NCBI RefSeq assembly: GCF_015234135.1
Contig: NZ_JADGIK010000003.1
Coordinates: 62,001-126,000 of the forward strand
Source: Faecalibacter rhinopitheci
GTDB lineage: Bacteria > Bacteroidota > Bacteroidia > Flavobacteriales > Weeksellaceae
Direction: 5' to 3'
Length of the DNA: 64,000 nt
The notes under the pieces are model-generated. The model was not told the DNA's origin, ran no database searches, and worked only from the letters and a program-made list of their open reading frames with translations. Positions 1-64,000 of this stretch are shown here, piece by piece. A program made the position numbers and the translations under genes. Every line of letters starts with the position of its first letter. The first letter of the stretch is position 1.

Positions 1-114
1 AACAATAATGTTACCAGCGATAGCTGCTTGTCCACCAAAAATTTTAACTCCTAAACGTTTCGATTCTGATTCGCGACCATTCTTCGAACTTCCGACCCCT
101 TTTTTATGTGCCAT
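1..114 (-). CDS. rpmA: 50S ribosomal protein L27 (partial, N-terminal part)
   Basis: Bacterial L27 of the large ribosomal subunit, whose N-terminal tail reaches toward the peptidyl transferase centre. The visible 38 codons read [20 protein letters not shown] and then [18 protein letters not shown], the standard L27 start. The gene runs off the left window edge, so about half is missing. It begins 45 bases downstream of the rplU stop and is surely cotranscribed with it, the usual rplU-rpmA pair. The start is the only ATG fitting the family N-terminus. Confidence 0.95.
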
Positions 115-159
115 TTCGTTTTACTTTTAAGGTTAATAATTAAATTAAACAGTACAATC

Positions 160-465
160 TTAACCGATTGTTACTACTTCAATTTTAGTGAATTGTTGAC
201 GGTGTCCGTTAGATTTTTGGTAACCTTTTCTTCTTTTCTTTTTGAAAACGATTACTTTATCACCTTTAACGTGTTCAACGATTTTAGCTACTACTGTAAC
301 TCCATCTATAACTGGGGCGCCCACTGTGATTGCTCCGTTGTCAGTTAATAAAACACGGTCGAATTTTACTTCGTCACCTGCTTCACCTGCCAAACGGTTT
401 ACAAACAATTGTTGGTCTTTTTCAACTTTGTATTGAAGCCCTGCTATCTCTACAATTGCGTACAT
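160..465 (-). CDS. rplU: 50S ribosomal protein L21
   Basis: L21 of the large ribosomal subunit, binding 23S rRNA near L20. The 101 residues start MYAIVEIAGLQYKVEKDQQL and contain the C-terminal basic signature FKKKRRKGYQKSNGHRQ typical of the family; length is normal. It is the first gene of rplU-rpmA. A good Bacteroidota promoter lies 33 bases upstream, giving a short leader. Nothing unusual is visible. Confidence 0.96.
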   Translation of the reverse strand: MYAIVEIAGLQYKVEKDQQLFVNRLAGEAGDEVKFDRVLLTDNGAITVGAPVIDGVTVVAKIVEHVKGDKVIVFKKKRRKGYQKSNGHRQQFTKIEVVTIG

Positions 466-497
466 AAAATTAATATTTATTGATATAAAATTGACTG

Positions 498-527
498 CAA
501 ATATATAAACTTTTTTTCATTCAGCAA
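498..527 (-). promoter_or_regulatory. Bacteroidota-type promoter for rplU-rpmA
   Basis: On the minus strand TTG (525-527) is followed by 19 bases and then TATATTTG (498-505), matching the Bacteroidota primary sigma consensus TTTG-N19-TAnnTTTG. The predicted start site lies about 25 bases before the rplU ATG. Read by eye; no transcript data. Confidence 0.7.
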
Positions 528-581
528 TCTGAACTTATTGATTTTTATATTAAAAGATTTCTATTTATGATATTTCTTCTA

Positions 582-611
582 TTTGGATTAATTAAAAATT
601 AAATAACTTTG
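582..611 (+). promoter_or_regulatory. Bacteroidota-type promoter for feoAB
   Basis: TTTG at 582-585, an 18-base spacer, then TAACTTTG at 604-611, close to the Bacteroidota consensus. It lies 28 bases upstream of the feoA ATG and is the only good candidate in the divergent rplU/feoA gap. Confidence 0.6.
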
Positions 612-639
612 CTGGAAAGATGTTTTTAACAACGAGACA

Positions 640-873
640 ATGAGTAAAACATTAAAAGACTTAAAGATAGGAGACTTTGCAATTATCAGTGGATTTGTAA
701 CTGAGGATGTTCCCGCAAAGCTATACGATATGGGATTTATTCCGGGGACTGAGTTTCAGGTAAAGAATAAAGCTCCCTTTGGAGGCCCAATTTGTATTAG
801 TATAATAAATAACAAATCACTTTTGGCATTAAGAAAGTCGGAAGCAAGTCAAATTTTGATTGAGAAAATATAA
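640..873 (+). CDS. feoA: Ferrous iron transport protein A
   Basis: Small cytoplasmic SH3-like accessory protein of the Feo ferrous iron importer. The 77 residues include the family pattern of a short N-terminal LKDLKIGDFAIISGF, a central YDMGFIPGTEFQVKNKAPFGGP and a C-terminal LALRKSEASQILI. The stop overlaps the feoB ATG by one base (TAATG), so translation is likely coupled. This is the standard stand-alone FeoA; in some other Bacteroidota FeoA is fused to FeoB. Iron regulation is expected for the family but I see no clear operator. Confidence 0.93.
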   Translation: MSKTLKDLKIGDFAIISGFVTEDVPAKLYDMGFIPGTEFQVKNKAPFGGPICISIINNKSLLALRKSEASQILIEKI

Positions 874-2972
874 TGAATTCATATACAATTACATTAATAG
901 GAAATCCCAATGTAGGTAAGACATCTTTATTTAATAAATTAACTAACCTTCGTCAGAAAGTAGGGAATTATCCTGGGGTTACTGTTGAGAAAAGGGAAGG
1001 AAATATTGAACATAACGGCAATAAGTATCATATTATTGATTTACCTGGTACATATTCTATCTACCCTAATTCATTAGATGAAGAAATTGTTTTTCAGATT
1101 TTAGGAAATAAAGCTAACAAAGATTATCCTGACTTAGCTGTAGTGGTTTCTGAACCTAGTAATTTAAGACGTTCTATTCTCTTATTTAAACAAATTCAAG
1201 ATTTAAATGTTCCTTCGATTTTCGTTATTAATATGAAGGATGAAATACAAGCGAAAGGATTAGAAATTGATCTTAATAAATTAGAAGAGCTTTTACAAAC
1301 TAAGGTTGTCTTAACCAATGCTCGTACAAGTGAAGGGCTAGATGAGCTCATTCAGCATTTTAATTATAAACCAAAAATTGCCGAATCTACTTTTGAAGCA
1401 GGACAATTATATGATAAGGCAATACACGAAGTTAAATCTACTTTTAAAATTGATTCAGATTACTTGGCTTGGTTATATTTAGGTCAGAAAAATGTTTCTT
1501 ATTTATCTTCAGAGTTACAAAATTCGTTAGCATCAATTAAGAAATCGTATAAAATAATTGAAAGACGATTACAAGTAAAAGAAACGTTAGATCGTAATAA
1601 ATATTTAGATAATTCTCTCAAAGATATAATTACATATACTCATCGTAAAGAGACTTCTTCTACAGAAAAGTTAGATAAAGTTTTAATGCATCCTATTTTA
1701 GGGTACGGAATTTTTATGTTAGTTATACTTTTAATGTTCCAGGCGGTATATACATGGTCGGGACCATTAATGGATTATATTGATGGATTGTTTGGTACAT
1801 TACAAAATTTGGCAACAACTACACTTCCAGCAGGACCGTTAGTAGATATTATTTCCCAAGCTATAATTCCTGGAATTGGAGGAATTGTAATTTTTGTACC
1901 ACAAATTGCTATTCTGTTCTTATTTATTTCTCTAATGGAAGAAACAGGTTATATGAGTCGTGTAGTATATTTGATGGATCGCTGGTTAAAGCCATTTGGA
2001 TTAAGTGGAAAATCCGTTGTCCCGTTAATTTCAGGGGTTGCTTGTGCCGTTCCTGCGGTTATGTCTGCCCGAAATATTGAAAATGCTAAAGAGCGTATGC
2101 TTACAATCTTAGTAACTCCTTTCATGACTTGTTCAGCTCGTTTACCTATTTATATAGTGATTATCGCTTTAGTTATACCAGATGAAAAATGGATGGGGCT
2201 TAATTTACAAGGTTTAGCATTATTTATAATGTATGTTTTAGGAGTTGTTGGTGCTTTAGGAAGTGCAATGATTCTAAACTTAATTATAAAAGCAAAACAC
2301 AGAAGCTTATTAATACTTGAGTTACCAACTTATAAATTACCAGATTGGAAAAATGTAGGTATTAATGTTTGGGAAAAAACCTTAGGATTTTTAATCGATG
2401 CAGGTAAAATTATTTTTGCAATATCTATCATTTTATGGGTTTTAGGATCATTTGGACCGGGAGAAAGATTTAATAATGCAGAGGAAATTGTAACTGCGCA
2501 TAACCCAAGAATTTCGGATGAAGATTTAGAAAATGAAATAGCATCTTATAAATTAGAACATTCTTATTTAGGAACAATTGGTTCGGTTATTGAACCTGTT
2601 GTTAAGCCTTTAGGATATGATTGGAAGATGGGAATCGGATTAATTTCTTCTTTTGCAGCACGCGAAGTATTTGTTGGTACAATGTCTACAGTGTACAGTT
2701 TAGGGGAAATTGATGTTGAAGATGACGCTCAAAAAGGTAAACTTTTAAGCCGAATGAAAGCGGAGATTAATCGCAATACAGGGGAAAAGGCTTATACATT
2801 TGCATCGGGTATATCATTATTATTATTCTATGCTTTTGCAATGCAATGTATGAGTACTATAGCAATCGTTAAAAGAGAAACTAATTCTTGGAAATGGACA
2901 TTGATTCAAACCGGGTTTATGACAGGATTAGCTTATATCGTAGCTTTAATTGCTTATCAATTTTTAAAATAA
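873..2972 (+). CDS. feoB: Ferrous iron transporter FeoB
   Basis: Inner-membrane Fe(II) transporter with an N-terminal G domain. Visible G motifs are GNPNVGKTS (about 10-18), DLPGTYS (about 57) and NMKD (about 127). A soluble helical region follows to about residue 270, then a multi-pass core with GYMSRVVYLMDRWLKPFGLSGKS and the duplicated gate motif GVACAVPAVMSARN. At 699 residues it is at the short end of the normal range. It overlaps feoA by one base and is followed after 6 bases by a small Cys-rich membrane protein, completing a three-gene iron operon that ends at a strong terminator. Confidence 0.96.
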   Translation: MNSYTITLIGNPNVGKTSLFNKLTNLRQKVGNYPGVTVEKREGNIEHNGNKYHIIDLPGTYSIYPNSLDEEIVFQILGNKANKDYPDLAVVVSEPSNLRRSILLFKQIQDLNVPSIFVINMKDEIQAKGLEIDLNKLEELLQTKVVLTNARTSEGLDELIQHFNYKPKIAESTFEAGQLYDKAIHEVKSTFKIDSDYLAWLYLGQKNVSYLSSELQNSLASIKKSYKIIERRLQVKETLDRNKYLDNSLKDIITYTHRKETSSTEKLDKVLMHPILGYGIFMLVILLMFQAVYTWSGPLMDYIDGLFGTLQNLATTTLPAGPLVDIISQAIIPGIGGIVIFVPQIAILFLFISLMEETGYMSRVVYLMDRWLKPFGLSGKSVVPLISGVACAVPAVMSARNIENAKERMLTILVTPFMTCSARLPIYIVIIALVIPDEKWMGLNLQGLALFIMYVLGVVGALGSAMILNLIIKAKHRSLLILELPTYKLPDWKNVGINVWEKTLGFLIDAGKIIFAISIILWVLGSFGPGERFNNAEEIVTAHNPRISDEDLENEIASYKLEHSYLGTIGSVIEPVVKPLGYDWKMGIGLISSFAAREVFVGTMSTVYSLGEIDVEDDAQKGKLLSRMKAEINRNTGEKAYTFASGISLLLFYAFAMQCMSTIAIVKRETNSWKWTLIQTGFMTGLAYIVALIAYQFLK

Positions 2973-2978
2973 TTTAAA

Positions 2979-3128
2979 ATGGATAACATATATATTCAAT
3001 ATGCTTTTATAGCTTTTCTATTAGGATTTGCTGTGTGGTATATTATAGGAATGATAAAAAATTCATTCAAAAAAGATAGTGGAGGATGTTCAAAAGGATG
3101 CGGATGTTCATCTACTCCAAAAGACTAA
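2979..3128 (+). CDS. FeoB-associated Cys-rich membrane protein (49 aa)
   Basis: A 49-residue ORF too short for ordinary ORF finders. It begins MDNIYIQYAFIAFLLGFAVW, a single membrane segment (about 5-25), followed by a basic stretch and a C-terminal Cys cluster GGCSKGCGCSS. This layout matches the small FeoB-associated Cys-rich proteins found after feoB in many bacteria. It starts 6 bases after the feoB stop and ends just before the operon terminator. A role in metal handling or in stabilising FeoB, analogous to FeoC, is inference. Confidence 0.85.
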   Translation: MDNIYIQYAFIAFLLGFAVWYIIGMIKNSFKKDSGGCSKGCGCSSTPKD

Positions 3129-3145
3129 AAATTATTAATATTAAA

Positions 3146-3184
3146 AATAAGGCTTAAGACGAAAATCTTAAGCCTTATTTTTTT
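3146..3184 (+). terminator. Terminator of the feo operon
   Basis: A perfect 14-bp stem (arms 3146-3159 and 3166-3179, GC-containing core AAGGCTTAAGA) with a 6-base loop, followed by a T tract. Confidence 0.85.
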
Positions 3185-3296
3185 AAATATTTTCTTAAAT
3201 TTACAAAGTGTTATAATGAACTTAAAATATTCATTTTCATGTTAATGTGTTTTATAATTTAAGATATAAATAAAAAAGAATTGAGATTTAACGCTT

Positions 3297-3989
3297 ATGA
3301 ATAATTTAGATTTTACAACTATTACAATAATTGTTATTGCGCTTGTATGTATACTTATAATCAGTTTATACTTTTTGATGAAAAAAAGCTCACAAACTGA
3401 ACAAAATAATACTATCCAAAATACAACTCCGGAAGCGTCTCTTGAGGTTGAAAATGATATTCATCCTATCGAAGAAACTGAAAAACCATCTCTAGAAATT
3501 ATTATTGATAAGAAAATAGAAAAACCAGAAAATAATATTCAATTAGATGAAAAACAGGATGATATAGCGAATGAAGAAATATCACAGAGTAAGTTAGGAA
3601 TAAATATTTCTTCTAAAACTGAAAAGGTTCTTTTGAAAAAATTAGAAAATTTCGAAAAAAATAAAGGGTTTTTAAAAAAAGATGTTAATCTAAATAATTT
3701 AGCAAAGCAATTTGATACTAATACAAAATATTTAAGCGAAATTATAAAGAGCTATAAAAAAAAGAACTTCAATCAGTATCTAAATGAGTTAAGAATAAAT
3801 CATTTATTAAATGAATTGGAAAATAATGAAAAGGTATTAAATACGAAAGTAAGTTACTTAGCGAGTGACATGGGATTTAGTTCTCATAGTTCTTTTTCAA
3901 CACTTTTTACTCAATATGTTGGTAAATCACCCTCCGAATATATTAAGAAATTAAAAGAAGCTAAAAATACTGCTGAGCTTATGAAATAA
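3297..3989 (+). CDS. Membrane-anchored AraC-type DNA-binding protein
   Basis: A 230-residue protein with one N-terminal membrane segment (about 8-27, TIIVIALVCILIISLYFLMK), a charged Glu/Lys-rich linker (about 30-110) and a C-terminal AraC-family double helix-turn-helix (about 120-220). The second helix-turn-helix carries YLASDMGFSSHSSFSTLFTQ followed by GKSPSEY, the diagnostic AraC signature. Flavobacterial AraC proteins with a membrane helix usually carry periplasmic or TPR sensor repeats before it; here there is no such sensor. It stands alone between feo and meaB. The target is unknown, and whether it works while tethered to the membrane is inference. Confidence 0.8.
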   Translation: MNNLDFTTITIIVIALVCILIISLYFLMKKSSQTEQNNTIQNTTPEASLEVENDIHPIEETEKPSLEIIIDKKIEKPENNIQLDEKQDDIANEEISQSKLGINISSKTEKVLLKKLENFEKNKGFLKKDVNLNNLAKQFDTNTKYLSEIIKSYKKKNFNQYLNELRINHLLNELENNEKVLNTKVSYLASDMGFSSHSSFSTLFTQYVGKSPSEYIKKLKEAKNTAELMK

Positions 3990-4057
3990 CTTTTATGTTG
4001 AACTATTTCTAGATAAGAAGTAGTTTTTTAATATCTCAAAAAAAATATCTGATAAAG

Positions 4058-5002
4058 ATGTCTAAAACAATTAATACACAACAATTAATAAATGATATAA
4101 AGGACGGGAAAACATTTGCTCTTAGCCGTGCAATAACTTTAGCAGAAAGTACCCGTATAGATCATTTAGAAGTTGCACAAGAAATAATACAAGCTTTTCC
4201 GTTGACCAAGTCATCAAAACGGATTGCTATCACTGGTATTCCAGGAGTAGGAAAAAGTACATTTATCGAAGCCTTAGGGCAATTCTTAGTTTCTAGAGGT
4301 AAAAAGGTTGCTATTTTAGCAATTGACCCTAGTAGTTCATTATCTAAGGGAAGTATTTTAGGAGATAAAACGAGAATGGAAGAGCTTTCTAAAAGCGATT
4401 TAGCTTACATACGTCCGAGTGCTACAAATGGAAATCTTGGGGGAATAACCTCTCGTACTTATGAAGCAATGTTACTGTGTGAGGCTGCTGGATATGATCA
4501 TATTTTAATAGAAACTGTAGGCGTAGGACAATCTGAAACTTTAGTAAATAAAATATCGGATCTCTTTTTATTTCTACAATTGCCAGGATCAGGAGATGAT
4601 CTGCAGGGGATAAAGAGAGGTATAATGGAAATGGCAGATATAATTTTTATCAATAAAATTGATGCTTTCCAAGAAAAATTGATAAAAGATGCAAAAGTCG
4701 ATTTAGCCCGTTCTCTGCAATTTTTACCTACAAAAGCCTCTCAATGGAAGCGCCAAACGATTTTAGGGTCAGGATTGAAAGAGAAAGGCATTAATGAGCT
4801 TTGGGAAACAATAGAGAAATACTTTGAAGTTATAAATCATAATGGATTTTATGAAAAAAATAGGAGACAACAACAATTTCTTCAAGCCGAAACTTATGTA
4901 TTAGAAATTATAGAAAGGCAAACCAAAGAAAAATTAAAAGCTAAACCATTTGATGAATCTTTTGTTAATGCTTATGAAATGGCTAAAGAATGGATGAAGT
5001 AA
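4058..5002 (+). CDS. meaB: Methylmalonyl-CoA mutase-associated GTPase MeaB
   Basis: G3E-family P-loop GTPase that protects and reloads adenosylcobalamin in methylmalonyl-CoA mutase; older annotations call it ArgK. The 314 residues show a P-loop GIPGVGKST (60-68), the family stretch AILAIDPSSSLSKGSILGDK with TRM (about 84-106), the ETVGVGQSE switch region and the NKID base-specificity motif. Length is normal. No mutase subunit lies beside it, unlike in many bacteria, so the partner must be elsewhere. A bidirectional hairpin follows. Confidence 0.93.
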   Translation: MSKTINTQQLINDIKDGKTFALSRAITLAESTRIDHLEVAQEIIQAFPLTKSSKRIAITGIPGVGKSTFIEALGQFLVSRGKKVAILAIDPSSSLSKGSILGDKTRMEELSKSDLAYIRPSATNGNLGGITSRTYEAMLLCEAAGYDHILIETVGVGQSETLVNKISDLFLFLQLPGSGDDLQGIKRGIMEMADIIFINKIDAFQEKLIKDAKVDLARSLQFLPTKASQWKRQTILGSGLKEKGINELWETIEKYFEVINHNGFYEKNRRQQQFLQAETYVLEIIERQTKEKLKAKPFDESFVNAYEMAKEWMK

Positions 5003-5016
5003 ATGGATTATAAATA

Positions 5017-5048
5017 AAAAAAGGCTATCAAATTTTGATAGCCTTTTT
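5017..5048. terminator. Bidirectional terminator between meaB and tRNA-Asn
   Basis: Hairpin with arms AAAAGGCTATCAAA and TTTGATAGCCTTTT, with A run before and T run after, between convergent genes, so it can serve both strands. Confidence 0.8.
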
Positions 5049-5059
5049 ATTATTTGATG

Positions 5060-5133
5060 CTCCTCCTCTTGGGCTCGAACCAAGGACCCTCTGATTAACA
5101 GTCAGATGCTCTAACCAACTGAGCTAAGGAGGA
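5060..5133 (-). tRNA. tRNA-Asn(GTT), copy 1
   Basis: 74-base cloverleaf. The minus strand begins TCCTCCTTAGCTCAGTTGG, has anticodon loop CTGTTAATC (anticodon GTT), T-loop GGTTCGAGCCC, and closes with AGGAGGA plus discriminator G. CCA is not encoded. It is identical to the copy 57 bases upstream. Confidence 0.96.
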
Positions 5134-5190
5134 AAATCCAAATTTATTTTTGAATAAGTCTTTGTTTGACTTAGTTTTTCACTAAAAAAG

Positions 5191-5264
5191 CTCCTCCTCT
5201 TGGGCTCGAACCAAGGACCCTCTGATTAACAGTCAGATGCTCTAACCAACTGAGCTAAGGAGGA
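5191..5264 (-). tRNA. tRNA-Asn(GTT), copy 2
   Basis: Same 74-base sequence and GTT anticodon as the neighbouring copy; the two are arranged in tandem on the minus strand and are likely processed from one transcript. A TATATTTG -7 element (minus strand, 5285-5292) lies 21 bases upstream. Confidence 0.96.
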
Positions 5265-5331
5265 ATGTTGCTTAATTGTGGGTGCAAATATAAAAGGATT
5301 TTTTACACCCACAAAAAAAAATTAAAATTTT

Positions 5332-6642
5332 TTATCCAAAAATTATATTTACAATGTCATTTCCGAAGATAAATACCATTAAACCAAGGATTATGATTAT
5401 TCCTACCATTTGTGCTTTTTCTAAAATTTTCTCACTTGGAGCTTTCCCAGTAATCATTTCGTAAAGTGCAAAAACTGCGTGTCCACCATCTAATCCTGGA
5501 ATTGGAAGTAAATTAATGAAGGCTAGCCATGCAGAAATCATTGCTGTAAATGACCAGAAAAATAACCAGTTCCATTCCGTTGGCATTTGTTTTACCATCC
5601 CAATAGGTCCTGCCACTTGTTTACGTCCATCTTTTACTTGGAACAATGTTCCAATACCACGAACTTGCGTAGCGATTGCATCAAAAGGTTTAACGACACC
5701 TGCACTAAGGCCTTCTCCAATTGAATAATTTCTTCTACCTTCTAATGAGTCAATATAACTAGATTTATTACCTATACCAATTTTCCCCTCTTTATCGATA
5801 GCAACCATTAATTCAACAGGCTGACCTTGTCTCTCAACGCTTAATGCTACAGTTTTACCTTTATATTGCTCTAATTTTTTAGTAAAATCATGGTAATATG
5901 GCGTAGTAAATCCATCAATAGCGATGATTTTATCATCTTTCAAAATTCCAGCTTTTTGTGCAGGAGTTTCAACTAAAACTGTATCAACTTCAAATGTAAA
6001 TTGAGGTACAAAAAAACCTTGTTTATAATTTAAAATTTGAGTTCTAAAGTTTTCATCAATAGGTAAAGAAATCTCTTTTCCTTGGCGGTTTACCTCAAGA
6101 GTAGTACCTCCAAGCAAAGATTCTTTATTTATTTCTTCTAAAGAATTATATTTTATCCCATTTACACCTACAGGAATATCTCCTGTTTGTAAACCTAAAG
6201 TAGTTTGAATAGAATCTGTAACAATTCCATATTTCATGTTATCTACTTTGGTAAAACGCTCCCCATTAGCAATTAATAAAGCTGCATATATAATCATCGC
6301 TAAAACGATATTTACAATAATACCACCTAACATAATGATTAAACGTTGCCAAGCTGGCTTAGATCTAAATTCCCAGGGTTGCATTTCCCCTTTCATTTGT
6401 TCGGTGTCCATACTTTCATCAATCATACCGGCAAGTTTCACATAACCTCCTAATGGAAGCCATCCAATACCATATACGGTATCACCGATTTTCTTTTTCC
6501 AGATTGCAAATTTTACATCAAAAAAGACGAAGAAACGATCTACACGAACGCCAAACCATCGTGCTGTAACGTAATGTCCTAATTCGTGTAACATTACTAA
6601 CAACATTAAACTGAGCATTAAATGCCCGATTTGTACTAACAT
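5332..6642 (-). CDS. rseP: RIP metalloprotease RseP (site-2 protease)
   Basis: Inner-membrane zinc intramembrane protease that cleaves anti-sigma factors and remnant signal peptides. The 436 residues start MLVQIGHLMLSLMLLVMLHE and carry the catalytic HELGH (19-23) in the first membrane helix, a central PDZ region (about 190-300) and the second active-site motif NLLPIPGLDGGHA (about 375-388) between C-terminal helices. Length is normal. It is the last protein gene of mutY-ssb-gldD-rseP, 70 bases after gldD, and the tandem tRNA-Asn genes follow downstream. Confidence 0.93.
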   Translation of the reverse strand: MLVQIGHLMLSLMLLVMLHELGHYVTARWFGVRVDRFFVFFDVKFAIWKKKIGDTVYGIGWLPLGGYVKLAGMIDESMDTEQMKGEMQPWEFRSKPAWQRLIIMLGGIIVNIVLAMIIYAALLIANGERFTKVDNMKYGIVTDSIQTTLGLQTGDIPVGVNGIKYNSLEEINKESLLGGTTLEVNRQGKEISLPIDENFRTQILNYKQGFFVPQFTFEVDTVLVETPAQKAGILKDDKIIAIDGFTTPYYHDFTKKLEQYKGKTVALSVERQGQPVELMVAIDKEGKIGIGNKSSYIDSLEGRRNYSIGEGLSAGVVKPFDAIATQVRGIGTLFQVKDGRKQVAGPIGMVKQMPTEWNWLFFWSFTAMISAWLAFINLLPIPGLDGGHAVFALYEMITGKAPSEKILEKAQMVGIIIILGLMVFIFGNDIVNIIFG

Positions 6643-6712
6643 ATTTATAAAAATTAGTTGCTTTTAAATTTTTTCAATTACAAAAATAATCGAATTTAAA
6701 GATTAATAGATT

Positions 6713-7318
6713 TTATTTTCTCCAAGATAATGTTTCAATTAACTGTTGTACATCTTTTTTGATGTATTCTATGGCAGGTGCTAATGAATCTGCTTTGGGC
6801 TCAGTGGAGAAATAGACTGAACCTGAAACAAAATTATGAATGCTATCTGTTGCATGAAATTGAAGATTAATTGCAGAGTTTCCACCTAACTCATATAACG
6901 TACCAAAAACTTTTTTTTCAGGAAATTCAAAAATCTGTGGAGATATAAAGCTAGCTTTCACCGTTTGATCTTGAACAAATCGTTCACTTTCTTTAATTTT
7001 TAAAATTAAATCTTGTTTTGAATTTACAGGGAAATAAGTTAAATAAATATTAGCCTTCATTTTCGGATAGTTAATAATATACCAATCCTTTTGTTTTCCT
7101 TTTTTAATTTTCCCAAAATTTGAATATTCAAATTTATAAGGTGTTTCTTCTTTAAACTCAATATATTCTGCAACGGGATATTCCAATCTAACTTGGCCTA
7201 ACGGTTTAACTGCTTCAGATTGATCTGAACAAGACATAAAAAAAATAGCACTAATACATAATGCTACTAAACATAAAGTTTTTTTTACAAGTATAGAACG
7301 CTGTAAATTGTTATTCAT
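6713..7318 (-). CDS. gldD: Gliding motility lipoprotein GldD
   Basis: Lipoprotein of the Bacteroidota gliding and type IX secretion machinery set. The 201 residues have a signal peptide with lipobox FFMSC (Cys about 30) and the family core LGQVRLEYPVAEYIEF with FEYSNFGKI and the YFP and GGNSAINLQFHATD motifs. The start could also lie at a downstream codon nearer the hydrophobic stretch. It sits 17 bases after ssb. In Flavobacterium johnsoniae gldE lies between ssb and gldD; no gldE is present here. Function is by family; the exact biochemical role of GldD is not established. Confidence 0.9.
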   Translation of the reverse strand: MNNNLQRSILVKKTLCLVALCISAIFFMSCSDQSEAVKPLGQVRLEYPVAEYIEFKEETPYKFEYSNFGKIKKGKQKDWYIINYPKMKANIYLTYFPVNSKQDLILKIKESERFVQDQTVKASFISPQIFEFPEKKVFGTLYELGGNSAINLQFHATDSIHNFVSGSVYFSTEPKADSLAPAIEYIKKDVQQLIETLSWRK

Positions 7319-7335
7319 TCTTATTAATTTCTTTT

Positions 7336-7779
7336 TTAGAACGGTAAATCATCTTCTTCGATAGATTCCACATCTATGTTGGTAGATGTATTTCCTGTAG
7401 AAGGATTTATCTGTTCGGGTTGTATTGATGTTTTTGATTCAGAATCAGTTTTTGGTGTTAAAAATTCAATCGAGTTAGCAACAATTTCTGTTGTATAGCG
7501 CGTTTGGCCATTATCATCCCACTTTCTCGTTTTTATACGTCCTTCCACAAAAACCTTATCTCCTTTCTTAAGATATCGACCACATAATTCAGCCAATTTA
7601 TTTCGAGTTGTAATATTATGCCACTCTGTTTCGGTTATACGTTCTCCAGTTCTTGAGATGTAAGATTCTGTTGTTGCAATAGGAAACCTCCCAATACAAT
7701 TCTGTTCATCAAAATTATGCAATTTTACATCATCGCCTAAATTTCCGATTAAGATAACTTTGTTAGTAGTTCCGTTCAT
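7336..7779 (-). CDS. ssb: Single-stranded DNA-binding protein
   Basis: Cytoplasmic ssDNA-binding protein for replication and repair. The 147 residues contain an OB fold (about 1-107) starting NKVILIGNLGDDVKLHNF, with TEWHNITTRNKLAELC and GDKVFVEGRIKTRKWDD, then a low-complexity linker and the acidic C-terminal tip EEDDLPF that recruits partner proteins. It lies 42 bases downstream of mutY and 17 bases upstream of gldD, an order conserved in Flavobacteriia. Confidence 0.95.
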   Translation of the reverse strand: MNGTTNKVILIGNLGDDVKLHNFDEQNCIGRFPIATTESYISRTGERITETEWHNITTRNKLAELCGRYLKKGDKVFVEGRIKTRKWDDNGQTRYTTEIVANSIEFLTPKTDSESKTSIQPEQINPSTGNTSTNIDVESIEEDDLPF

Positions 7780-7821
7780 AGCTTTTCGTGGTTTTTAATT
7801 TCGTGGTTTTAAGATACGAAA

Positions 7822-8862
7822 TTAATCGAAAAAATGATAATTTATAAATTTTTCAATCGGTTTTGGTAAAGGGATATTTTCAATATCATTTAGTTTTACC
7901 CATTCAAAATCAGTAATATTACGCAAACGTGTTATGTTCTCGCTCTGAGATTGTAATGTATAATATTTAATAAATAAATTTTGATGAGATAGAATATGTT
8001 TTTCCTCTGAAATAAAGCTTAACTCGAGGTGTAAACTTTGTTCAATTAATGCTTCATGATCCAATAAATCACTAATTGTTTCCAGCATTGGTAAAGTATA
8101 TAGGTTTTTCCAAACATCATTACCTTCTCGTTTTGATAAAGCGATTCTATCTTCATCCTTAATAAGGATAAAATGTAAGAATCGATTAGTCACTTTTATT
8201 TTCTTTGTTTTAACGGGTAATGCAAGAACTTTATTTAAACGAAGTGCTTCGCAGGATTCATTTAGAGGACATATATCACATTTTGGAAGTTTTGGTGTGC
8301 AAATCGTCGCCCCCAAATCCATAACAGCTTGGTTAAAATCTCCAGGTCTTTTTTGGTCAATAATTTCTAGTCCTAGTTCCCAGAATATCTTTTTTGTTTG
8401 CGAATTAGAGATGTCATTTTCGATATTATAGTACCTAGAAAACACTCTAAACATGTTTCCATCGACTGCAGGAACAGCTTCATTGTAGACAATAGACGCA
8501 ATTGCCGCCGCTGTATAATCACCAATTCCTTTTAATTTTTTTAACTCAATAAAAGAATCAGGAAATACTCCATTCAATTCTTTATCAATAAACTGAGCGG
8601 TGTAATGTAGGTTTCTTGCACGAGAATAATACCCTAATCCTTGCCATAATTTTAATACTTTTTGTTCATCTGCTAATGCAAGATCTTTTACGGTATCAAA
8701 TTCTTTTATGAAATTAAGGTAAAAATTCTTACCTTGGTCCACCCTTGTTTGTTGAAGGATGATTTCTGACAACCAAATATGGAACGGATTTCGAGTATTG
8801 CGCCAAGGTAATTCTCTTTTATTGCGGTCAAACCATGACAAAATCAGGTAGTTGAATTTCAT
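7822..8862 (-). CDS. mutY: A/G-specific adenine glycosylase MutY
   Basis: Base-excision repair enzyme removing adenine opposite 8-oxoguanine. In the 346 residues the catalytic Glu lies in SEIILQQTRVDQ (E33), the helix-hairpin-helix is LKGIGDYTAAAIASI (about 110-124), the catalytic Asp is in VDGNMFR (D134), and the iron-sulfur loop is C-x6-C-x2-C-x5-C (CTPKLPKCDICPLNESC). A NUDIX-like 8-oxoG recognition domain fills about 225-346. Length is normal. It starts the minus-strand operon with ssb, gldD and rseP, and is divergent from the HU gene. Confidence 0.95.
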   Translation of the reverse strand: MKFNYLILSWFDRNKRELPWRNTRNPFHIWLSEIILQQTRVDQGKNFYLNFIKEFDTVKDLALADEQKVLKLWQGLGYYSRARNLHYTAQFIDKELNGVFPDSFIELKKLKGIGDYTAAAIASIVYNEAVPAVDGNMFRVFSRYYNIENDISNSQTKKIFWELGLEIIDQKRPGDFNQAVMDLGATICTPKLPKCDICPLNESCEALRLNKVLALPVKTKKIKVTNRFLHFILIKDEDRIALSKREGNDVWKNLYTLPMLETISDLLDHEALIEQSLHLELSFISEEKHILSHQNLFIKYYTLQSQSENITRLRNITDFEWVKLNDIENIPLPKPIEKFINYHFFD

Positions 8863-8902
8863 AAAATCTGCTAAAATGCTTTTTTTGTTAAGATGTAATA
8901 GT

Positions 8903-8910
8903 TATATTTG
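8903..8910 (+). promoter_or_regulatory. -7 element TATATTTG for the HU gene
   Basis: TATATTTG matches the Bacteroidota -7 consensus and lies 36 bases before the HU ATG. The upstream TTTG (8884-8887) is only 15 bases away, so the -33 element is uncertain. Confidence 0.55.
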
Positions 8911-8946
8911 CACCCGCTTTCAAATTTAAGAAGAATAAAAGGAATT

Positions 8947-9243
8947 ATGACAAAGGCAGAAATAGTAAATAATATTTCAGGTAAATTAGGACTTGAAAAG
9001 AGCGATACTCAAAGAGTAGTAGAATCGTTTATGGAGGAGGTGATTAAATCTTTAGTTAATGGAGAGAATGTTTACTTAAGAGGTTTTGGTTCTTTTACTA
9101 TTAAAACGAGAGCTGAAAAAACAGGTAGAAACATTACTAAAGGAACATCTATCATTATTCCTGCGCATAACGTGCCTACATTCAAACCAGCTAAAACTTT
9201 CATCGAAGATGTAAAGACTAGCGAAGTAAACGAAGTAAAATAA
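8947..9243 (+). CDS. HU/IHF-family DNA-binding protein
   Basis: Nucleoid-associated DNA-bending protein. I place the start at ATG 8947 (98 residues, MTKAEIVNNISGKLGLEKSD), because the 13 extra codons upstream overlap the promoter region and do not fit the family. The core shows the DNA-binding beta arm GFGSFTIKTRAEKTGRN and PAHNVPTFKPAK. It is followed after 19 bases by a 30-codon basic gene and then RNase G, an arrangement that suggests an RNA or translation-linked locus. Confidence 0.93.
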   Translation: MTKAEIVNNISGKLGLEKSDTQRVVESFMEEVIKSLVNGENVYLRGFGSFTIKTRAEKTGRNITKGTSIIIPAHNVPTFKPAKTFIEDVKTSEVNEVK

Positions 9244-9262
9244 CAAGTAAAATAATTGTATC

Positions 9263-9355
9263 ATGCCAAGCGGAAAAAAACGTAAAAGACATAAGGTAGC
9301 GACGCACAAACGTAAAAAACGTCGTCGTCTTAACAGACACAAAAAGAAAAAATAA
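9263..9355 (+). CDS. Very small, extremely basic protein (30 aa), probably ribosome-associated
   Basis: An ORF of 30 codons starting MPSGKKRKRHKVATHKRKKR; it continues with more Arg, Lys and His and has no acidic residue at all. The composition and size resemble small ribosomal proteins such as L34 or Thx, although it is not a recognisable L34. It lies 19 bases after the HU stop and about 110 bases before rng. I recall the same short protein at this place in other flavobacteria, usually called hypothetical. Ribosomal association is inference from composition. Confidence 0.75.
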   Translation: MPSGKKRKRHKVATHKRKKRRRLNRHKKKK

Positions 9356-9467
9356 TAAACAGGTAACTGTTTGATATTTTAATCTTTTTTGAAGATTAGC
9401 ACTTTTCAACACAGATTTTGGAAAGTGCTTTTATCATTTTATTAAAGTTAATATTTGTTAATTTTTG

Positions 9468-11039
9468 ATGAGCAAAGAACTAGTTATATCAACAAAAGGA
9501 GATCAGGTACGTATAGCTGTACTTGATGAAGGTCGTTTGATGGAATTTCATCAAGATTCTATAAATGACGGTTTTGCTGTTGGGGATATTTACTTGGGGA
9601 AAATAAAAAAATTAGCACCTAGCCTAAATGCGACTTTTGTAGATATTGGGTATTCTAAAGATGCCTTTTTACATTACCATGATTTAGGTCCACAAATACG
9701 ATCATCTAATACTTTTGCTAAAAAAGTAGTAAATGGTTTGTATAAAACTGACAAACTAAAAAACTTCCGTATGGAAGAGCCTATAGACAAAGACGGGATT
9801 ATATCTGAAATCTTTGCTTCAGGCGATTCAGTATTAGTTCAAATAACAAAAGAACCTATACATACGAAAGGGCCAAGAATTACATCAGAAATTTCAATTG
9901 CTGGTAGATTCTTAGTTTTAGTTCCATTTTCGAATAGAGTTTCTATTTCACAAAAAATAAAATCAAAACCCGAGAGAGAACGTTTAACAAATATACTAGA
10001 AGGACTGGCTCCTGAAGGGTTTGGCGTAATTATCCGTACGGTTGCTGAAGGGAAAAAAGTTGATGAGTTACAAGCTGATTTAAATTATTTAATCAATAAA
10101 TGGGCTCAAATCTTTAAAAACTTACAAAAGAAAGTTGCTCCCGCTAAGATTTTGAGTGAGATGGATAGAGCTTCATCTATTTTAAGAGATAATTTTAACG
10201 AAGAGTTTGTTAAAATATCTGTAGATGATGCGCAACTTGCTGAAGAAATGAGGGAATATCTGGAAGTTATCGCGCCAGAAGTCATCAATCTAGTTAAAGA
10301 ATATGATGATCCATATGTTCCGATTTTTGAAAAATTTAATGTTGAACGTCAAATAAAGCAAGCTTTTGGAAAAACGGTAACCATTCCACAATCTAAAGGA
10401 GCATATTTAGTGATAGAACACACAGAGGCATTACATGTTATTGATGTAAACTCTGGGAATATTTCAAGAAACTCAAAAAATCAGGAGGAATCGGCCTATG
10501 CTGTAAATAAAATTGCTGCGTCAGAAATTGCACGCCAATTAAAGTTACGAGACATGGGAGGAATTGTTGTAGTGGACTTTATTGATATGACAGATGCTGA
10601 ACATAAGAAAGAATTGTTTGAGCATTTGCGCACAGAAATGGGCAAAGACAAAGCGAAACATAAAATTTTGCCACCAAGTAAATTTGGATTAATCCAAATC
10701 ACAAGACAAAGAGTAAGACCAGAGATCAACTTTGTCACAACAGAAGAAAATCCAAACCAGGAAATGAATGAAGTTGAGGCACCTATCGTTACAATTGACA
10801 AAATTGAACAAGTGCTCTTGAATATCCTTGAACGTAAAGATAAAGATCTAAGTAAGATGTCTTTACATGTGCATCCGTTCGTTGCGGCGTACTTAAAAAA
10901 TGGATTACCAAGCATTCAAATGAAATGGTTTTTTAAACACAAAAAGTGGATTAAGATTGTACCAAGAGATGCGTATAAATATTTACAATTCAATTTCTTG
11001 GATAAAAATCACAATACACTTTACAACGAATCAAATTAA
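9468..11039 (+). CDS. rng: Ribonuclease G/E family protein
   Basis: Endoribonuclease that processes rRNA and decays mRNA. The start is ATG 9468 (523 residues); the preceding TTG at 9465 is in frame but less likely. An S1-like RNA-binding part (about 35-130) is followed by the catalytic DNase I-like half with HVIDVNSGN and GGIVVVDFIDM, which carry the metal-binding Asp residues, and the RQRVRPE motif. I do not see the CPxCxG zinc-link that joins the dimer of E. coli RNase E/G. A clear terminator begins at the stop codon. Confidence 0.93.
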   Translation: MSKELVISTKGDQVRIAVLDEGRLMEFHQDSINDGFAVGDIYLGKIKKLAPSLNATFVDIGYSKDAFLHYHDLGPQIRSSNTFAKKVVNGLYKTDKLKNFRMEEPIDKDGIISEIFASGDSVLVQITKEPIHTKGPRITSEISIAGRFLVLVPFSNRVSISQKIKSKPERERLTNILEGLAPEGFGVIIRTVAEGKKVDELQADLNYLINKWAQIFKNLQKKVAPAKILSEMDRASSILRDNFNEEFVKISVDDAQLAEEMREYLEVIAPEVINLVKEYDDPYVPIFEKFNVERQIKQAFGKTVTIPQSKGAYLVIEHTEALHVIDVNSGNISRNSKNQEESAYAVNKIAASEIARQLKLRDMGGIVVVDFIDMTDAEHKKELFEHLRTEMGKDKAKHKILPPSKFGLIQITRQRVRPEINFVTTEENPNQEMNEVEAPIVTIDKIEQVLLNILERKDKDLSKMSLHVHPFVAAYLKNGLPSIQMKWFFKHKKWIKIVPRDAYKYLQFNFLDKNHNTLYNESN

Positions 11040-11040
11040 A

Positions 11041-11066
11041 AAAGCCTCGCAATGCGAGGCTTTTTC
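11041..11066 (+). terminator. Terminator of rng
   Basis: Arms AAAGCCTCGC (11041-11050) and GCGAGGCTTT (11054-11063) with a 3-base loop and a T run; immediately after the rng stop. Confidence 0.88.
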
Positions 11067-11079
11067 TATAGCTTATTTT

Positions 11080-11799
11080 TTAATCTTTATCAACTCCTTT
11101 GTTTCCATACATTTCTGATAATCGTTTATCATATTCTTTTCGATATGTTTTAAACTCTTGTGCAGATATAGCTTTTCCTTTTTTAGGCACAGAAAATGTT
11201 AGATTATGATCTATCGTTAATTTATCTAATTTATATTGTGTGTAATTTTCGGGTTTTTCAAGAAATGTCATTTTAGCCTCAATTACTAATCCTGGTAATC
11301 CAAAAGTATTATCTGGTCCACATTTTGATTTTATATCAGTGGAATACCATGCTTCATAACCATATCCATCTTTTTCAAAGGTTGCCTTTTTAGTATTATA
11401 ACCATTTATTTTTTTTATTTCTCGAGATAATTTCCATTCGAAAGGTTGAATCTTAGATGTAATTAGAAATATCTTTCCATCTAATTCTTTTGAAACAATC
11501 ATTTCATTAGTAGTAAAATCTAAATAAGATTCTAGATCCTTTTCTGCGCCAATCATTGTCATCTGTGTTCTCGGACCTTGTGAATTACTAATCCTATCTA
11601 TTTGTTTCAGAGAACATTTATTTTCATCACCTAATAATTGAATATAAGATGGTTTGGAAAATTCTTCTTCCATATGTCTATATTCAGCATTATTACCTTC
11701 TATTTTAAGGAAACTTCTCTTTTCATACTCAATATTAAATTTATCTTGGGAATATACTGAGATAGAAAAGAATAATAAATTAAGATACAATAAATTCAT
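11080..11799 (-). CDS. GLPGLI family protein
   Basis: Secreted or envelope protein of a Bacteroidota-specific family of unknown function. The 239 residues begin with a signal peptide (about 1-17, ending YSQ) and carry the naming motif as FGLPGLVIEA at about residue 171, preceded by the family's AWYSTDIKSKCGP. It is a single gene with its own upstream region, convergent with rng. No functional clue comes from neighbours. Confidence 0.88.
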   Translation of the reverse strand: MNLLYLNLLFFSISVYSQDKFNIEYEKRSFLKIEGNNAEYRHMEEEFSKPSYIQLLGDENKCSLKQIDRISNSQGPRTQMTMIGAEKDLESYLDFTTNEMIVSKELDGKIFLITSKIQPFEWKLSREIKKINGYNTKKATFEKDGYGYEAWYSTDIKSKCGPDNTFGLPGLVIEAKMTFLEKPENYTQYKLDKLTIDHNLTFSVPKKGKAISAQEFKTYRKEYDKRLSEMYGNKGVDKD

Positions 11800-11832
11800 A
11801 ATCAGTGGTTTAATTTTATAAATATAATAAAA

Positions 11833-11863
11833 AAAAGGCTTTCATTTTATGAAAGCCTTTTTA
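11833..11863 (-). terminator. Terminator of the siderophore-interacting protein gene
   Basis: Arms AAAAGGCTTTCAT and ATGAAAGCCTTTT with a TTT loop, flanked by A and T runs; lies just past the 3' end of the minus-strand reductase gene. Confidence 0.8.
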
Positions 11864-11884
11864 AAAAAGTTTAAATATTTGGAA

Positions 11885-12727
11885 TTAAAAAACCTTAACA
11901 GTTTCTGTTTGTTCTATTCTATCATGGCATTCTTCTAACCCATTTCGTTCAGCTTTACCAGCTTTCCAATGTGAAGTACAATACATTTCGTCCTTTGCCC
12001 ATTCTAAATCTTCTTTAAAAAAAGATTTAATTTTTTTAATTGATTGAGATTCTCCAGCTGCGTATATAAAGCGTTTTCCTTCTTTACGTTTTGGATATTT
12101 TTGACTCGTAATTAATTTCGCTAATGCTGTTCCTTTTCCTCGTTGTGGATTAACGATCCATTTAAATTCAAGATTTGCTTTAGTTTCAATTTTATGAACA
12201 TCTTCTTTCGTCGGAATTTCAATACAAACAATTCCTTTCGTAGTTGCAGGTAAAGATTCAATAATGACTGAAATTACAGGTAACCCCGTTAAGTCAGCAG
12301 CTAAACAAATAAAATCTGTTTTTGGTGCAATGTCTTTTTTCTTTTCTTTCATAGAAACACCAATTCTGTCGCCAATTTTTGCATTTTTTGCCCAACGAGA
12401 ACCAGGTCCATTATCACCATGATCTGCTACATCTACGATTAACTCATTATGATTAGCATTTACACCACGTAAAGTATATGTGCGAGTTACAGGCTTAAAT
12501 TTATCTGATGGAGTATACCATTTTTTCGAATTTTCATCATATTCAGCAAAGTGAATATCACGAATTCCGAGTGGTGGAAAGGATAATTTACAAGTACCAC
12601 CTAATGTTGTATTTTCAAAAACTTCTACCTCATCATTTCCTAAATATAAACGTATTAAATGTGGTGTTACATATTCTTTACGTTTCAAATAAAATTTTTC
12701 TTTTGCGATTTTAGTTTTTTCAGCCAT
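11885..12727 (-). CDS. Siderophore-interacting protein (FAD-dependent ferric reductase)
   Basis: Cytoplasmic FAD/NAD(P)H reductase of the SIP/ViuB family that releases iron from ferric siderophores. I use the start at 12727 (280 residues, MAEKTKIAKEKFYLKRKEYV) because the upstream 26 codons are unlike the family. Visible are the FAD-binding RTYTLRG motif, the GDNGPGSRWA loop, the central LAADLTGLPVI and the C-terminal HWKAGKAERN. No siderophore receptor gene is adjacent. The promoter region holds two A+T-rich palindromes that may be an iron-responsive operator. Confidence 0.88.
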   Translation of the reverse strand: MAEKTKIAKEKFYLKRKEYVTPHLIRLYLGNDEVEVFENTTLGGTCKLSFPPLGIRDIHFAEYDENSKKWYTPSDKFKPVTRTYTLRGVNANHNELIVDVADHGDNGPGSRWAKNAKIGDRIGVSMKEKKKDIAPKTDFICLAADLTGLPVISVIIESLPATTKGIVCIEIPTKEDVHKIETKANLEFKWIVNPQRGKGTALAKLITSQKYPKRKEGKRFIYAAGESQSIKKIKSFFKEDLEWAKDEMYCTSHWKAGKAERNGLEECHDRIEQTETVKVF

Positions 12728-12732
12728 CTTAT

Positions 12733-12775
12733 TTAGATTAAATCTAATTCCATACAAAACTAATCTAAATTTAGA
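12733..12775 (-). promoter_or_regulatory. Two palindromes upstream of the siderophore reductase; candidate operator
   Basis: TTAGATTAAATCTAA (12733-12747, 7-bp arms, one central base) and TCTAAATTTAGA (12764-12775, perfect 12-bp palindrome) share the half-site TCTAA/TTAGA and lie 6 and 37 bases upstream of the start codon. Similar A+T-rich palindromes are bound by Fur-type repressors; that this is a Fur site is inference. Confidence 0.4.
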
Positions 12776-12859
12776 ATTAATAAAAATAATTTTATTTTTT
12801 AACAAAATCTTTCATTTTTTACCAAAAATTAGAGTAGATTGAAGTTAAATATTTTGGAT

Positions 12860-13597
12860 ATGCAACTATCGCATCAACTTAGAGTTTTACCGATTGTAGG
12901 TGGATATAATTTTAGAGACTTAGGAGGAATAAAAACTAACGATGGAAAAGAAGTTATACAAAATCTTTTAATTAGAACAGATGAATTAAGTAATCTCGAA
13001 AATCAAGATTTAGATTATCTGGCCGAGATTAATGTAAAATCCATTGTAGATTTTAGAACAAAACAGGAAAGGGAAATTTCTGTAGATAAAGTTCCTACGA
13101 CATGTGAAAACGAATTTCATTTAGATATTATGGCTGGTAATATGAATGATTTTTTCCTTAAAATTAAACAAGGAAATAGTGATTATAAAAATATATTAAG
13201 TCATTTTTATTCCGATTTAGTAACTAGTCCTAATGCCATTGAGTCCTATCAGCATTTTTTTGAAATTTTGCAAAATAAGGAGAATTGCTCTGTAGTATAT
13301 CATTGTACAGCAGGTAAAGACAGAACAGGAATAGCTACAGCTTTAATTTTAGAATGTTTAAATGTAGATAGAAATGTAATAGAAGAAGATTATCTACTTT
13401 CTAACCATTTCTTACAGAAGAAATATGAGGGTTACATTTCTTTAAACCCAGAATTAGAAGATTTGTTTTTAGTGAAAAGTGAATATATTAATTATGCTTA
13501 TGATATGATTATAAACAAGTATTATTCTGTGACAGATTATCTTACAGATGTACTGAAAGTAGATATAGATGTAATGAAAAAAAATTATACACATTAA
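12860..13597 (+). CDS. Tyrosine-protein phosphatase family protein
   Basis: Protein phosphatase of the Y_phosphatase3 (IphP/LipA-like) group. The P-loop is VVYHCTAGKDRTGIAT, with catalytic Cys and Arg of CX5R, and the N-terminal signature is PIVGGYNFRDLGG followed by VKSIVDFRTKQERE. I prefer ATG 12860 (245 residues) over the in-frame TTG at 12839. It is monocistronic, divergent from the siderophore reductase. Substrates may be phosphotyrosine or phosphoinositides; the sequence does not say. Confidence 0.87.
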   Translation: MQLSHQLRVLPIVGGYNFRDLGGIKTNDGKEVIQNLLIRTDELSNLENQDLDYLAEINVKSIVDFRTKQEREISVDKVPTTCENEFHLDIMAGNMNDFFLKIKQGNSDYKNILSHFYSDLVTSPNAIESYQHFFEILQNKENCSVVYHCTAGKDRTGIATALILECLNVDRNVIEEDYLLSNHFLQKKYEGYISLNPELEDLFLVKSEYINYAYDMIINKYYSVTDYLTDVLKVDIDVMKKNYTH

Positions 13598-13632
13598 AAA
13601 AAGCCTCAAAAAATTATTTTGAGGCTTTTTTA
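13597..13632. terminator. Bidirectional terminator
   Basis: Arms AAAAAGCCTCAAAA and TTTTGAGGCTTTTT between convergent genes. Confidence 0.82.
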
Positions 13633-13646
13633 GATATTTATATCTT

Positions 13647-14081
13647 TTATAATTGAATTAGTAATCCTAACGATCCTCTAGATCCTGCTTCTATATAAGC
13701 ACCAATATTATCACTAAATAGGTATCTAAATCCTAAATGTGCACCTAAACCTAAACCATGATTAAAACCTACGTCTAATCCTGGATACAAATCCATATTT
13801 GAAGGCATGTTTAATAATTCTCCTAAATGTACATTTGCTCGTCCAAAAACATAGAAATTATCCTTATCTTCATTTTTTCCGCTAAAGTAGAATTCTCCAC
13901 CACCACCAATAGATATTAAGTCAGATAATCCGTAATCATATATGGCTGTTAAACCTGTCCCGTAACCCCAAGGAACAAATCCTAAAGATACTTTTTGGTC
14001 ACCATTTCCTGAGTATGCTTGAGCGGTTGCAAAATTGAAAGTAAATAAGCTTAAAAGTGCTGTAAATAGTAATTTTTTCAT
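13647..14081 (-). CDS. Small outer membrane beta-barrel protein
   Basis: A 144-residue protein with a clear signal peptide (MKKLLFTALLSLFTFNFATA then cleavage near AQA) and a Gly/Tyr-rich mature part of alternating hydrophobic strands ending in LLIQL with a short terminal strand. This suggests an 8-strand or smaller porin-like barrel. Start MKK at 14081 is preferred over the upstream MT-MKK. Function is unknown; single gene. Confidence 0.75.
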   Translation of the reverse strand: MKKLLFTALLSLFTFNFATAQAYSGNGDQKVSLGFVPWGYGTGLTAIYDYGLSDLISIGGGGEFYFSGKNEDKDNFYVFGRANVHLGELLNMPSNMDLYPGLDVGFNHGLGLGAHLGFRYLFSDNIGAYIEAGSRGSLGLLIQL

Positions 14082-14176
14082 AGTCATTATATAACGATGG
14101 AAATATAAACAATTATTGTACCTAATTGTAAAATTATGTTAAAATTAGTTTAAAAATATTCTTTTAACTTTACACC

Positions 14177-15385
14177 GTGGAAAAAATAGCAGTAATTGGT
14201 GGCGGAGCAGCAGGGTATTTCCTTGCCGCTAACCTAGGAAAAGAGATTGGGAAGCATACTGTAATATTTGAGCAATCTTTATTGCCTTTACAAAAAGTAC
14301 GTATTTCTGGAGGAGGAAGATGTAATGTAACACATGCTTGTTTTGATCCTTTAGATTTAGTTGAGTATTATCCTCGTGGTAAAAAGGAATTGCTGAGTGT
14401 ATTTTATCAGTTTCAACCGGGGGATACAATGGCTTGGTTTGAAGAACGAAAGGTAGAGCTGAAAATAGAAGATGATAATAGAATATTTCCAGTTTCTAAT
14501 AGTTCTTTATCAATTATAGACTGTCTTTTAAAAGAAGTCGAAAAAAACAAAGTAAAAGTAAATTTTTCAGATGGAGTAAAATCAATAAGAAAAATTGAGA
14601 AAGGTTTTGAACTCGAGACTTCTTCGGGGACATATCAGTTTGAAACGGTTGTTGTTACAACAGGAAGTACACCTAAATTCTGGAAAAACCTTAAATCACT
14701 AGGACATAAAATAATTTCACCTGTCCCTTCTTTATTTACTTTTAATTGTAAAGATCCACGCATTGAAGGATTGATGGGAATCTCCTTTGAAAATGCTGAA
14801 ATTAAAATGAAATCAGAGAAATTAGAAAATGATGGTCCTTTACTCATAACACATTGGGGGTTTAGTGGTCCTGCAATTTTACGATCATCTGCATGGGGAG
14901 CGATTGCTTTGAATGAAAAGGGGTATAAATTTGATATTCAGATCAATTTCATTCAACAAACAAAAGAAGATGTCGTTGATCTTCTCCACAATAAAAAATT
15001 TGACGATCCTAAAAAGTCTATTTATAAATACAATCCTTTTGATTTTCCTAAAAGATTCTGGATTAGTATACTTCAATATTGTAAAATTAGCGAACAATTA
15101 GTTTTTGCTGATTTATCTAAAAAACAAATCGATTTAATAGCAAAAGAATTAACAGAAGCTGAATACGCGATAAATGGTAAAAGTACATTTAAAGACGAGT
15201 TCGTTACAGCGGGTGGAGTTGATTTAAAAGAGGTTAATTTCCAAACAATGGAATCAAAATTAATTCCTAACCTATTTTTTGCAGGGGAGGTGTTAAATAT
15301 AGATGCCATTACAGGAGGTTTTAATTTCCAAGCTTGTTGGTCTGAGGCATACATAATTTCTAATAAATTAAAGGATATTTATTAA
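14177..15385 (+). CDS. BaiN/RdsA-family NAD(P)/FAD-dependent oxidoreductase (HI0933-like)
   Basis: Flavoprotein of the HI0933 family. The 402 residues start at GTG 14177, since the FAD motif begins almost at once (AVIGGGAAGYFLAANLG, about 4-20). Further signatures are ISGGGRCNVTHA (about 42-53), VTTGSTPKFW, the TAGGVDLKEVN element (about 344) and the C-terminal LFFAGEVLNIDAITGGFNFQ. Length is normal for the family. Biological substrate is not clear in this group; some members reduce bile acid intermediates, which is not implied here. Confidence 0.88.
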   Translation: MEKIAVIGGGAAGYFLAANLGKEIGKHTVIFEQSLLPLQKVRISGGGRCNVTHACFDPLDLVEYYPRGKKELLSVFYQFQPGDTMAWFEERKVELKIEDDNRIFPVSNSSLSIIDCLLKEVEKNKVKVNFSDGVKSIRKIEKGFELETSSGTYQFETVVVTTGSTPKFWKNLKSLGHKIISPVPSLFTFNCKDPRIEGLMGISFENAEIKMKSEKLENDGPLLITHWGFSGPAILRSSAWGAIALNEKGYKFDIQINFIQQTKEDVVDLLHNKKFDDPKKSIYKYNPFDFPKRFWISILQYCKISEQLVFADLSKKQIDLIAKELTEAEYAINGKSTFKDEFVTAGGVDLKEVNFQTMESKLIPNLFFAGEVLNIDAITGGFNFQACWSEAYIISNKLKDIY

Positions 15386-15535
15386 TCAGTGTATTTTTTA
15401 CACTCGTTTTTTAAATATTTAACTACTTTATTTGAAATGAAGTATTAAAATTTACTATGTAAACATAACATTATAAAGAAAATATTATATTTTTGTTAAT
15501 AAGAAATTAACAAAAAAACTATTTATAAAAAAGAT

Positions 15536-16768
15536 ATGAAGAAAACTTTCTTGACATTAGCCTTGATAGCTTTATCCTCATCTGCATATGCAGGAGGATA
15601 TCGAGTAGCTTTACAAGGTGTAAGACAAGCTGCATTAGGAGGAACTTCTGCTACTCAAACAAGAGATGCAAGTGTTGCTTTTTATAATCCGGCAGGGTTA
15701 GCTTTTGTAGACGCTAAACTAAGTGTTGCTGTAGGAGGATTTGGAGTAAACTCTGAAGCGAATTGGCAAGATCCTTTAACTTTAGAACGTTCAGATACAG
15801 ATAATAAGTTATCTACACCAATCTATTTATCGGTTAGTTATAAGCCAACAGATGATTTAGCAATAGGTGTAAATGTTAGTACACCATTTGGAAGTTCTTT
15901 GAACTGGCCAGAAAATTGGGCGAATAGAGCAAATATTACTCATATAGATTTAAAAGCATTTAATATTCAACCAACTGTTGCTTATAAATTTAACGACTGG
16001 TTTAGTATAGGAGCAGGATTTATTTATACACATGGATCAGCGACGTTAGAAAAAGTACAAACTGTTGCAGGTAATGATATTGGACTTAAATTAGAAGATG
16101 ATGATGCACATGGATTAGGATTTAATGTAGGTGTAATGTTTAAACCAGGAGAGAAATTTGGTTTAGGATTAGCTTACCGTTCTAATGTTGATGCAAAAGC
16201 GAATAAAGGAAAAATTACATGGTCTGGGGTTCCATCTGGTCTAGGAAGTAATGAAACATTCCAAACAAATGAGTGGAATACAGTTTTACCATTACCATCA
16301 GAATTTACAGCAGGAATTTCATATAAGTTTACACCTAAGTTCCAGATGTTTGCTGATGTAGCTTGGCAAAATTGGACGAGATATGAAAATTTAACGATTA
16401 ATTTATATAACTCATCTACAGGATATCAACAAGAATCTGTATCAGTTAAGAATTGGAAAGATAATACTATATACCGTGTAGGGGCAGAGTATACATTCTC
16501 TGACTTGATACAAGGTCGTTTAGGATACTATTTTGATAAGTCGCCAGTTCCAAGCTCATATTGGTCATCAGAAACTCCTAGTACTAATCTACATTCATTT
16601 ACAGGAGGTTTAGGATTTAATTTACCAAGTGGATTCTACATAGATTTATTTGCGGGATACGTTAAAGGAGAAGAAAGACACATTCATAATATTGCTGATA
16701 ATTTTATCGGAGATGTTAAGATGCATGCATTCAATTTTGGGGTAGGAGTTGCTTATAATTTAAAATAA
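15536..16768 (+). CDS. OmpP1/FadL-family outer membrane transporter
   Basis: Outer-membrane beta-barrel of the FadL family, typically importing long-chain fatty acids or other hydrophobic compounds. The 410 residues have a signal peptide (about 1-19, SSSAYA), the family N-terminal hatch motif ATQTRDASVAFYNPAGLAF (about 42-60) and a barrel ending FNFGVGVAYNLK. It is followed after 13 bases by an SGNH-hydrolase lipoprotein, suggesting an operon in which an esterase feeds the channel with released acids (inference). Confidence 0.9.
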   Translation: MKKTFLTLALIALSSSAYAGGYRVALQGVRQAALGGTSATQTRDASVAFYNPAGLAFVDAKLSVAVGGFGVNSEANWQDPLTLERSDTDNKLSTPIYLSVSYKPTDDLAIGVNVSTPFGSSLNWPENWANRANITHIDLKAFNIQPTVAYKFNDWFSIGAGFIYTHGSATLEKVQTVAGNDIGLKLEDDDAHGLGFNVGVMFKPGEKFGLGLAYRSNVDAKANKGKITWSGVPSGLGSNETFQTNEWNTVLPLPSEFTAGISYKFTPKFQMFADVAWQNWTRYENLTINLYNSSTGYQQESVSVKNWKDNTIYRVGAEYTFSDLIQGRLGYYFDKSPVPSSYWSSETPSTNLHSFTGGLGFNLPSGFYIDLFAGYVKGEERHIHNIADNFIGDVKMHAFNFGVGVAYNLK

Positions 16769-16781
16769 AACTACAGGAAAC

Positions 16782-18338
16782 ATGAAAAAATTAAACAAGA
16801 TATTATTAGCAGCATTAGCTGTAACTCTATTTAGTTGTGATAATGATTTTGAAAATCCTGTAGAGGAATTTCAAGCTTCTGCAGGTGAAGCAAACTTTTC
16901 AAAATATATTGCATTAGGAAATTCATTAACATCAGGATATGCAGATAATGCATTGTATAGATCAGGACAAGAAAATTCTTATCCAAATATGTTAGCTGGT
17001 TTAATGAAAGCTGCCGGTGGTGGTGAATTTAAGACGCCTTATATGCAAGATGATATTGGTGGTTTTGTAAACTTACCAGGTTTTCCAGGTAAATTAGTTT
17101 TAAGAAACAATAATGGAACTTTAGCTCCAGAGCCTTTAGAAGGTGTAACGGCATTGGATAATATTGCAGCATCAGGACCATACCAAAATATGGGAGTTCC
17201 AGGTGCAAAATCGTATCATTTAGTAGCTCCAGGTTATGGAAACGCTGCAGGGTTAGCTGCAGGATTAGCTAATCCATATTTTGCACGCTTTGCAAGTAGT
17301 GCAACAACTTCAGTAGTTGCAGATGCAGTGGCACAAAATCCAACTTTCTTTTCTTTTTGGATTGGAAATAATGATGTTTTGGGTTATGCTATTTCTGGTG
17401 GAGTAGGTGTTGATCAAACAGGAAATTTAGATCCATCTAAATATGGATCATCTGATATTTCTGATGTTCTTGTTGTAAAATCTTCTATAAATTCAGCTTT
17501 ACAAGCTTTAACGGCTAATGGAGCTAAGGGTGTAATTGCTAATATTCCATCTGTTACATCTGTACCTTATTTTACAACAGTGCCTTATGCGCCGTTAGAT
17601 CCTAAAAACCCTGCTTTTGGACCGATGATCCCAACTTTGAATGCAACATATGCTGGGTTAAACCAAGTTTTTGAAGCTTTAGGTGTTCCGGAAAGAAAAA
17701 TCGTATTTTCTACAAATTCTGCAAGTGCTGTAGTAATTAAGGATAAAGATTTAACAGATTTATCAGCTCAAATTACAGCTGCTTTAACTCCTGTATTTGG
17801 AGCGGCAAAAGCTACATTGTTTGGTATGACATACGGACAAGCTCGTCAGGCTACTGCTAAAGATTTATTAGTATTATCATCTTCTAATTATTTAGGTAAA
17901 GTTGATAACGTTCGTGTTCAGACTTTAAAAAGTTTAGGTTTATCTGAAGAAGAAGCTGCGCAATTAGCAGTTGCAGGAGTTAGTTATCCTTTAGAAGATA
18001 AATGGGTTTTATCAGAAAAAGAAACTGCAAAAGCTGAAGCTGCTGTAACAAAATACAATACAGCAATATTAGAGTTAGCAAGATCATATAATTTAGCAAT
18101 TGTTGATACATATTCTGAAATGAAGAAATTATCTTCGAATACAGGTATTCGTTTCTACGGAAATACATATACAACTACTTTCGTATCTGGTGGAGCGTTT
18201 TCTTTAGACGGAATTCACTTAACAGGAACGGGATATGCAATTGTAGCTAATATGTTTGTTGATGCAATTAATGCAAAATATGGTTCTACATTAAGAAAGG
18301 TTAATCCAGGAAATTATCCAGGAGTTAAAATCCCTTAA
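16782..18338 (+). CDS. SGNH/GDSL-family hydrolase lipoprotein
   Basis: Predicted lipoprotein esterase of 518 residues. Lipobox LFSC ends at Cys 19. The catalytic Ser is in YIALGNSLTSG (Ser 48), the block III GNND is in FWIGNNDVLGY, and the Asp-His pair is in LDGIHLTGTGY (D476, H479). An unusually Ala-rich middle section (about 335-425) is inserted relative to small GDSL enzymes. It is paired with the OmpP1 barrel 13 bases upstream and ends at a terminator. The substrate is unknown; lipids are suggested by the neighbour. Confidence 0.86.
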   Translation: MKKLNKILLAALAVTLFSCDNDFENPVEEFQASAGEANFSKYIALGNSLTSGYADNALYRSGQENSYPNMLAGLMKAAGGGEFKTPYMQDDIGGFVNLPGFPGKLVLRNNNGTLAPEPLEGVTALDNIAASGPYQNMGVPGAKSYHLVAPGYGNAAGLAAGLANPYFARFASSATTSVVADAVAQNPTFFSFWIGNNDVLGYAISGGVGVDQTGNLDPSKYGSSDISDVLVVKSSINSALQALTANGAKGVIANIPSVTSVPYFTTVPYAPLDPKNPAFGPMIPTLNATYAGLNQVFEALGVPERKIVFSTNSASAVVIKDKDLTDLSAQITAALTPVFGAAKATLFGMTYGQARQATAKDLLVLSSSNYLGKVDNVRVQTLKSLGLSEEEAAQLAVAGVSYPLEDKWVLSEKETAKAEAAVTKYNTAILELARSYNLAIVDTYSEMKKLSSNTGIRFYGNTYTTTFVSGGAFSLDGIHLTGTGYAIVANMFVDAINAKYGSTLRKVNPGNYPGVKIP

Positions 18339-18362
18339 TACATAAAGAACTTAAAATACATA

Positions 18363-18398
18363 AAAAAAAGCTTCTCATTATTTGAGAAGCTTTTTTTA
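18363..18398. terminator. Bidirectional terminator
   Basis: Arms AAAAAAGCTTCTCA and TGAGAAGCTTTTTT with a short A+T loop, between the convergent SGNH hydrolase and fbp genes. Confidence 0.85.
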
Positions 18399-18427
18399 TA
18401 TTTTAAAATAAATACTCTTAATAAGGT

Positions 18428-19441
18428 TTATTCTGGGTTTTGAGCCATAAACTCTTCTGCCTTTTCTACTAAATTCTTTGATCCACAGAAAAAAGGAACA
18501 CGTTGATGAAGTTCTTTAGGATTAATATCTAATATGCGTCTATACCCATCAGAAGCCTTTCCTCCGGCTTGTTCTGCAATATAAGCCATAGGATTACATT
18601 CATACAATAAACGTAATTTACCTTGTGGATTGTTAGTACCAGAAGGGTATAAATAAATACCACCTTTTAACATATTACGATGAAAGTCTGAACATAATGA
18701 ACCTATATATCTAGAAGTATAAGGTCTATTATCTTCTTCTGTCTGACAATATTTAATGAAATTTTTAACACCTTGAGGAAATTTTACGTAATTTCCTTCA
18801 TTTACAGAATATATACTTCCATCTCCCGGTATTCTTAAATTTGGATGAGATAAGTAGAAGGTACCAATTCCAGGATTTAAAGTAAATCCATTTACGCCAT
18901 TACCTGTAGTATAAACTAACATCGTAGATGTTCCGTAAACTACGTATCCAGCTGCTACTTGTTTGTTACCAGGTTGTAAGAAATCTTCTAATGTAACTGG
19001 AGTTCCAGGCTCAGATACTCGGCGGTAAATAGAAAAAATTGTACCTACAGATACATTTACATCAATATTTGAAGAACCATCTAAAGGATCAATTAATACA
19101 ACATATTTACTGTTTACTTGATTTCTATTTGCCTTAATTTCTATAAAATCTTCATTTTCCTCAGATGCAATACCACAAACTACTTCACGCTGTGAAAGTG
19201 TTTCAATAAATGTCTCATTTGCAAAAACATCTAATTTTTGTTGTTTCTCTCCTTGTACATTTTCATTTCCATATTCTCCAAGAATATTAACTAAACCCGC
19301 CTTGTTTACTTTATAATTTACAATTTTAGTTGCTAATTTAATAGAGCTTAATAGTCGAGATAATTCACCAGTAGAGTAAATAAAGTCTTCTTGATTTTCA
19401 ATAATAAACTCACCTAGAGTTTGATGTGAATTTTGTGTCAT
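18428..19441 (-). CDS. fbp: Class I fructose-1,6-bisphosphatase
   Basis: Gluconeogenic phosphatase converting fructose-1,6-bisphosphate to fructose-6-phosphate in the cytoplasm. The 337 residues show the metal-binding [20 protein letters not shown] (about 117-136), the substrate-binding Tyr/Arg region [17 protein letters not shown] and the terminal [15 protein letters not shown]. Length is normal. It is a single gene divergent from aspartate kinase. Confidence 0.96.
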
Positions 19442-19590
19442 AGTATTGTTTTGCTCTTCAAATATCGGAATTTTTAATTTTATAAATCAATTTCAAACGT
19501 TTGAAATTGTAAAAAAAAATAATAAGATATATTTTTTAAAAATACACGTACATTATATAATGTGTTAGTATTTTAAACTTCTCAAATGCT

Positions 19591-19598
19591 TATATTTG
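19591..19598 (+). promoter_or_regulatory. -7 element TATATTTG for the aspartate kinase operon
   Basis: Perfect TAnnTTTG match 27 bases before the aspartate kinase ATG; the -33 region (TTAG at 19565-19568) is weak. Confidence 0.55.
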
Positions 19599-19625
19599 CA
19601 GGCTAATTATTAGAAATGATTTAAT

Positions 19626-20867
19626 ATGAAGGTTTTCAAATTCGGTGGTGCATCGGTTAAAGATGCTGAAGGAATCAGAAATGTAGCTAATTTATTGCAA
19701 GCTGTAGGCTTCCAAAACACATGTATGATTGTGTCTGCAATGGGAAAAACTACGAATGCGTTAGAAGAAGTTGTTAAACATTATTTTGAAAAGGAAGACT
19801 ACGTTAAAAAGATTAATGAAGTTGAAAAACATCATATAGATATTGCTATTGAGTTATTTGCAGATGCAGCAGATGTATCAAACGAGATTAGTCAATTCTT
19901 TAATGATTTAACCTCATTTTTAAGAAGAAATAAATCTCCTAACAGAAGTTATGTGTATGATCAAGTAGTTTGTTGCGGGGAATTAATTTCTACAAAGATT
20001 TTATCTATGTATTTAAACTCTATAGGTATTGTCAACGAGTGGTTAGATGTAAGAGATTATATAAAAACAGATGATACTTACCGTGAGAGTAAAGTTGATT
20101 GGAAATTAACGGAAGAAAATATTTCAAAATTACCTCAAGTAGGATTTTATATCACGCAAGGTTTTATAGGATCAGATCCAAACTATTTTACGACTACTTT
20201 AGGACGCGAAGGATCAGACTATTCTGCGGCAATATTTGCTTATTGTACAAATGCAGAAAGTATGACAATCTGGAAAGATGTACCTGGGGTATTGAATGCA
20301 GATCCACGTTATTTTGAAGAAACAGAATTACTAGAGCATATTTCTTACGAGGAAGCAATAGAGTTGGCTTACTACGGTGCTTCTGTAATTCACCCAAAAA
20401 CATTACAACCTTTACAGCAAAAAGAAATTCCATTCTTTGTAAAATCTTTTATTAATCCATTAGAGCCTGGTACAGCTGTAAAAAAAGGACAACCTTTAAT
20501 ACCAAAAGTTCCTTGTTTTATTTTAAAGAAAGAACAACATTTAGTTAGACTTAGTTCAAAAGATTTTTCTTTTATAACAGAGGATAAACTAAGCGGAATA
20601 TTTACAAAATTATATAATAGACAAATAAAAGTGAACTTAATGCAAAACTCTGCAATTTCACTTTCGATGTGTTTAGAAGATAAATACAATCATTTAGAAT
20701 TGTTTCTACAAGATGTAGAAACAGAATTCAAAGTTCAGTTGGATAGAGATGTATTATTATACACAATTCGTCATTTTGACGTATCTTCTGATACAATAAT
20801 CAGCAAGGATCAAGAATTGTTGCGTCAAACAGTTCGAGAGACATTACAAATTGTCGTTAAAAATTAA
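19626..20867 (+). CDS. Aspartate kinase
   Basis: First enzyme of the aspartate-family amino acid pathway (Lys, Thr, Met, diaminopimelate). The 413 residues begin with the kinase signature KFGGASVKDAEGIRN (about 4-18) and contain TLGREGSDYSAAI (about 187-199), DVPGVLNADPR and YEEAIELAYYGASVIHPKT. A C-terminal ACT-like regulatory part covers about 300-413 and is short compared with LysC enzymes, so feedback control may differ. It is monofunctional. The stop overlaps the next ATG by one base. Confidence 0.92.
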   Translation: MKVFKFGGASVKDAEGIRNVANLLQAVGFQNTCMIVSAMGKTTNALEEVVKHYFEKEDYVKKINEVEKHHIDIAIELFADAADVSNEISQFFNDLTSFLRRNKSPNRSYVYDQVVCCGELISTKILSMYLNSIGIVNEWLDVRDYIKTDDTYRESKVDWKLTEENISKLPQVGFYITQGFIGSDPNYFTTTLGREGSDYSAAIFAYCTNAESMTIWKDVPGVLNADPRYFEETELLEHISYEEAIELAYYGASVIHPKTLQPLQQKEIPFFVKSFINPLEPGTAVKKGQPLIPKVPCFILKKEQHLVRLSSKDFSFITEDKLSGIFTKLYNRQIKVNLMQNSAISLSMCLEDKYNHLELFLQDVETEFKVQLDRDVLLYTIRHFDVSSDTIISKDQELLRQTVRETLQIVVKN

Positions 20868-22717
20868 TGGGCTTAGTTACAACTAATGAAATATACAATG
20901 CTTCGGGTTTATCTCGCTTAGGGATAATAGGAAAACCTGTGGCATGGTGCGTCAAGAAATTATTAGATCTTGATAAACTGAACAAATTATACGATGGAGG
21001 TTCTCATCTAGGAGCAGTAGATTTCTTATCATATTTAATTGATGATTTAAATGTTGATTATGAAATACATGAAGAAGATTTAAAACGAATTCCTAAATCC
21101 GGACCATTTGTAATAGTATCTAATCATCCGCTAGGAGCATTGGATGGAATATTATTGATGCATATTATGAATAAAATTCGTCCTGATTTTAAGGTAATGG
21201 GTAATTTCTTATTGCACAAGATAAAACCATTAGAGCCAATGGTAATTCCTGTAAATCCTTTTGAGTCAAGAAAAGATGCGTACAATAGTTTAAACGGTAT
21301 GCGCGAAGTTTTTCGTACATTAAAAGATGGAGGATGTATTGGTATTTTTCCGGCGGGTGAAGTTTCTTACCGAAATGAAAATGGTGAGTTAAATGATCGT
21401 GAATGGCAAGATGCTGCTATAAAGTTGATAAAAAAGGCTAAAGTACCTGTTATACCTGTTTTTTTTAGAGCAAAAAATAGTGAGTTATTTTATCGTGTAG
21501 CGAAAATTCATCCAGATTTTCAGACTGCCATGCTACCATCAGAAATGATGAAGAAAAGGACACGTCCTATTCAAATTCGTATAGGTAAACCAATTTTACT
21601 AAAACAGCAGGATGAATTTAATGATATTCAAGAATTCAAAGCTTTTTTACGTAAGAAAACTTATATGCTTTCTTCTTACTATAATAAGAAGAAATCATTT
21701 AAAGATGTTATAAAAAATCCATCAAATATTCATTTACCAAAAATCTATACTAAGACGATGGTAAAAGATATTGTAGCAGAAACATCCATAGATTTGATCC
21801 AGAGTGATATCGAAAATTTAAGAAAAGATGAATTATCGTTATTATTTAAAAATCATGATTATGAATGTTACTTTGCTAAAGCGGACGATATCCCAAATGT
21901 TTTAAGAGAAATTGGACGTTTACGAGAAATTACCTTCCGTGAGATTGGTGAAGGAACAAATGATGAAATTGATTTAGATCGATTTGATAATCATTATCAC
22001 CATCTATTTCTTTGGGATAAAGATGCCAATAAAATTGCAGGTGCATATCGCATGGCAATTGGAGCTGAGGTATATGAAAAATATGGTATAAAAGGGTTCT
22101 ATGTAAATGAATTGTTTAATTTTGATCAAGAAATTCATCCATTTTTTAGTCAATGTATAGAGATGGGAAGAGCATTTGTTTCGTCAGAATACCAACAAAA
22201 GCCAATGCCTTTATTCTTATTATGGCGAGGAATTGTCCATGTAACTTTACGTAATCCAAACCAAAAATTTATTATTGGAGGGGTAAGTATTAGTAATCAA
22301 TTTTCAGATTTCTCAAAATCGTTGATGATTGAGTTTATGAAATCACACTACTACGATTCTACAATTGCTCAATATGTGCGTCCAAAAAAGGATTATAAAG
22401 TAAAATTATCTGATGAAGATAAACAATTTATTTTTGATGAATCAGAAGCTGACTTAAATAAGTTTGATAAACTGATTGATGAGGTAGAGCCTAACATGCT
22501 TCGATTACCGGTTTTAATTAAGAAATACATCAAACAAAATGCAAAAGTTATTGCATTTAATGTAGATCCAAACTTTAACGATGCTATAGATGGTTTAATG
22601 TATATCCGCGTTGCAGATATTCCTGAGTCTACAGTACGTCCAGTAATAGAAGATATTCAAGCTGAACTTGAACGAAAAATAAATTCGGTAAAGCCAGAAG
22701 GTAATATGGAATTATAA
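20867..22717 (+). CDS. olsF: Two-domain acyltransferase, OlsF-like (PlsC domain plus GNAT/OlsB-like domain)
   Basis: A 616-residue fusion. The N-terminal half is a PlsC-type lysophospholipid acyltransferase with VSNHPLGALDG (HxxxxD, about 84-93) and FPAGEVSYR (about 163). The C-terminal half (about 325-560) is a GNAT N-acyltransferase of the OlsB/hemolysin type with GRLREITFREIGEGT and the strand ECIEMGRAFV-like CIEMGRAFVSSEYQ. OlsF-type proteins make ornithine or related aminolipids by N- then O-acylation; a homologue from Flavobacterium johnsoniae is reported to do so. The amino acid substrate here is not certain. It is translationally coupled to aspartate kinase. Confidence 0.75.
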   Translation: MGLVTTNEIYNASGLSRLGIIGKPVAWCVKKLLDLDKLNKLYDGGSHLGAVDFLSYLIDDLNVDYEIHEEDLKRIPKSGPFVIVSNHPLGALDGILLMHIMNKIRPDFKVMGNFLLHKIKPLEPMVIPVNPFESRKDAYNSLNGMREVFRTLKDGGCIGIFPAGEVSYRNENGELNDREWQDAAIKLIKKAKVPVIPVFFRAKNSELFYRVAKIHPDFQTAMLPSEMMKKRTRPIQIRIGKPILLKQQDEFNDIQEFKAFLRKKTYMLSSYYNKKKSFKDVIKNPSNIHLPKIYTKTMVKDIVAETSIDLIQSDIENLRKDELSLLFKNHDYECYFAKADDIPNVLREIGRLREITFREIGEGTNDEIDLDRFDNHYHHLFLWDKDANKIAGAYRMAIGAEVYEKYGIKGFYVNELFNFDQEIHPFFSQCIEMGRAFVSSEYQQKPMPLFLLWRGIVHVTLRNPNQKFIIGGVSISNQFSDFSKSLMIEFMKSHYYDSTIAQYVRPKKDYKVKLSDEDKQFIFDESEADLNKFDKLIDEVEPNMLRLPVLIKKYIKQNAKVIAFNVDPNFNDAIDGLMYIRVADIPESTVRPVIEDIQAELERKINSVKPEGNMEL

Positions 22718-22742
22718 TATTCCTTTATTAAATATAAGTATA

Positions 22743-22777
22743 AAAAAAAGCGCCTAACAATTGTTAGGCGCTTTTTA
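22743..22777. terminator. Bidirectional terminator
   Basis: Arms AAAAAGCGCCTAACAA and TTGTTAGGCGCTTTTT, essentially no loop beyond the palindrome centre; between convergent genes. Confidence 0.85.
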
Positions 22778-22804
22778 TATTTTAAGCTTCGCTTTTTTTT
22801 ATAA

Positions 22805-23017
22805 TTATTGAGCTGGCGCTTCAACAACTGTAGAATCAGCAACAACAACTGCAGAATCAGTAACAACAACTGTAGAATCTACAGCAACTGTATCAACAAC
22901 CTCAGCAACAACTGAATCGTTAGTTCCTTCTACTTCTACTGTTTCAGTTTTCTCTCCACAAGATACTGCTCCTAATGATAAAGTTGCAACTGCAACTAAT
23001 GCGAAAAATTTTTTCAT
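22805..23017 (-). CDS. Small low-complexity lipoprotein (70 aa)
   Basis: Signal peptide with lipobox GAVSC (Cys 20) followed by about 50 residues dominated by Val, Thr, Asp and Ser in a degenerate repeat of the form DSTVVV/DSAVVV. The protein is strongly acidic. There is no catalytic motif. It is a single gene flanked by its own promoter region and a terminator, which argues that it is real. A surface-exposed or periplasmic spacer-like role is speculation. Confidence 0.72.
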   Translation of the reverse strand: MKKFFALVAVATLSLGAVSCGEKTETVEVEGTNDSVVAEVVDTVAVDSTVVVTDSAVVVADSTVVEAPAQ

Positions 23018-23254
23018 CTTTTTTAATTTAATCGATTAAACGTTTTGTTAACTTGACAAGTCAAATTTAGATAGATTTTTAAGTTTTTATCAGTAATGAT
23101 GTTGTAATACATTTGTAAAATAGATAATAATTTACAAATGTATTATATACAAAACTTTATGTTGATAATTTTCTGAAATTTGAAAGAATTATGCTCCAAA
23201 AAAATAGCCTAAATACATTGATTTAAGCTATTGTTGTAAGTTGTCTAATCTAAA

Positions 23255-24556
23255 TTATTTACAGATTGAAGAATCTAGTTTAAAATTTTCGATTTTATTT
23301 TGAATTAAATCTAATCTTAAGTTATGAATACTTCCCACATGTGAAGTTTTAAATTCTTTATGTGGAACATAGTTTCCATTTTCCACAGATAATCCTACTT
23401 CACGATAAGCATCACGGAAAGGTGTTCCATTCTTTATTGCATCATTGATGTTTTCTACAGTATAAATCGGATCATATTTTGTTTGTTCCATATATCCACT
23501 TTTAATTTCTAACTGTGGAATCGCAAAAGTTAAAATGTCCAATATATTTTCGAATTGCATCATAGGCTCGAATAATATTTCTTTCAAGATTTGATAATCT
23601 CTATGGTATCCACTTGGAAGATTATTAATCGTTAGCATAATATCATTTGGCAATGCTTGGATACGATTACAATGTGCACGTGTTAATTCAAATACATCTG
23701 GATTCTTTTTGTGAGGCATAATTGAAGAACCAGTTGTCATTTCGTTTGGTAACTTCACGAAAGCTAAATCTTGCGAATTGTATAAAACCAAATCATAAGA
23801 CATTTTAGATAATGTACCACATATCATAGCTAAAGCAGTTGCAACCGATTTTTCTGTTTTTCCACGTAACATTTGTGCTCCGACTGAAGAAACTAAAACT
23901 TCAGAGAATCCCATCTCTTGTGTTGTTTGTAAACGGTCGATAGGGAATGAAGTTCCGAATCCTGCACCTGAACCTAATGGATTTTGGTCTGCTATTTTAT
24001 AAGCTGCTTCAAAAAAGTATAAATCAGTCAATAAACTTTCTGCATATGCTGAAAACCACATCCCGAAACTACTTGGCATTGCCGCTTGGAAATGTGTGTA
24101 ACCTGGTAACAATGCATCCTTATATTGATCTGCCTTAAGAAGTAAAATATCAATTAAGTTTAATAGCTTTTTATTAATATCCTTTAAATATTCCTTTTCA
24201 AATAACTGAATAGCAACTAAAACTTGATCATTACGAGAACGTGCTACATGGATTTTTTTTCCGGCATCTCCAGTTTTCTCAATTAAATAAGCTTCTATTT
24301 TTGAATGAATATCTTCAAAATTATCATCAATATTAAAATCGTCTTTTTCAATTAATACAAGAATCTCATCTAATGTAGATTGTAAAGCTTCATTTTCTTG
24401 ATTGGTAATTAAACCAACTTTTGCTAGCATATTAGCTTGTGCCTTAGAGGCGATAACATCATGCTTAGCAAGGTAACCGTCTAGTAATCTATCTTTCCCG
24501 ACGGTAAATTTTTCGATTTTATCATTAATGGTAAAACCTTTATCCCAAAGTTTCAT
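23255..24556 (-). CDS. argH: Argininosuccinate lyase
   Basis: Last enzyme of arginine synthesis, splitting argininosuccinate to arginine and fumarate. The 433 residues contain KKIHVARSRNDQ (about 97-108), TQTMGFS-like LQTTQEMGFSEVL and the fumarase/lyase-superfamily loop GSSIMPHKKNPD (about 276-287). Slightly shorter than the E. coli enzyme at the C-terminus. No other arg genes lie nearby, so it is a detached member of the pathway. Confidence 0.94.
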   Translation of the reverse strand: MKLWDKGFTINDKIEKFTVGKDRLLDGYLAKHDVIASKAQANMLAKVGLITNQENEALQSTLDEILVLIEKDDFNIDDNFEDIHSKIEAYLIEKTGDAGKKIHVARSRNDQVLVAIQLFEKEYLKDINKKLLNLIDILLLKADQYKDALLPGYTHFQAAMPSSFGMWFSAYAESLLTDLYFFEAAYKIADQNPLGSGAGFGTSFPIDRLQTTQEMGFSEVLVSSVGAQMLRGKTEKSVATALAMICGTLSKMSYDLVLYNSQDLAFVKLPNEMTTGSSIMPHKKNPDVFELTRAHCNRIQALPNDIMLTINNLPSGYHRDYQILKEILFEPMMQFENILDILTFAIPQLEIKSGYMEQTKYDPIYTVENINDAIKNGTPFRDAYREVGLSVENGNYVPHKEFKTSHVGSIHNLRLDLIQNKIENFKLDSSICK

Positions 24557-25123
24557 ATGTTGAATAATGATTAAGGGTGCAAATTTATAAAAAGCTTTGT
24601 ATAAAATTACAATATAAATGAATAAATATCTTAAATAACTTATAATTATACGTTAATTATGTATATCGTAATTTAAGATGTTATTTTTATACAAATCGAT
24701 AAAGTTGGGTGCATTTCTGAGGCTCAAAAAAATATTTAAAAAATATAGAAAATCTGCAACTTAGCAAAAAATAGACCTAGAAATTGTTAAGTAGATATTT
24801 TAACGCTCATAAAATTTTTAAGTTAGTTTTTTTTGGCCTAAATTATTAATAATGTGAAATTTAATTCTTTTTTGTAATTGTTCTAAATTATTAGAATATA
24901 AATAAAATTAATGGTAGTTTTATTAAGATTATTCAGCTTAGACGTATTTTTGTAGTAAATAATTAAACAATTAATAATATAATCTTATATACATTTGCCA
25001 AGAAATTTTTTCTTAGACATTATTGTTATAAAAGAGAAAGTTATAAAAAACTAACGGTTGGTAAGGTAGGAGTGTTAACTCATTTTTATTGAACAGCTTT
25101 AAATATTCAAAAGATTTAGAATT
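24557..25123. other. 567-bp intergenic region with acnB leader
   Basis: No ORF with coding character on either strand. Two -7-like elements, TATTTTTG (24945-24952) and TACATTTG (24990-24997), precede acnB by about 170 and 125 bases, implying a leader of 115-165 bases. I could not fold it into a known riboswitch; it has a purine-rich stretch (GGTTGGTAAGGTAGGAG, about 25055-25071). The left 350 bases are featureless A+T-rich sequence. Confidence 0.5.
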
Positions 25124-27886
25124 ATGAGCCTTTATAAGGAGTACATCAAAGAAATTGAAGAAAGAAAAAGTCAAGGGCTTAATCCAAAGCCTATAGATGG
25201 TGCTGAGTTATTAAGCGAAGTTATCGCACAAATTAAAGATTTAAATAATGAATACCGTGAGGATTCAGTTAAATTTTTTATCTATAATACATTACCAGGT
25301 ACAACTCCTGCTGCAGTTGTTAAGGCTAAATTCTTAAAAGAAATTATTTTAGGTGAAGAAGCTGTTGCTGAAATCACTCCAACTTTTGCATTTGAGTTAT
25401 TATCTCATATGAAAGGAGGACCATCTATCGATGTTCTTTTAGATTTAGCATTAGGAAATGATGCAGAAATCGCTAAACAAGCTGCTGAAGTTTTAAAAAC
25501 GCAAGTTTTCTTATATGAAGCAGATACTGACCGTTTAAAAGTTGCTTACGAATCGGGTAACGAAATCGCTAAAGAAATTTTAGAAAGCTACGCTAAAGCA
25601 GAATTTTTTACAAAATTACCAGCAGTAGCAGAAGAAATTAAAGTTGTTACTTACGTAGCTGCAGAAGGTGATATTTCTACAGATTTATTATCTCCAGGTA
25701 ACCAAGCACACTCTCGTTCTGACCGTGAATTACATGGAAAATGTATGATTACACCAGAAGCTCAAGAGGAAATCAAAGCTTTACAAGCTAAACATCCAGA
25801 TGCTTCTGTAATGTTAATCGCTGAGAAAGGTACAATGGGAGTTGGTTCTTCTCGTATGTCAGGAGTTAATAACGTTGCTTTATGGACAGGTAAACAAGCT
25901 TCTCCATATATTCCTTTCGTAAATATTGCTCCAATCGTAGCAGGTACAAATGGAATTTCTCCAATTTTCTTAACTACAGTTGACGTTACTGGTGGTATTG
26001 GTATCGACTTACAAAACTGGGTGAAAAAAACAGACGAAAATGGAAACGTTGTTCGTAATGAAAATGGGGATCCTGTTTTAGAGGAAGTTTATTCTGTAGC
26101 AACTGGTACAGTTTTAACAATTAACACTAAAACTAAAAAATTATATAACGGTGAGGTTGAATTAAAAGATATTTCTAAATCATTCACACCGCAAAAATTA
26201 GAATTTATCAAAGCAGGTGGTTCTTATGCTATCGTATTTGGTAAGAAAATTCAAACTTTCGCTGCACAAACTTTAGGAATTGAAGCTCCATTAGTTTATG
26301 CTCCAGCAAAAGAAATTTCTGTAGAAGGACAAGGGTTAACTGCAGTAGAAAAAATCTTTAATAACAATGCAGTTGGTGTTGCTGATGGTAAAGTTTTACA
26401 TGCAGGATCTGACGTACGTGTTAAAGTAAACATCGTAGGTTCTCAGGATACTACAGGTTTAATGACTTCTCAAGAATTAGAGTCAATGGCTGCTACAGTT
26501 ATTTCTCCAGTTGTTGATGGGGCATACCAATCAGGATGTCACACTGCATCTGTATGGGACAAAAAAGCACAAGCTAATATTCCTCGTTTAATGAAATTCA
26601 TGAACGATTTCGGAGTTATTACAGCACGTGACCCTAAAGGTGTTTACCACTCAATGACAGACGTTATCCACAAAGTATTAAACGATATTACTATCGACGA
26701 GTGGGCAATTATTATTGGTGGTGACTCTCATACACGTATGTCTAAAGGTGTAGCTTTCGGAGCTGACTCTGGAACAGTAGCTTTAGCTTTAGCAACTGGT
26801 GAAGCTTCTATGCCAATTCCAGAATCTGTTAAGGTTACATTTAAAGGTGAAATGAAACAACACATGGATTTCCGTGATGTGGTTCATGCTACACAACAAC
26901 AAATGTTAAAACAATTTGACGGTGAAAATGTTTTCCAAGGTCGTATCATCGAGGTACATATTGGAACTTTATTAGCTGACCAGGCGTTTACATTTACTGA
27001 CTGGACTGCAGAGATGAAAGCGAAAGCATCTATCTGTATTTCTCAAGACGAAACATTAATCCAATCATTAGAAATTGCTAAGTCTCGTATCCAAATCATG
27101 ATTGATAAAGGAATGGAGAATCATAATAACGTATTACATGGATTAATTGAAAAAGCGAACAAACGTATCGAGGAAATTAAATCTGGTGTTAAACCAGCTT
27201 TACAACCAGATGCTAACGCAAAATATTATGCAGAAGTTGTAATTGATTTAGATATCATTGATCAACCAATGATTGCTGATCCAGATGTTAATAACGATGA
27301 TGTATCTAAACGTTATACACACGATACTATCCGTGAGTTATCTTTCTACAACGGAGAAAAATCTGTTGATTTAGGATTCGTAGGTTCTTGTATGGTGCAT
27401 AAAGACGATTTAAAAATTGTTTCTCAAATGTTGAAAAACATTGAAAAACAAAATGGTGAAGTTAAATTCAAAGCACCATTAGTTGTTGCTGCTCCTACTT
27501 ATAATATCATTGATGAATTAAAAGCTGAAGGTGATTGGGAAATGTTACAAAAATATTCAGGTTTCGAATTTAGTGACTTATTACCAAAAGGTGAAGCGCG
27601 TACTCAATACGAAAACATCATGTATTTAGAGCGTCCTGGTTGTAATTTATGTATGGGTAACCAAGAAAAAGCTGAAAAAGGTGATACTGTAATGGCAACT
27701 TCAACTCGTTTATTCCAAGGACGTGTTGTAGAAGATAGAGACGGTAAAAAAGGTGAATCTTTATTAGCGTCTACTCCAGTAGTAGTTTTATCTGCTATCT
27801 TAGGACGTATTCCTTCTATTGAAGAATACAAAGCTGCTGTAGAAGGTATTAACTTAACTAAGTTTAAACCAGTTTCAACAAAATAA
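25124..27886 (+). CDS. acnB: Bifunctional aconitate hydratase B / 2-methylisocitrate dehydratase
   Basis: TCA-cycle aconitase of the B type, 920 residues. It has the N-terminal HEAT-like region (about 1-160), the swivel domain that precedes the catalytic domains in AcnB, GGDSHTRMSKGVAFGADSGT (about 535-554), GFVGSCMVHKDD (first cluster Cys) and the cluster pair in ERPGCNLCMGNQEKAE (about 831). Length and order are normal for AcnB. It is followed by a terminator and then by a second, A-type aconitase in the same direction. Confidence 0.95.
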   Translation: MSLYKEYIKEIEERKSQGLNPKPIDGAELLSEVIAQIKDLNNEYREDSVKFFIYNTLPGTTPAAVVKAKFLKEIILGEEAVAEITPTFAFELLSHMKGGPSIDVLLDLALGNDAEIAKQAAEVLKTQVFLYEADTDRLKVAYESGNEIAKEILESYAKAEFFTKLPAVAEEIKVVTYVAAEGDISTDLLSPGNQAHSRSDRELHGKCMITPEAQEEIKALQAKHPDASVMLIAEKGTMGVGSSRMSGVNNVALWTGKQASPYIPFVNIAPIVAGTNGISPIFLTTVDVTGGIGIDLQNWVKKTDENGNVVRNENGDPVLEEVYSVATGTVLTINTKTKKLYNGEVELKDISKSFTPQKLEFIKAGGSYAIVFGKKIQTFAAQTLGIEAPLVYAPAKEISVEGQGLTAVEKIFNNNAVGVADGKVLHAGSDVRVKVNIVGSQDTTGLMTSQELESMAATVISPVVDGAYQSGCHTASVWDKKAQANIPRLMKFMNDFGVITARDPKGVYHSMTDVIHKVLNDITIDEWAIIIGGDSHTRMSKGVAFGADSGTVALALATGEASMPIPESVKVTFKGEMKQHMDFRDVVHATQQQMLKQFDGENVFQGRIIEVHIGTLLADQAFTFTDWTAEMKAKASICISQDETLIQSLEIAKSRIQIMIDKGMENHNNVLHGLIEKANKRIEEIKSGVKPALQPDANAKYYAEVVIDLDIIDQPMIADPDVNNDDVSKRYTHDTIRELSFYNGEKSVDLGFVGSCMVHKDDLKIVSQMLKNIEKQNGEVKFKAPLVVAAPTYNIIDELKAEGDWEMLQKYSGFEFSDLLPKGEARTQYENIMYLERPGCNLCMGNQEKAEKGDTVMATSTRLFQGRVVEDRDGKKGESLLASTPVVVLSAILGRIPSIEEYKAAVEGINLTKFKPVSTK

Positions 27887-27913
27887 TAGATATTAATTTA
27901 TTATAATATATTA

Positions 27914-27947
27914 TAAAAAGGCTAACCGTAATGGTTAGCCTTTTTTA
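27914..27947 (+). terminator. Terminator of acnB
   Basis: Arms AAAAAGGCTAACC and GGTTAGCCTTTTTT around a GTAAT loop; separates the two aconitase genes into independent transcripts. Confidence 0.85.
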
Positions 27948-28082
27948 TTATTGTATAGTTTATAAAGAGATATAAAGAGTTTACGGATAATCATTTAACA
28001 TTAATTAACTATTAAAATGGATAAAAAATTTTATATTGTATATTGAATTTATTAACAACTATACTAATTAAAATTAATATTT

Positions 28083-30347
28083 ATGGCTTTTGATATCAAT
28101 ATGATTAAAGGAGTTTATGCGCAAATGCAACAGCGTGTAGATAGCGCAAGAACTATCGTCGGAAGACCTTTAACTTATTCAGAGAAAATTTTATATGCAC
28201 ATTTATATAATGGTAATCCAGCAGTAGCCTATACAAGAGGAGAATCTTATGTAGACTTCAGACCAGATCGTGTAGCAATGCAAGATGCTACTGCACAGAT
28301 GGCCTTATTACAATTTATACAAGCAGGCAAATTAAAAACTGCAGTTCCTTCTACTGTTCATTGTGATCACTTAATACAAGCTAAAGTAGGTGCTAAAACT
28401 GATTTGCAAGAAGCGATAAGTAAATCGTCAGAAGTATTTAATTTTCTAGAATCAGTATCTAATAAATACGGGATAGGATTTTGGAAACCAGGAGCAGGAA
28501 TTATTCATCAAGTTGTTTTAGAGAACTATGCTTTTCCAGGAGGAATGATGATAGGAACTGATTCTCATACGCCAAATGCCGGAGGATTAGGAATGGTTGC
28601 TATTGGTGTAGGTGGTGCCGATGCAGTAGACGTTATGGCGGGAATGGCTTGGGAATTAAAAATGCCTAAACTCATTGGTGTAAAATTAATTGGTAAATTA
28701 TCAGGCTGGGCTTCTCCAAAAGATGTTATTCTTGAGGTTGCAGGTCGTTTAACTGTAAAAGGAGGAACAGGTGCAATTGTGGAATACTTTGGTGAGGGTG
28801 CAGAATCATTGTCTGCTACAGGAAAAGGTACAATTTGTAATATGGGTGCTGAGATTGGAGCTACAACATCTATTTTTGCTTATGATGACGCATCCGAAAG
28901 ATATTTGAGAGCCACAGATCGCCACGATGTAGCGGAAGCTGCAAACCAAATGAAAGCTTATTTACGTTCTGATGAAGAAGTATATACTAATCCCGAGGCA
29001 TATTATGATCAATTAATTGAAATAAATTTATCAGAATTAGAGCCTCGTTTAAATGGGCCTTTTACGCCAGATTTAATGACTCCAGTGTCTAAAATGAAAG
29101 AAACTGCAGCAGCTAATGGATGGCCGCTGGAAGTAGAATGGGGATTAATAGGTTCTTGTACAAACTCATCTTACGAAGATTTATCCCGTGCAGCCTCTAT
29201 TGCTCAACAAGCTATAGATAAAGGATTAGGTACAAAAGCTTCTTTTGGGATTAATCCAGGGTCTGAAGTCGTACGTTATACTGCAGATCGTGATGGATTA
29301 TTAAAAACATTTGAGGAATTAAATGCCGTAATTTTTACGAATGCTTGTGGTCCATGTATCGGACAATGGGACCGTGAAGGTGCAGATAAAGAAGAAAAAA
29401 ATACCATTGTTCATTCTTTCAATCGTAATTTTAAAAAACGTGCAGACGGAAATCCTAATACATATGCCTTTGTAACTTCACCAGAAATGGTAGCAGCGAT
29501 CGCTATTGCTGGACGTTTAGACTTTAATCCACTAACAGATAAACTAGTTAATAAAAATGGAGAAGAAGTAATGTTAGATGCGCCAAAAGGAGATGAACTT
29601 CCTACGAAAGGGTATGCATTTGAAGATAATGGCTACCAAGCGCCAGTTGAAGATGGATCTATTGTAGATGTTATTGTTAATTCTAATTCAGAACGTTTAC
29701 AATTATTAGAAGGGTTTAAACCTTGGAATGGTCAGAATATTACAGGTGCAAAATTATTAATTAAAGCATTTGGAAAATGTACTACCGATCATATTTCCAT
29801 GGCTGGTCCATGGTTACGTTTTCGTGGTCATCTAGATAATATTGCTAATAACACTTTAATTGGTGCGGTGAATGCATTTAACCAAGATGTAAATAAAGTT
29901 AAAAATCAAATAACAGGAGAATACGGAACTGTTCCTGATACTGCTCGCGCTTATAAAGCAGCAAATATTCCATCAATTATAGTAGGAGATGAGAATTATG
30001 GAGAAGGCTCATCACGAGAACATGCAGCAATGCAACCTCGTCATTTAGGCTCGGTGGCTGTGTTAGTACGTTCATTTGCTCGTATTCATGAAACGAATCT
30101 AAAAAAACAAGGAATGTTAGCGTTAACGTTTGCAGATAAAGCAGATTATGATAAAATAAAAGAAGACGATACAATCAACTTTTTAGATTTAACAGAATTT
30201 GCACCAGAAAAACCATTAAAATTAGAATTTGTTCATACAGATGGTACTAAGGATATTATTTTAGCAAATCATACCTATAATTCTCAGCAGATAGAATGGT
30301 TTAAAGCTGGTTCTGCGCTTAATTTAATTAAAGCTGGAAAAGCATAA
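28083..30347 (+). CDS. Aconitate hydratase (A/mitochondrial type)
   Basis: Second aconitase, 754 residues, of the mitochondrial-like type. Visible are [20 protein letters not shown] (about 158-177), the cluster ligands in [11 protein letters not shown] (about 358) and [13 protein letters not shown] (about 419-431), and the C-terminal swivel [18 protein letters not shown] (about 637-654). The N-terminus ([20 protein letters not shown]) matches the mitochondrial-type group. It has its own 5' region (196 bases after acnB) and its own terminator. The pair may serve different growth conditions or the 2-methylcitrate route, which is inference. Confidence 0.94.
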
Positions 30348-30366
30348 AACTCATATTATAGTTTTT

Positions 30367-30409
30367 AAATAAAAAATCCGATACATTTTTGTATCGGATT
30401 TTTTATTTT
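30367..30409. terminator. Bidirectional terminator
   Basis: Arms AAAAAATCCGATACA and TGTATCGGATTTTTT with flanking A and T runs, between the convergent aconitase and small membrane protein genes; it overlaps the last codons of the latter. Confidence 0.85.
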
Positions 30410-30612
30410 ATAAGTTGACTTTTATTGTAAAATAATTTTATGAAACCTAAACATGCTATAATCGCTAAGATAGAACCTGTTATCTCACCTAAATGATACG
30501 ATAAGCTTTCAATTTGTTTAAATTCAAAGTAATATAAACTTATAATCTTCTTTATAGTTAAAATAAAGAATAAAGTAATAAGGATAAAATAGAAAATTTT
30601 ATTGAGTTTCAT
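30403..30612 (-). CDS. Small membrane protein (69 aa), function unknown
   Basis: Two predicted membrane helices (about 5-25 and 43-63) separated by a short polar loop FEFKQIESLSYHLGE, with Lys at both ends. I do not recognise a family. It lies between the second aconitase and the tRNA-Phe genes on the minus strand. Its start codon follows a plausible short leader. The hydrophobic pattern and complete terminator pairing support a real gene, but the small size leaves doubt. Confidence 0.5.
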   Translation of the reverse strand: MKLNKIFYFILITLFFILTIKKIISLYYFEFKQIESLSYHLGEITGSILAIIACLGFIKLFYNKSQLIK

Positions 30613-30667
30613 AGTTGGATTAAATTAGATATATAAATCTAAAAAAAAACCAAAATATAAAGCAAAA

Positions 30668-30696
30668 AAAATCTCAATCGAAGTGATTGAGATTTT
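30668..30696 (-). terminator. Hairpin after tRNA-Phe copy 1
   Basis: Arms AAATCTCAATC and GATTGAGATTT with loop GAAGT; the minus-strand product ends in a T run. Confidence 0.75.
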
Positions 30697-30702
30697 AAGC
30701 AG

Positions 30703-30775
30703 TGGTGCCTCCAGGAATCGAACCAGGGACACAAGGATTTTCAGTCCTTTGCTCTACCAACTGAGCTAAGGCACC
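30703..30775 (-). tRNA. tRNA-Phe(GAA), copy 1
   Basis: 73-base cloverleaf; minus strand begins GGTGCCTTAGCTCAGTTGG, anticodon loop CTGAAAATC (anticodon GAA), T-loop GGTTCGATTCC, ends AGGCACC plus discriminator A. TATATTTG lies upstream at 30791-30798 (minus). Confidence 0.96.
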
Positions 30776-30932
30776 GCCTTAATTGTGATGCAAATATATA
30801 TCGAAAATCTGAACCTCCAAATATTTTTTTAATATTTTTTTAGAGATATTATCTAAGTATTTGATAGTGTGAAATTTTAAGGTTAAATATTTTTTTATTA
30901 AAAAATCAAAACCCTAAAATATGAAGCAAAAA

Positions 30933-30961
30933 AAAATCTCAATCGAAGTGATTGAGATTTT
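30933..30961 (-). terminator. Hairpin after tRNA-Phe copy 2
   Basis: Same stem and loop as after copy 1 (arms 30934-30944 and 30950-30960). Confidence 0.75.
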
Positions 30962-30967
30962 AAGCAG

Positions 30968-31040
30968 TGGTGCCTCCAGGAATCGAACCAGGGACACAAG
31001 GATTTTCAGTCCTTTGCTCTACCAACTGAGCTAAGGCACC
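30968..31040 (-). tRNA. tRNA-Phe(GAA), copy 2
   Basis: Identical 73-base tRNA to copy 1, with the same -7 element upstream (31056-31063, minus) and the same hairpin downstream. Confidence 0.96.
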
Positions 31041-31291
31041 GCCTTAATTGTGATGCAAATATATATCGAATTTCTTAACCTCCAAATCTTTTTTTAATTA
31101 TTTTTATAAAGTTTATTAAAGAAGTAGAAATGTTATAAAATATTTTTTGAAAAATAAATTTATAGATGATGTAGCTATAATTAGGGCTAATTTAAAATTT
31201 AATAGACATTTAACAATGCATTTTTGCTTTGTAATTTTTCAGTTTAACAACAAATCATCATATTTGTGCCTTAGAATTCTATACACGTCAT

Positions 31292-32575
31292 ATGAAATGG
31301 ATTATTTGTAGTCTTGCTCTCTTTGGAGCGATGACTGTTCAAGCACAAACAGTATCTGTATCTCCGTACTCTTCATTTGGAGTAGGTGAACAATTATTTA
31401 ATAATAACGCAGAACAAGGTGCTATGGGCGGAATCTCTACTGTACCAACCAACCCTTACGGTCAAAATGCTAATTTTTCAAACCCAGCAGCGAATCAGAA
31501 TATTCGTATGACTAACTTTAATGTTAGTGCCAGAGGAGATAATAGCTCGTTTGAGTCAGAAGCAGAGAAAAAATCAACAGGAAGTTTTAAATTATCTAAT
31601 GTTTCATTAGCATTCCCTGTCTCTAAAAAAGGAAGTGTTGGTGTAGGTTTTCAACCATACACAGGTTTAGGATATAATGTTTTAAATACTTCAGAGAGAG
31701 GAGATTTAAAGCAAACTTCATCTATGAAAGGAGAAGGAGGAATTAATTCTATTCACGCATTTTATAATCATAACATAGCCTCAGGATTCTCAGTAGGTAT
31801 ACGTGCTAATTATTTATTTGGAGCATTAAAAACGAATGAATTGGTATCTTTAGATGGAGCTAGTTTATTAACTGATTACGATACAAAAGCTAATTATAGA
31901 GGGATACAATTTACTCTAGGTTCAATGTATCAAAAGAAGATTGGAAAAAATAATAATTTATATTTAGGAGCTTATTATACGATTGGATCTGATCTAAATA
32001 CAGATTTAAAGGAAATGACATCTACCTATACTTTTATGGGGTCTACACCAGCATCAATCGACACAGTTTCTTATTTTAGAAATTCGGATGTTTCTACAAA
32101 ACTACCTCATACTATTGCTTTTGGAGCATCTTATACAAAGGATAATGCATGGGCTTTAGCTGGAGAAGTAAAATTTAATACATGGTCAAATTTTGAGAAA
32201 CCTACTTTAAGTGGTGCAAATAACGTTTCTTCAAATACAGAATATAAAAACAATATGTATGTAGGAGTAGGAGGATACTGGATACCAGACTTTAACAGTT
32301 ATAAAAGTTATTTAAACCGTGTAATTTATCGTGCTGGTGTTTACTATGAATCAGCATCGTTTTCAGTATATGGACAAGATATTAATAGATACGGAGTTAC
32401 ATTAGGAGCTGGCTTACCTGTAGGGAAAACAAATGATGGGTCTATGATTAATCTTGCATTAGAATATGGCCAAAAAGGAACAGATAGCTATGGTTTGATC
32501 AAAGAAAACTATTTTGGAGTGAAAGTAGGCTTTGATTTAAACGATGTATGGTTTAGAAAAAGAGTAATTGATTAA
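31292..32575 (+). CDS. Outer membrane beta-barrel protein, function unknown
   Basis: A 427-residue protein with a signal peptide (about 1-18, VQAQ) and an N-terminal motif SPYSSFGVGEQLFNNNAEQG then GAMGGISTV with FSNPAANQN, a PorV/FadL-like start in which the plug segment is followed by a Gly-rich barrel. It ends in FGVKVGFDLNDVWFRKR. In flavobacteria a gene like this regularly precedes lptC and a PpiD-like gene, as here. I know no assigned function; the context suggests envelope biogenesis. Confidence 0.75.
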   Translation: MKWIICSLALFGAMTVQAQTVSVSPYSSFGVGEQLFNNNAEQGAMGGISTVPTNPYGQNANFSNPAANQNIRMTNFNVSARGDNSSFESEAEKKSTGSFKLSNVSLAFPVSKKGSVGVGFQPYTGLGYNVLNTSERGDLKQTSSMKGEGGINSIHAFYNHNIASGFSVGIRANYLFGALKTNELVSLDGASLLTDYDTKANYRGIQFTLGSMYQKKIGKNNNLYLGAYYTIGSDLNTDLKEMTSTYTFMGSTPASIDTVSYFRNSDVSTKLPHTIAFGASYTKDNAWALAGEVKFNTWSNFEKPTLSGANNVSSNTEYKNNMYVGVGGYWIPDFNSYKSYLNRVIYRAGVYYESASFSVYGQDINRYGVTLGAGLPVGKTNDGSMINLALEYGQKGTDSYGLIKENYFGVKVGFDLNDVWFRKRVID

Positions 32576-32589
32576 GAGCTAGCTAATCA

Positions 32590-33192
32590 ATGAAAAATAG
32601 AATAATGAAAAAAAGTGTGAAAAATTTTATGTGGAGTGACGTTATGAAAATAGGTTATATTCTTCTAGTGTTTTTTACACTTTTTTCATGCGAAAGAACG
32701 GCACCAGTTATAACTAAAGGATTAAAGACAAATTTCCCTAATCGTAGTTTAATAGATGCAAATATTATCTTCAAAGATTCAGGGAAAATAACAATGAATC
32801 TTCGTTCCCCACTTATAGAGGAATATAGCTTAATTGATACACCTTATACTATTTTCAGAAAAGGTTTAGAACTTGATTTTTTTAATGATGGATCTGATAA
32901 ACCAGGATTTTTGAAAGCTGATTGGGGCAAATTAAGCGATAAGACTGGGATTTATGAAGGAAGAGGAAATGTGGTTATGATAACAGAAGATGGAGACTCT
33001 GTAAAATCAGAGCAAATTTTTTGGGATAAAAATCGCAAGCTTATATATTCAACAAAACAAGTAGAATTAATTGGTAAAGATGGGAGTAAAGTAACGGCTA
33101 AAAACGGAATAGAAGCAACGGATGATTTAGAAAAATATACACTTTTCAATAACGAAGGGTATATCTTAATGGGAGAGGATCAAAAATTTTAA
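32590..33192 (+). CDS. lptC: LPS export ABC transporter periplasmic protein LptC
   Basis: Bridge component that passes lipopolysaccharide from LptB2FG to LptA. The 200-residue ORF has a hydrophobic segment with lipobox LFSC, then the LptC/OstA-type beta-jellyroll repeats: IIFKDSGKITMNLRSPLIEE, WGKLSDKTGIYEGRGNVVM and IFWDKNRKLIYSTKQVEL. A start at 32644 (MKIGYILLVFFTLFSC) would give a more typical lipoprotein signal than the longest ORF start at 32590. It follows the barrel gene by 14 bases. Confidence 0.85.
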   Translation: MKNRIMKKSVKNFMWSDVMKIGYILLVFFTLFSCERTAPVITKGLKTNFPNRSLIDANIIFKDSGKITMNLRSPLIEEYSLIDTPYTIFRKGLELDFFNDGSDKPGFLKADWGKLSDKTGIYEGRGNVVMITEDGDSVKSEQIFWDKNRKLIYSTKQVELIGKDGSKVTAKNGIEATDDLEKYTLFNNEGYILMGEDQKF

Positions 33193-33293
33193 AAATTTTT
33201 ACAATACACCTCAATCTTCTAATTCTTCTGTTTTATTATTCAATGTATTGTCGTATTTTCGCCACCTATTATCGTATATAAATTAACATAAGA

Positions 33294-35141
33294 ATGGCAA
33301 TTTTAGGAGAAATTCGTAAGAAAACCTGGTTAATTTTCGTAGTAATCGGAATAGCAATGCTTGCTTTCGTAGCAGGTGATTTATTCGGAGAAAACTCTAA
33401 AATTAAACAGTTGTTCACTGGAGATCCTAACCAAGTGGGAAGTATCAATGGTGAGAGTATTAGTATAAGTGAATACTATTCTCAGCAAGAAGCTGTACAA
33501 AATATGTTACAGCAGCAAGGGCAAAATGCAACTGGTAACCAGTTAGCTCAACAAACTTGGTCAAGTTTAGTTAGCCAAAGAATATTAAAACAACATGCAG
33601 AAAAATTAGGTTTAAAGGTTTCTGATGATGAGTTTTGGGGTTATGTAGCACAGAATTTTGGGATGAAATCTCCTGCTGAGGCTCAACAACAAATTAATCA
33701 GTTAGAAGAAGCTGCTGCTTCAGATCCTAATATGATGCAAAATTATAAAGGTTGGTTACAAACTGCAGAGCAAATAAAATTAGAAATTTTATCTCAAAAA
33801 TACTTAAGCTATGTAATGGCTGGTTCTGCGGTAACTTCTAAAGAGGCTGACTTACAACAAACTTATAATGGATCGAATGCAACGATAGACTATGCATTTG
33901 TAGATTATAAAACTTTAGCAAAAAAATTAAATGTTAAAATTTCTGATGAAGAGATTTTAGCATACGAGAATAAATTCCCGAAACGTTTTGAAGCTCAAGG
34001 ATTAGTTAAAATAGCTTATGCTTATTTTCCAGCAAAAGCTTCTACAGCAGATGATGCTGTTGCGTTAGCAAATATCAAAAAATATTTAGGTCAACAGATA
34101 AGACACGATGAAGTAAATAATGTTACAGATACGATAGAAGCGTTTGGATCTACAAAAAATGATTCAATCTATGTTTCATTAAATTCGGATCAGCCATTTA
34201 TTTCTAATTATTTCTCTAAAGAAGAATTAGCTAAAGCTAATTTAACACCAGAAATTTTAAACTTCTTTAATACTGCACAAGTAGGACAAGTTGGTGGACC
34301 TTATAAAGTTGGTGATTCTTACCAATTATATAAATTATCTAAATCGAAAGAACAAAAAGATTCTGTTAGCTCTAAAACAGTTTACCAAATTGCAAATATT
34401 GTAAAACGTATAGAACCGTCTAAAGCTACTACAGATAAAGCGTTTAGTGATGCACGAACATTTGTACAAAACGTTACAAATAAATCTTTAGCTGAATTTA
34501 AAGCAACAGCTAAAAAATCTAATTTTGTAAATGGTTCGTCTGAGACTATAGAGCGCTTTGCTCCTTTTATTGCTCAAGAATTACCAGCTGACCAAACAGA
34601 TAAAATATTAGCATGGGCTTTTGATAAAAAAGTAAAAGCGGGTACTACAAATTTATTCACTTCAGAAAATGGTGATTATATAGTAGTATTTTTAACTTCT
34701 CGTTTTGATAAAGGTTTAGCAAATCCTTCAGTAGTAAGAGAGTTTATAGAACCAATCTTATTACAAGAAAAAATAACGAAACTAGTAGATGAGAAAATTG
34801 GTACTGGTGGTATCAATGCTTTTATGAAAGAATTTGGTGGTACGAAAGCAACTGCGATGGTTAATTTTTCAAATTCAAATATTCAAGAAATTGGAATGGA
34901 ACCACGTGTAGTAGGTGCTGCATTTGGTGTAAAGCCGAATACATCGTCTAAAGCTATTGCTGGTAATGCAGGAGTTTTTTACATTACTCCAAAGACTCAA
35001 AACATTCCTACAGGACAAAAAGGTGATATGCTGTTAGAGAACTTAAATCGTCAAATAAAAGGACGCATTTCTCAAACATTATTACCATCGTTAATACAAG
35101 CGGCTGACATTAAAGATAACCGTGATCGAGTAATAAAATAA
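33294..35141 (+). CDS. PpiD/SurA-like periplasmic chaperone, parvulin domain not seen
   Basis: A 615-residue protein anchored by one N-terminal membrane helix (about 12-30, WLIFVVIGIAMLAFVAGDLF), followed by a SurA_N_3-type chaperone region (NGESISISEYYSQQEAV; LVSQRILKQHAEKLGLKVSD). Flavobacterial PpiD proteins are usually near 700 residues with a central rotamase domain beginning at a motif like VKARHIL. Here that place reads DSVSSKTVYQIANIVKRIEP and I cannot find the rotamase signatures, so it is probably a chaperone without isomerase activity. Gene context with lptC supports a role in outer-membrane assembly. Confidence 0.8.
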   Translation: MAILGEIRKKTWLIFVVIGIAMLAFVAGDLFGENSKIKQLFTGDPNQVGSINGESISISEYYSQQEAVQNMLQQQGQNATGNQLAQQTWSSLVSQRILKQHAEKLGLKVSDDEFWGYVAQNFGMKSPAEAQQQINQLEEAAASDPNMMQNYKGWLQTAEQIKLEILSQKYLSYVMAGSAVTSKEADLQQTYNGSNATIDYAFVDYKTLAKKLNVKISDEEILAYENKFPKRFEAQGLVKIAYAYFPAKASTADDAVALANIKKYLGQQIRHDEVNNVTDTIEAFGSTKNDSIYVSLNSDQPFISNYFSKEELAKANLTPEILNFFNTAQVGQVGGPYKVGDSYQLYKLSKSKEQKDSVSSKTVYQIANIVKRIEPSKATTDKAFSDARTFVQNVTNKSLAEFKATAKKSNFVNGSSETIERFAPFIAQELPADQTDKILAWAFDKKVKAGTTNLFTSENGDYIVVFLTSRFDKGLANPSVVREFIEPILLQEKITKLVDEKIGTGGINAFMKEFGGTKATAMVNFSNSNIQEIGMEPRVVGAAFGVKPNTSSKAIAGNAGVFYITPKTQNIPTGQKGDMLLENLNRQIKGRISQTLLPSLIQAADIKDNRDRVIK

Positions 35142-35160
35142 TTGCTATTTTAATATAAAT

Positions 35161-35195
35161 AAAAAGCCTGAATCATTAGATTCAGGCTTTTTTTT
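35161..35195. terminator. Bidirectional terminator
   Basis: Arms AAAAAGCCTGAATC and GATTCAGGCTTTTT around ATTA; between convergent genes. Confidence 0.85.
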
Positions 35196-35200
35196 ATGGT

Positions 35201-36910
35201 CTATAATTTAGGAATAGAAGATATCAGTTCTTTAGTATAAGAGGTAGACGGATTAGCATATACATTATCTGCATCATCTAACTCCATCATTTCTCCATGC
35301 TGCATTACTAACAATTGATCTGACATATACTTTACGACAGCTAAATCATGAGAGATGAAGATATAGGTAAATCCAAATTCGCTTTTTAAATCATTTAAAA
35401 GGTTTAAAACTTGCGCTTGAACTGAAACATCCAAGGCCGATACAGATTCATCACATATAATGAATTTTGGTTGTAATGCAAGAGCTCTTGCAATACCAAT
35501 TCTTTGTCTCTGACCACCAGAAAATTCGTGTGGATATTTATTTAAATCTGTTGCAGACAAACCTACTTTCTCTAAAAGATTTTCAGCAATTTTTAATCTC
35601 TCTTTTTTATTAGAACCTATTTTATGTACATCCATAGGTTCAATAATTATTTGAGCTACACTATGGCGTGGATTTAAACTAGAATATGGATCTTGAAAAA
35701 TAATCTGAATATCACGTCTCAATTTTCTTATTTCGTCCTTCTTTAATTGTGTAATATCTATACCATTAAAAAAGATTTCTCCAGCAGAAGGTTTTTCTAA
35801 TAATAAAACAGTTCTAGATAAGGTCGTTTTTCCAGAGCCGGATTCTCCTACTAATCCTAATGTTTCCCCTGGATATACTTTAAATGAAATATCATTTACA
35901 GCTTTTACACTAGGTTCTTTAGATTGTCCTAATAATGATGAAGGAAAAAAGTATTTTTTAAGATTTTTAACTTCTAAAATAGGTGTTTGTTGATATATTT
36001 TTTGATGGAAACGATTACGTTCTTCACTTGTGTATATTTCTGACTGATGATTAGCATCAGCTAAAAAATCGGTAACAGTAGGTAATCTTTTGTAACGTTC
36101 TTCTAATCGAGGTCGGCATGCGATAAGTCCTTTTGTATAATTTTCTTTAGGATTTTCAAAAATGCTTTTTACATTTCCTTTTTCTATTACATCGCCTCTA
36201 AACATTACCAGCACTTCTTCGCATACATTAGCAATTACACCTAAATCATGTGAAATAAAAATCATACTCATCTGATGTTCCTGTTGTAATTCTTTCAAAA
36301 GATCCAAAGTTGCTTTTTGTACCGTAACATCTAAAGCAGTAGTAGGCTCATCTGCAATAAGTAGTTTCGGTTCGCAAGAGATGGCCATAGCAATCATCAC
36401 GCGTTGCTTTTGTCCTCCCGATAATTCATGCGGATAAGCTTTATAAATACGTTCCGGATTAGGAAGTTTAACTTTATTAAATAATCGAATGACTTTTTCT
36501 TTAGCTTCTTTTTTTGAAAGTTTTTGATGTAATAGGATAGATTCCTCAACTTGTTCACCACAACGTAAACTAGGATTTAGAGAAGTCATAGGCTCTTGAA
36601 ATATCATTGCTATTTCATTACCTCTAATTTTTCGTATATCTTCTTGGCTTAATGACAGAAGATTAATGGTTTTATTATGATGATTAAAGAGGATTTCGCT
36701 TCCTGCATGTATTGTAGCATTTGGTGAAAGCAGGCTCATAATTACTAATGAAGTAAGCGATTTTCCGGAACCAGATTCTCCTACAATTCCTAAAGTTTCT
36801 GCTTTATTAACTTTAAAATTGATATTTTTTAATACTTGTTTTTCTCCAAAAGAAACAGATAAATTTTTTACTTCGATAATCCAAGATTGCTGTGTTTCTG
36901 CTACATCCAT
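35201..36910 (-). CDS. Double-NBD ABC transporter ATPase, oligopeptide/dipeptide type (YejF/DppD-DppF-like fusion)
   Basis: A 569-residue protein with two complete ABC ATPase domains: Walker A GESGSGKSLTS (about 41) with signature LSGGQKQR, then Walker A GESGSGKTTLSR (about 351) with signature FSGGQRQR. Each half is followed by an oligopeptide-type C-terminal extension (ENPKENYTKGLIACRP and ANPSTSYTKELISSIP). This is the fused form of DppD plus DppF, as in YejF. The permease and binding protein genes are not beside it, so it must act with subunits encoded elsewhere. Confidence 0.9.
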   Translation of the reverse strand: MDVAETQQSWIIEVKNLSVSFGEKQVLKNINFKVNKAETLGIVGESGSGKSLTSLVIMSLLSPNATIHAGSEILFNHHNKTINLLSLSQEDIRKIRGNEIAMIFQEPMTSLNPSLRCGEQVEESILLHQKLSKKEAKEKVIRLFNKVKLPNPERIYKAYPHELSGGQKQRVMIAMAISCEPKLLIADEPTTALDVTVQKATLDLLKELQQEHQMSMIFISHDLGVIANVCEEVLVMFRGDVIEKGNVKSIFENPKENYTKGLIACRPRLEERYKRLPTVTDFLADANHQSEIYTSEERNRFHQKIYQQTPILEVKNLKKYFFPSSLLGQSKEPSVKAVNDISFKVYPGETLGLVGESGSGKTTLSRTVLLLEKPSAGEIFFNGIDITQLKKDEIRKLRRDIQIIFQDPYSSLNPRHSVAQIIIEPMDVHKIGSNKKERLKIAENLLEKVGLSATDLNKYPHEFSGGQRQRIGIARALALQPKFIICDESVSALDVSVQAQVLNLLNDLKSEFGFTYIFISHDLAVVKYMSDQLLVMQHGEMMELDDADNVYANPSTSYTKELISSIPKL

Positions 36911-37106
36911 GCCTATAAATTGATGGTTGAAATTTACTGAAAAAATATTGATTAGATAGAGTTAGAAATTTTAAAAACCAATTCAAAAAAATCTTAAATT
37001 TGTTGAGAATCAAAAATCTAATTTTAATTAAAAAAAAATAATTAAATTAGAGTAATTGATTCCCAGCTAAAAAAAGATTGAACAAGCTGGTTTTTAAATT
37101 TAACTA

Positions 37107-38513
37107 ATGGATACATACTCCCAGATTTCGACATTGTTTTTAGTTGCTAATCACAATGTCACTAATGAAATTTCTATAGCAAAGCTTTTGCTAACAATAT
37201 TTCTTGTCTTCTTAAATGGATTTTTCGTGGCAGCCGAGTTTGCTATCGTAAAAGTAAGATCTTCCCAAATTGAGGTTAACCAAGATATCAACTCTGGAGT
37301 CTCAAACGTCGCTAAATTAATTGTAAATAATCTTGATTCTTATCTGGCTGCAACTCAGTTAGGTATTACACTTGCATCCTTAGGATTAGGGTGGGTGGGT
37401 GAATCATCTTTGATGCCTGTTATAATTAAGATTTTTCAAATTTTTGGTTTAACAAGTCCAGAATGGATGAGCTTTGCACAAAGTTTCTCATTTATAATTG
37501 CTTTTGTTATCATCACCATTTTACACATTGTTTTTGGAGAGCTAGCTCCTAAATCTTTGGCTATACAATATCCAGCTAAAACGACTTTTACAATCGCTTG
37601 GCCATTGCGTGTTTTCTATTTTGTATTTAGACCAATTATTTGGTTGATGAATGGTTTTGCAACGTTAATTTTAAGAACAATTGGTATTAAGCCAATTCAT
37701 GGTGGAGATATACATACGGAAGAAGAACTGAAAATGATTATTACAGAAAGTTCTGAAGGTGGAGCAATTGAAGAATCTGAAAGAGATTTAATTCAAAATG
37801 TATTTGAATTTGATGATCGCCGTGTTATTAACATTCAAACATTACGAAAAAATGTATCTGCAATAAATGTAACGACAACTGTAAAAGATGCCATTGATTT
37901 TGCAATACAAGAAGGATATTCTAGATATCCGGTTTATGAAGAATCGTTGGATAATATTATTGGTATTTTATATACTAAAGATTTAATGAAACAACTGATT
38001 GAGAATCCATCTCAACAAGATGTTAGAGAAATTCTACGTGAGCCTATCTTTATTTCTGAAAGTGCTATGATTAAGCATGTGCTAAAACAGTTTCAGAAAA
38101 AACGCGTTCAGATGGCCGTTGTTACAAACGAAGTTGGCGAGCTTGCTGGTATTGTTTCAATGGAAGATATATTAGAAGAATTAGTTGGTGAAATACAAGA
38201 TGAATATGATAATGAAGATCCTGTTGTAGAACGTTTAGATCATGGTGTTTATTTAGTAAATACGCATAATGCAATCTCTGATATCAATAGATTATTGCCT
38301 TATAAATTTGAAGAATCTGAACATTATGATACATTAGCTGGATTAATTTCAGAAATCTATTTTGATCGTGAATTAGAAGTTGATGATAAAATAGAGTTAA
38401 ACGAATATTCTGGTGTGATTACCAAGATGTATCGCAATTCTGTGGAACAAGTTGTTTTGACAATTCATGATGGAGTTGATATTATTGAAGATTATGTAAA
38501 AGAGGAAGAATAA
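37107..38513 (+). CDS. Hemolysin-family CNNM/CBS-domain transporter-like protein
   Basis: A 468-residue inner-membrane protein. It has a CNNM (DUF21) membrane domain with NGFFVAAEFAIVKVRSSQIE (about 38-57) and ATQLGITLASLGLGWVGESS, a CBS pair (about 240-350; SRYPVYEESLDNIIGILYTKD, VVTNEVGELAGIVSMEDILE) and a C-terminal CorC/HlyC domain. The family is linked to magnesium or cobalt transport; hemolysin is a historical name. It shares the domain layout of GldE but the N-terminus looks like the generic group. It lies near lptC and ppiD, as is common in flavobacteria. Confidence 0.88.
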   Translation: MDTYSQISTLFLVANHNVTNEISIAKLLLTIFLVFLNGFFVAAEFAIVKVRSSQIEVNQDINSGVSNVAKLIVNNLDSYLAATQLGITLASLGLGWVGESSLMPVIIKIFQIFGLTSPEWMSFAQSFSFIIAFVIITILHIVFGELAPKSLAIQYPAKTTFTIAWPLRVFYFVFRPIIWLMNGFATLILRTIGIKPIHGGDIHTEEELKMIITESSEGGAIEESERDLIQNVFEFDDRRVINIQTLRKNVSAINVTTTVKDAIDFAIQEGYSRYPVYEESLDNIIGILYTKDLMKQLIENPSQQDVREILREPIFISESAMIKHVLKQFQKKRVQMAVVTNEVGELAGIVSMEDILEELVGEIQDEYDNEDPVVERLDHGVYLVNTHNAISDINRLLPYKFEESEHYDTLAGLISEIYFDRELEVDDKIELNEYSGVITKMYRNSVEQVVLTIHDGVDIIEDYVKEEE

Positions 38514-38529
38514 TACTTCTCATATAATA

Positions 38530-38567
38530 CAAAAAAAGCCCTTGCAAAATGCAAGGGTTTTTTTATT
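38530..38567. terminator. Bidirectional terminator
   Basis: Arms AAAAAAAGCCCTTGCA and TGCAAGGGTTTTTTT between convergent genes; overlaps the last codons of the exonuclease gene. Confidence 0.85.
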
Positions 38568-39270
38568 CTTCATCTCTACGACCGATTGTATTTTCGTATC
38601 TCATTTTACGAAAGACATTAATCAACGTTATAACATCTTTTTCGCAATACTCTTTTATGCGTTCTATATTATTATCTTCATAATAAACTTTAGCCACTTG
38701 GGATCCATCAATATCATCTTTAGAAGTTGGTATTTCAAAAATATTAGCTAATAAATCTAAAGAAGTATAATGTTTATAATCCCCAAATTTCCATAATTCC
38801 ATGGTGTCTAAATGTGGGATTTCCCAAGGTTTCTTACCAAATAATTGCAAAATTCTAGGAACTTCTATTTGATGTATAATCATTCGTCTTGCGATATAGG
38901 GAAAATCAAATTCTTTCCCATTATGTGCACATAATAAATGATCTGGTTTATAATAATTATCTTTTAAAAGTGTATTGAATTCATTTAGTATTTTTTGTTC
39001 ATCATCCCCATAAAAACTTTTGATATGAATGTAATTTTCATTCACAACAATTCCACAAGAAATGCAAATAATCTTTCCGAATTCAGCCATAATCCCTGCA
39101 CGTTCATGATAAAATTCTTCGGCCGAAATTTCATTATTATTACGTTGGAAAGCGGTCTTTTTAGCCCATAAATCTTTAGAACGTTCAGATAATAAATCCC
39201 AATTATCCGTTTGCGGAACAGTTTCTATATCTAGGAATAATATTTTGCGGTAAGGTATTGTATCTAGCAT
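38563..39270 (-). CDS. DEDD 3'-5' exonuclease (PolB-type exonuclease-like)
   Basis: A 235-residue RNase H-fold exonuclease like the proofreading domain of family B polymerases, without any polymerase. Exo I is ILFLDIETVPQ (Asp and Glu at about 14 and 16), Exo II is AHNGKEFDFPYIARR (Asp about 123), and Exo III lies in IKEYCEKDVITLINVF (Tyr/Asp about 212-216). It is one base from the upstream serine hydrolase gene and probably cotranscribed. A role in DNA repair is likely by family but not proven. Confidence 0.82.
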   Translation of the reverse strand: MLDTIPYRKILFLDIETVPQTDNWDLLSERSKDLWAKKTAFQRNNNEISAEEFYHERAGIMAEFGKIICISCGIVVNENYIHIKSFYGDDEQKILNEFNTLLKDNYYKPDHLLCAHNGKEFDFPYIARRMIIHQIEVPRILQLFGKKPWEIPHLDTMELWKFGDYKHYTSLDLLANIFEIPTSKDDIDGSQVAKVYYEDNNIERIKEYCEKDVITLINVFRKMRYENTIGRRDEE

Positions 39271-39271
39271 A

Positions 39272-40450
39272 CTATTTTATATTAGAATTAATGCGTATAG
39301 CTTCGTCAACTAATCTATAAATATCTCCATCTGAAAGTGGTTTATTCGATGGTTTATCGTCATGAGTTTTCCCTGTTCTAACTACAACAAGTTGTTGAGA
39401 TGGGATTATAATAATACGTTGCCCTAAATGTCCTAACATTGCATAGAATGGAGTCTTATAAGAAGGATCCATCCAGGTTGAATGTCCATATACAGGAACC
39501 TCATCTTCATTAAAAGCTTTTGTATTAGGTTGAATCATCTTTTGAACGAATGTAGAATCTAAAAGTTGTTTTCCGTTCCAATTTCCATTATTTAAAAGTA
39601 ATTGACCAAGTTTAGCAAAATCTCTCGCATCTGAGTTGAAACAACAATAGGTTTTTTCCATTCCATCTGCTCTATCTTTGGACCATTGTGCATCAAATTC
39701 CATTCCCATAGGTTGCCAAAACGATTCTTGCATGTATTGAGAGATTGATTTATTTTTTAATGCGCGTTTTAATAAAATTCCTAGCAGTTGCGTATCTCCT
39801 GAAGCATATTTAAAGTGACCACCAGGTTGTGTAATGAATTTTGTAGCAAGCATTTGCTTTTCTACATTATCTCCGTAATATGCTTTTGCTGTTGGGTTTA
39901 ACGGTAAATAATAATCCTCTGTCCAATCAAAACCAGATGTCATCGCAGATAAGTCCGCAATAGTTACATCTTTACTAAATTCATCATCTTTATATTCCGG
40001 TAAAAAATCAGTGATTCTTTGTTCGAAACTTTTAATGTATCCATCTTCAATAGCTTTTCCTATCAACATTGTAGTGATTGATTTCGCCATCGAAAATGAA
40101 TTCGTTAAACTCTTTTCATTATATCCATTAAAATAATGTTCATTGATGATTTTTCCATCTTTAATAATAAGAAATGCTGCTGATTTAAACTCATTCATTT
40201 CTTTTTCGAAAGAAGGATTTAAAGAAATTTTATTATAAAAACTATGTTGTTGCCAATTTTGCGGATTTCCTGCCAAAATTACATTGTTATCAAAGTCTTT
40301 GTAATCATCAATATTAGCAGTCTTTTCTCCTTTTAAATAGGTTAATTGTAAACCTCTAATGATGTAATCATTCCCTGTAACCCATAGTCCAATAAGGATT
40401 AAAGCAATTATTATAAAAAACCATTTAATGATTTTCCATATTTTTTTCAT
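39272..40450 (-). CDS. Serine hydrolase, class C beta-lactamase family
   Basis: A 392-residue penicillin-binding-like hydrolase. One N-terminal membrane segment (about 7-26), then SFSMAKSITTML with the SxxK catalytic motif (about 119-123), a Tyr-Ala-Ser in KYASGDTQLL in place of YxN, and the third box region GHLGQR near residue 345 replacing KTG. Such family members are usually esterases or peptidases and not antibiotic-resistance enzymes. It precedes the exonuclease gene by one base; no functional link is obvious. Confidence 0.83.
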   Translation of the reverse strand: MKKIWKIIKWFFIIIALILIGLWVTGNDYIIRGLQLTYLKGEKTANIDDYKDFDNNVILAGNPQNWQQHSFYNKISLNPSFEKEMNEFKSAAFLIIKDGKIINEHYFNGYNEKSLTNSFSMAKSITTMLIGKAIEDGYIKSFEQRITDFLPEYKDDEFSKDVTIADLSAMTSGFDWTEDYYLPLNPTAKAYYGDNVEKQMLATKFITQPGGHFKYASGDTQLLGILLKRALKNKSISQYMQESFWQPMGMEFDAQWSKDRADGMEKTYCCFNSDARDFAKLGQLLLNNGNWNGKQLLDSTFVQKMIQPNTKAFNEDEVPVYGHSTWMDPSYKTPFYAMLGHLGQRIIIIPSQQLVVVRTGKTHDDKPSNKPLSDGDIYRLVDEAIRINSNIK

Positions 40451-40524
40451 AGTACGAATTTTTATGGTTCTACTAATTTAAATGAATAAGTTTAATTATT
40501 GTTAAAATTTAATCCTTTCGGTCT

Positions 40525-40532
40525 TATATTTG
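40525..40532 (+). promoter_or_regulatory. -7 element TATATTTG for superoxide dismutase
   Basis: TATATTTG 52 bases upstream of the sod ATG; the upstream TTG is about 22 bases away, slightly long for the consensus. Confidence 0.5.
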
Positions 40533-40584
40533 TAGTATTATAATTAAATTTAATCAAAATATTAAATCTAAAAAATACAATATT

Positions 40585-41187
40585 ATGGCTTTTGAATTAC
40601 CACAATTACCATATGCATTTGATGCATTAGAACCACACATTGACGCTAAAACAATGGAGATTCACCACGATAAACACCATGCTGCATATACTACAAACTT
40701 AAATGCTGCAATCGAGGGAACTGATTTAGCAGGTGCTACAATCGAAGAAATTTTAGCAAACGGAACTGATAAACCAGCTGTACGTAACAATGGTGGAGGT
40801 TTTTATAACCACAACTTATTCTGGGAAACTTTAGCTCCAAATGCAGGAGGAGAGCCTCAAGGAGAATTAGGAGAAGCAATTACTGCTACTTTTGGATCTT
40901 TTGATGCGTTTAAAGACGAATTTTCTAAAGCTGCTGCAACACGTTTTGGTTCAGGATGGGCTTGGTTAGTTGTTGTTGATGGGAAATTAGTAGTTACTTC
41001 TACTCCAAATCAAGACAATCCGTTAATGCCAGTTGCTGATGTTAAAGGACAACCAATTTTAGGATTAGACGTTTGGGAACATGCTTATTACTTAAACTAC
41101 CAAAACCGTCGTCCTGATTATATCAACGCTTTCTTTAACGTTGTAAACTGGGAAAAAGTTGCTGAATTATACGCTGCAGCTAAATAA
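40585..41187 (+). CDS. sodA: Superoxide dismutase (Fe/Mn family)
   Basis: Cytoplasmic enzyme converting superoxide to peroxide and oxygen. The 200 residues begin [18 protein letters not shown] with metal ligands in [12 protein letters not shown] (His 27 region), [12 protein letters not shown] (His about 76), and [18 protein letters not shown] (Asp and His about 162 and 166). Metal preference (Fe, Mn or either) cannot be settled from the sequence by eye. It is monocistronic, with its own promoter and terminator. The codons used look like those of a highly expressed gene (TTA, GTT, GCT rich). Confidence 0.95.
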
Positions 41188-41213
41188 TTAAAATCTGATT
41201 AACAGAAATAATT

Positions 41214-41248
41214 TAAAAGACTTGCTTGTTTTAAGCAAGTCTTTTTTA
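41214..41248 (+). terminator. Terminator of superoxide dismutase gene
   Basis: Arms AAAAGACTTGCTT and AAGCAAGTCTTTT with short loop and T run, 27 bases after the stop. Confidence 0.82.
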
Positions 41249-41258
41249 ATTTTGGGAT

Positions 41259-41615
41259 ATGGGAATTATTATTTTAGAAAATATAAAAATTTATTCTAAT
41301 CACGGTTGTTTGGACGAAGAAGCACGCATCGGTTCAGATTATTTAGTGGATTTAGAGGCACATGCTGATTTTTCTAAGGCATGTGAGTCAGATGAATTGG
41401 TGGATGCATTAGATTATGTTTCTTTAAATGCAATCGTTAAAGAAGAAGTTGGAATCCGTTCAAAATTATTAGAACATGTATGTCAAAGAATCTTAACTCG
41501 TATAAGTCAGGAACTTACAAATGTAACGTATGCGAAGGTTAAATTATCTAAGCTGAATCCTCCTATTGGTGGGCACGTAGAAAAAGTAAGTATTATTTTA
41601 GAAAAACATTTTTAG
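41259..41615 (+). CDS. folB: Dihydroneopterin aldolase
   Basis: Folate-pathway enzyme converting dihydroneopterin to hydroxymethyldihydropterin. The 118 residues show LENIKIYSNHGCLDEEARIG, ALDYVSLNAIVKEEV, LLEHVCQRI and the catalytic-loop LSKLNPPIGGHVEKVSI. Length is normal for the family. It starts only 11 bases after the sod terminator and ends 52 bases before tRNA-Cys. Confidence 0.92.
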   Translation: MGIIILENIKIYSNHGCLDEEARIGSDYLVDLEAHADFSKACESDELVDALDYVSLNAIVKEEVGIRSKLLEHVCQRILTRISQELTNVTYAKVKLSKLNPPIGGHVEKVSIILEKHF

Positions 41616-41617
41616 GC

Positions 41618-41647
41618 TTTGTTTTTTTAAAATTATTGCTATATTTG
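41618..41647 (+). promoter_or_regulatory. Promoter of tRNA-Cys
   Basis: TTTG (41618-41621), 18-base spacer, TATATTTG (41640-41647), about 20 bases before the tRNA 5' end; close to the Bacteroidota consensus. Confidence 0.7.
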
Positions 41648-41667
41648 CAAACCAAAATGATGGAAAT

Positions 41668-41738
41668 GGTTCCTTGACCGAGCGGTTAGGTAGCGGTCTG
41701 CAAAACCGTCCACAGCGGTTCGAATCCGCTAGGAACCT
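41668..41738 (+). tRNA. tRNA-Cys(GCA); integration target
   Basis: 71-base cloverleaf: acceptor GGTTCCT/AGGAACC, anticodon loop CTGCAAA (anticodon GCA), T-loop GGTTCGAATCC, discriminator T (U). CCA is not encoded. Its last 12 bases are repeated as CGCTAGGAACCTC at 48453-48465, the far end of the integrated element, so the tRNA was restored by the incoming element's att site or left intact on insertion. Confidence 0.96.
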
Positions 41739-41739
41739 C
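41727..41739 (+). repeat. att site, tRNA end (attL)
   Basis: CGCTAGGAACCTC, forming the last 12 bases of tRNA-Cys plus one; direct repeat of 48453-48465. Confidence 0.82.
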
Positions 41740-41742
41740 ATT

Positions 41743-41790
41743 AAAAAACCTCAACTTCTTGAAATATAGATAGTTGAGGTTTTTGTTTTT
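41743..41790 (+). terminator. Element-borne terminator after tRNA-Cys
   Basis: Arms AAAAACCTCAACT and AGTTGAGGTTTTT with a 15-base loop and T run. It lies inside the element and would replace the original chromosomal terminator now stranded at 48475. Confidence 0.75.
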
Positions 41791-41793
41791 TAT

Positions 41794-41817
41794 GTTTGCC
41801 ACACATTTGCCACGCAA
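41794..41817 (+). repeat. 24-bp subterminal direct repeat, left copy
   Basis: Exact direct repeat of 48302-48325. It contains two copies of TTTGCCAC 11 bases apart. The left copy is 55 bases inside attL. Probably an integrase or excisionase arm site (inference). Confidence 0.7.
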
Positions 41818-41833
41818 AATTTTATATAAGTAA

Positions 41834-41858
41834 AAAGGGTGGCAATATACCACCCTTT
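41834..41858 (-). terminator. Terminator of the XRE-ImmA gene
   Basis: Arms AAAGGGTGG and CCACCCTTT with a 7-base loop and A run on the plus strand (T run on minus), just past the minus-strand stop. It also contains GTGGCAA, the reverse complement of part of the subterminal repeat. Confidence 0.75.
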
Positions 41859-41861
41859 ATA

Positions 41862-42968
41862 TTATACCGATAATTTAAGTTTAATCACATTATTTTTAAA
41901 TGAAGAATAATGTTTTATACTAGAGTAGTTATTAAAATAATATTGATCCAATTCAGTTTCTGATAAACCAAAAAGTTCAGAAATATCATTTTTTGTATAT
42001 TCTAATTCTTCTAAATGTATTCGAATAAGTTCTTGAGTTAACTTAGGTTCCGTTAAATTAAATTCATTAGGTTCTTTAACTCTCCAACCGTTATAGTTAA
42101 ATTTAGTTACCCATCTTCGGTGTTGATCAGGTGTAAGCACACCTAAATCTTTGGATTTGTATAATATTGCTTGTGCAGAAACTTTCCAATACCTTTTTAA
42201 ATCGAATAGTTTTTCCGAATTTAGATTAAATAGGTCTCCTTTTATATCTTCGTTAGGCATTAATAGATTTGAGGCAAATTCATTTGCTTCTTTTTCAACA
42301 TCTCGATCTTCTGTTATAATTCCGTATTTAAAATGCATAATTATATGCCCTAATTCATGAGCTATTGTAAAGGATTTTCTTGAATCTGGAATCTTTTTAT
42401 TAATAATCATAATAGGAACTCCATTATTTCCAATTAAGCTTACTCCATCTATTTTAATATCTGTATTAAAATTATGGTATACTATAATAATTCCAAGTTT
42501 TTCAACTAAATTGACAATATCTTTTATAGGTCCTCTGGGTAGATTTAAGAATTCTTTAATTCTTGATGCTAATATTTTAGGGGAATTTTTGAATTCTTCT
42601 AAATTAGAATATGGAATAGAATTTTGAATTTCTATTGAATCCAAAAGTTCATTTATATTAGAATTAATGATATTTATTTCAGCTTCTAATGATTTTAATT
42701 TTGTTTGACTAGTCCCAAGATTTTTTCTAAAATAAAAATGTTTTAATGGTACTAATTCATCATTTTTATAAAAGAATGATTTAGGATAGTTTAATACTTG
42801 TGATAGTTCATCTAAAACTTCGGGTGTTAGATTTGAAATGCCTTTTTCAATTTTTGATAATAATACTTGAGAGGCAGTTTTCATTTTTTTAGAAAGTGCA
42901 GATTGAGATAGTCCTCGACTTTCTCTAGCTAGTTTTACTCTTTCAGTGTTTATAACGTTTTCCATCAT
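41862..42968 (-). CDS. XRE-family HTH plus ImmA/IrrE-type metallopeptidase
   Basis: A 368-residue single-chain protein. N-terminal XRE helix-turn-helix (about 7-65; LARESRGLSQSALSKKMKTA and LSKIEKGISNLTPEVLDEL), then a helical linker and an ImmA/IrrE zinc peptidase domain with HELGH (204-208) in FTIAHELGHIIMHF. In mobile elements such proteins act as repressor-protease switches (ImmA cleaves ImmR in ICEBs1) or as antitoxin/regulators of a neighbour. It follows the 246-aa unknown gene by 93 bases in the same direction and closes the element. A defence or toxin-control role is inference. Confidence 0.85.
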   Translation of the reverse strand: MMENVINTERVKLARESRGLSQSALSKKMKTASQVLLSKIEKGISNLTPEVLDELSQVLNYPKSFFYKNDELVPLKHFYFRKNLGTSQTKLKSLEAEINIINSNINELLDSIEIQNSIPYSNLEEFKNSPKILASRIKEFLNLPRGPIKDIVNLVEKLGIIIVYHNFNTDIKIDGVSLIGNNGVPIMIINKKIPDSRKSFTIAHELGHIIMHFKYGIITEDRDVEKEANEFASNLLMPNEDIKGDLFNLNSEKLFDLKRYWKVSAQAILYKSKDLGVLTPDQHRRWVTKFNYNGWRVKEPNEFNLTEPKLTQELIRIHLEELEYTKNDISELFGLSETELDQYYFNNYSSIKHYSSFKNNVIKLKLSV

Positions 42969-43061
42969 TTTAATAAAATGAATTAAATAAAGTAGGTCAA
43001 ATGACCTACTTAATTATTTTAGCGTAAAGTTAAAAGATGTGTTTGCAGATGATTGTTAATA

Positions 43062-43802
43062 TTACTTAATGTTTCTTCTTTTAATCTTTACATTTTCTTT
43101 AACGTGTAAAATTGAAATTTGATCGTTTAATTCAGAATCTTCTGATCTACGATTAATATCAATAGTATCTGTTTCAAATAAATTCATTGTTGCTTGTGTC
43201 CAATTAACTTCATGTTTGCTAATTAATGAAGTTACAAATGAATTATTACCTTCAGACCCTAAATTAGGACCTATAAATAAATAAGGAATATGCGCTAATT
43301 CTGGAAAAAGCTTTCCCGCATATAACTTATTACTGCTTGGTGTTGGGTATGATTTAGGTTTATTAAGTTGACCATATAGTCTCTTTACGTATAAAACATA
43401 CTTGTTCTTTACAATGAAGAAAACTGAACCACTATTAGTTTTAACTTGAATTTTATTACTGAAATTACTATCAGATCCAATTCGTTTTAAAATTTTACTT
43501 TTAATGGTAGCGTTTAAATCTTGTGAATAATATCCACGTTGAGAATATTTAATATTATCTCTTAAACGACTTTCGTTTACTTCATCAATAGAATCTCTTA
43601 TAATACTATCGAATTCTAAAAGAACATCACCTATTTCTTCTTTGACAGCTTGTTGATTAGCTATATCTTTATATATAACTAAATTTTCTTTGTCAGAAGA
43701 ATCGAAATTTGTATCTTTGTCACCAGATACAAGATTTTTTACTTCTAAAGTTTTATTCAACTGGCGGGTCGAATTATTATCTTTTATAAAATTTTGTCTC
43801 AT
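43062..43802 (-). CDS. Unknown protein, partner of XRE-ImmA (246 aa)
   Basis: I do not firmly recognise this protein. A polar, probably disordered N-terminus (about 1-60) is followed by an alpha/beta part with a hydrophobic beta hairpin SVFFIVKNKYVLYVKRLYG (about 130-148), HIPYLFIGPNLG (about 172-183) and a basic tail KENVKIKRRNIK. It faintly resembles proteins placed beside ImmA genes in other bacteria (the DUF5986 type), but this is weak. Its position upstream of XRE-ImmA in one transcript suggests a regulated effector. No membrane segment or signal peptide is visible. Confidence 0.7.
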   Translation of the reverse strand: MRQNFIKDNNSTRQLNKTLEVKNLVSGDKDTNFDSSDKENLVIYKDIANQQAVKEEIGDVLLEFDSIIRDSIDEVNESRLRDNIKYSQRGYYSQDLNATIKSKILKRIGSDSNFSNKIQVKTNSGSVFFIVKNKYVLYVKRLYGQLNKPKSYPTPSSNKLYAGKLFPELAHIPYLFIGPNLGSEGNNSFVTSLISKHEVNWTQATMNLFETDTIDINRRSEDSELNDQISILHVKENVKIKRRNIK

Positions 43803-43855
43803 ATTTTCTATGTATTTGTATCACCTGCAAATACTTTTTTTTGAAACCACTTGCG

Positions 43856-43863
43856 CAAATATA
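43856..43863 (-). promoter_or_regulatory. -7 element TATATTTG for the 246-aa/XRE-ImmA unit
   Basis: On the minus strand TATATTTG lies 54 bases before the start codon at 43802, followed by GCGCAAG. No good -33 at the right spacing. Confidence 0.45.
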
Positions 43864-44042
43864 CAAAAAATTATAACATTATTTATAACAAATTTGAATT
43901 TTATGTTTTTTTAAATAAGATTTTTTATCTATTATATTGTCAAAAGGTACTCCGTTAGTTGTTTTGGTTTGTTGAGATGTGTTGCGACCTGCTTTTTATA
44001 CACACTTGACACATTCTAAAATCGTGTTATATCGATATTTTG

Positions 44043-44186
44043 TTATTTATAAAGCAGAATATGAAAGTCGTTATCGTTGCTAAATACTATGCTACCACGA
44101 ACTATCCAACCGATTTTTATAAGTTCATTTAATTCTGTTTCAAAATCTTTTAAATTTGAATCTCTTAAAATTTTATATTGTTTCAT
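44043..44186 (-). CDS. 47-aa ORF, DUF1737-like
   Basis: A short minus-strand ORF in a 615-bp gap, starting MKQYKILRDSNLKDFETELN and ending GSIVFSNDNDFHILLYK. The pattern (KYKVL, then L-x3-E-x2-LNE-x3-GW, then a short strand ending in Y) matches the small DUF1737 proteins that occur in many phages and plasmids. Function of that family is unknown. It lies between the helicase and cargo genes of the element. The rest of the gap shows no other coding sequence. Confidence 0.6.
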   Translation of the reverse strand: MKQYKILRDSNLKDFETELNELIKIGWIVRGSIVFSNDNDFHILLYK

Positions 44187-44417
44187 TTTTCTAATTTTTT
44201 ATTGTAGACTTAGTAGATTAAAATCATCACTTATTCTTTATATATATTCTATTTTTATTTTAAAATATTATATAGGTAAATAAGTCTACAAAGTCTACAA
44301 GTTGATATTTGTTAAATTGTTATTCTATTTAATGCAATTACCTAGTAAATTCATTTTAATACTTTTATCAAAAAAATGTCTAAATTTTGAGTTCTTAATA
44401 TGTTGATATAAAGTGTA

Positions 44418-45761
44418 TTAATCGTAAATTGTAAAGGTTGTAAGTCCATTGTATTCACTTTTTTTAATTGTGTAATTTTTGAACTCTGCATATTTTTTTA
44501 TTGGATCAAGTCTTTTATCAAAATCCTTAAGAAAATAACGTTTGTTTAGTTCGCATTTTTCGAGTTTATCAAATAATTCCTTTGTTATATCGCAAACCAC
44601 TTTTTTCTGCTTTAGATCAATATTGTTATATGGTATTAAACCAGATTTTAAAAATGTTTGTAAGCAGTTAGTCATAAAGTTGTAAAACTTATTCCATTCG
44701 AAAGAATCCCAGTCATTAAAGAAGTGATGATTAAACTCTAGAAAGGGTGTGTGATTATCATTGAAATAGTTATTTAGATATATTTCAAACCTTCTACCTT
44801 TATGACTACTTGAATTACCATTTATTTGATAATTAGTTGTAAGTATTATTTTAGGACTTAAAGCAAAGGGTATAATAAAACTTTGTTTGTTCTTTTTTTC
44901 GATTGTTATATCATTAGTAAGAATTGAGAAAAGTTGCTCAAAATCAAACGCTTTTTTTACATCATCAAAAAATATTATTTCTGTTTGATGTGTTACATCT
45001 TGAAAAGCAAATCTATTATTTGTTAGGTCCAAATTTTTTCCGTTTTGAGTAATCAGATTAACCATTTTACTTATGCCTTGAACAATCAAACCTTTTCCAG
45101 TTCTACCATTTGCATTATTTTCTGATTCTGTATTCTCATCACTTAAAATAATGGCTTTATTTGAACTAGGAATTTTATATTTATGTATTGCAAATCCTAT
45201 TGATGATAAAACAGAAAGTTTATGTTTATCATCATTAGTAACTTTATTAAGGAATTTTTCAAAAACTGAAATTTCATTATTTTCTGTGTAATCACATTCA
45301 ATAATAGAATCTAACCAGATGAAATTATCTTTTATGTGATTATAATCAATTAACTCCTTTTTGTTTTCTGTAACTTTTAGAATTCCATTATTAAAAAGTA
45401 TGTAGCCAGTCTTTAAATCATCTCTAAGAGGTGTTATATTAGATTGTTTTAATGATCCTAATAAAGCTTTTTTAGTCATTAATAATGTTTCGCCTTGACG
45501 CATAAATTCATTATCTAAATCGCTTATTTTTAAACTTTGAATATGCTTTAAACAATAATTAAAGACTTGTTGGGGATTTAATTCAATGGCTATATTTTCA
45601 TATATCTGAATTAGTTTATCGTTGTATAAACAGAATCCATTTAATTCTAAAAATTGTTTTAATTCAGATGGATTAATTATAAATTTCGATTTCGATTTTT
45701 TCCAAAAAGTTAAAGCTTTAACCTTTTGAAATTCTTTATTTAAACTAGATATACTTTTCAT
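44418..45761 (-). CDS. SF3 helicase/primase-like replication protein
   Basis: A 447-residue protein with superfamily 3 helicase motifs: Walker A GRTGKG (219-224), Walker B EIIFFDDV (261-268), motif C SPKIILTTNYQ (302-312) and a following KGRRFEI arginine finger. The N-terminal 180 residues resemble the accessory part of phage/plasmid primase-helicases (DUF5906-type), but I cannot see classical primase catalytic residues. It probably starts or drives replication of the excised element. It follows the AlpA-like gene by 9 bases and is the central replication gene of the island. Confidence 0.83.
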   Translation of the reverse strand: MKSISSLNKEFQKVKALTFWKKSKSKFIINPSELKQFLELNGFCLYNDKLIQIYENIAIELNPQQVFNYCLKHIQSLKISDLDNEFMRQGETLLMTKKALLGSLKQSNITPLRDDLKTGYILFNNGILKVTENKKELIDYNHIKDNFIWLDSIIECDYTENNEISVFEKFLNKVTNDDKHKLSVLSSIGFAIHKYKIPSSNKAIILSDENTESENNANGRTGKGLIVQGISKMVNLITQNGKNLDLTNNRFAFQDVTHQTEIIFFDDVKKAFDFEQLFSILTNDITIEKKNKQSFIIPFALSPKIILTTNYQINGNSSSHKGRRFEIYLNNYFNDNHTPFLEFNHHFFNDWDSFEWNKFYNFMTNCLQTFLKSGLIPYNNIDLKQKKVVCDITKELFDKLEKCELNKRYFLKDFDKRLDPIKKYAEFKNYTIKKSEYNGLTTFTIYD

Positions 45762-45770
45762 AATCTAGTA

Positions 45771-46055
45771 TTATAAAAGTTTATTATTTTCTAGGTATTG
45801 ATCTATTTCAGATCTTTTATAATAAACTCTGTTCCCTAATCCGTATGCAGTTAATAGATTAGTTTTTGTCCATCTATGTAATGTAGATAGATCTACTTTT
45901 AGAAGTTTAGCAGTTTCAGTTCTTGAAAGATATTCAACTGGTTTTTTAGGTTGAAATTCTTCTGCTAATTGCTTTTTTAATTCTGGGATTAATGATTGTT
46001 TTAAATCATCAATAAAATCTTTAGGATTTAATCCTACAAAATGTAAATGTTGCAT
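45771..46055 (-). CDS. AlpA/excisionase-like HTH protein (94 aa)
   Basis: A 94-residue protein with a MerR/HTH_17-type DNA-binding domain at about 42-90: YLSRTETAKLLKVDLSTLHR followed by WTKTNLLTAYGLGNRVYYKR and SEIDQYL. This is the typical layout of Bacteroidota element excisionases and AlpA-like activators. The N-terminal 40 residues form a short helix. It precedes the SF3 helicase gene by 9 bases. Palindromes in its 108-bp upstream gap may be its own operators. Confidence 0.8.
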   Translation of the reverse strand: MQHLHFVGLNPKDFIDDLKQSLIPELKKQLAEEFQPKKPVEYLSRTETAKLLKVDLSTLHRWTKTNLLTAYGLGNRVYYKRSEIDQYLENNKLL

Positions 46056-46104
46056 ATAATTATGTTTAAATTTCTATGCAACAAAGTTTGTTTGTGAAAC
46101 TTAC

Positions 46105-46147
46105 TAGTTGGTAACTACTTTACCTACTGGATTGTGTTAAATAACAC
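46105..46147 (-). promoter_or_regulatory. Operator-like palindromes upstream of the AlpA-like gene
   Basis: TAGTTGGTAACTA (46105-46117, 5-bp arms, 3-base centre) and GTGTTAAATAACAC (46134-46147, 6-bp arms, 2-base centre) lie in the short gap before the HTH gene. They may bind the AlpA-like or XRE protein; inference. Confidence 0.35.
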
Positions 46148-46163
46148 TAAATAAAATCTATTT

Positions 46164-46973
46164 CTATAATCTATCTAGTTTATTTTCATCAAAATGGTCA
46201 TTTCGTAATTGTTCACGTTTTATCTTATAATTAAAAAGTTTTTCAATTAAAGCTTTGTATGGTTTTACAGAATGACGTTTTAAATATTCATCTTTTTCCT
46301 TAAAATATAAGTATATGTTAGTGAACTTTAGATCATCATTTTTTTCATCATATCGATCATTAAGTTCTACGAGTTTATTTAAAAAACTTTCCATATCTTT
46401 TTTATTAATAAGTATTCTATTTGCTAAGTATTCTACTTCTGAACTATATATATTTTTAGAGAAGGTTAAATTATTTCCGTATTTCCACTCTTTAATTAAT
46501 TCATTATAATATTCATTTTCAATGTTATGTGTTGTTATTGATTTGTCAATAGGAAAAAGATTTTCTATTTTTTTAATTCCTAAATCTTTTCCTACTTGAT
46601 TATAAAAAAAGTTTAATTCATTCTGTTTTTCTGCTTGAATATTGTATGTATTTTCTGTAAAGGATCTTTTTAGTTCGTAGTAGAAGGAAATGAATTTTAA
46701 ACCTATTTTATTTAAACTTATTCCTTGATCAGATTGTTGATTAAAATCAAAACTTAAAATATCATAAATACCTTTTTTGTATTTTTCTATTAAATCAAAT
46801 CTATATTGATTTTTATCAATTAGTTTGATCTTATTTTTTTCTAGTTCAATATAATGAGATTGTTCTCCTAAAAATTCGATTTTATTTTCAATACTTAAAA
46901 TGTATAAATGTTCATTTCTATACTTTTCAAGATCAGAATTTAGTTGAAGTATTGATTCGATTTTAGTATTCAT
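46164..46973 (-). CDS. Unknown element protein next to integrase (269 aa)
   Basis: I do not recognise this protein. It is Lys/Glu/Asn-rich and mostly helical, with likely coiled-coil stretches (about 10-60 and 190-260), no cysteine and no membrane segment. It starts one base after the integrase stop, so the two are cotranscribed and possibly coupled. Similar position next to a phage_int_SAM_5 integrase is common in flavobacterial islands. A part in integration/excision or in replication is possible; no motif supports either. Confidence 0.65.
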   Translation of the reverse strand: MNTKIESILQLNSDLEKYRNEHLYILSIENKIEFLGEQSHYIELEKNKIKLIDKNQYRFDLIEKYKKGIYDILSFDFNQQSDQGISLNKIGLKFISFYYELKRSFTENTYNIQAEKQNELNFFYNQVGKDLGIKKIENLFPIDKSITTHNIENEYYNELIKEWKYGNNLTFSKNIYSSEVEYLANRILINKKDMESFLNKLVELNDRYDEKNDDLKFTNIYLYFKEKDEYLKRHSVKPYKALIEKLFNYKIKREQLRNDHFDENKLDRL

Positions 46974-46974
46974 A

Positions 46975-48270
46975 TTAAGCTAGTTTTTGTTTTTCGTTTT
47001 CTATTTGTGCGAAAGTTTCGGCTGTGTCCATTGCATAGTCAGATGAAGTTTTACCGATATATTCTAAAAATACTCTTTCTGTTTTGTGTCCAGTTATAGC
47101 CATTAATAATGGTGTCGGAAATCTTTTATCTGCATAGAAATTAGTAGCAAATGACCTTCTACAAACGTGTGATGTTATTAAATTGTGTTTTTCTGTTTCT
47201 ACTATTTCATTTCTACCTAATTCATCATTAAATACTTTTCCTTTTACAATTGTATTTATTTCACATATTCCAGCTACTTCTTTTAAATAACGATTAAATA
47301 AAGTAGCGTTAGCACTTGCATTTGTAGAAAATAGAGGTGGAAATTCTCCATTATATTTTTTAAGAATTTTCTTTACTTCTGAATGAATTGGTATTGATAC
47401 ATTTTGTCCAGTTTTTTCTTGTTTTAATTCAATAAATTCAAACTCTTGACCTTGTGCATTGATTTTTTTATAAATCATTGATTTGTTCATTTTCATTAAA
47501 TCGCCAACTCTTTGACCTAGAAAACAACCAATAATTAACCAGTCTTTAGCTATTGCATTATTTGAGCCTATGATATGAGTTTTTTTGATTTGTTCAATTT
47601 CTTCAAATGATAGATAAATCTTAACATCAGATTTAACTTCTGTTTTAATTCCATCTACTTGATGGCTAATTTCAAAACCATTGAATCGAGCATCTCTAAG
47701 AATCGTTTTAAGGTTTTTAAGAGTTCTATTTGCAGTTGTTTCCATTAGCTTACCTTCTGCCATTAAATAGAATCTAAATTTGTTAAATAGCTTTTGATCA
47801 AAGTCTTTTAATAAGTATTTTACTTTGTTCTGCTTTTCAAATGATTCAATCTTAGTTAAGAGTGTTTTAAACTTTTGATTTGTAGTAGGTTTAAAATCTG
47901 GATTTAACTTTCTGTTTTCAATAAAGTCATTAATGTAGTTTGTTAGAAAATTTAAATCAATAGTTTCATCTTTTCGGTTAAAAAAGTTATTGATTTTTAA
48001 CTCTAACCATTCTTTATTAAATACGATTCCTTTTTCAAAGTCTAAGTTATATTCTTTAAGAATATGAGTTTTTAAATCTAATAGTTGAGTTTTTAAGTTT
48101 TTTGTAATTACGTTTTTATCTGTAATCTTTTCAATTTTACTATTCCAGTATTGAGCATCTATTATTAATCCAGTTTTTACTTCTGGTCTTATATCACGAT
48201 TAATATTGAATTGAATAAGAATATTTGATGAATTTGATTTAGATCTAATTCTATAAGAAACTTTAGCCAT
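46975..48270 (-). CDS. Tyrosine site-specific recombinase (integrase)
   Basis: A 431-residue integrase of the Bacteroidota type. An arm-binding N-terminal domain (about 1-95) starts MAKVSYRIRSKSNSSNILIQ, then a SAM-like core-binding domain (about 105-205), then the catalytic domain with Arg in GCFLGQRVGDLMK (R254), HVCRR (H368, R371), TGHKTERV (H395) and nucleophile Tyr in LEYIGK (Y404). All catalytic residues are present, so it looks functional. The gene reads inward from attR, 183 bases from it, and would catalyse tRNA-Cys integration. Confidence 0.93.
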   Translation of the reverse strand: MAKVSYRIRSKSNSSNILIQFNINRDIRPEVKTGLIIDAQYWNSKIEKITDKNVITKNLKTQLLDLKTHILKEYNLDFEKGIVFNKEWLELKINNFFNRKDETIDLNFLTNYINDFIENRKLNPDFKPTTNQKFKTLLTKIESFEKQNKVKYLLKDFDQKLFNKFRFYLMAEGKLMETTANRTLKNLKTILRDARFNGFEISHQVDGIKTEVKSDVKIYLSFEEIEQIKKTHIIGSNNAIAKDWLIIGCFLGQRVGDLMKMNKSMIYKKINAQGQEFEFIELKQEKTGQNVSIPIHSEVKKILKKYNGEFPPLFSTNASANATLFNRYLKEVAGICEINTIVKGKVFNDELGRNEIVETEKHNLITSHVCRRSFATNFYADKRFPTPLLMAITGHKTERVFLEYIGKTSSDYAMDTAETFAQIENEKQKLA

Positions 48271-48301
48271 AAATAATACATTTTAATTGTGGTTAAAAGT
48301 G

Positions 48302-48325
48302 GTTTGCCACACATTTGCCACGCAA
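48302..48325 (+). repeat. 24-bp subterminal direct repeat, right copy
   Basis: Exact copy of 41794-41817 in the same orientation, with two TTTGCCAC units; it lies 32 bases upstream of the integrase start and 127 bases from attR. Confidence 0.7.
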
Positions 48326-48452
48326 TATAAGATTAAATAAAATATTATACTAGTAAAAATATTTTTACTAACCCTTTGGTGTAGTGGCTTTTGTTGTGTT
48401 TTTAATGATTTTATGTTAATGTAAAATAGGTGTGAATTGTATTGTTTTGGTT

Positions 48453-48465
48453 CGCTAGGAACCTC
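48453..48465 (+). repeat. att site, distal end (attR)
   Basis: CGCTAGGAACCTC, identical to the tRNA-Cys 3' end. It is preceded by GGTTCG, a shortened remnant of the T-loop, so similarity extends with a 6-base gap. Confidence 0.82.
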
Positions 48466-48474
48466 CAAATTTTT

Positions 48475-48509
48475 AAAACCTCTAATCTTTAGATTAGAGG
48501 TTTTTTTTA
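48475..48509 (+). terminator. Stranded terminator after attR
   Basis: Arms AAAACCTCTAATCT and AGATTAGAGGTTTT, followed by T run; most likely the terminator that followed tRNA-Cys before the insertion. Confidence 0.75.
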
Positions 48510-48722
48510 TGTACTATATTTTTGTAATTCTTTCTTTTCTCGTATCTAAAATGTATATGTTAGATTAAAATTTCTGTTTTTAATGTATATATATTCATTG
48601 ATAGCGATATTTTATACTTTTATTAAAATAATTTTCTATTAACTTTTCTTTAAAATTATATCTTTACTATTCATTAAGATTTATTTACATAATAGTATAA
48701 ATCTAATAGACATACACTACAC

Positions 48723-49787
48723 ATGAATAAAAAGAGAATATTTATAATTATAATTTCACTTGCAGTTTTGGTGGGATTAATTATATATCGAATTAACGCC
48801 AATCAAAGTAAGGATGAAAAGCCAACCAAAGGAGCAGGCCCATCTAAAGAGATATCTGTAGAAGGAAAAATAATTAAAAAACAATATTTTTCAGATTTCT
48901 TAACTTTATCAGGATCGATGGAGGCAAATGAACAAATCGATTTACAGAGTGAAGTTTCCGGTATTATAGAATCTATAAATTTTGATGAAGGGAAATATGT
49001 GTCTAGAGGACAAATTTTGATTCGATTAAATGATGTAGAGCTAAGAGCGCAGTTGGCGCAAGCTAAAACGAGAAATACTTTAGCTTCAGAAAACCAAAGA
49101 AGAGCAAAATTACTTTTAGAAAAAGAAGCGATAAGCCAAGAAGAATTTGATATAGCAACAGCTGATTATAGAACTTCTCAATCACAAATTCAAATTATAG
49201 AAGCTCAGTTAAGTAAAACGGTTATTAGAGCACCATTTTCTGGTAAGGTAGGTTTGCGCAATGTTTCGAAAGGAAGTTATATTACTCCATCTACTATTAT
49301 TGCAAAATTAGTTAATACAGATCAGATTAAAGTTACTTTTTCTATACCAGAGAAATATGCTCATATGGTAAAGGTTAATAATGTGATTAAATTTAATGTA
49401 CAAGGAAATCCGAATGATTTTAATGCGCGTGTATATGCAACAGAGCCTGTTGTAGAAACAGCCACAAGAACTTTATTAGTAAAAGCTATTACAACTAATA
49501 ATTCTAATCAATTAATACCAGGAACATTTGCAGATATTGTTTTTCCATTAGAATCTACTAATGATGCACTTTTGGTACCTGCCGAGGCTTTAATTCCGAT
49601 TCAGAATGGGAAAAAGATATTTGTATATAAATCTGGTAAAGCAAAAGAAGTAATTGTAGAAATAGGATCGCGTACAAAAGATGATATACAAATAACTTCA
49701 GGTATATCGGATGGTGATACCATCTTAACAACTGGTGTAATGACATTAAAAAATGATTCACCTGTTAAAGTGGTTTTAAGAAAATAA
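48723..49787 (+). CDS. RND efflux membrane fusion protein
   Basis: Periplasmic adaptor linking the RND pump to TolC. The 354 residues have one N-terminal membrane segment (about 5-23), a biotinyl-lipoyl half-motif (GSMEANEQIDLQSEVSGIIE, about 62-81), a helical hairpin with RAKLLLEKEAISQEEFD, the second lipoyl half (VIRAPFSGKVGLRNVSKGSY) and the beta-barrel and MP domains. It is the first gene of a three-gene pump operon, separated from the pump gene by 4 bases. No regulator gene is attached. Confidence 0.92.
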   Translation: MNKKRIFIIIISLAVLVGLIIYRINANQSKDEKPTKGAGPSKEISVEGKIIKKQYFSDFLTLSGSMEANEQIDLQSEVSGIIESINFDEGKYVSRGQILIRLNDVELRAQLAQAKTRNTLASENQRRAKLLLEKEAISQEEFDIATADYRTSQSQIQIIEAQLSKTVIRAPFSGKVGLRNVSKGSYITPSTIIAKLVNTDQIKVTFSIPEKYAHMVKVNNVIKFNVQGNPNDFNARVYATEPVVETATRTLLVKAITTNNSNQLIPGTFADIVFPLESTNDALLVPAEALIPIQNGKKIFVYKSGKAKEVIVEIGSRTKDDIQITSGISDGDTILTTGVMTLKNDSPVKVVLRK

Positions 49788-49791
49788 AGAT

Positions 49792-52700
49792 ATGAGCTTA
49801 TCCACTTTAAGTATAAAAAGGCCAGTATTAACCATTGTAATGAATTTGATTTTAATCTTATTCGGAATTATTGGTTATACATTTCTAGGTGTAAGAGAAT
49901 ATCCTTCTATTGATCCTGCACAAATTACTGTACGTACAAACTATGCAGGAGCCAATTCAGAGATTGTTGAGTCCCAGATCACAGAACCCTTAGAAAAAGC
50001 AATTAATTCTGTTGACGGAATTAAGAATATTTCCTCTAACTCTGCACAGGGAGTTAGTACAATTAATATCGAGTTTAAACTTGATAAAAATTTAGAAGAA
50101 GCAGCAAATGATGTACGTGACAAAGTATCGCAAGCAATCAGAAGTTTGCCTCAAGATATAGATGCTCCTCCAGTTGTTTCTAAGGCAGATGCAGATTCTG
50201 AGCCTATTATTACTTTAACTTTAGAAAGTTCTACAAAAAATATATTGGAAGTTTCTGACTATGCAGAAAATGTAATTGCTCAAAGATTACAATCTATTTC
50301 GGGTGTTAGTTCAGTTTCAATATTTGGGCAAAAGAAATATGCTATGCGATTATGGATAGATGCCAATAAATTAGCAGCCTATGGTTTAACTATTCTAGAT
50401 GTTCAAGCTGCATTACGTACACAGAATGTTGAATTACCATCAGGTAAATTAACAGGTTCTAGTACGGAAATGGGAATTAAAACGATTGGTAATATTTCTT
50501 CAGAAGAAGGATTTAATGATATAATTATTCAATCTACGAATGATAAGGTTATACGGTTAAAAGATATAGGAAATGCTTATTTAGAGGCAGAGAATTTTGA
50601 GACGAGTATGACTGAATCTGGTAAGCCAATGGTAAGTTTAGCCATCATACCTCAGCCAGGAACTAACTATTTAGACATTGCGAAGGAATTTTATAAAGAA
50701 TATGAAAAATTACAAGCCGATTTACCAGAGGGATTTGTAATGGAAATTGCTATTGATAATACATTATTTGTAAGTAAAGCAGTGATTGAGGTTGTAGAAA
50801 CATTAGCGATTTCTGTAGTTTTAGTAATAATAATTATTTTCTTGTTTTTCCGTAATTGGGCAATCGCATTTAGACCTTTAATTGATATACCGGTATCTTT
50901 AATAGCTACATTTTTTATCATGTACATTTGTGGCTTTTCCGTAAATGTTCTGACCTTACTTGCAATTGTATTAGCTACAGGTCTAGTAGTGGATGACGGG
51001 ATAGTTGTTACAGAGAATATTTATAAAAAATTAGAAGAAGGAATGTCTCCAATAGAAGCTGCTATTAAAGGTTCTAACGAGATATTTTACGCTGTTATTT
51101 CCATTTCAATTACTTTGGCAGCTGTATTTTTACCTGTCATATTTTTAGAAGGATTTATAGGAAGATTATTTCGAGAATTTGGGGTAGTGATTGGTGCTGC
51201 AGTTTTAATATCCGCCTTTGTTTCTTTAACTTTAACTCCAATGCTAAATGCTTATTTAGTAAAAGGAGGTAAGCAGAAAAAATCAAATTTTTATTTAAAA
51301 ACAGAGCCTTTTTTTGTAAGTATGAACAAAGAATATGAAGGTTCTTTAATAAGTTTTTTGAAATTTAAATGGTTAAGTTATGTTATAATTGTTGCGTGTT
51401 TCGGAATGATTTATTTCTTCTTTCAAATTCTTCCAAAAGAGACCGCTCCATATGACGATAGAAGTTATGTAGTGGTGAGAGCAAATGGACCAGAAGGTGT
51501 ATCATTTGATTATATGGACAACTTCATGAAAGATTTAACTCAACTAATAAATGACTCCGTTCCAGAAAAAAAGGTAGCGCTTGCGATTACTTCTCCAGGT
51601 TTCGGTTCTGGAGCTGCAAATAGTGGATTTGTACGATTAGGTTTAGTTCAGCCTGGTGAAAGAGAAAGATCTCAAACTGAAATTGTTGATAACTTAACGA
51701 AATTAACTAAAAAATATTCACAAGGAAAAGTTACCGTAAGTCAGCAGCCAACAATTGCTGTGAATAAACGGGGAGGAATGCCAATACAGTATATTTTGCA
51801 AGCCAATAATTTTCAAAAATTAGAAGAAAAAGTTCCTTTGTTTATGGATGAATTAGCAAATGATGATACTTTCTCCATTACTGATGTGAATTTAAAATTT
51901 AACAAGCCTGAGGTACATGTTTCCATCAATAGAGAAAAAGCTGAAAATTTAGGCGTATCAGTTCTTGATGTGGCACAAACACTTCAACTTTCACTTTCAG
52001 GTCAGCGATTTGCTTATTTTATGATGAATGGAAAACAATATCAAGTAATTGGACAATTTGATAGAGATGACCGTTCAGTTCCTATGGATCTTAATTCTAT
52101 GTATGTAAAAAATAACAAAGGGGAATTGATTCAGATGGATAATATAGTAGAAATGGAAGAACATAGCAGTCCTCCACAGCTATATCATAACAATAGATAT
52201 ATGTCTGCTACTATATCGGCAGGTTTAGCGCCAGGCAAAAGTATGGGAGAAGGAATTGCAGCGATGGAACGTATTAAAGAAAAAGTCTTAGATGAATCAT
52301 TTACGACAGATTTAGGTGGAGAATCCCGCGATTTTATGGAAAGTGGATCCAATACGATGTTTGCTTTTGGATTAGCAGTGTTATTAATTTTCTTAATCTT
52401 AGCTGCACAATTTGAGAGTTTTATAGATCCATTTATCATATTACTTACTGTACCATTAGCCGTAGCTGGAGCTTTATTTTCTTTATGGTTATTTGGTCAA
52501 TCGTGGAATATATTTAGTCAAATCGGAACCATCATGTTGATAGGTTTAGTAACTAAAAATGGAATATTGATTGTAGAATTTGCGAATCAATTACGTGAGG
52601 AAGGTTATTCTAAATACAATGCAATTGTACATGCTTCAGAAGCCCGTTTACGTCCTATTCTAATGACTTCTTTAGCAATTGCATTAGGAGCATTGCCAAT

Positions 52701-52869
52701 TGCGTTATCTATAGGTGCTGCCTCTACAAGTCGTATAGGTATGGGAGTTGTAATTGTAGGTGGAACTACATTTTCATTAGTTCTTACTTTATTTGTAATT
52801 CCTGCATTCTATTTAATTCTATCCAAAGAGAAAAAAAATAATCCCAAATTTGAATTTACTGAAGATTAA
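49792..52869 (+). CDS. RND multidrug efflux transporter (AcrB/MexB-like)
   Basis: Inner-membrane proton-driven pump, 1025 residues with 12 predicted membrane segments in two homologous halves and two large periplasmic loops. It starts MSLSTLSIKRPVLTIVMNLI and shows VVDDGIVVTENIYKKLEE in TM4, carrying the proton-relay Asp pair (the first D of VVDDGIV), and the RND motif GLVTKNGILIVEFANQLREE in TM10. HAE1-type by its loops. Length is normal. Substrate range cannot be read from sequence. It sits between the adaptor and TolC genes. Confidence 0.94.
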   Translation: MSLSTLSIKRPVLTIVMNLILILFGIIGYTFLGVREYPSIDPAQITVRTNYAGANSEIVESQITEPLEKAINSVDGIKNISSNSAQGVSTINIEFKLDKNLEEAANDVRDKVSQAIRSLPQDIDAPPVVSKADADSEPIITLTLESSTKNILEVSDYAENVIAQRLQSISGVSSVSIFGQKKYAMRLWIDANKLAAYGLTILDVQAALRTQNVELPSGKLTGSSTEMGIKTIGNISSEEGFNDIIIQSTNDKVIRLKDIGNAYLEAENFETSMTESGKPMVSLAIIPQPGTNYLDIAKEFYKEYEKLQADLPEGFVMEIAIDNTLFVSKAVIEVVETLAISVVLVIIIIFLFFRNWAIAFRPLIDIPVSLIATFFIMYICGFSVNVLTLLAIVLATGLVVDDGIVVTENIYKKLEEGMSPIEAAIKGSNEIFYAVISISITLAAVFLPVIFLEGFIGRLFREFGVVIGAAVLISAFVSLTLTPMLNAYLVKGGKQKKSNFYLKTEPFFVSMNKEYEGSLISFLKFKWLSYVIIVACFGMIYFFFQILPKETAPYDDRSYVVVRANGPEGVSFDYMDNFMKDLTQLINDSVPEKKVALAITSPGFGSGAANSGFVRLGLVQPGERERSQTEIVDNLTKLTKKYSQGKVTVSQQPTIAVNKRGGMPIQYILQANNFQKLEEKVPLFMDELANDDTFSITDVNLKFNKPEVHVSINREKAENLGVSVLDVAQTLQLSLSGQRFAYFMMNGKQYQVIGQFDRDDRSVPMDLNSMYVKNNKGELIQMDNIVEMEEHSSPPQLYHNNRYMSATISAGLAPGKSMGEGIAAMERIKEKVLDESFTTDLGGESRDFMESGSNTMFAFGLAVLLIFLILAAQFESFIDPFIILLTVPLAVAGALFSLWLFGQSWNIFSQIGTIMLIGLVTKNGILIVEFANQLREEGYSKYNAIVHASEARLRPILMTSLAIALGALPIALSIGAASTSRIGMGVVIVGGTTFSLVLTLFVIPAFYLILSKEKKNNPKFEFTED

Positions 52870-52871
52870 TC

Positions 52872-54176
52872 ATGAAAGTTAACTTTATAATATTACAGCT
52901 TTTTTTTACGATCGGTATAGCAAAGGCACAAGATTTATTAACTGTGAAAGATGCAGTAGAGATTGCTCTTGCAAATAATTACGATATAAAACTTTCTCGA
53001 AATGATCTAGAAATAGCACAAGAAAATATAACGTATGGTAACGCTGGATTTTTACCAAATTTAACAGGTAATCTGACTCAAAATAATAATCTACAGAATA
53101 TAAATCAAACGCAATCTTCAGGAGAAGTTAAGTCCTTAAAAAACGCAAAAAATAATAGTTTAAACTATGGTGTAAGCCTAGGTTGGACGATTTTTGATGG
53201 AATGGGAATGTTTACGAGATATGATATCTTAAAAGAAAATCAAAAAAAAGGAGATATATCTTTAAAAAGAACAATATTATTAAGAGTTTCAGATGTAATT
53301 ACGAACTATTATACCATCGTAGAACAAAAAAAGTTTTTAGAAGCTATTGATGAAAATATCTTAATCACTAAAGAACGTGTAAGAACTGCAGAAAATAGAT
53401 TTACAATCGGAAAAGCTTCGCGATTAGAAGTGCTAAATGCCCAAGTAAATTTAAATGAAGATGAATCTAATAGACTGCGTCAAATTAATTCCATTAAAAA
53501 CTTAAAAATAGCACTAAATAGTCTTTTGGTAAGAGACTTAATGACAGAATTTGATGTGGAAGATGAGGTAATATTTGATTCAGATTTAATTTATGAAGAC
53601 TTAGTAAATAAAGCTAAAAATCAAAATCCTGATTTGCAGCTTATCGCTATTAACCGCACATTAGCAGAATTAGAATTAAAAAGAATTAAAGCGGATCGCT
53701 ATCCTACTGTACGACTAAATGCAGGATACAATTTTTCTGAATCAGAGTCTAGTTTAGGATTTACAACCAATTCCAATGCAAGAGGTTTAAATTATGGTGT
53801 TACAGTTGCATTAAATATTTTTGATGGTTTTAATCAACGAAGAAACGAGCAAATTGCTAAAATTCAAATTCAGAATGCAGACTTGCAGATTAATCAGCAA
53901 GATCTCGTTATTACAACTGCAATGGCAACAGCATTCCAAACTTATGAAACAAATCTAGCATTAGCGAAGATTGAGGAAAGTAATGAGCAAATTGCAAAAA
54001 GAAATTTAGAAATTACTTTAGATAAGTTTAAAATAGGAACAATTAGTGCGATTGAATTTAGAGATGCACAAGAAAATTTTATCAACGCATCAGCAAGATT
54101 AAATTCAGCTAAATTGCAAACTAAACTTTCAGAAATTCAGTTAAAAGAAATAGTAGGAAATATTGATTTTAATTAA
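52872..54176 (+). CDS. TolC-family outer membrane efflux protein
   Basis: Outer-membrane channel of the efflux system. The 434 residues have a signal peptide (about 1-19, IAKAQ) and two OEP repeats, with the helical-barrel motifs LTVKDAVEIALANNYDIKLS (about 22-41) and RFTIGKASRLEVLNAQVNLN, plus the second copy KFKIGTISAIEFRDAQENF. It begins 2 bases after the pump stop. With the adaptor and pump it forms a complete tripartite exporter. Confidence 0.92.
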   Translation: MKVNFIILQLFFTIGIAKAQDLLTVKDAVEIALANNYDIKLSRNDLEIAQENITYGNAGFLPNLTGNLTQNNNLQNINQTQSSGEVKSLKNAKNNSLNYGVSLGWTIFDGMGMFTRYDILKENQKKGDISLKRTILLRVSDVITNYYTIVEQKKFLEAIDENILITKERVRTAENRFTIGKASRLEVLNAQVNLNEDESNRLRQINSIKNLKIALNSLLVRDLMTEFDVEDEVIFDSDLIYEDLVNKAKNQNPDLQLIAINRTLAELELKRIKADRYPTVRLNAGYNFSESESSLGFTTNSNARGLNYGVTVALNIFDGFNQRRNEQIAKIQIQNADLQINQQDLVITTAMATAFQTYETNLALAKIEESNEQIAKRNLEITLDKFKIGTISAIEFRDAQENFINASARLNSAKLQTKLSEIQLKEIVGNIDFN

Positions 54177-54199
54177 TAATAAATCATAAATATAACAGC

Positions 54200-54230
54200 A
54201 ATGCCTTCTAAACTTTTAGAAGGCATTATT
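54200..54230. terminator. Probable terminator after the efflux operon
   Basis: Arms AATGCCTTCTAAA and TTTAGAAGGCATT with a 2-base loop; the T tract is weak (ATTGTATT), so confidence is lower. Confidence 0.5.
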
Positions 54231-54260
54231 GTATTATATACTTTGTATTTCTTTAAAAGA

Positions 54261-54626
54261 TTATTCTACTTGTAATTCTGAAATACGTGCTTTTTCGTCA
54301 TCTGATAATTGATCGTATAAATCGTCTCTTACTTGGTCTAATATTTTCTGATATACACGAGGTTGTGTGAAGTAGTATTTATAACTCTCTTCAAATTCTT
54401 GGCGAGTTACATCATGATTTTCAAAAATATATAAAGTTCCCTCAGCAATACTTAATATTTGATTAGATGATTGAGTGTTATTAATCATCTGTTGTGATTT
54501 ATAAATATCAACTAAAATATCAACCATATCAGACTTACTGATTAGATTGTCTGGTGTATCAATATATGGTCTTGAACAAGAAGATAGACTTATTGACACT
54601 ATAAAAATATAAAATATTTTTCTCAT
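54261..54626 (-). CDS. DUF4296 lipoprotein
   Basis: A 121-residue lipoprotein with lipobox LSSC (Cys 17) and the DUF4296 core PDNLISKSDMVDILVDIYKS followed by FEESYKYYFTQPRVYQKILD. The family is restricted to Bacteroidota and has no known function. The start overlaps the stop of the glycosyltransferase gene by four bases (ATGA), so the two are translationally coupled. Confidence 0.85.
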   Translation of the reverse strand: MRKIFYIFIVSISLSSCSRPYIDTPDNLISKSDMVDILVDIYKSQQMINNTQSSNQILSIAEGTLYIFENHDVTRQEFEESYKYYFTQPRVYQKILDQVRDDLYDQLSDDEKARISELQVE

Positions 54627-55345
54627 AATTTTCCAAATATATTACGTAATCTCAACAAGATTACTCCAAATACAGCTTCACCAATTATATCCGAACTAAT
54701 TTTGGATTCACCTAAAGTACGATCAGTAAAAATAATAGGAACTTCTTGAATCTTAAATTTATTAATCCAAGATTTATATTTCATCTCAATTTGAAATCCA
54801 TACCCTTTAAATTTTATATCATCAAGATTTAATGCTTGTAATACTTCAGCCTTGTATCCCACAAATCCTGCTGTTGCATCGTGTACAGGTAAAGAAGTGA
54901 TAATACGCACATATTTAGATGCAAAATAAGAAAGTAACACACGTTCCATAGGCCAGTTGACCACATTTACACCATTACTATATCTAGAGCCAACTGCTAA
55001 GTCTGCACCTTCTACTAATGCTTTGTATAAGCGAGGTAAATCATTCGGATTATGAGAGAAATCTGCATCCATCTCAAAGATAAATTTATATTTCTTTGCT
55101 AAAGCCCATTTAAAACCATGTACATATGCTTTCCCAAGTCCATCTTTTGTAGTGCGAACTTCTAGATTTAAACGATTGTTGCTTTCCGGGATTAATCGAC
55201 GAATAATATCGCCTGTTCCATCAGGAGAACTATCATCTACAATTAAAATATCAAATGAATCATCCACGGCCAATACTGCTCTAATAATGGCTTCAATATT
55301 TTCCTTTTCATTATATGTAGGGATGATTACAAGTCTGTCTGACAT
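54623..55345 (-). CDS. Polyprenol monophosphomannose synthase (GT2, Dpm1-like)
   Basis: Glycosyltransferase family 2 enzyme, probably transferring mannose or another sugar to polyprenyl phosphate. From ATG 55345 it has 240 residues: VIIPTYNEKENIEAI (about 5-19), LIVDDSSPDGTGDI (about 35-48), the catalytic-metal MDADFSHNPNDLPRL (about 93-107) and the acceptor-side EVPIIFTDRTLGESKIS. There is no C-terminal membrane domain, as in prokaryotic Dpm1 types. The preceding three codons (MIF) are an unlikely start. Coupled to the DUF4296 gene. Confidence 0.88.
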   Translation of the reverse strand: MSDRLVIIPTYNEKENIEAIIRAVLAVDDSFDILIVDDSSPDGTGDIIRRLIPESNNRLNLEVRTTKDGLGKAYVHGFKWALAKKYKFIFEMDADFSHNPNDLPRLYKALVEGADLAVGSRYSNGVNVVNWPMERVLLSYFASKYVRIITSLPVHDATAGFVGYKAEVLQALNLDDIKFKGYGFQIEMKYKSWINKFKIQEVPIIFTDRTLGESKISSDIIGEAVFGVILLRLRNIFGKL

Positions 55346-55412
55346 AAATATCATTTTGTGGGCATAAAGATAGTTATTAGATTAATAGGGTTTTGTATTT
55401 TTGGAAAAGATT

Positions 55413-56078
55413 ATGAAAGCTACGGATTTAATTAGTATTGCAAGAAACACAGAAAACAACGATTATGTATTTATCATACTTGTAGTTTGTTTATTAATTG
55501 TTTGCGCCTCAAAATATTTATTTGCTAAAAATTTTAAAACGCTAAAGAATAAAACAGAGTATTTAAGTTTTACGGATGATAATACTACATTGTTTAGTTT
55601 AATCATTAATATAATTATGGTTGTATTAGTGAGTGTACTTATAGTTTCTCACTTTGACGTAAAAATCATTAATCTACCTTTAAGTTTGCCCCTTCAAATA
55701 GCAGCATGTTTTGGATTAATATCTGGAATAATGATCATAAAGTTAATCATTGAAATGGCGTATTTTAGAGTGTTTTATCATGACAGTTCTTGGTCATTTT
55801 TTATGAAAAGTTCGAGTTATGTAAATGCTCGTAATGTGCTTATTTTAATTTTTTGTTCATTTTTATATTTTTATTCAGAAATAGATGCCAATATTATAAT
55901 GTTTTTTTGGTTTATACTCTTATGTATTAATAGGGTATGGGAAATATACTTTAGATATGCCAATCAAATATCAGCCAATAAATCAATTTGGTATTACAAT
56001 ATTTTGTACCTTTGCACCCTAGAAATTTTACCAATAATGGTTTTATCGAAACTATTAATATTAGGTAAAGTAATCTAA
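55413..56078 (+). CDS. DUF4271 membrane protein
   Basis: A 221-residue integral membrane protein with about six hydrophobic segments (for example FIILVVCLLIVCASKYLF, about 23-40; MIIKLIIEMAYFRVFYH, central). The start is ATG 55413; the in-frame TTG at 55401 is less likely. This Bacteroidota family regularly precedes hemD, as here (8 bases). Function is unknown; the linkage to tetrapyrrole synthesis is only positional. Confidence 0.82.
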   Translation: MKATDLISIARNTENNDYVFIILVVCLLIVCASKYLFAKNFKTLKNKTEYLSFTDDNTTLFSLIINIIMVVLVSVLIVSHFDVKIINLPLSLPLQIAACFGLISGIMIIKLIIEMAYFRVFYHDSSWSFFMKSSSYVNARNVLILIFCSFLYFYSEIDANIIMFFWFILLCINRVWEIYFRYANQISANKSIWYYNILYLCTLEILPIMVLSKLLILGKVI

Positions 56079-56086
56079 TAATTACT

Positions 56087-56836
56087 ATGAAAGTTAAATC
56101 GATATTAGTATCACAACCTACGCCACTAGTCGAGAATTCTCCGTATTTTGAAATGGAGAAAAGACACAAAATTAAAATTGATTTCCGACCATTTATCCAA
56201 GTAGTTGGTGTAGATGGAAAAGAAGTAAGACAACAAAAGCTTGATTTTAGTAAAGTTACCGCAGTTATATTTACAAGTCGTAATGCAATTGATCATTTTT
56301 TCCGCGTAGCAGAGGAATTAAGAATTCAGATTCCAGACGCTATGAAATATTTTTGTGAGTCTGAAGCAATTGCTTTTTATCTTCAGAAATATATCGTTTA
56401 CAGAAAACGAAAAGTATATATTGGAGAAAAAATGTTTGCAGACATGGTTCCTTTGTTTAAAAAACATAAGGACGAAAAATTCTTACTACCGGCAGCCGAC
56501 GTTATTAAGCCTGATGTTCCTAAATTATTGGATAGTTTAAATTTAGATTGGCAATTAGCTACTTTATTTAGAACCGTATCTAGCGATTTATCAGACTTAG
56601 AAGATGTTAAATATGATATTTTAGTTTTCTTTACACCATCAGGAATTAAATCGTTGTTTGAAAATTTTCCAGATTTTGTACAAGGAGAAACTAGAATTGC
56701 GGTATTTGGAAAAGCAACTGTTGAAGAATCATTAAGGATGGGCTTACGAATTGATATAGAGGTTCCAACAAAAGAGATACCTTCTATGACAATGGCCTTA
56801 GATAAATACGTTAAAGAAGCAAATAAGTCGAAATAG
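56087..56836 (+). CDS. hemD: Uroporphyrinogen-III synthase
   Basis: Tetrapyrrole-pathway enzyme closing hydroxymethylbilane to uroporphyrinogen III. The 249 residues follow the flavobacterial form: SILVSQPTPLVENSPYFEM at the start, VTAVIFTSRNAIDHFFR (about 64-80), LPAADVIKPDVP and FFTPSGIKSLFENFPDF (about 185-201). HemD diverges strongly, so identification rests on these loops and the DUF4271 linkage. It follows that gene by 8 bases. Confidence 0.85.
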   Translation: MKVKSILVSQPTPLVENSPYFEMEKRHKIKIDFRPFIQVVGVDGKEVRQQKLDFSKVTAVIFTSRNAIDHFFRVAEELRIQIPDAMKYFCESEAIAFYLQKYIVYRKRKVYIGEKMFADMVPLFKKHKDEKFLLPAADVIKPDVPKLLDSLNLDWQLATLFRTVSSDLSDLEDVKYDILVFFTPSGIKSLFENFPDFVQGETRIAVFGKATVEESLRMGLRIDIEVPTKEIPSMTMALDKYVKEANKSK

Positions 56837-56899
56837 TTATTTTTCTCTTTAATCTTATCTTTAAATAGTATAAATTTATAGCAGATAACCTATTTACAG

Positions 56900-58600
56900 A
56901 TGGACAAGATATGGCAAATAAAAGAGCTTCCTACTGCGCAAGTTGTAGAAGATTTAAGAAATGTACTAAACGTTTCTGAAACTACCGCTATTTTATTAGC
57001 TCAGCGTGGAATTACTGATTTTGATAAAGCGAAATCATTTTTCAATCCGTCTTTAGATAAGTTACATAACCCTTTTAAGATGAAGGATATGGATGTTGCC
57101 GTATCTCGTATAAAATGGGCTATAGATAATGAAGAAAATATTTTAATTTTTGGAGACTACGATGTAGATGGAACGACAGCGGTAACATTAGTTTACGAAT
57201 TTCTGTCTTCTATCTACTCGCAAGTTTCTTATTATATACCAGACCGTAATAATGAAGGTTATGGTATCTCTTACCAAAGCATAGATCACGCAGTTAAAAA
57301 TAATATTTCTTTAGTTATTGCATTAGATTGTGGAATAAAAGCTCATAATCAAATTGAATATGCAAATTCTAAAAATATAGATTTTATTATTTGTGACCAT
57401 CACTTACCTGATAAATCTATTCCTAATGCTTACGCAGTTTTAGATCCTAAACGTAAAGGTTGCTTATACCCTTATAAAGATTTAAGTGGTTGCGGTGTAG
57501 GTTTTAAATTAGTCCAAGGTTATATTCAACAGTTTAACTTATCCGAAGATATTCTTCATCCGTTATTAGATTTGGTTGCAGTAAGTATTGCAGCAGATAT
57601 AGTTCCTATTACGGGAGAAAATAGAATATTGGCTTATGAGGGATTAAAAAGATTGAATGATCAACCTCGTATGGGATTTCAGCAGATGATTCCTACCAAT
57701 ATTAAGGGAAACGTAAACATATCTAATGTTGTTTTTTCAATAGCTCCTAAAATTAATGCAGCCGGAAGAATAAAACATGGTTCGGAAGCTGTTCGTTTTA
57801 TGTTGAGTAAAAATGAAGAAGACTGTAAAAAATATTTAGCAGATATTAATTCATTAAATAATGAGCGTAAAAAGTTAGATCTTACTATTACAGAACAAGC
57901 CTTAGATCAACTGAAAGATATTAATCAATTAAATACATATTCTACAATTGTCTACAATCCGGAGTGGAATAAAGGCGTTATAGGAATTGTTGCTTCACGA
58001 TTAGTGGATATGTATTACAAACCGACTATTGTATTTACAAAAAATAATGAAGGAGAATTAGTAGCTTCTGCTAGATCTATTAAAGAGTACAATATTTATC
58101 AAGCGATTGAACAAAACTCTCATCTTTTGACTCAGTTTGGTGGACATATGGCAGCCGCGGGATTAGCTTTAAAAGAAGAAAACTTTGAAGCCTTTAGACT
58201 AGCTTTTGAAGAAACTGTAAAGCAAGAAAGTAAGTCAGCTCATTTTAAACCTTCTATAGAAATTGATAAAGAAATATCATTTAACGATATTAATAAATCA
58301 TTTTTAGAGGTGATAATGCGAATGGCACCTTTTGGTCCTGAAAATATGACACCAGTATTTTTGTCTAAAAACTTGGTAGCAACAGACTTTAGATTAGTAG
58401 GAAAAGAACATGCGCGACTTTTTGTGCATCAAAAAAATACACGATCTACCTATGCAGCAATTGGATTTAAGTTAGGTAAATTCGGAGACAAATTGCAGAA
58501 AGGGTGTTCCTTTGATATGGTTTATACCATAGGTATGAATTATTGGCAAGGGAAAGGAACTTGGCAATTTAATATAAAAGATATACGTTTTAGAGAATAA
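56900..58600 (+). CDS. recJ: Single-stranded-DNA-specific exonuclease RecJ
   Basis: 5'-3' ssDNA exonuclease for recombination and mismatch repair. The 566 residues contain DHH motifs FGDYDVDGTTAVTLVY (about 82-97), ALDCGIKAHNQ (about 141), ICDHHLPDKSIPNAY (about 163-177) and VSIAADIVPITGENR, then the DHHA1 part with GVIGIVASRL and GGHMAAAGLAL (about 412). A C-terminal OB-like domain follows. Length is normal. Confidence 0.95.
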   Translation: MDKIWQIKELPTAQVVEDLRNVLNVSETTAILLAQRGITDFDKAKSFFNPSLDKLHNPFKMKDMDVAVSRIKWAIDNEENILIFGDYDVDGTTAVTLVYEFLSSIYSQVSYYIPDRNNEGYGISYQSIDHAVKNNISLVIALDCGIKAHNQIEYANSKNIDFIICDHHLPDKSIPNAYAVLDPKRKGCLYPYKDLSGCGVGFKLVQGYIQQFNLSEDILHPLLDLVAVSIAADIVPITGENRILAYEGLKRLNDQPRMGFQQMIPTNIKGNVNISNVVFSIAPKINAAGRIKHGSEAVRFMLSKNEEDCKKYLADINSLNNERKKLDLTITEQALDQLKDINQLNTYSTIVYNPEWNKGVIGIVASRLVDMYYKPTIVFTKNNEGELVASARSIKEYNIYQAIEQNSHLLTQFGGHMAAAGLALKEENFEAFRLAFEETVKQESKSAHFKPSIEIDKEISFNDINKSFLEVIMRMAPFGPENMTPVFLSKNLVATDFRLVGKEHARLFVHQKNTRSTYAAIGFKLGKFGDKLQKGCSFDMVYTIGMNYWQGKGTWQFNIKDIRFRE

Positions 58601-58633
58601 AAAAAACGACTCTATTAATAAAGTCGTTTTTCA
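58600..58633. terminator. Bidirectional terminator
   Basis: Arms AAAAACGACT and AGTCGTTTTT between convergent recJ and rsmI, with A and T runs. Confidence 0.82.
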
Positions 58634-58653
58634 ATATATTTTATAATTATAGA

Positions 58654-59331
58654 TTAGTTGTTGCTTCCTTCGACCACTACAACCATTTCACCTTTTAAGT
58701 TTCTTGTTTCAGCAATTATTGCTAATTCTTCCAAAGTTCCACGTAATGTTTCTTCAAATTTCTTAGAAATTTCTCTTGATAAACTTGCTCTTCTTTCATT
58801 CCCAAAAGTTTCAGCAAAATCTCTCAAAGTTTTACCAATTTTATGAGGAGATTCATAGAAAACCATCGTTTTTTTCTCTTCAATTAAGCTATCTAACTTT
58901 GTTTTTCTACCTTTTTTTACAGGAATAAATCCGATAAATGTAAACTCATTGTTTGGTAACCCAGAAACTACTAATGCCGGAACAAAAGCCGTTGCGCCTG
59001 GCAGGCATTCAATAATTATATTGTTGGCGACACATTCTTTTGCAAGTAAATATCCAGGGTCAGAAATGCCAGGAGTACCAGCATCTGTAATAATGGAGAT
59101 GATTTGTCCATCTTTTAATTGACGAATAATATCCTCGGTTGCCTGGTGTTCATTATGCATATGATAACTACGCATCGGAGTTTCGATTTCGTAATGTTTT
59201 AAAAGAATTCCACTATTTCTTGTGTCTTCAGCTAAGATTACATCCGATTCTTTTAGAATTTCAACCGCTCTAAAAGTCATGTCCTTTAAATTTCCAATTG
59301 GCGTAGGAACTAAATACAATTTTCCACTCAT
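58654..59331 (-). CDS. rsmI: 16S rRNA (cytidine(1402)-2'-O)-methyltransferase
   Basis: SAM-dependent methyltransferase of the tetrapyrrole-methylase fold, modifying C1402 in the ribosomal decoding centre. The 225 residues show YLVPTPIGNLKDMTFRAVEI (about 6-25), LAEDTRNSGILLKHY, the glycine-rich ISIITDAGTPGISDPGYLL (about 77-95) and CLPGATAFVPALVVSGLP. Length is slightly shorter than in E. coli, lacking its C-terminal extension. Confidence 0.94.
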   Translation of the reverse strand: MSGKLYLVPTPIGNLKDMTFRAVEILKESDVILAEDTRNSGILLKHYEIETPMRSYHMHNEHQATEDIIRQLKDGQIISIITDAGTPGISDPGYLLAKECVANNIIIECLPGATAFVPALVVSGLPNNEFTFIGFIPVKKGRKTKLDSLIEEKKTMVFYESPHKIGKTLRDFAETFGNERRASLSREISKKFEETLRGTLEELAIIAETRNLKGEMVVVVEGSNN

Positions 59332-59370
59332 GGTCCAAATATACGTTGAGTTTATGCAACAAAAAAGTAA

Positions 59371-59862
59371 CTATTTTAGGATATCTGTAATTCCTTCTAG
59401 ATCTGATAGATCAATATTTTCTAATGCTTCATCCAGCTGAGCACGTGTTAAATCAACTTTAGAATCAATTACTAGGACATTTTTTAATCCATTTACACCT
59501 AGAATTAAATTATTTACTTTACCATTCGATTCTAAAAATGAAGCATTTACATTACTGTTTTTAATTTTCACTTTTACAGCTTGTTCGTATTTATCACCTT
59601 TTGTAGCAGAAGCTAAATTTTTCATTACACTATTCTGTTTCCCTTTTCCGGCATCTGTAATTACAAATACTTTTGCAGATTTAATGTATTCAAAAATTTT
59701 AGCATCGGTAGTACGTTTAGCCAAATTCACAGCAAATTTTGGTAACGGAATAACTGTAGCTTGTTTATCATATTTATCGTAAAATTCATTCATGCTATTT
59801 ACAGATGCACAAGAAGCCAATGTAAATAAAGCTAAACCTAGAATTGGTATTATTTTTTTCAT
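59371..59862 (-). CDS. DUF4252 lipoprotein
   Basis: A 163-residue lipoprotein: signal peptide with lipobox LASC (Cys 18) and the DUF4252 core NEFYDKYDKQATVIPLPKFA then a short domain ending NIDLSDLEGITDIL. The family is Bacteroidota-specific with no known function. It is a single gene between rsmI and dxs on the minus strand. Confidence 0.8.
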   Translation of the reverse strand: MKKIIPILGLALFTLASCASVNSMNEFYDKYDKQATVIPLPKFAVNLAKRTTDAKIFEYIKSAKVFVITDAGKGKQNSVMKNLASATKGDKYEQAVKVKIKNSNVNASFLESNGKVNNLILGVNGLKNVLVIDSKVDLTRAQLDEALENIDLSDLEGITDILK

Positions 59863-59905
59863 GTTTTATTTTTAATAAATGAATTAAAACAATTGTTATT
59901 CCAAT

Positions 59906-61645
59906 TTATAGGTATGAATAAATAAATTTTAAAATAGACTCATCATCTAATTCTAATTGTTTGTATAACTGGTTGATAGTAGCATGAGTAATGAATTGAT
60001 CCGGATATCCATTCATTTTAAAATTTCCTTTATAATGAATTTGATTCAAAATTTTTAATACAGCATCACCGAATCCCCCATTAATAATGCCATCTTCATA
60101 AGAAATGATAGTATCAAATTTTAAAGCTACAATTTTAATCATCTGCTCGTCCAAAGGCTTGATAAATAGAAAATCAATTAAGCAGACTTTTTCCTCTAAT
60201 TCATTGGCCTTAAGAATTTGCTGTATTCTAGGAGTAAAATTTCCTGTACTAAAAATTGCTACTTTATTTCCATCCGTAATACGTTTAGATTTACCAATTT
60301 CTATTTTTTCATAACTATAGTCTTCTTTACATATTTCGATAGTTTCTTTAGGAAAACGAATAGCAAAAGGTTTTTTAGTGAACTGAGCAGTATATAGAAG
60401 GTTTTTAAAATCCTTTTCGTTACTTGGTGAAGCAATTACCATATTCGGAATTGAATTTAAATAGCTGATGTCAAAATAACCATGGTGGGTTGCACCATCT
60501 GTACCAACAATACCTGCACGATCAATACAAAAAATAACTGGTAAATTTTGTAAAGCTACATCATGTATAATTTGATCATAAGCACGTTGTAAAAATGTAG
60601 AATATATGGTACAATATGGAATAGTATTTTGAGTTGCTAAACCTGCAGCAAAAGTAACAGCATGTTGTTCTGCAATCCCAACATCGATAACACGATCAGG
60701 AAAATTATGTTGACATTTGACTAAATTGCTTCCCGTAACCATAGCAGGTGTAATGGCAATAATTTGGGAATTATTTGATAATAAATCCATCATTGTTTCG
60801 CCAAACACATCTTGGTAAGATTTGGGCTTTTCAAAAGTTGTAATCTCTCCAGTAGCTTTATTAAATAAGCCAGGAGCATGCCATTTTACTTGGTCTAGTT
60901 CTGCTTTTTGATAGCCTTTTCCTTTTACTGTTTTTACATGCAAAAATTTAGGTCCTTTAATTGCTTTAGATTTTGTTAAAGCATGTGCTAATTCATCAAA
61001 GTTATGACCATCGATTGTTCCTAAAAAATTCAATCCAAAATCATTAAAAATAGAACTGTCATTTTCTAAATTATTAAAATGTTTTTTTAGTCCGCCTACA
61101 GAAGGATCAATCCCGATAGAATTGTCATTAAGAATAACAAGTACATTTAAATCTGTAGAACCAAGATGATTGAGCGCTTCCAGGCTCATGCCAGAGGTGA
61201 TTGATGCATCTCCGATGATTGCAATATGATGACGATTAATATTATTAATTTTATCAGCAGTGGCCATACCTACAATCGCAGAAATAGATGTAGAAGAATG
61301 ACCTGTGCCAAAAGTATCAAATTCGCTTTCTTCTCGTGTAGGAAAACCTGAAATCCCGTTTTCTTGACGAAGTGTATCAAATTCTTGACGACGACCAGTT
61401 AAAATTTTATGTGGATAGCATTGGTGCCCCACATCCCAAATCAATAAATCATTAGGTGTATCAAAATAGTAATGCAGAGCAATAGTAAGTTCAATAACCC
61501 CTAAACTTGCACCCAAATGACCAGGTTTTACACTTAAAGTATCTAAAATAAATTCGCGTAATTCTTTTGCTAAATCAGGTAATTCTGCTTGATTTAATTC
61601 CCTAAGTTCCTTAGGTTGATTAATTTTATGGATAACTGTATTCAT
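59906..61645 (-). CDS. dxs: 1-deoxy-D-xylulose-5-phosphate synthase
   Basis: Thiamine-diphosphate enzyme starting the MEP isoprenoid pathway from pyruvate and glyceraldehyde-3-phosphate. The 579 residues carry LIWDVGHQCYPHKILTGRR (about 72-90), the ThDP-binding region GDASITSGMSLEALNHLG with VILNDNSIGIDPSVGG, the transketolase catalytic region GIAEQHAVTFAAGLATQ and DGATHHGYFDISYL (about 372). The ThDP motif reads GDAS instead of the more usual GDGA, a variant of flavobacterial enzymes as I recall. Slightly shorter than the E. coli protein. Confidence 0.93.
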   Translation of the reverse strand: MNTVIHKINQPKELRELNQAELPDLAKELREFILDTLSVKPGHLGASLGVIELTIALHYYFDTPNDLLIWDVGHQCYPHKILTGRRQEFDTLRQENGISGFPTREESEFDTFGTGHSSTSISAIVGMATADKINNINRHHIAIIGDASITSGMSLEALNHLGSTDLNVLVILNDNSIGIDPSVGGLKKHFNNLENDSSIFNDFGLNFLGTIDGHNFDELAHALTKSKAIKGPKFLHVKTVKGKGYQKAELDQVKWHAPGLFNKATGEITTFEKPKSYQDVFGETMMDLLSNNSQIIAITPAMVTGSNLVKCQHNFPDRVIDVGIAEQHAVTFAAGLATQNTIPYCTIYSTFLQRAYDQIIHDVALQNLPVIFCIDRAGIVGTDGATHHGYFDISYLNSIPNMVIASPSNEKDFKNLLYTAQFTKKPFAIRFPKETIEICKEDYSYEKIEIGKSKRITDGNKVAIFSTGNFTPRIQQILKANELEEKVCLIDFLFIKPLDEQMIKIVALKFDTIISYEDGIINGGFGDAVLKILNQIHYKGNFKMNGYPDQFITHATINQLYKQLELDDESILKFIYSYL

Positions 61646-61717
61646 TATTACTTTACAAAATTACATTAATTTAAGTAAAAGACCGTATCTTTGTCGGTTA
61701 CAAAAACCAGATAGAAT

Positions 61718-62296
61718 ATGTTCCAAATAGGAAAAACGTTGGTCTCAGCTGATTTATTAAATGAAGACTTTGTATGTAACCTAAATAAGTGTAAAGGAAT
61801 TTGTTGTGTTGAGGGAGATGCGGGAGCACCCTTAAATGAAGATGAATTATCTATCTTAGATGATATTTATGAGGATGTAAAACCTTATTTAAGAGCTGAA
61901 GGAATTCAAGTAATCGAAAATGAAGGAAAATATACAATGGATACTGATGGAGATTGGGTAACACCGTTAGTAAACAATAAAGAATGTGCATATTTAGTTT
62001 TCGAAGAGAATGGTTTCTCGAAATGTGGAATTGAAAAAGCATATGAAGATGGTAAAATTGATTATAAGAAACCAATTTCTTGCCATTTATACCCAGTTCG
62101 TATTAAGGAATATTCAAATTTTACTGCTGTTAATTATGATGTTTGGGATATTTGCTCAGATGCTTGTACATTAGGAAAAGAATTAAAGGTGAATGTTGCC
62201 ACATTTGCTAAAGATTCTTTAGTAAGAAAGTTTGGAGAAGAATGGTACGAAGAACTTATGGAAGTTCAAAAAGAAGTAAACAACCAAAAAAAGTAA
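61718..62296 (+). CDS. DUF3109 family protein, Cys-rich
   Basis: A 192-residue cytoplasmic protein with clustered cysteines: FVCNLNKCKGICCVEGDAGA (about 18-37), NKECAYLVFEENGFSKCGIE (about 87-106) and ISCHLYPVR (about 119-127), ending in DVWDICSDACTLG. The arrangement matches DUF3109, in which the Cys residues are thought to bind metal or an iron-sulfur cluster. Function is unknown. It is followed after 4 bases by the DUF6909-type gene, so the two form an operon. Confidence 0.85.
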   Translation: MFQIGKTLVSADLLNEDFVCNLNKCKGICCVEGDAGAPLNEDELSILDDIYEDVKPYLRAEGIQVIENEGKYTMDTDGDWVTPLVNNKECAYLVFEENGFSKCGIEKAYEDGKIDYKKPISCHLYPVRIKEYSNFTAVNYDVWDICSDACTLGKELKVNVATFAKDSLVRKFGEEWYEELMEVQKEVNNQKK

Positions 62297-62300
62297 ATTT

Positions 62301-63962
62301 ATGTCAATAACAAGAGCTAGAAGATCCACAGATGCGATCGAAAGATTATATATTTCAATGCGCCACTTGTTTCATAGAGGCGTTTATCGTATTTCAGGGG
62401 GTCCTGGCAAAATATTAAGAAATCTATTATTTGAATTAGAACCAGAGATTTATGGTTCTATGACAGATCCAAATAAGGTTGAATTAAGTGGTTTAATGTA
62501 CGTGTTAGACCGATTACCAGAAGGAATCGTTGAAACACCATTCATTTCTTTTACAGCAGATGAAGGGTATGATCGTTCTATATTCACGCCAATTATTCCT
62601 GCGAAAAGACGTCGTTTTTGTTACAGAATTGATGATGACCAAATGAACATTGAAATTTCTAGAGGTCGTTCAGAAATCTATGATATTTTAACACACTTAA
62701 CGTTCTTATTCAACGAAGCAGATAAAATCAGAAACCGTGCATTTGATAATCAAACTTTAGCAAAAAATAGAGTTTGGGAAATTATTGAGGATATTGTTTT
62801 ATCTAAAAAAGAATTATCTCGCAAAGATCGTGAAGTTGCAATCATGCATTTATCAACAATCTTAGGAAGAACATTCGAAGAAACGCAAGCAATGCACGCT
62901 TACTTTAGTACTACGGATAATCCAGATAAGTTTTTCTCAACGATCTATTGGATGGGAACAACAAGCCAGGCAGATAGAATTGGGATTAAGAAACGTGAAG
63001 TTACATTTACATCAACTTTAAGAGAATCTATTGGTCACCATGTAATTGGAGAAAAATGGGCCAATGAGATTAAACGTAATTTATTAGCTAATAATTTACA
63101 AGAAAAAAATATTCATATCGTTAGTGCTAATATGCACTCAGTTTCTAATATGTTGTATGCACACGATGCATTAAAACGTAAATACAAGGAAGAATCTGTA
63201 GAAATATATGAAGATCTAAGTGCTGCTAACAATAAATTAATGCGCGATCAGTTACATGAATATGTACAACAGAAAGGATTAATTTATATCAAAGATAAAT
63301 CAGGAACTAACATTGATATTCAGATCATTGATTTATCAAAAATAGATCTTAAAAACACCGCTTTTTCTCATGCAAAAGCAAAAGATAATGAAGTTATTAT
63401 CGTAATGGATTACGCATTTGGAGAACAAGCTTTTGAAGCGATGGATGAGTTATTAAAACCATATAAATCACCAGAAGCTACTTTTAAAATGAATGTAAAA
63501 TCTGTGTCAATCATGGGGAAAGCAGGAATTTTAGAAGGAGTAAAAGGAGATATTATGATTGCTACATCGCATGTTTTTGAAGGAACTACGGATAATTATT
63601 TCTTTGATAATGAATTATCTTCTGAAGATTTCAAAGATTGTGGATTAGGAGTTTACGAAGGTCCAATGATTTCAGTTTTAGGAACTTCTTTACAAAATAA
63701 AGATATTTTAGAATACTTTAAAAACTCATCTTTCCAAGCAATCGGTTTAGAAATGGAAGGTGCGCATTATCATAAAGCGATACAAGTAGCCTCTAAGATT
63801 CGTCACCATATCGATAAAGATGTAAAAGTAATGTATGCGTACTATGCATCAGATAATCCTTTAGAAACAGGAAGTACATTAGCATCAGGAGGTTTAGGAC
63901 TTACAGGAGTTAAACCAACTTATTTAATTACGCAAAAGATTTTAGAAAAAATCATTCAATAA
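62301..63962 (+). CDS. DUF6909-type protein with nucleoside-phosphorylase-like C-terminus
   Basis: A 553-residue protein. The N-terminal part (about 1-330; TRARRSTDAIERLYISMRHL, RRRFCYRIDDDQMNIEISRG) matches a Bacteroidota-specific family I know as DUF6909. The C-terminal third (about 365-553) has purine-phosphorylase-fold motifs: GDIMIATSHVFEG, YEGPMISVLGTSLQN, the ribose-site-like IGLEMEGAHYHKAI and YYASDNPLE with the catalytic-type Asp. The overall plan recalls AMP nucleosidase (accessory plus phosphorylase domain). A nucleoside or nucleotide cleaving role is therefore likely but inferred. Coupled to the DUF3109 gene 4 bases upstream. Confidence 0.7.
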   Translation: MSITRARRSTDAIERLYISMRHLFHRGVYRISGGPGKILRNLLFELEPEIYGSMTDPNKVELSGLMYVLDRLPEGIVETPFISFTADEGYDRSIFTPIIPAKRRRFCYRIDDDQMNIEISRGRSEIYDILTHLTFLFNEADKIRNRAFDNQTLAKNRVWEIIEDIVLSKKELSRKDREVAIMHLSTILGRTFEETQAMHAYFSTTDNPDKFFSTIYWMGTTSQADRIGIKKREVTFTSTLRESIGHHVIGEKWANEIKRNLLANNLQEKNIHIVSANMHSVSNMLYAHDALKRKYKEESVEIYEDLSAANNKLMRDQLHEYVQQKGLIYIKDKSGTNIDIQIIDLSKIDLKNTAFSHAKAKDNEVIIVMDYAFGEQAFEAMDELLKPYKSPEATFKMNVKSVSIMGKAGILEGVKGDIMIATSHVFEGTTDNYFFDNELSSEDFKDCGLGVYEGPMISVLGTSLQNKDILEYFKNSSFQAIGLEMEGAHYHKAIQVASKIRHHIDKDVKVMYAYYASDNPLETGSTLASGGLGLTGVKPTYLITQKILEKIIQ

Positions 63963-63965
63963 AAT

Positions 63966-64000
63966 ATGAAAAATTTTTCCATCCTTGGATATGGGCATAT
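63966..64000 (+). CDS. Partial gene at the right edge
   Basis: An ATG three bases after the preceding stop opens a frame reading MKNFSILGYGH before the window ends. The close spacing suggests continuation of the operon. Eleven codons are too few to name it; the GYGH could belong to a nucleotide-binding loop, which is only a guess. Confidence 0.5.
   Translation, partial: MKNFSILGYGH

Follow-up and report, generated by a model that had tools for sequence, protein, structure and literature searches.

The island and its borders

The 64-kb stretch of Faecalibacter rhinopitheci DNA analysed here (the window) carries, at the 3' end of a tRNA-Cys gene, an insert of 6,726 bp between two 13-bp cores (Table 1). 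The core, CGCTAGGAACCTC, has two exact copies on the plus strand of the whole window, those listed as attL and attR, and is absent from its minus strand. When the window's two flanks were joined and run against congeners, the query crossed the junction in G073 (526 nt, 89.2%), in G021 (525 nt, 89.0%) and, in a weaker and gapped match, in G121 (540 nt, 83.7%), and the site in these genomes is therefore without the element. To the right of the core these matches extend over only 42-58 nt, mainly tRNA terminator, and the congener stretches retrieved did not show the gene that follows the island in the window. The tRNA-Cys locus itself is present in all 14 searched genomes of the genus; an island with both ends at this locus was found in the window, in G099 and in G104 (where the ends are split over two contigs), and in G061 and G113 a similar left end is present, with no second core found in the 13-14 kb retrieved downstream. 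The exact repeat and the empty congener sites confirm the claim of the initial annotation that some 6.7 kb, bounded by a 13-bp repeat, had inserted at the tRNA-Cys 3' end: the island is a real, integrated element.

Inside the island G+C content is about 21-28%, against mostly 28-36% in flanking windows, a few of which are lower. Just within both ends sits a 27-nt direct repeat (96%) that the initial annotation does not mention; the G099 island has the same repeat build with a different sequence, AGTCCGACATTAGTCCGA, at both of its ends, and these end repeats are likely to be arm sites for the integrase. Beside the tRNA, islands bring a terminator-like stem, seen by eye, whose loop exceeds the limit of our stem scan; a stem after attR (48475-48504) is listed by that scan. 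An Rfam search of positions 41000-49000 gave six matches at E ≤1, only the tRNA being above threshold.

Seven ORFs were assigned to the island and scanned, shorter overlapping frames in the ORF list having been left out, and all seven lie on the minus strand. They comprise, in order, a tyrosine integrase, an orphan 269-aa ORF, an AlpA-like HTH protein, an SF3 helicase, a 47-aa ORF, a 246-aa ORF and an HTH-ImmA protease. The ORF list together with Pfam and PHROG thereby bears out the order first proposed (integrase, unknown, AlpA-like HTH, SF3, tiny ORF, two-gene cargo), as well as the proposed lack of relaxase and capsid genes, neither of which has a Pfam or PHROG match among the seven ORFs. 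The integrase matches the Phage_integrase model marginally below cut-off (3.2e-5), and residues that we take to be its catalytic R, H-x-x-R, H and Y are visible by eye. No confirmed relative of it was found in viral contigs by a scan reaching close relatives only; distant relatives occur in 33 phage records, Cellulophaga and Porphyromonas phages among others (25.6-29.6% in the best 10 of the 33). The 269-aa ORF has no match above cut-off in Pfam, PHROG, NCBIfam or PADLOC and, among 296 genomes of the family, was found in the window's own genome only; its predicted fold (mean pLDDT 45) was of no use.

Table 1 Features of the island at tRNA-Cys, in window coordinates
Feature	Position	Strand	Evidence
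tRNA-Cys (GCA), insertion site	41668..41739	+	ARAGORN, Rfam tRNA, exact repeat, empty sites
attL core, last 13 nt of tRNA-Cys	41727-41739	+	exact repeat
Left 27-nt direct repeat, two tandem ~11-bp units (by eye)	41794..41820	+	similar build, other sequence in L067
RmrA-type antitoxin, HTH + ImmA/IrrE (M78) protease, 368 aa	41862..42968	-	PADLOC RmrA 3.3e-58
Palindrome of 22 bp in the toxin-rmrA spacer, operator or hairpin candidate	42990..43011	.	
Post-stop arm a2, complementary to a1	43032..43053	-	complementarity scoring, fold
Putative RmrT-type toxin, 246 aa	43062..43802	-	adjoins RmrA; homologues beside RmrA in G176, G262
Leader arm a1 of proposed pan-handle	43820..43841	-	complementarity scoring, fold
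TATATTTG, presumed TAnnTTTG-type promoter element of toxin-antitoxin operon	43857..43864	-	
47-aa ORF, DUF1737-like weak match, perhaps no gene	44043..44186	-	Pfam E 0.0045, below cut-off
Candidate origin iterons: three copies of AAGTCTACA (the window has four)	44203..44299	.	word count
SF3 helicase, 447 aa, helicase half only	44418..45761	-	phrog_28855 8e-59; Walker A, B, TTN, Arg positions conserved
AlpA/excisionase-like HTH, 94 aa	45771..46055	-	HTH_17 8.6e-13; TIGR01764 above cut-off; phrog_66
269-aa ORF	46164..46973	-	no match above curated cut-off
Tyrosine integrase, 431 aa	46975..48270	-	Phage_int_SAM_5 2e-8; phrog_216 1e-18
Right copy of 27-nt repeat, 96%	48302..48328	+	repeat search
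attR core CGCTAGGAACCTC	48453..48465	+	exact repeat, empty sites

Helicase, candidate origin and AlpA neighbourhood

The SF3 protein had been described as helicase-primase-like, of which the helicase part stands and the primase part does not: the protein covers only positions 322-712 of the 804 of PHROG 28855, and no primase domain was found by Pfam or PHROG in any of the seven island ORFs. The helicase domain and motifs are common to the SF3 primase-helicases of phages (phrog_28855 and, from a viral contig, the 774-aa relative L002), in which an additional N-terminal half is fused, whereas the island protein adjoins AlpA instead. The copies of AAGTCTACA near the helicase gene are candidate origin iterons; none of 100 shuffles reaches the count of four, for a word that was picked after being noticed.

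At E 1e-10 the SF3 protein has matches in 17 of the 296 family genomes, the window's genome included. Seven other loci are of the short form (open frames of 494-539 aa), and in every one an AlpA-like match lies directly upstream; nine are of the long form (620-1038 aa), none with an AlpA-like match upstream at E 1e-4, and one of these, L124, is a prophage as judged from its ORFs. In four short-form loci, L083-L086, there is also a gene for a family-A DNA polymerase, by Pfam in L083 and by tblastn in all four. Genes of roughly 300 aa lie upstream of AlpA in relatives; they align poorly, and the three scanned had no match above cut-off. Further SF3 relatives come from phage records (5) and plasmid records (3), and a genome-contig scan with SF3 gave 3 loci at 22-31% identity. 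Among 88 SF3 loci of viral contigs (64 long, 13 short and 11 cut by the contig end), AlpA was found within 800 nt upstream in none, some contigs ending near the gene.

Cargo pair and related islands

The two-gene cargo noted initially is present and can be named more sharply, as RmrA with a putative toxin partner. The available text of PMC10440598 describes RosmerTA as a system in which different toxins pair with the ImmA-protease antitoxin RmrA, and reports anti-phage activity for RosmerTA from a Gordonia phage. An antitoxin of this HTH and ImmA-protease type is found in the island, with matches to Peptidase_M78 (1.3e-17) and HTH_3 and with HExxH and conserved residues present, and a putative toxin gene adjoins it; the island's pair differs from RosmerTA in that its toxin lacks a PADLOC or Pfam match and that complementary arms flank the toxin ORF. 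The toxin's homologues beside RmrA share 45-50% identity with it. The 246-aa protein likewise has no match in PHROG or NCBIfam, matches no toxin model, and no relative of it was found in the phage or plasmid collections or in the viral-contig scan (close relatives only). Its predicted fold (mean pLDDT 64) has no PDB match at E ≤0.001, and the weak matches, several of them nucleases and the best of all at E 0.026, were set aside. By hhalign, the window's toxin group compares with two other RosmerTA toxin groups at E 0.018 and 0.17, against 7e-5 between those two, and so it is not clearly homologous to the toxins of the other groups. Because of the RmrA homology, the cargo is likely to be a RosmerTA-type, probably anti-phage pair that favours the island through defence or addiction.

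Related islands combine these parts differently. In G176 the same cargo pair lies in an island-like stretch beside a tRNA-Gln whose end recurs as a 13-nt copy at L090:13455, and the interval contains an integrase, AlpA and a distinct gene of 303 aa, putatively for replication; the putative replication genes of L090, L092 and L093 have no Pfam match above cut-off. In G099 the island at the same tRNA-Cys has a related integrase (38%) together with type III restriction-modification and DrmD-like genes. No exact repeat of the tRNA end of at least 11 nt was found in L080-L083, L085 or L086.

Complementary arms around the toxin gene

The leader of the toxin gene is complementary to a stretch that follows the toxin stop codon, and between operons the sequence varies and the complementarity is kept. 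Such arms score at least 26 in 15 of the 20 RosmerTA operons that are toxin-first and have a spacer of 35 nt or longer; in a background of 89 other adjacent pairs of genes, 4 score at least 26, 2 at least 29 and none 35 or more (these pairs being 91 adjacent same-strand pairs with spacers of 35-100 nt, minus two RosmerTA operons). The five operons without arms are L115, L139, L173, L235 and L240, and 45 distinct operons with a shorter spacer or gene overlap score at most 22. Operons were drawn from 46 RmrA loci, 16 of them with an upstream ORF of at least 90 aa; 13 were scored first, with L109 (a 136-aa upstream gene), L137 (overlapping genes) and L154 (a broken frame) omitted, and later searches added seven more that pass the 35-nt spacer minimum, L164-L168 being repeats of earlier operons and not counted. 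The rmrA start chosen by script is not ATG in L111, L112 and L114, and spacers there shift by a few nt.

Several controls bear on the specificity of the arms. In 12 of the first 13 operons, L115 being the failure, the own arms exceed all between-group swaps (n=148; mean 18.6, largest 26, against own scores of 21-47). L163, L184, L218 and L221 exceed all 56 swaps, and the scores of L235, L240 and L173 are matched by 1, 3 and 33 respectively. With 300 shuffles per operon, none reaches the own score in 7 operons and 1-11 do so in 4; for L115 and L139 the numbers are 21 and 38. The own pair is best against other sequence windows of the same operon in 10 of 13, with the own score reached by 1 of 56 others in L113, 4 of 27 in L139 and 1 of 34 in the operon studied here. 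The score of this last operon is also reached by 5 of 300 shuffles and 2 of the 89 background pairs, so that, taken alone, its signal appears moderate. The A-rich outer part of its a1 adds to arm length.

Across operons, 10-30 nt separate the end of a1 from the start codon, and a2 starts 6-18 nt past the stop codon. Full transcripts, folded from assumed start sites and counted without a shuffle control, have the helix in the predicted minimum free energy (MFE) structure of all 15 arm-bearing operons and lack it in the 4 others folded (L139, which scored 22 and was counted as without arms, was left out of folding); in the window, 18 of the 22 a1 positions are paired in the MFE. Between close relatives the arms change together: L113 and L114, with toxins 65% identical, differ by three paired arm changes (by eye), and L163, with a toxin 77% identical to that of L114, is without one base in both arms. 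The TAnnTTTG consensus, by which TATATTTG was typed, flags an element in 10 of the 15 arm-bearing operons; as a signal in its own right it was dropped, 60 sites having been counted against 51.6 expected.

Message folding or paired operators

We find it fairly probable that, in a Bacteroidota branch of RosmerTA, a covarying mRNA pan-handle keeps the protein toxin under control, the leader pairing with the post-stop stretch so that the toxin ORF is shut off from the antitoxin ORF. Under this hypothesis base pairing of a1 with a2 in the message would close the toxin ORF and may so restrain the toxin: either the toxin start region would be held closed and translation restrained, as in hok or aapA, or the pan-handle would be a processing stem, cut to free the antitoxin message from the toxin message. 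For type I toxin mRNAs of the hok/Sok and aapA/IsoA systems, the text available of PMC6733600 describes long-distance 5'-3' pairing around the toxin ORF, of the kind that is predicted in RosmerTA operons; in the latter, by contrast, a protein serves as antitoxin, its gene lying downstream on the same strand and preceded by the second arm. No earlier report of complementary arms around the RosmerTA toxin ORF was found in the open-licence literature.

The main rival to an mRNA structure, which we consider unlikely, is that the arms are not RNA arms but a pair of inverted DNA sites bound by RmrA, the first downstream of the toxin promoter and the second ahead of rmrA. RmrA contains an HTH and gives a weak match to spr1629, a repressor/antitoxin model (133.9 bits, cut-off 335), and we retain this explanation because the arm differences (7 G.U, 8 A.C and 25 others) show no preference for G.U. 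However, the arms are non-palindromic and mutually inverted, with direct-orientation matches staying at only 14-20, they lie off the promoter at the distances given above, and the palindrome between toxin and rmrA and the leader hairpins are better operator candidates.

Classification of the element

Our preferred reading of the whole, to which we assign a probability of roughly 60%, is an integrative island that uses its own integrase at tRNA-Cys, an AlpA-like control of excision, an SF3 replication helicase, a RosmerTA-type cargo and a toxin pan-handle. The island's own tyrosine integrase would insert it in the tRNA-Cys 3' end, the 13-bp core keeping the tRNA whole; excision is probably under the control of the AlpA-like protein; and replication of the circle, once excised, is probably assisted by the SF3 helicase together with an origin in the region of the AAGTCTACA copies, a primase being supplied from elsewhere. 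The whole element has no match in plasmids.

A weaker alternative, less likely than not, is that the island is moved by the conjugation of a resident element (through a relaxase acting in trans or through chromosomal transfer), or that it is an immobile remnant. Three MobA/VirD2-type relaxases are encoded elsewhere in the genome, on other contigs, and in a congener a relaxase (L101) shares a 17.7-kb contig with a relative of the integrase. Against movement by conjugation, the island is without a relaxase or a recognised oriT; an integrative and mobilisable element would have a relaxase of its own, which Pfam did not find in the seven ORFs. Against a remnant, the integrase looks intact.

The initial annotation called the island similar to a phage-inducible chromosomal island (PICI) or satellite. 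PICIs combine integration at tRNA ends, an integrase, an AlpA-like regulator, a replication helicase and small size with the lack of a relaxase, and the island shares all of these features, including an att site at a chromosomal locus and, by sequence match, the AlpA-type regulator. It differs in that its helicase is without the primase half, that its assigned genes lie on one strand, that no packaging or interference gene is recognised, and that any helper is hypothetical. From the int, alpA and pri/rep module claimed for it, the integrase and AlpA remain, and of pri/rep only the SF3 helicase half; no primase-replication module was found, nor any gene for packaging redirection or helper interference by Pfam and PHROG, although unmatched proteins could still serve. 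Because these two defining features were examined and not found, we rejected filing the island as a PICI, a status left unsupported also by the 0 of 88 viral loci with an AlpA-SF3 pair. That the island is nevertheless a PICI-like phage satellite packaged by a helper, with AlpA and SF3 as its induction and replication module, is one possibility among several, and a rather improbable one: beyond the gene order, site, size and lack of relaxase, viral contigs often contain SF3 relatives and a long-form relative lies in prophage L124, but the island showed no packaging, capsid or interference gene and no primase domain, and a search of the host genome for one terminase family, phrog_2, gave no match (control positive in 11 of 14 genomes), which leaves room for a resident prophage with a terminase of another family.

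Implications

On the preferred reading, the island offers a clear case in Bacteroidota of a small tRNA-targeted island whose modules for integration, replication and defence are interchangeable, and it warns that gene order alone is insufficient for calling such islands satellites. If the arms act in RNA, RosmerTA would here be a protein toxin-antitoxin system that restrains its toxin through the folding of the message, a device resembling that of hok or aapA within a system whose antitoxin is a protease, and this would point to a way in which disturbance of RNA decay or translation by a phage sets the toxin free.

Related islands and RosmerTA operons

The tRNA-Cys occupied by the window's island also carries an 11.85-kb island in the congener G099, in which the 13-bp core is identical and the integrase matches that of the window at 38%. 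Its cargo comprises a type III restriction-modification system and a DrmD-like gene, and no match to SF3 was found in this island (L067). By eye, an arrangement resembling the island-borne terminator-like stem of the window follows tRNA-Cys in G099, G104, G061 and G113. Further integrase islands of the genus lie at tRNA-Leu (L093 and L091) and contain 14- and 15-nt copies of the tRNA end; L093 has int, AlpA and a 469-aa gene.

Complementary arms (toxin leader and the stretch just past the toxin stop codon) are also present in the toxin-first RosmerTA operons of viral contigs L184, L218 and L221.

Putative replication-related features

Four AlpA-SF3 stretches have an integrase alongside HTH_17/AlpA and SF3, together with a gene resembling a 3'-5' exonuclease and one for a family-A DNA polymerase (in L083 the Pfam match is at 3e-129); they look like islands encoding their own DNA polymerase. 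tRNA-Met adjoins all but L084, where none was called. In the window, three copies of AAGTCTACA lie in an AT-rich gap that follows the SF3 gene on its downstream side, and these are possible origin iterons.

Features and their coordinates
Feature	Position	Remarks
tRNA-Cys island, G099	L067:658-12521	ends also in L068, L069
Terminator-like stem	window:41740-41790	directly after tRNA-Cys, supplied by island; by eye
tRNA-Leu island	L093:4082-10507	
tRNA-Leu island	L091	
AlpA-SF3 stretch	L083:7569-14639	L084, L085, L086 alike
AAGTCTACA x3	window:44203-44299	two tandem, one inverted
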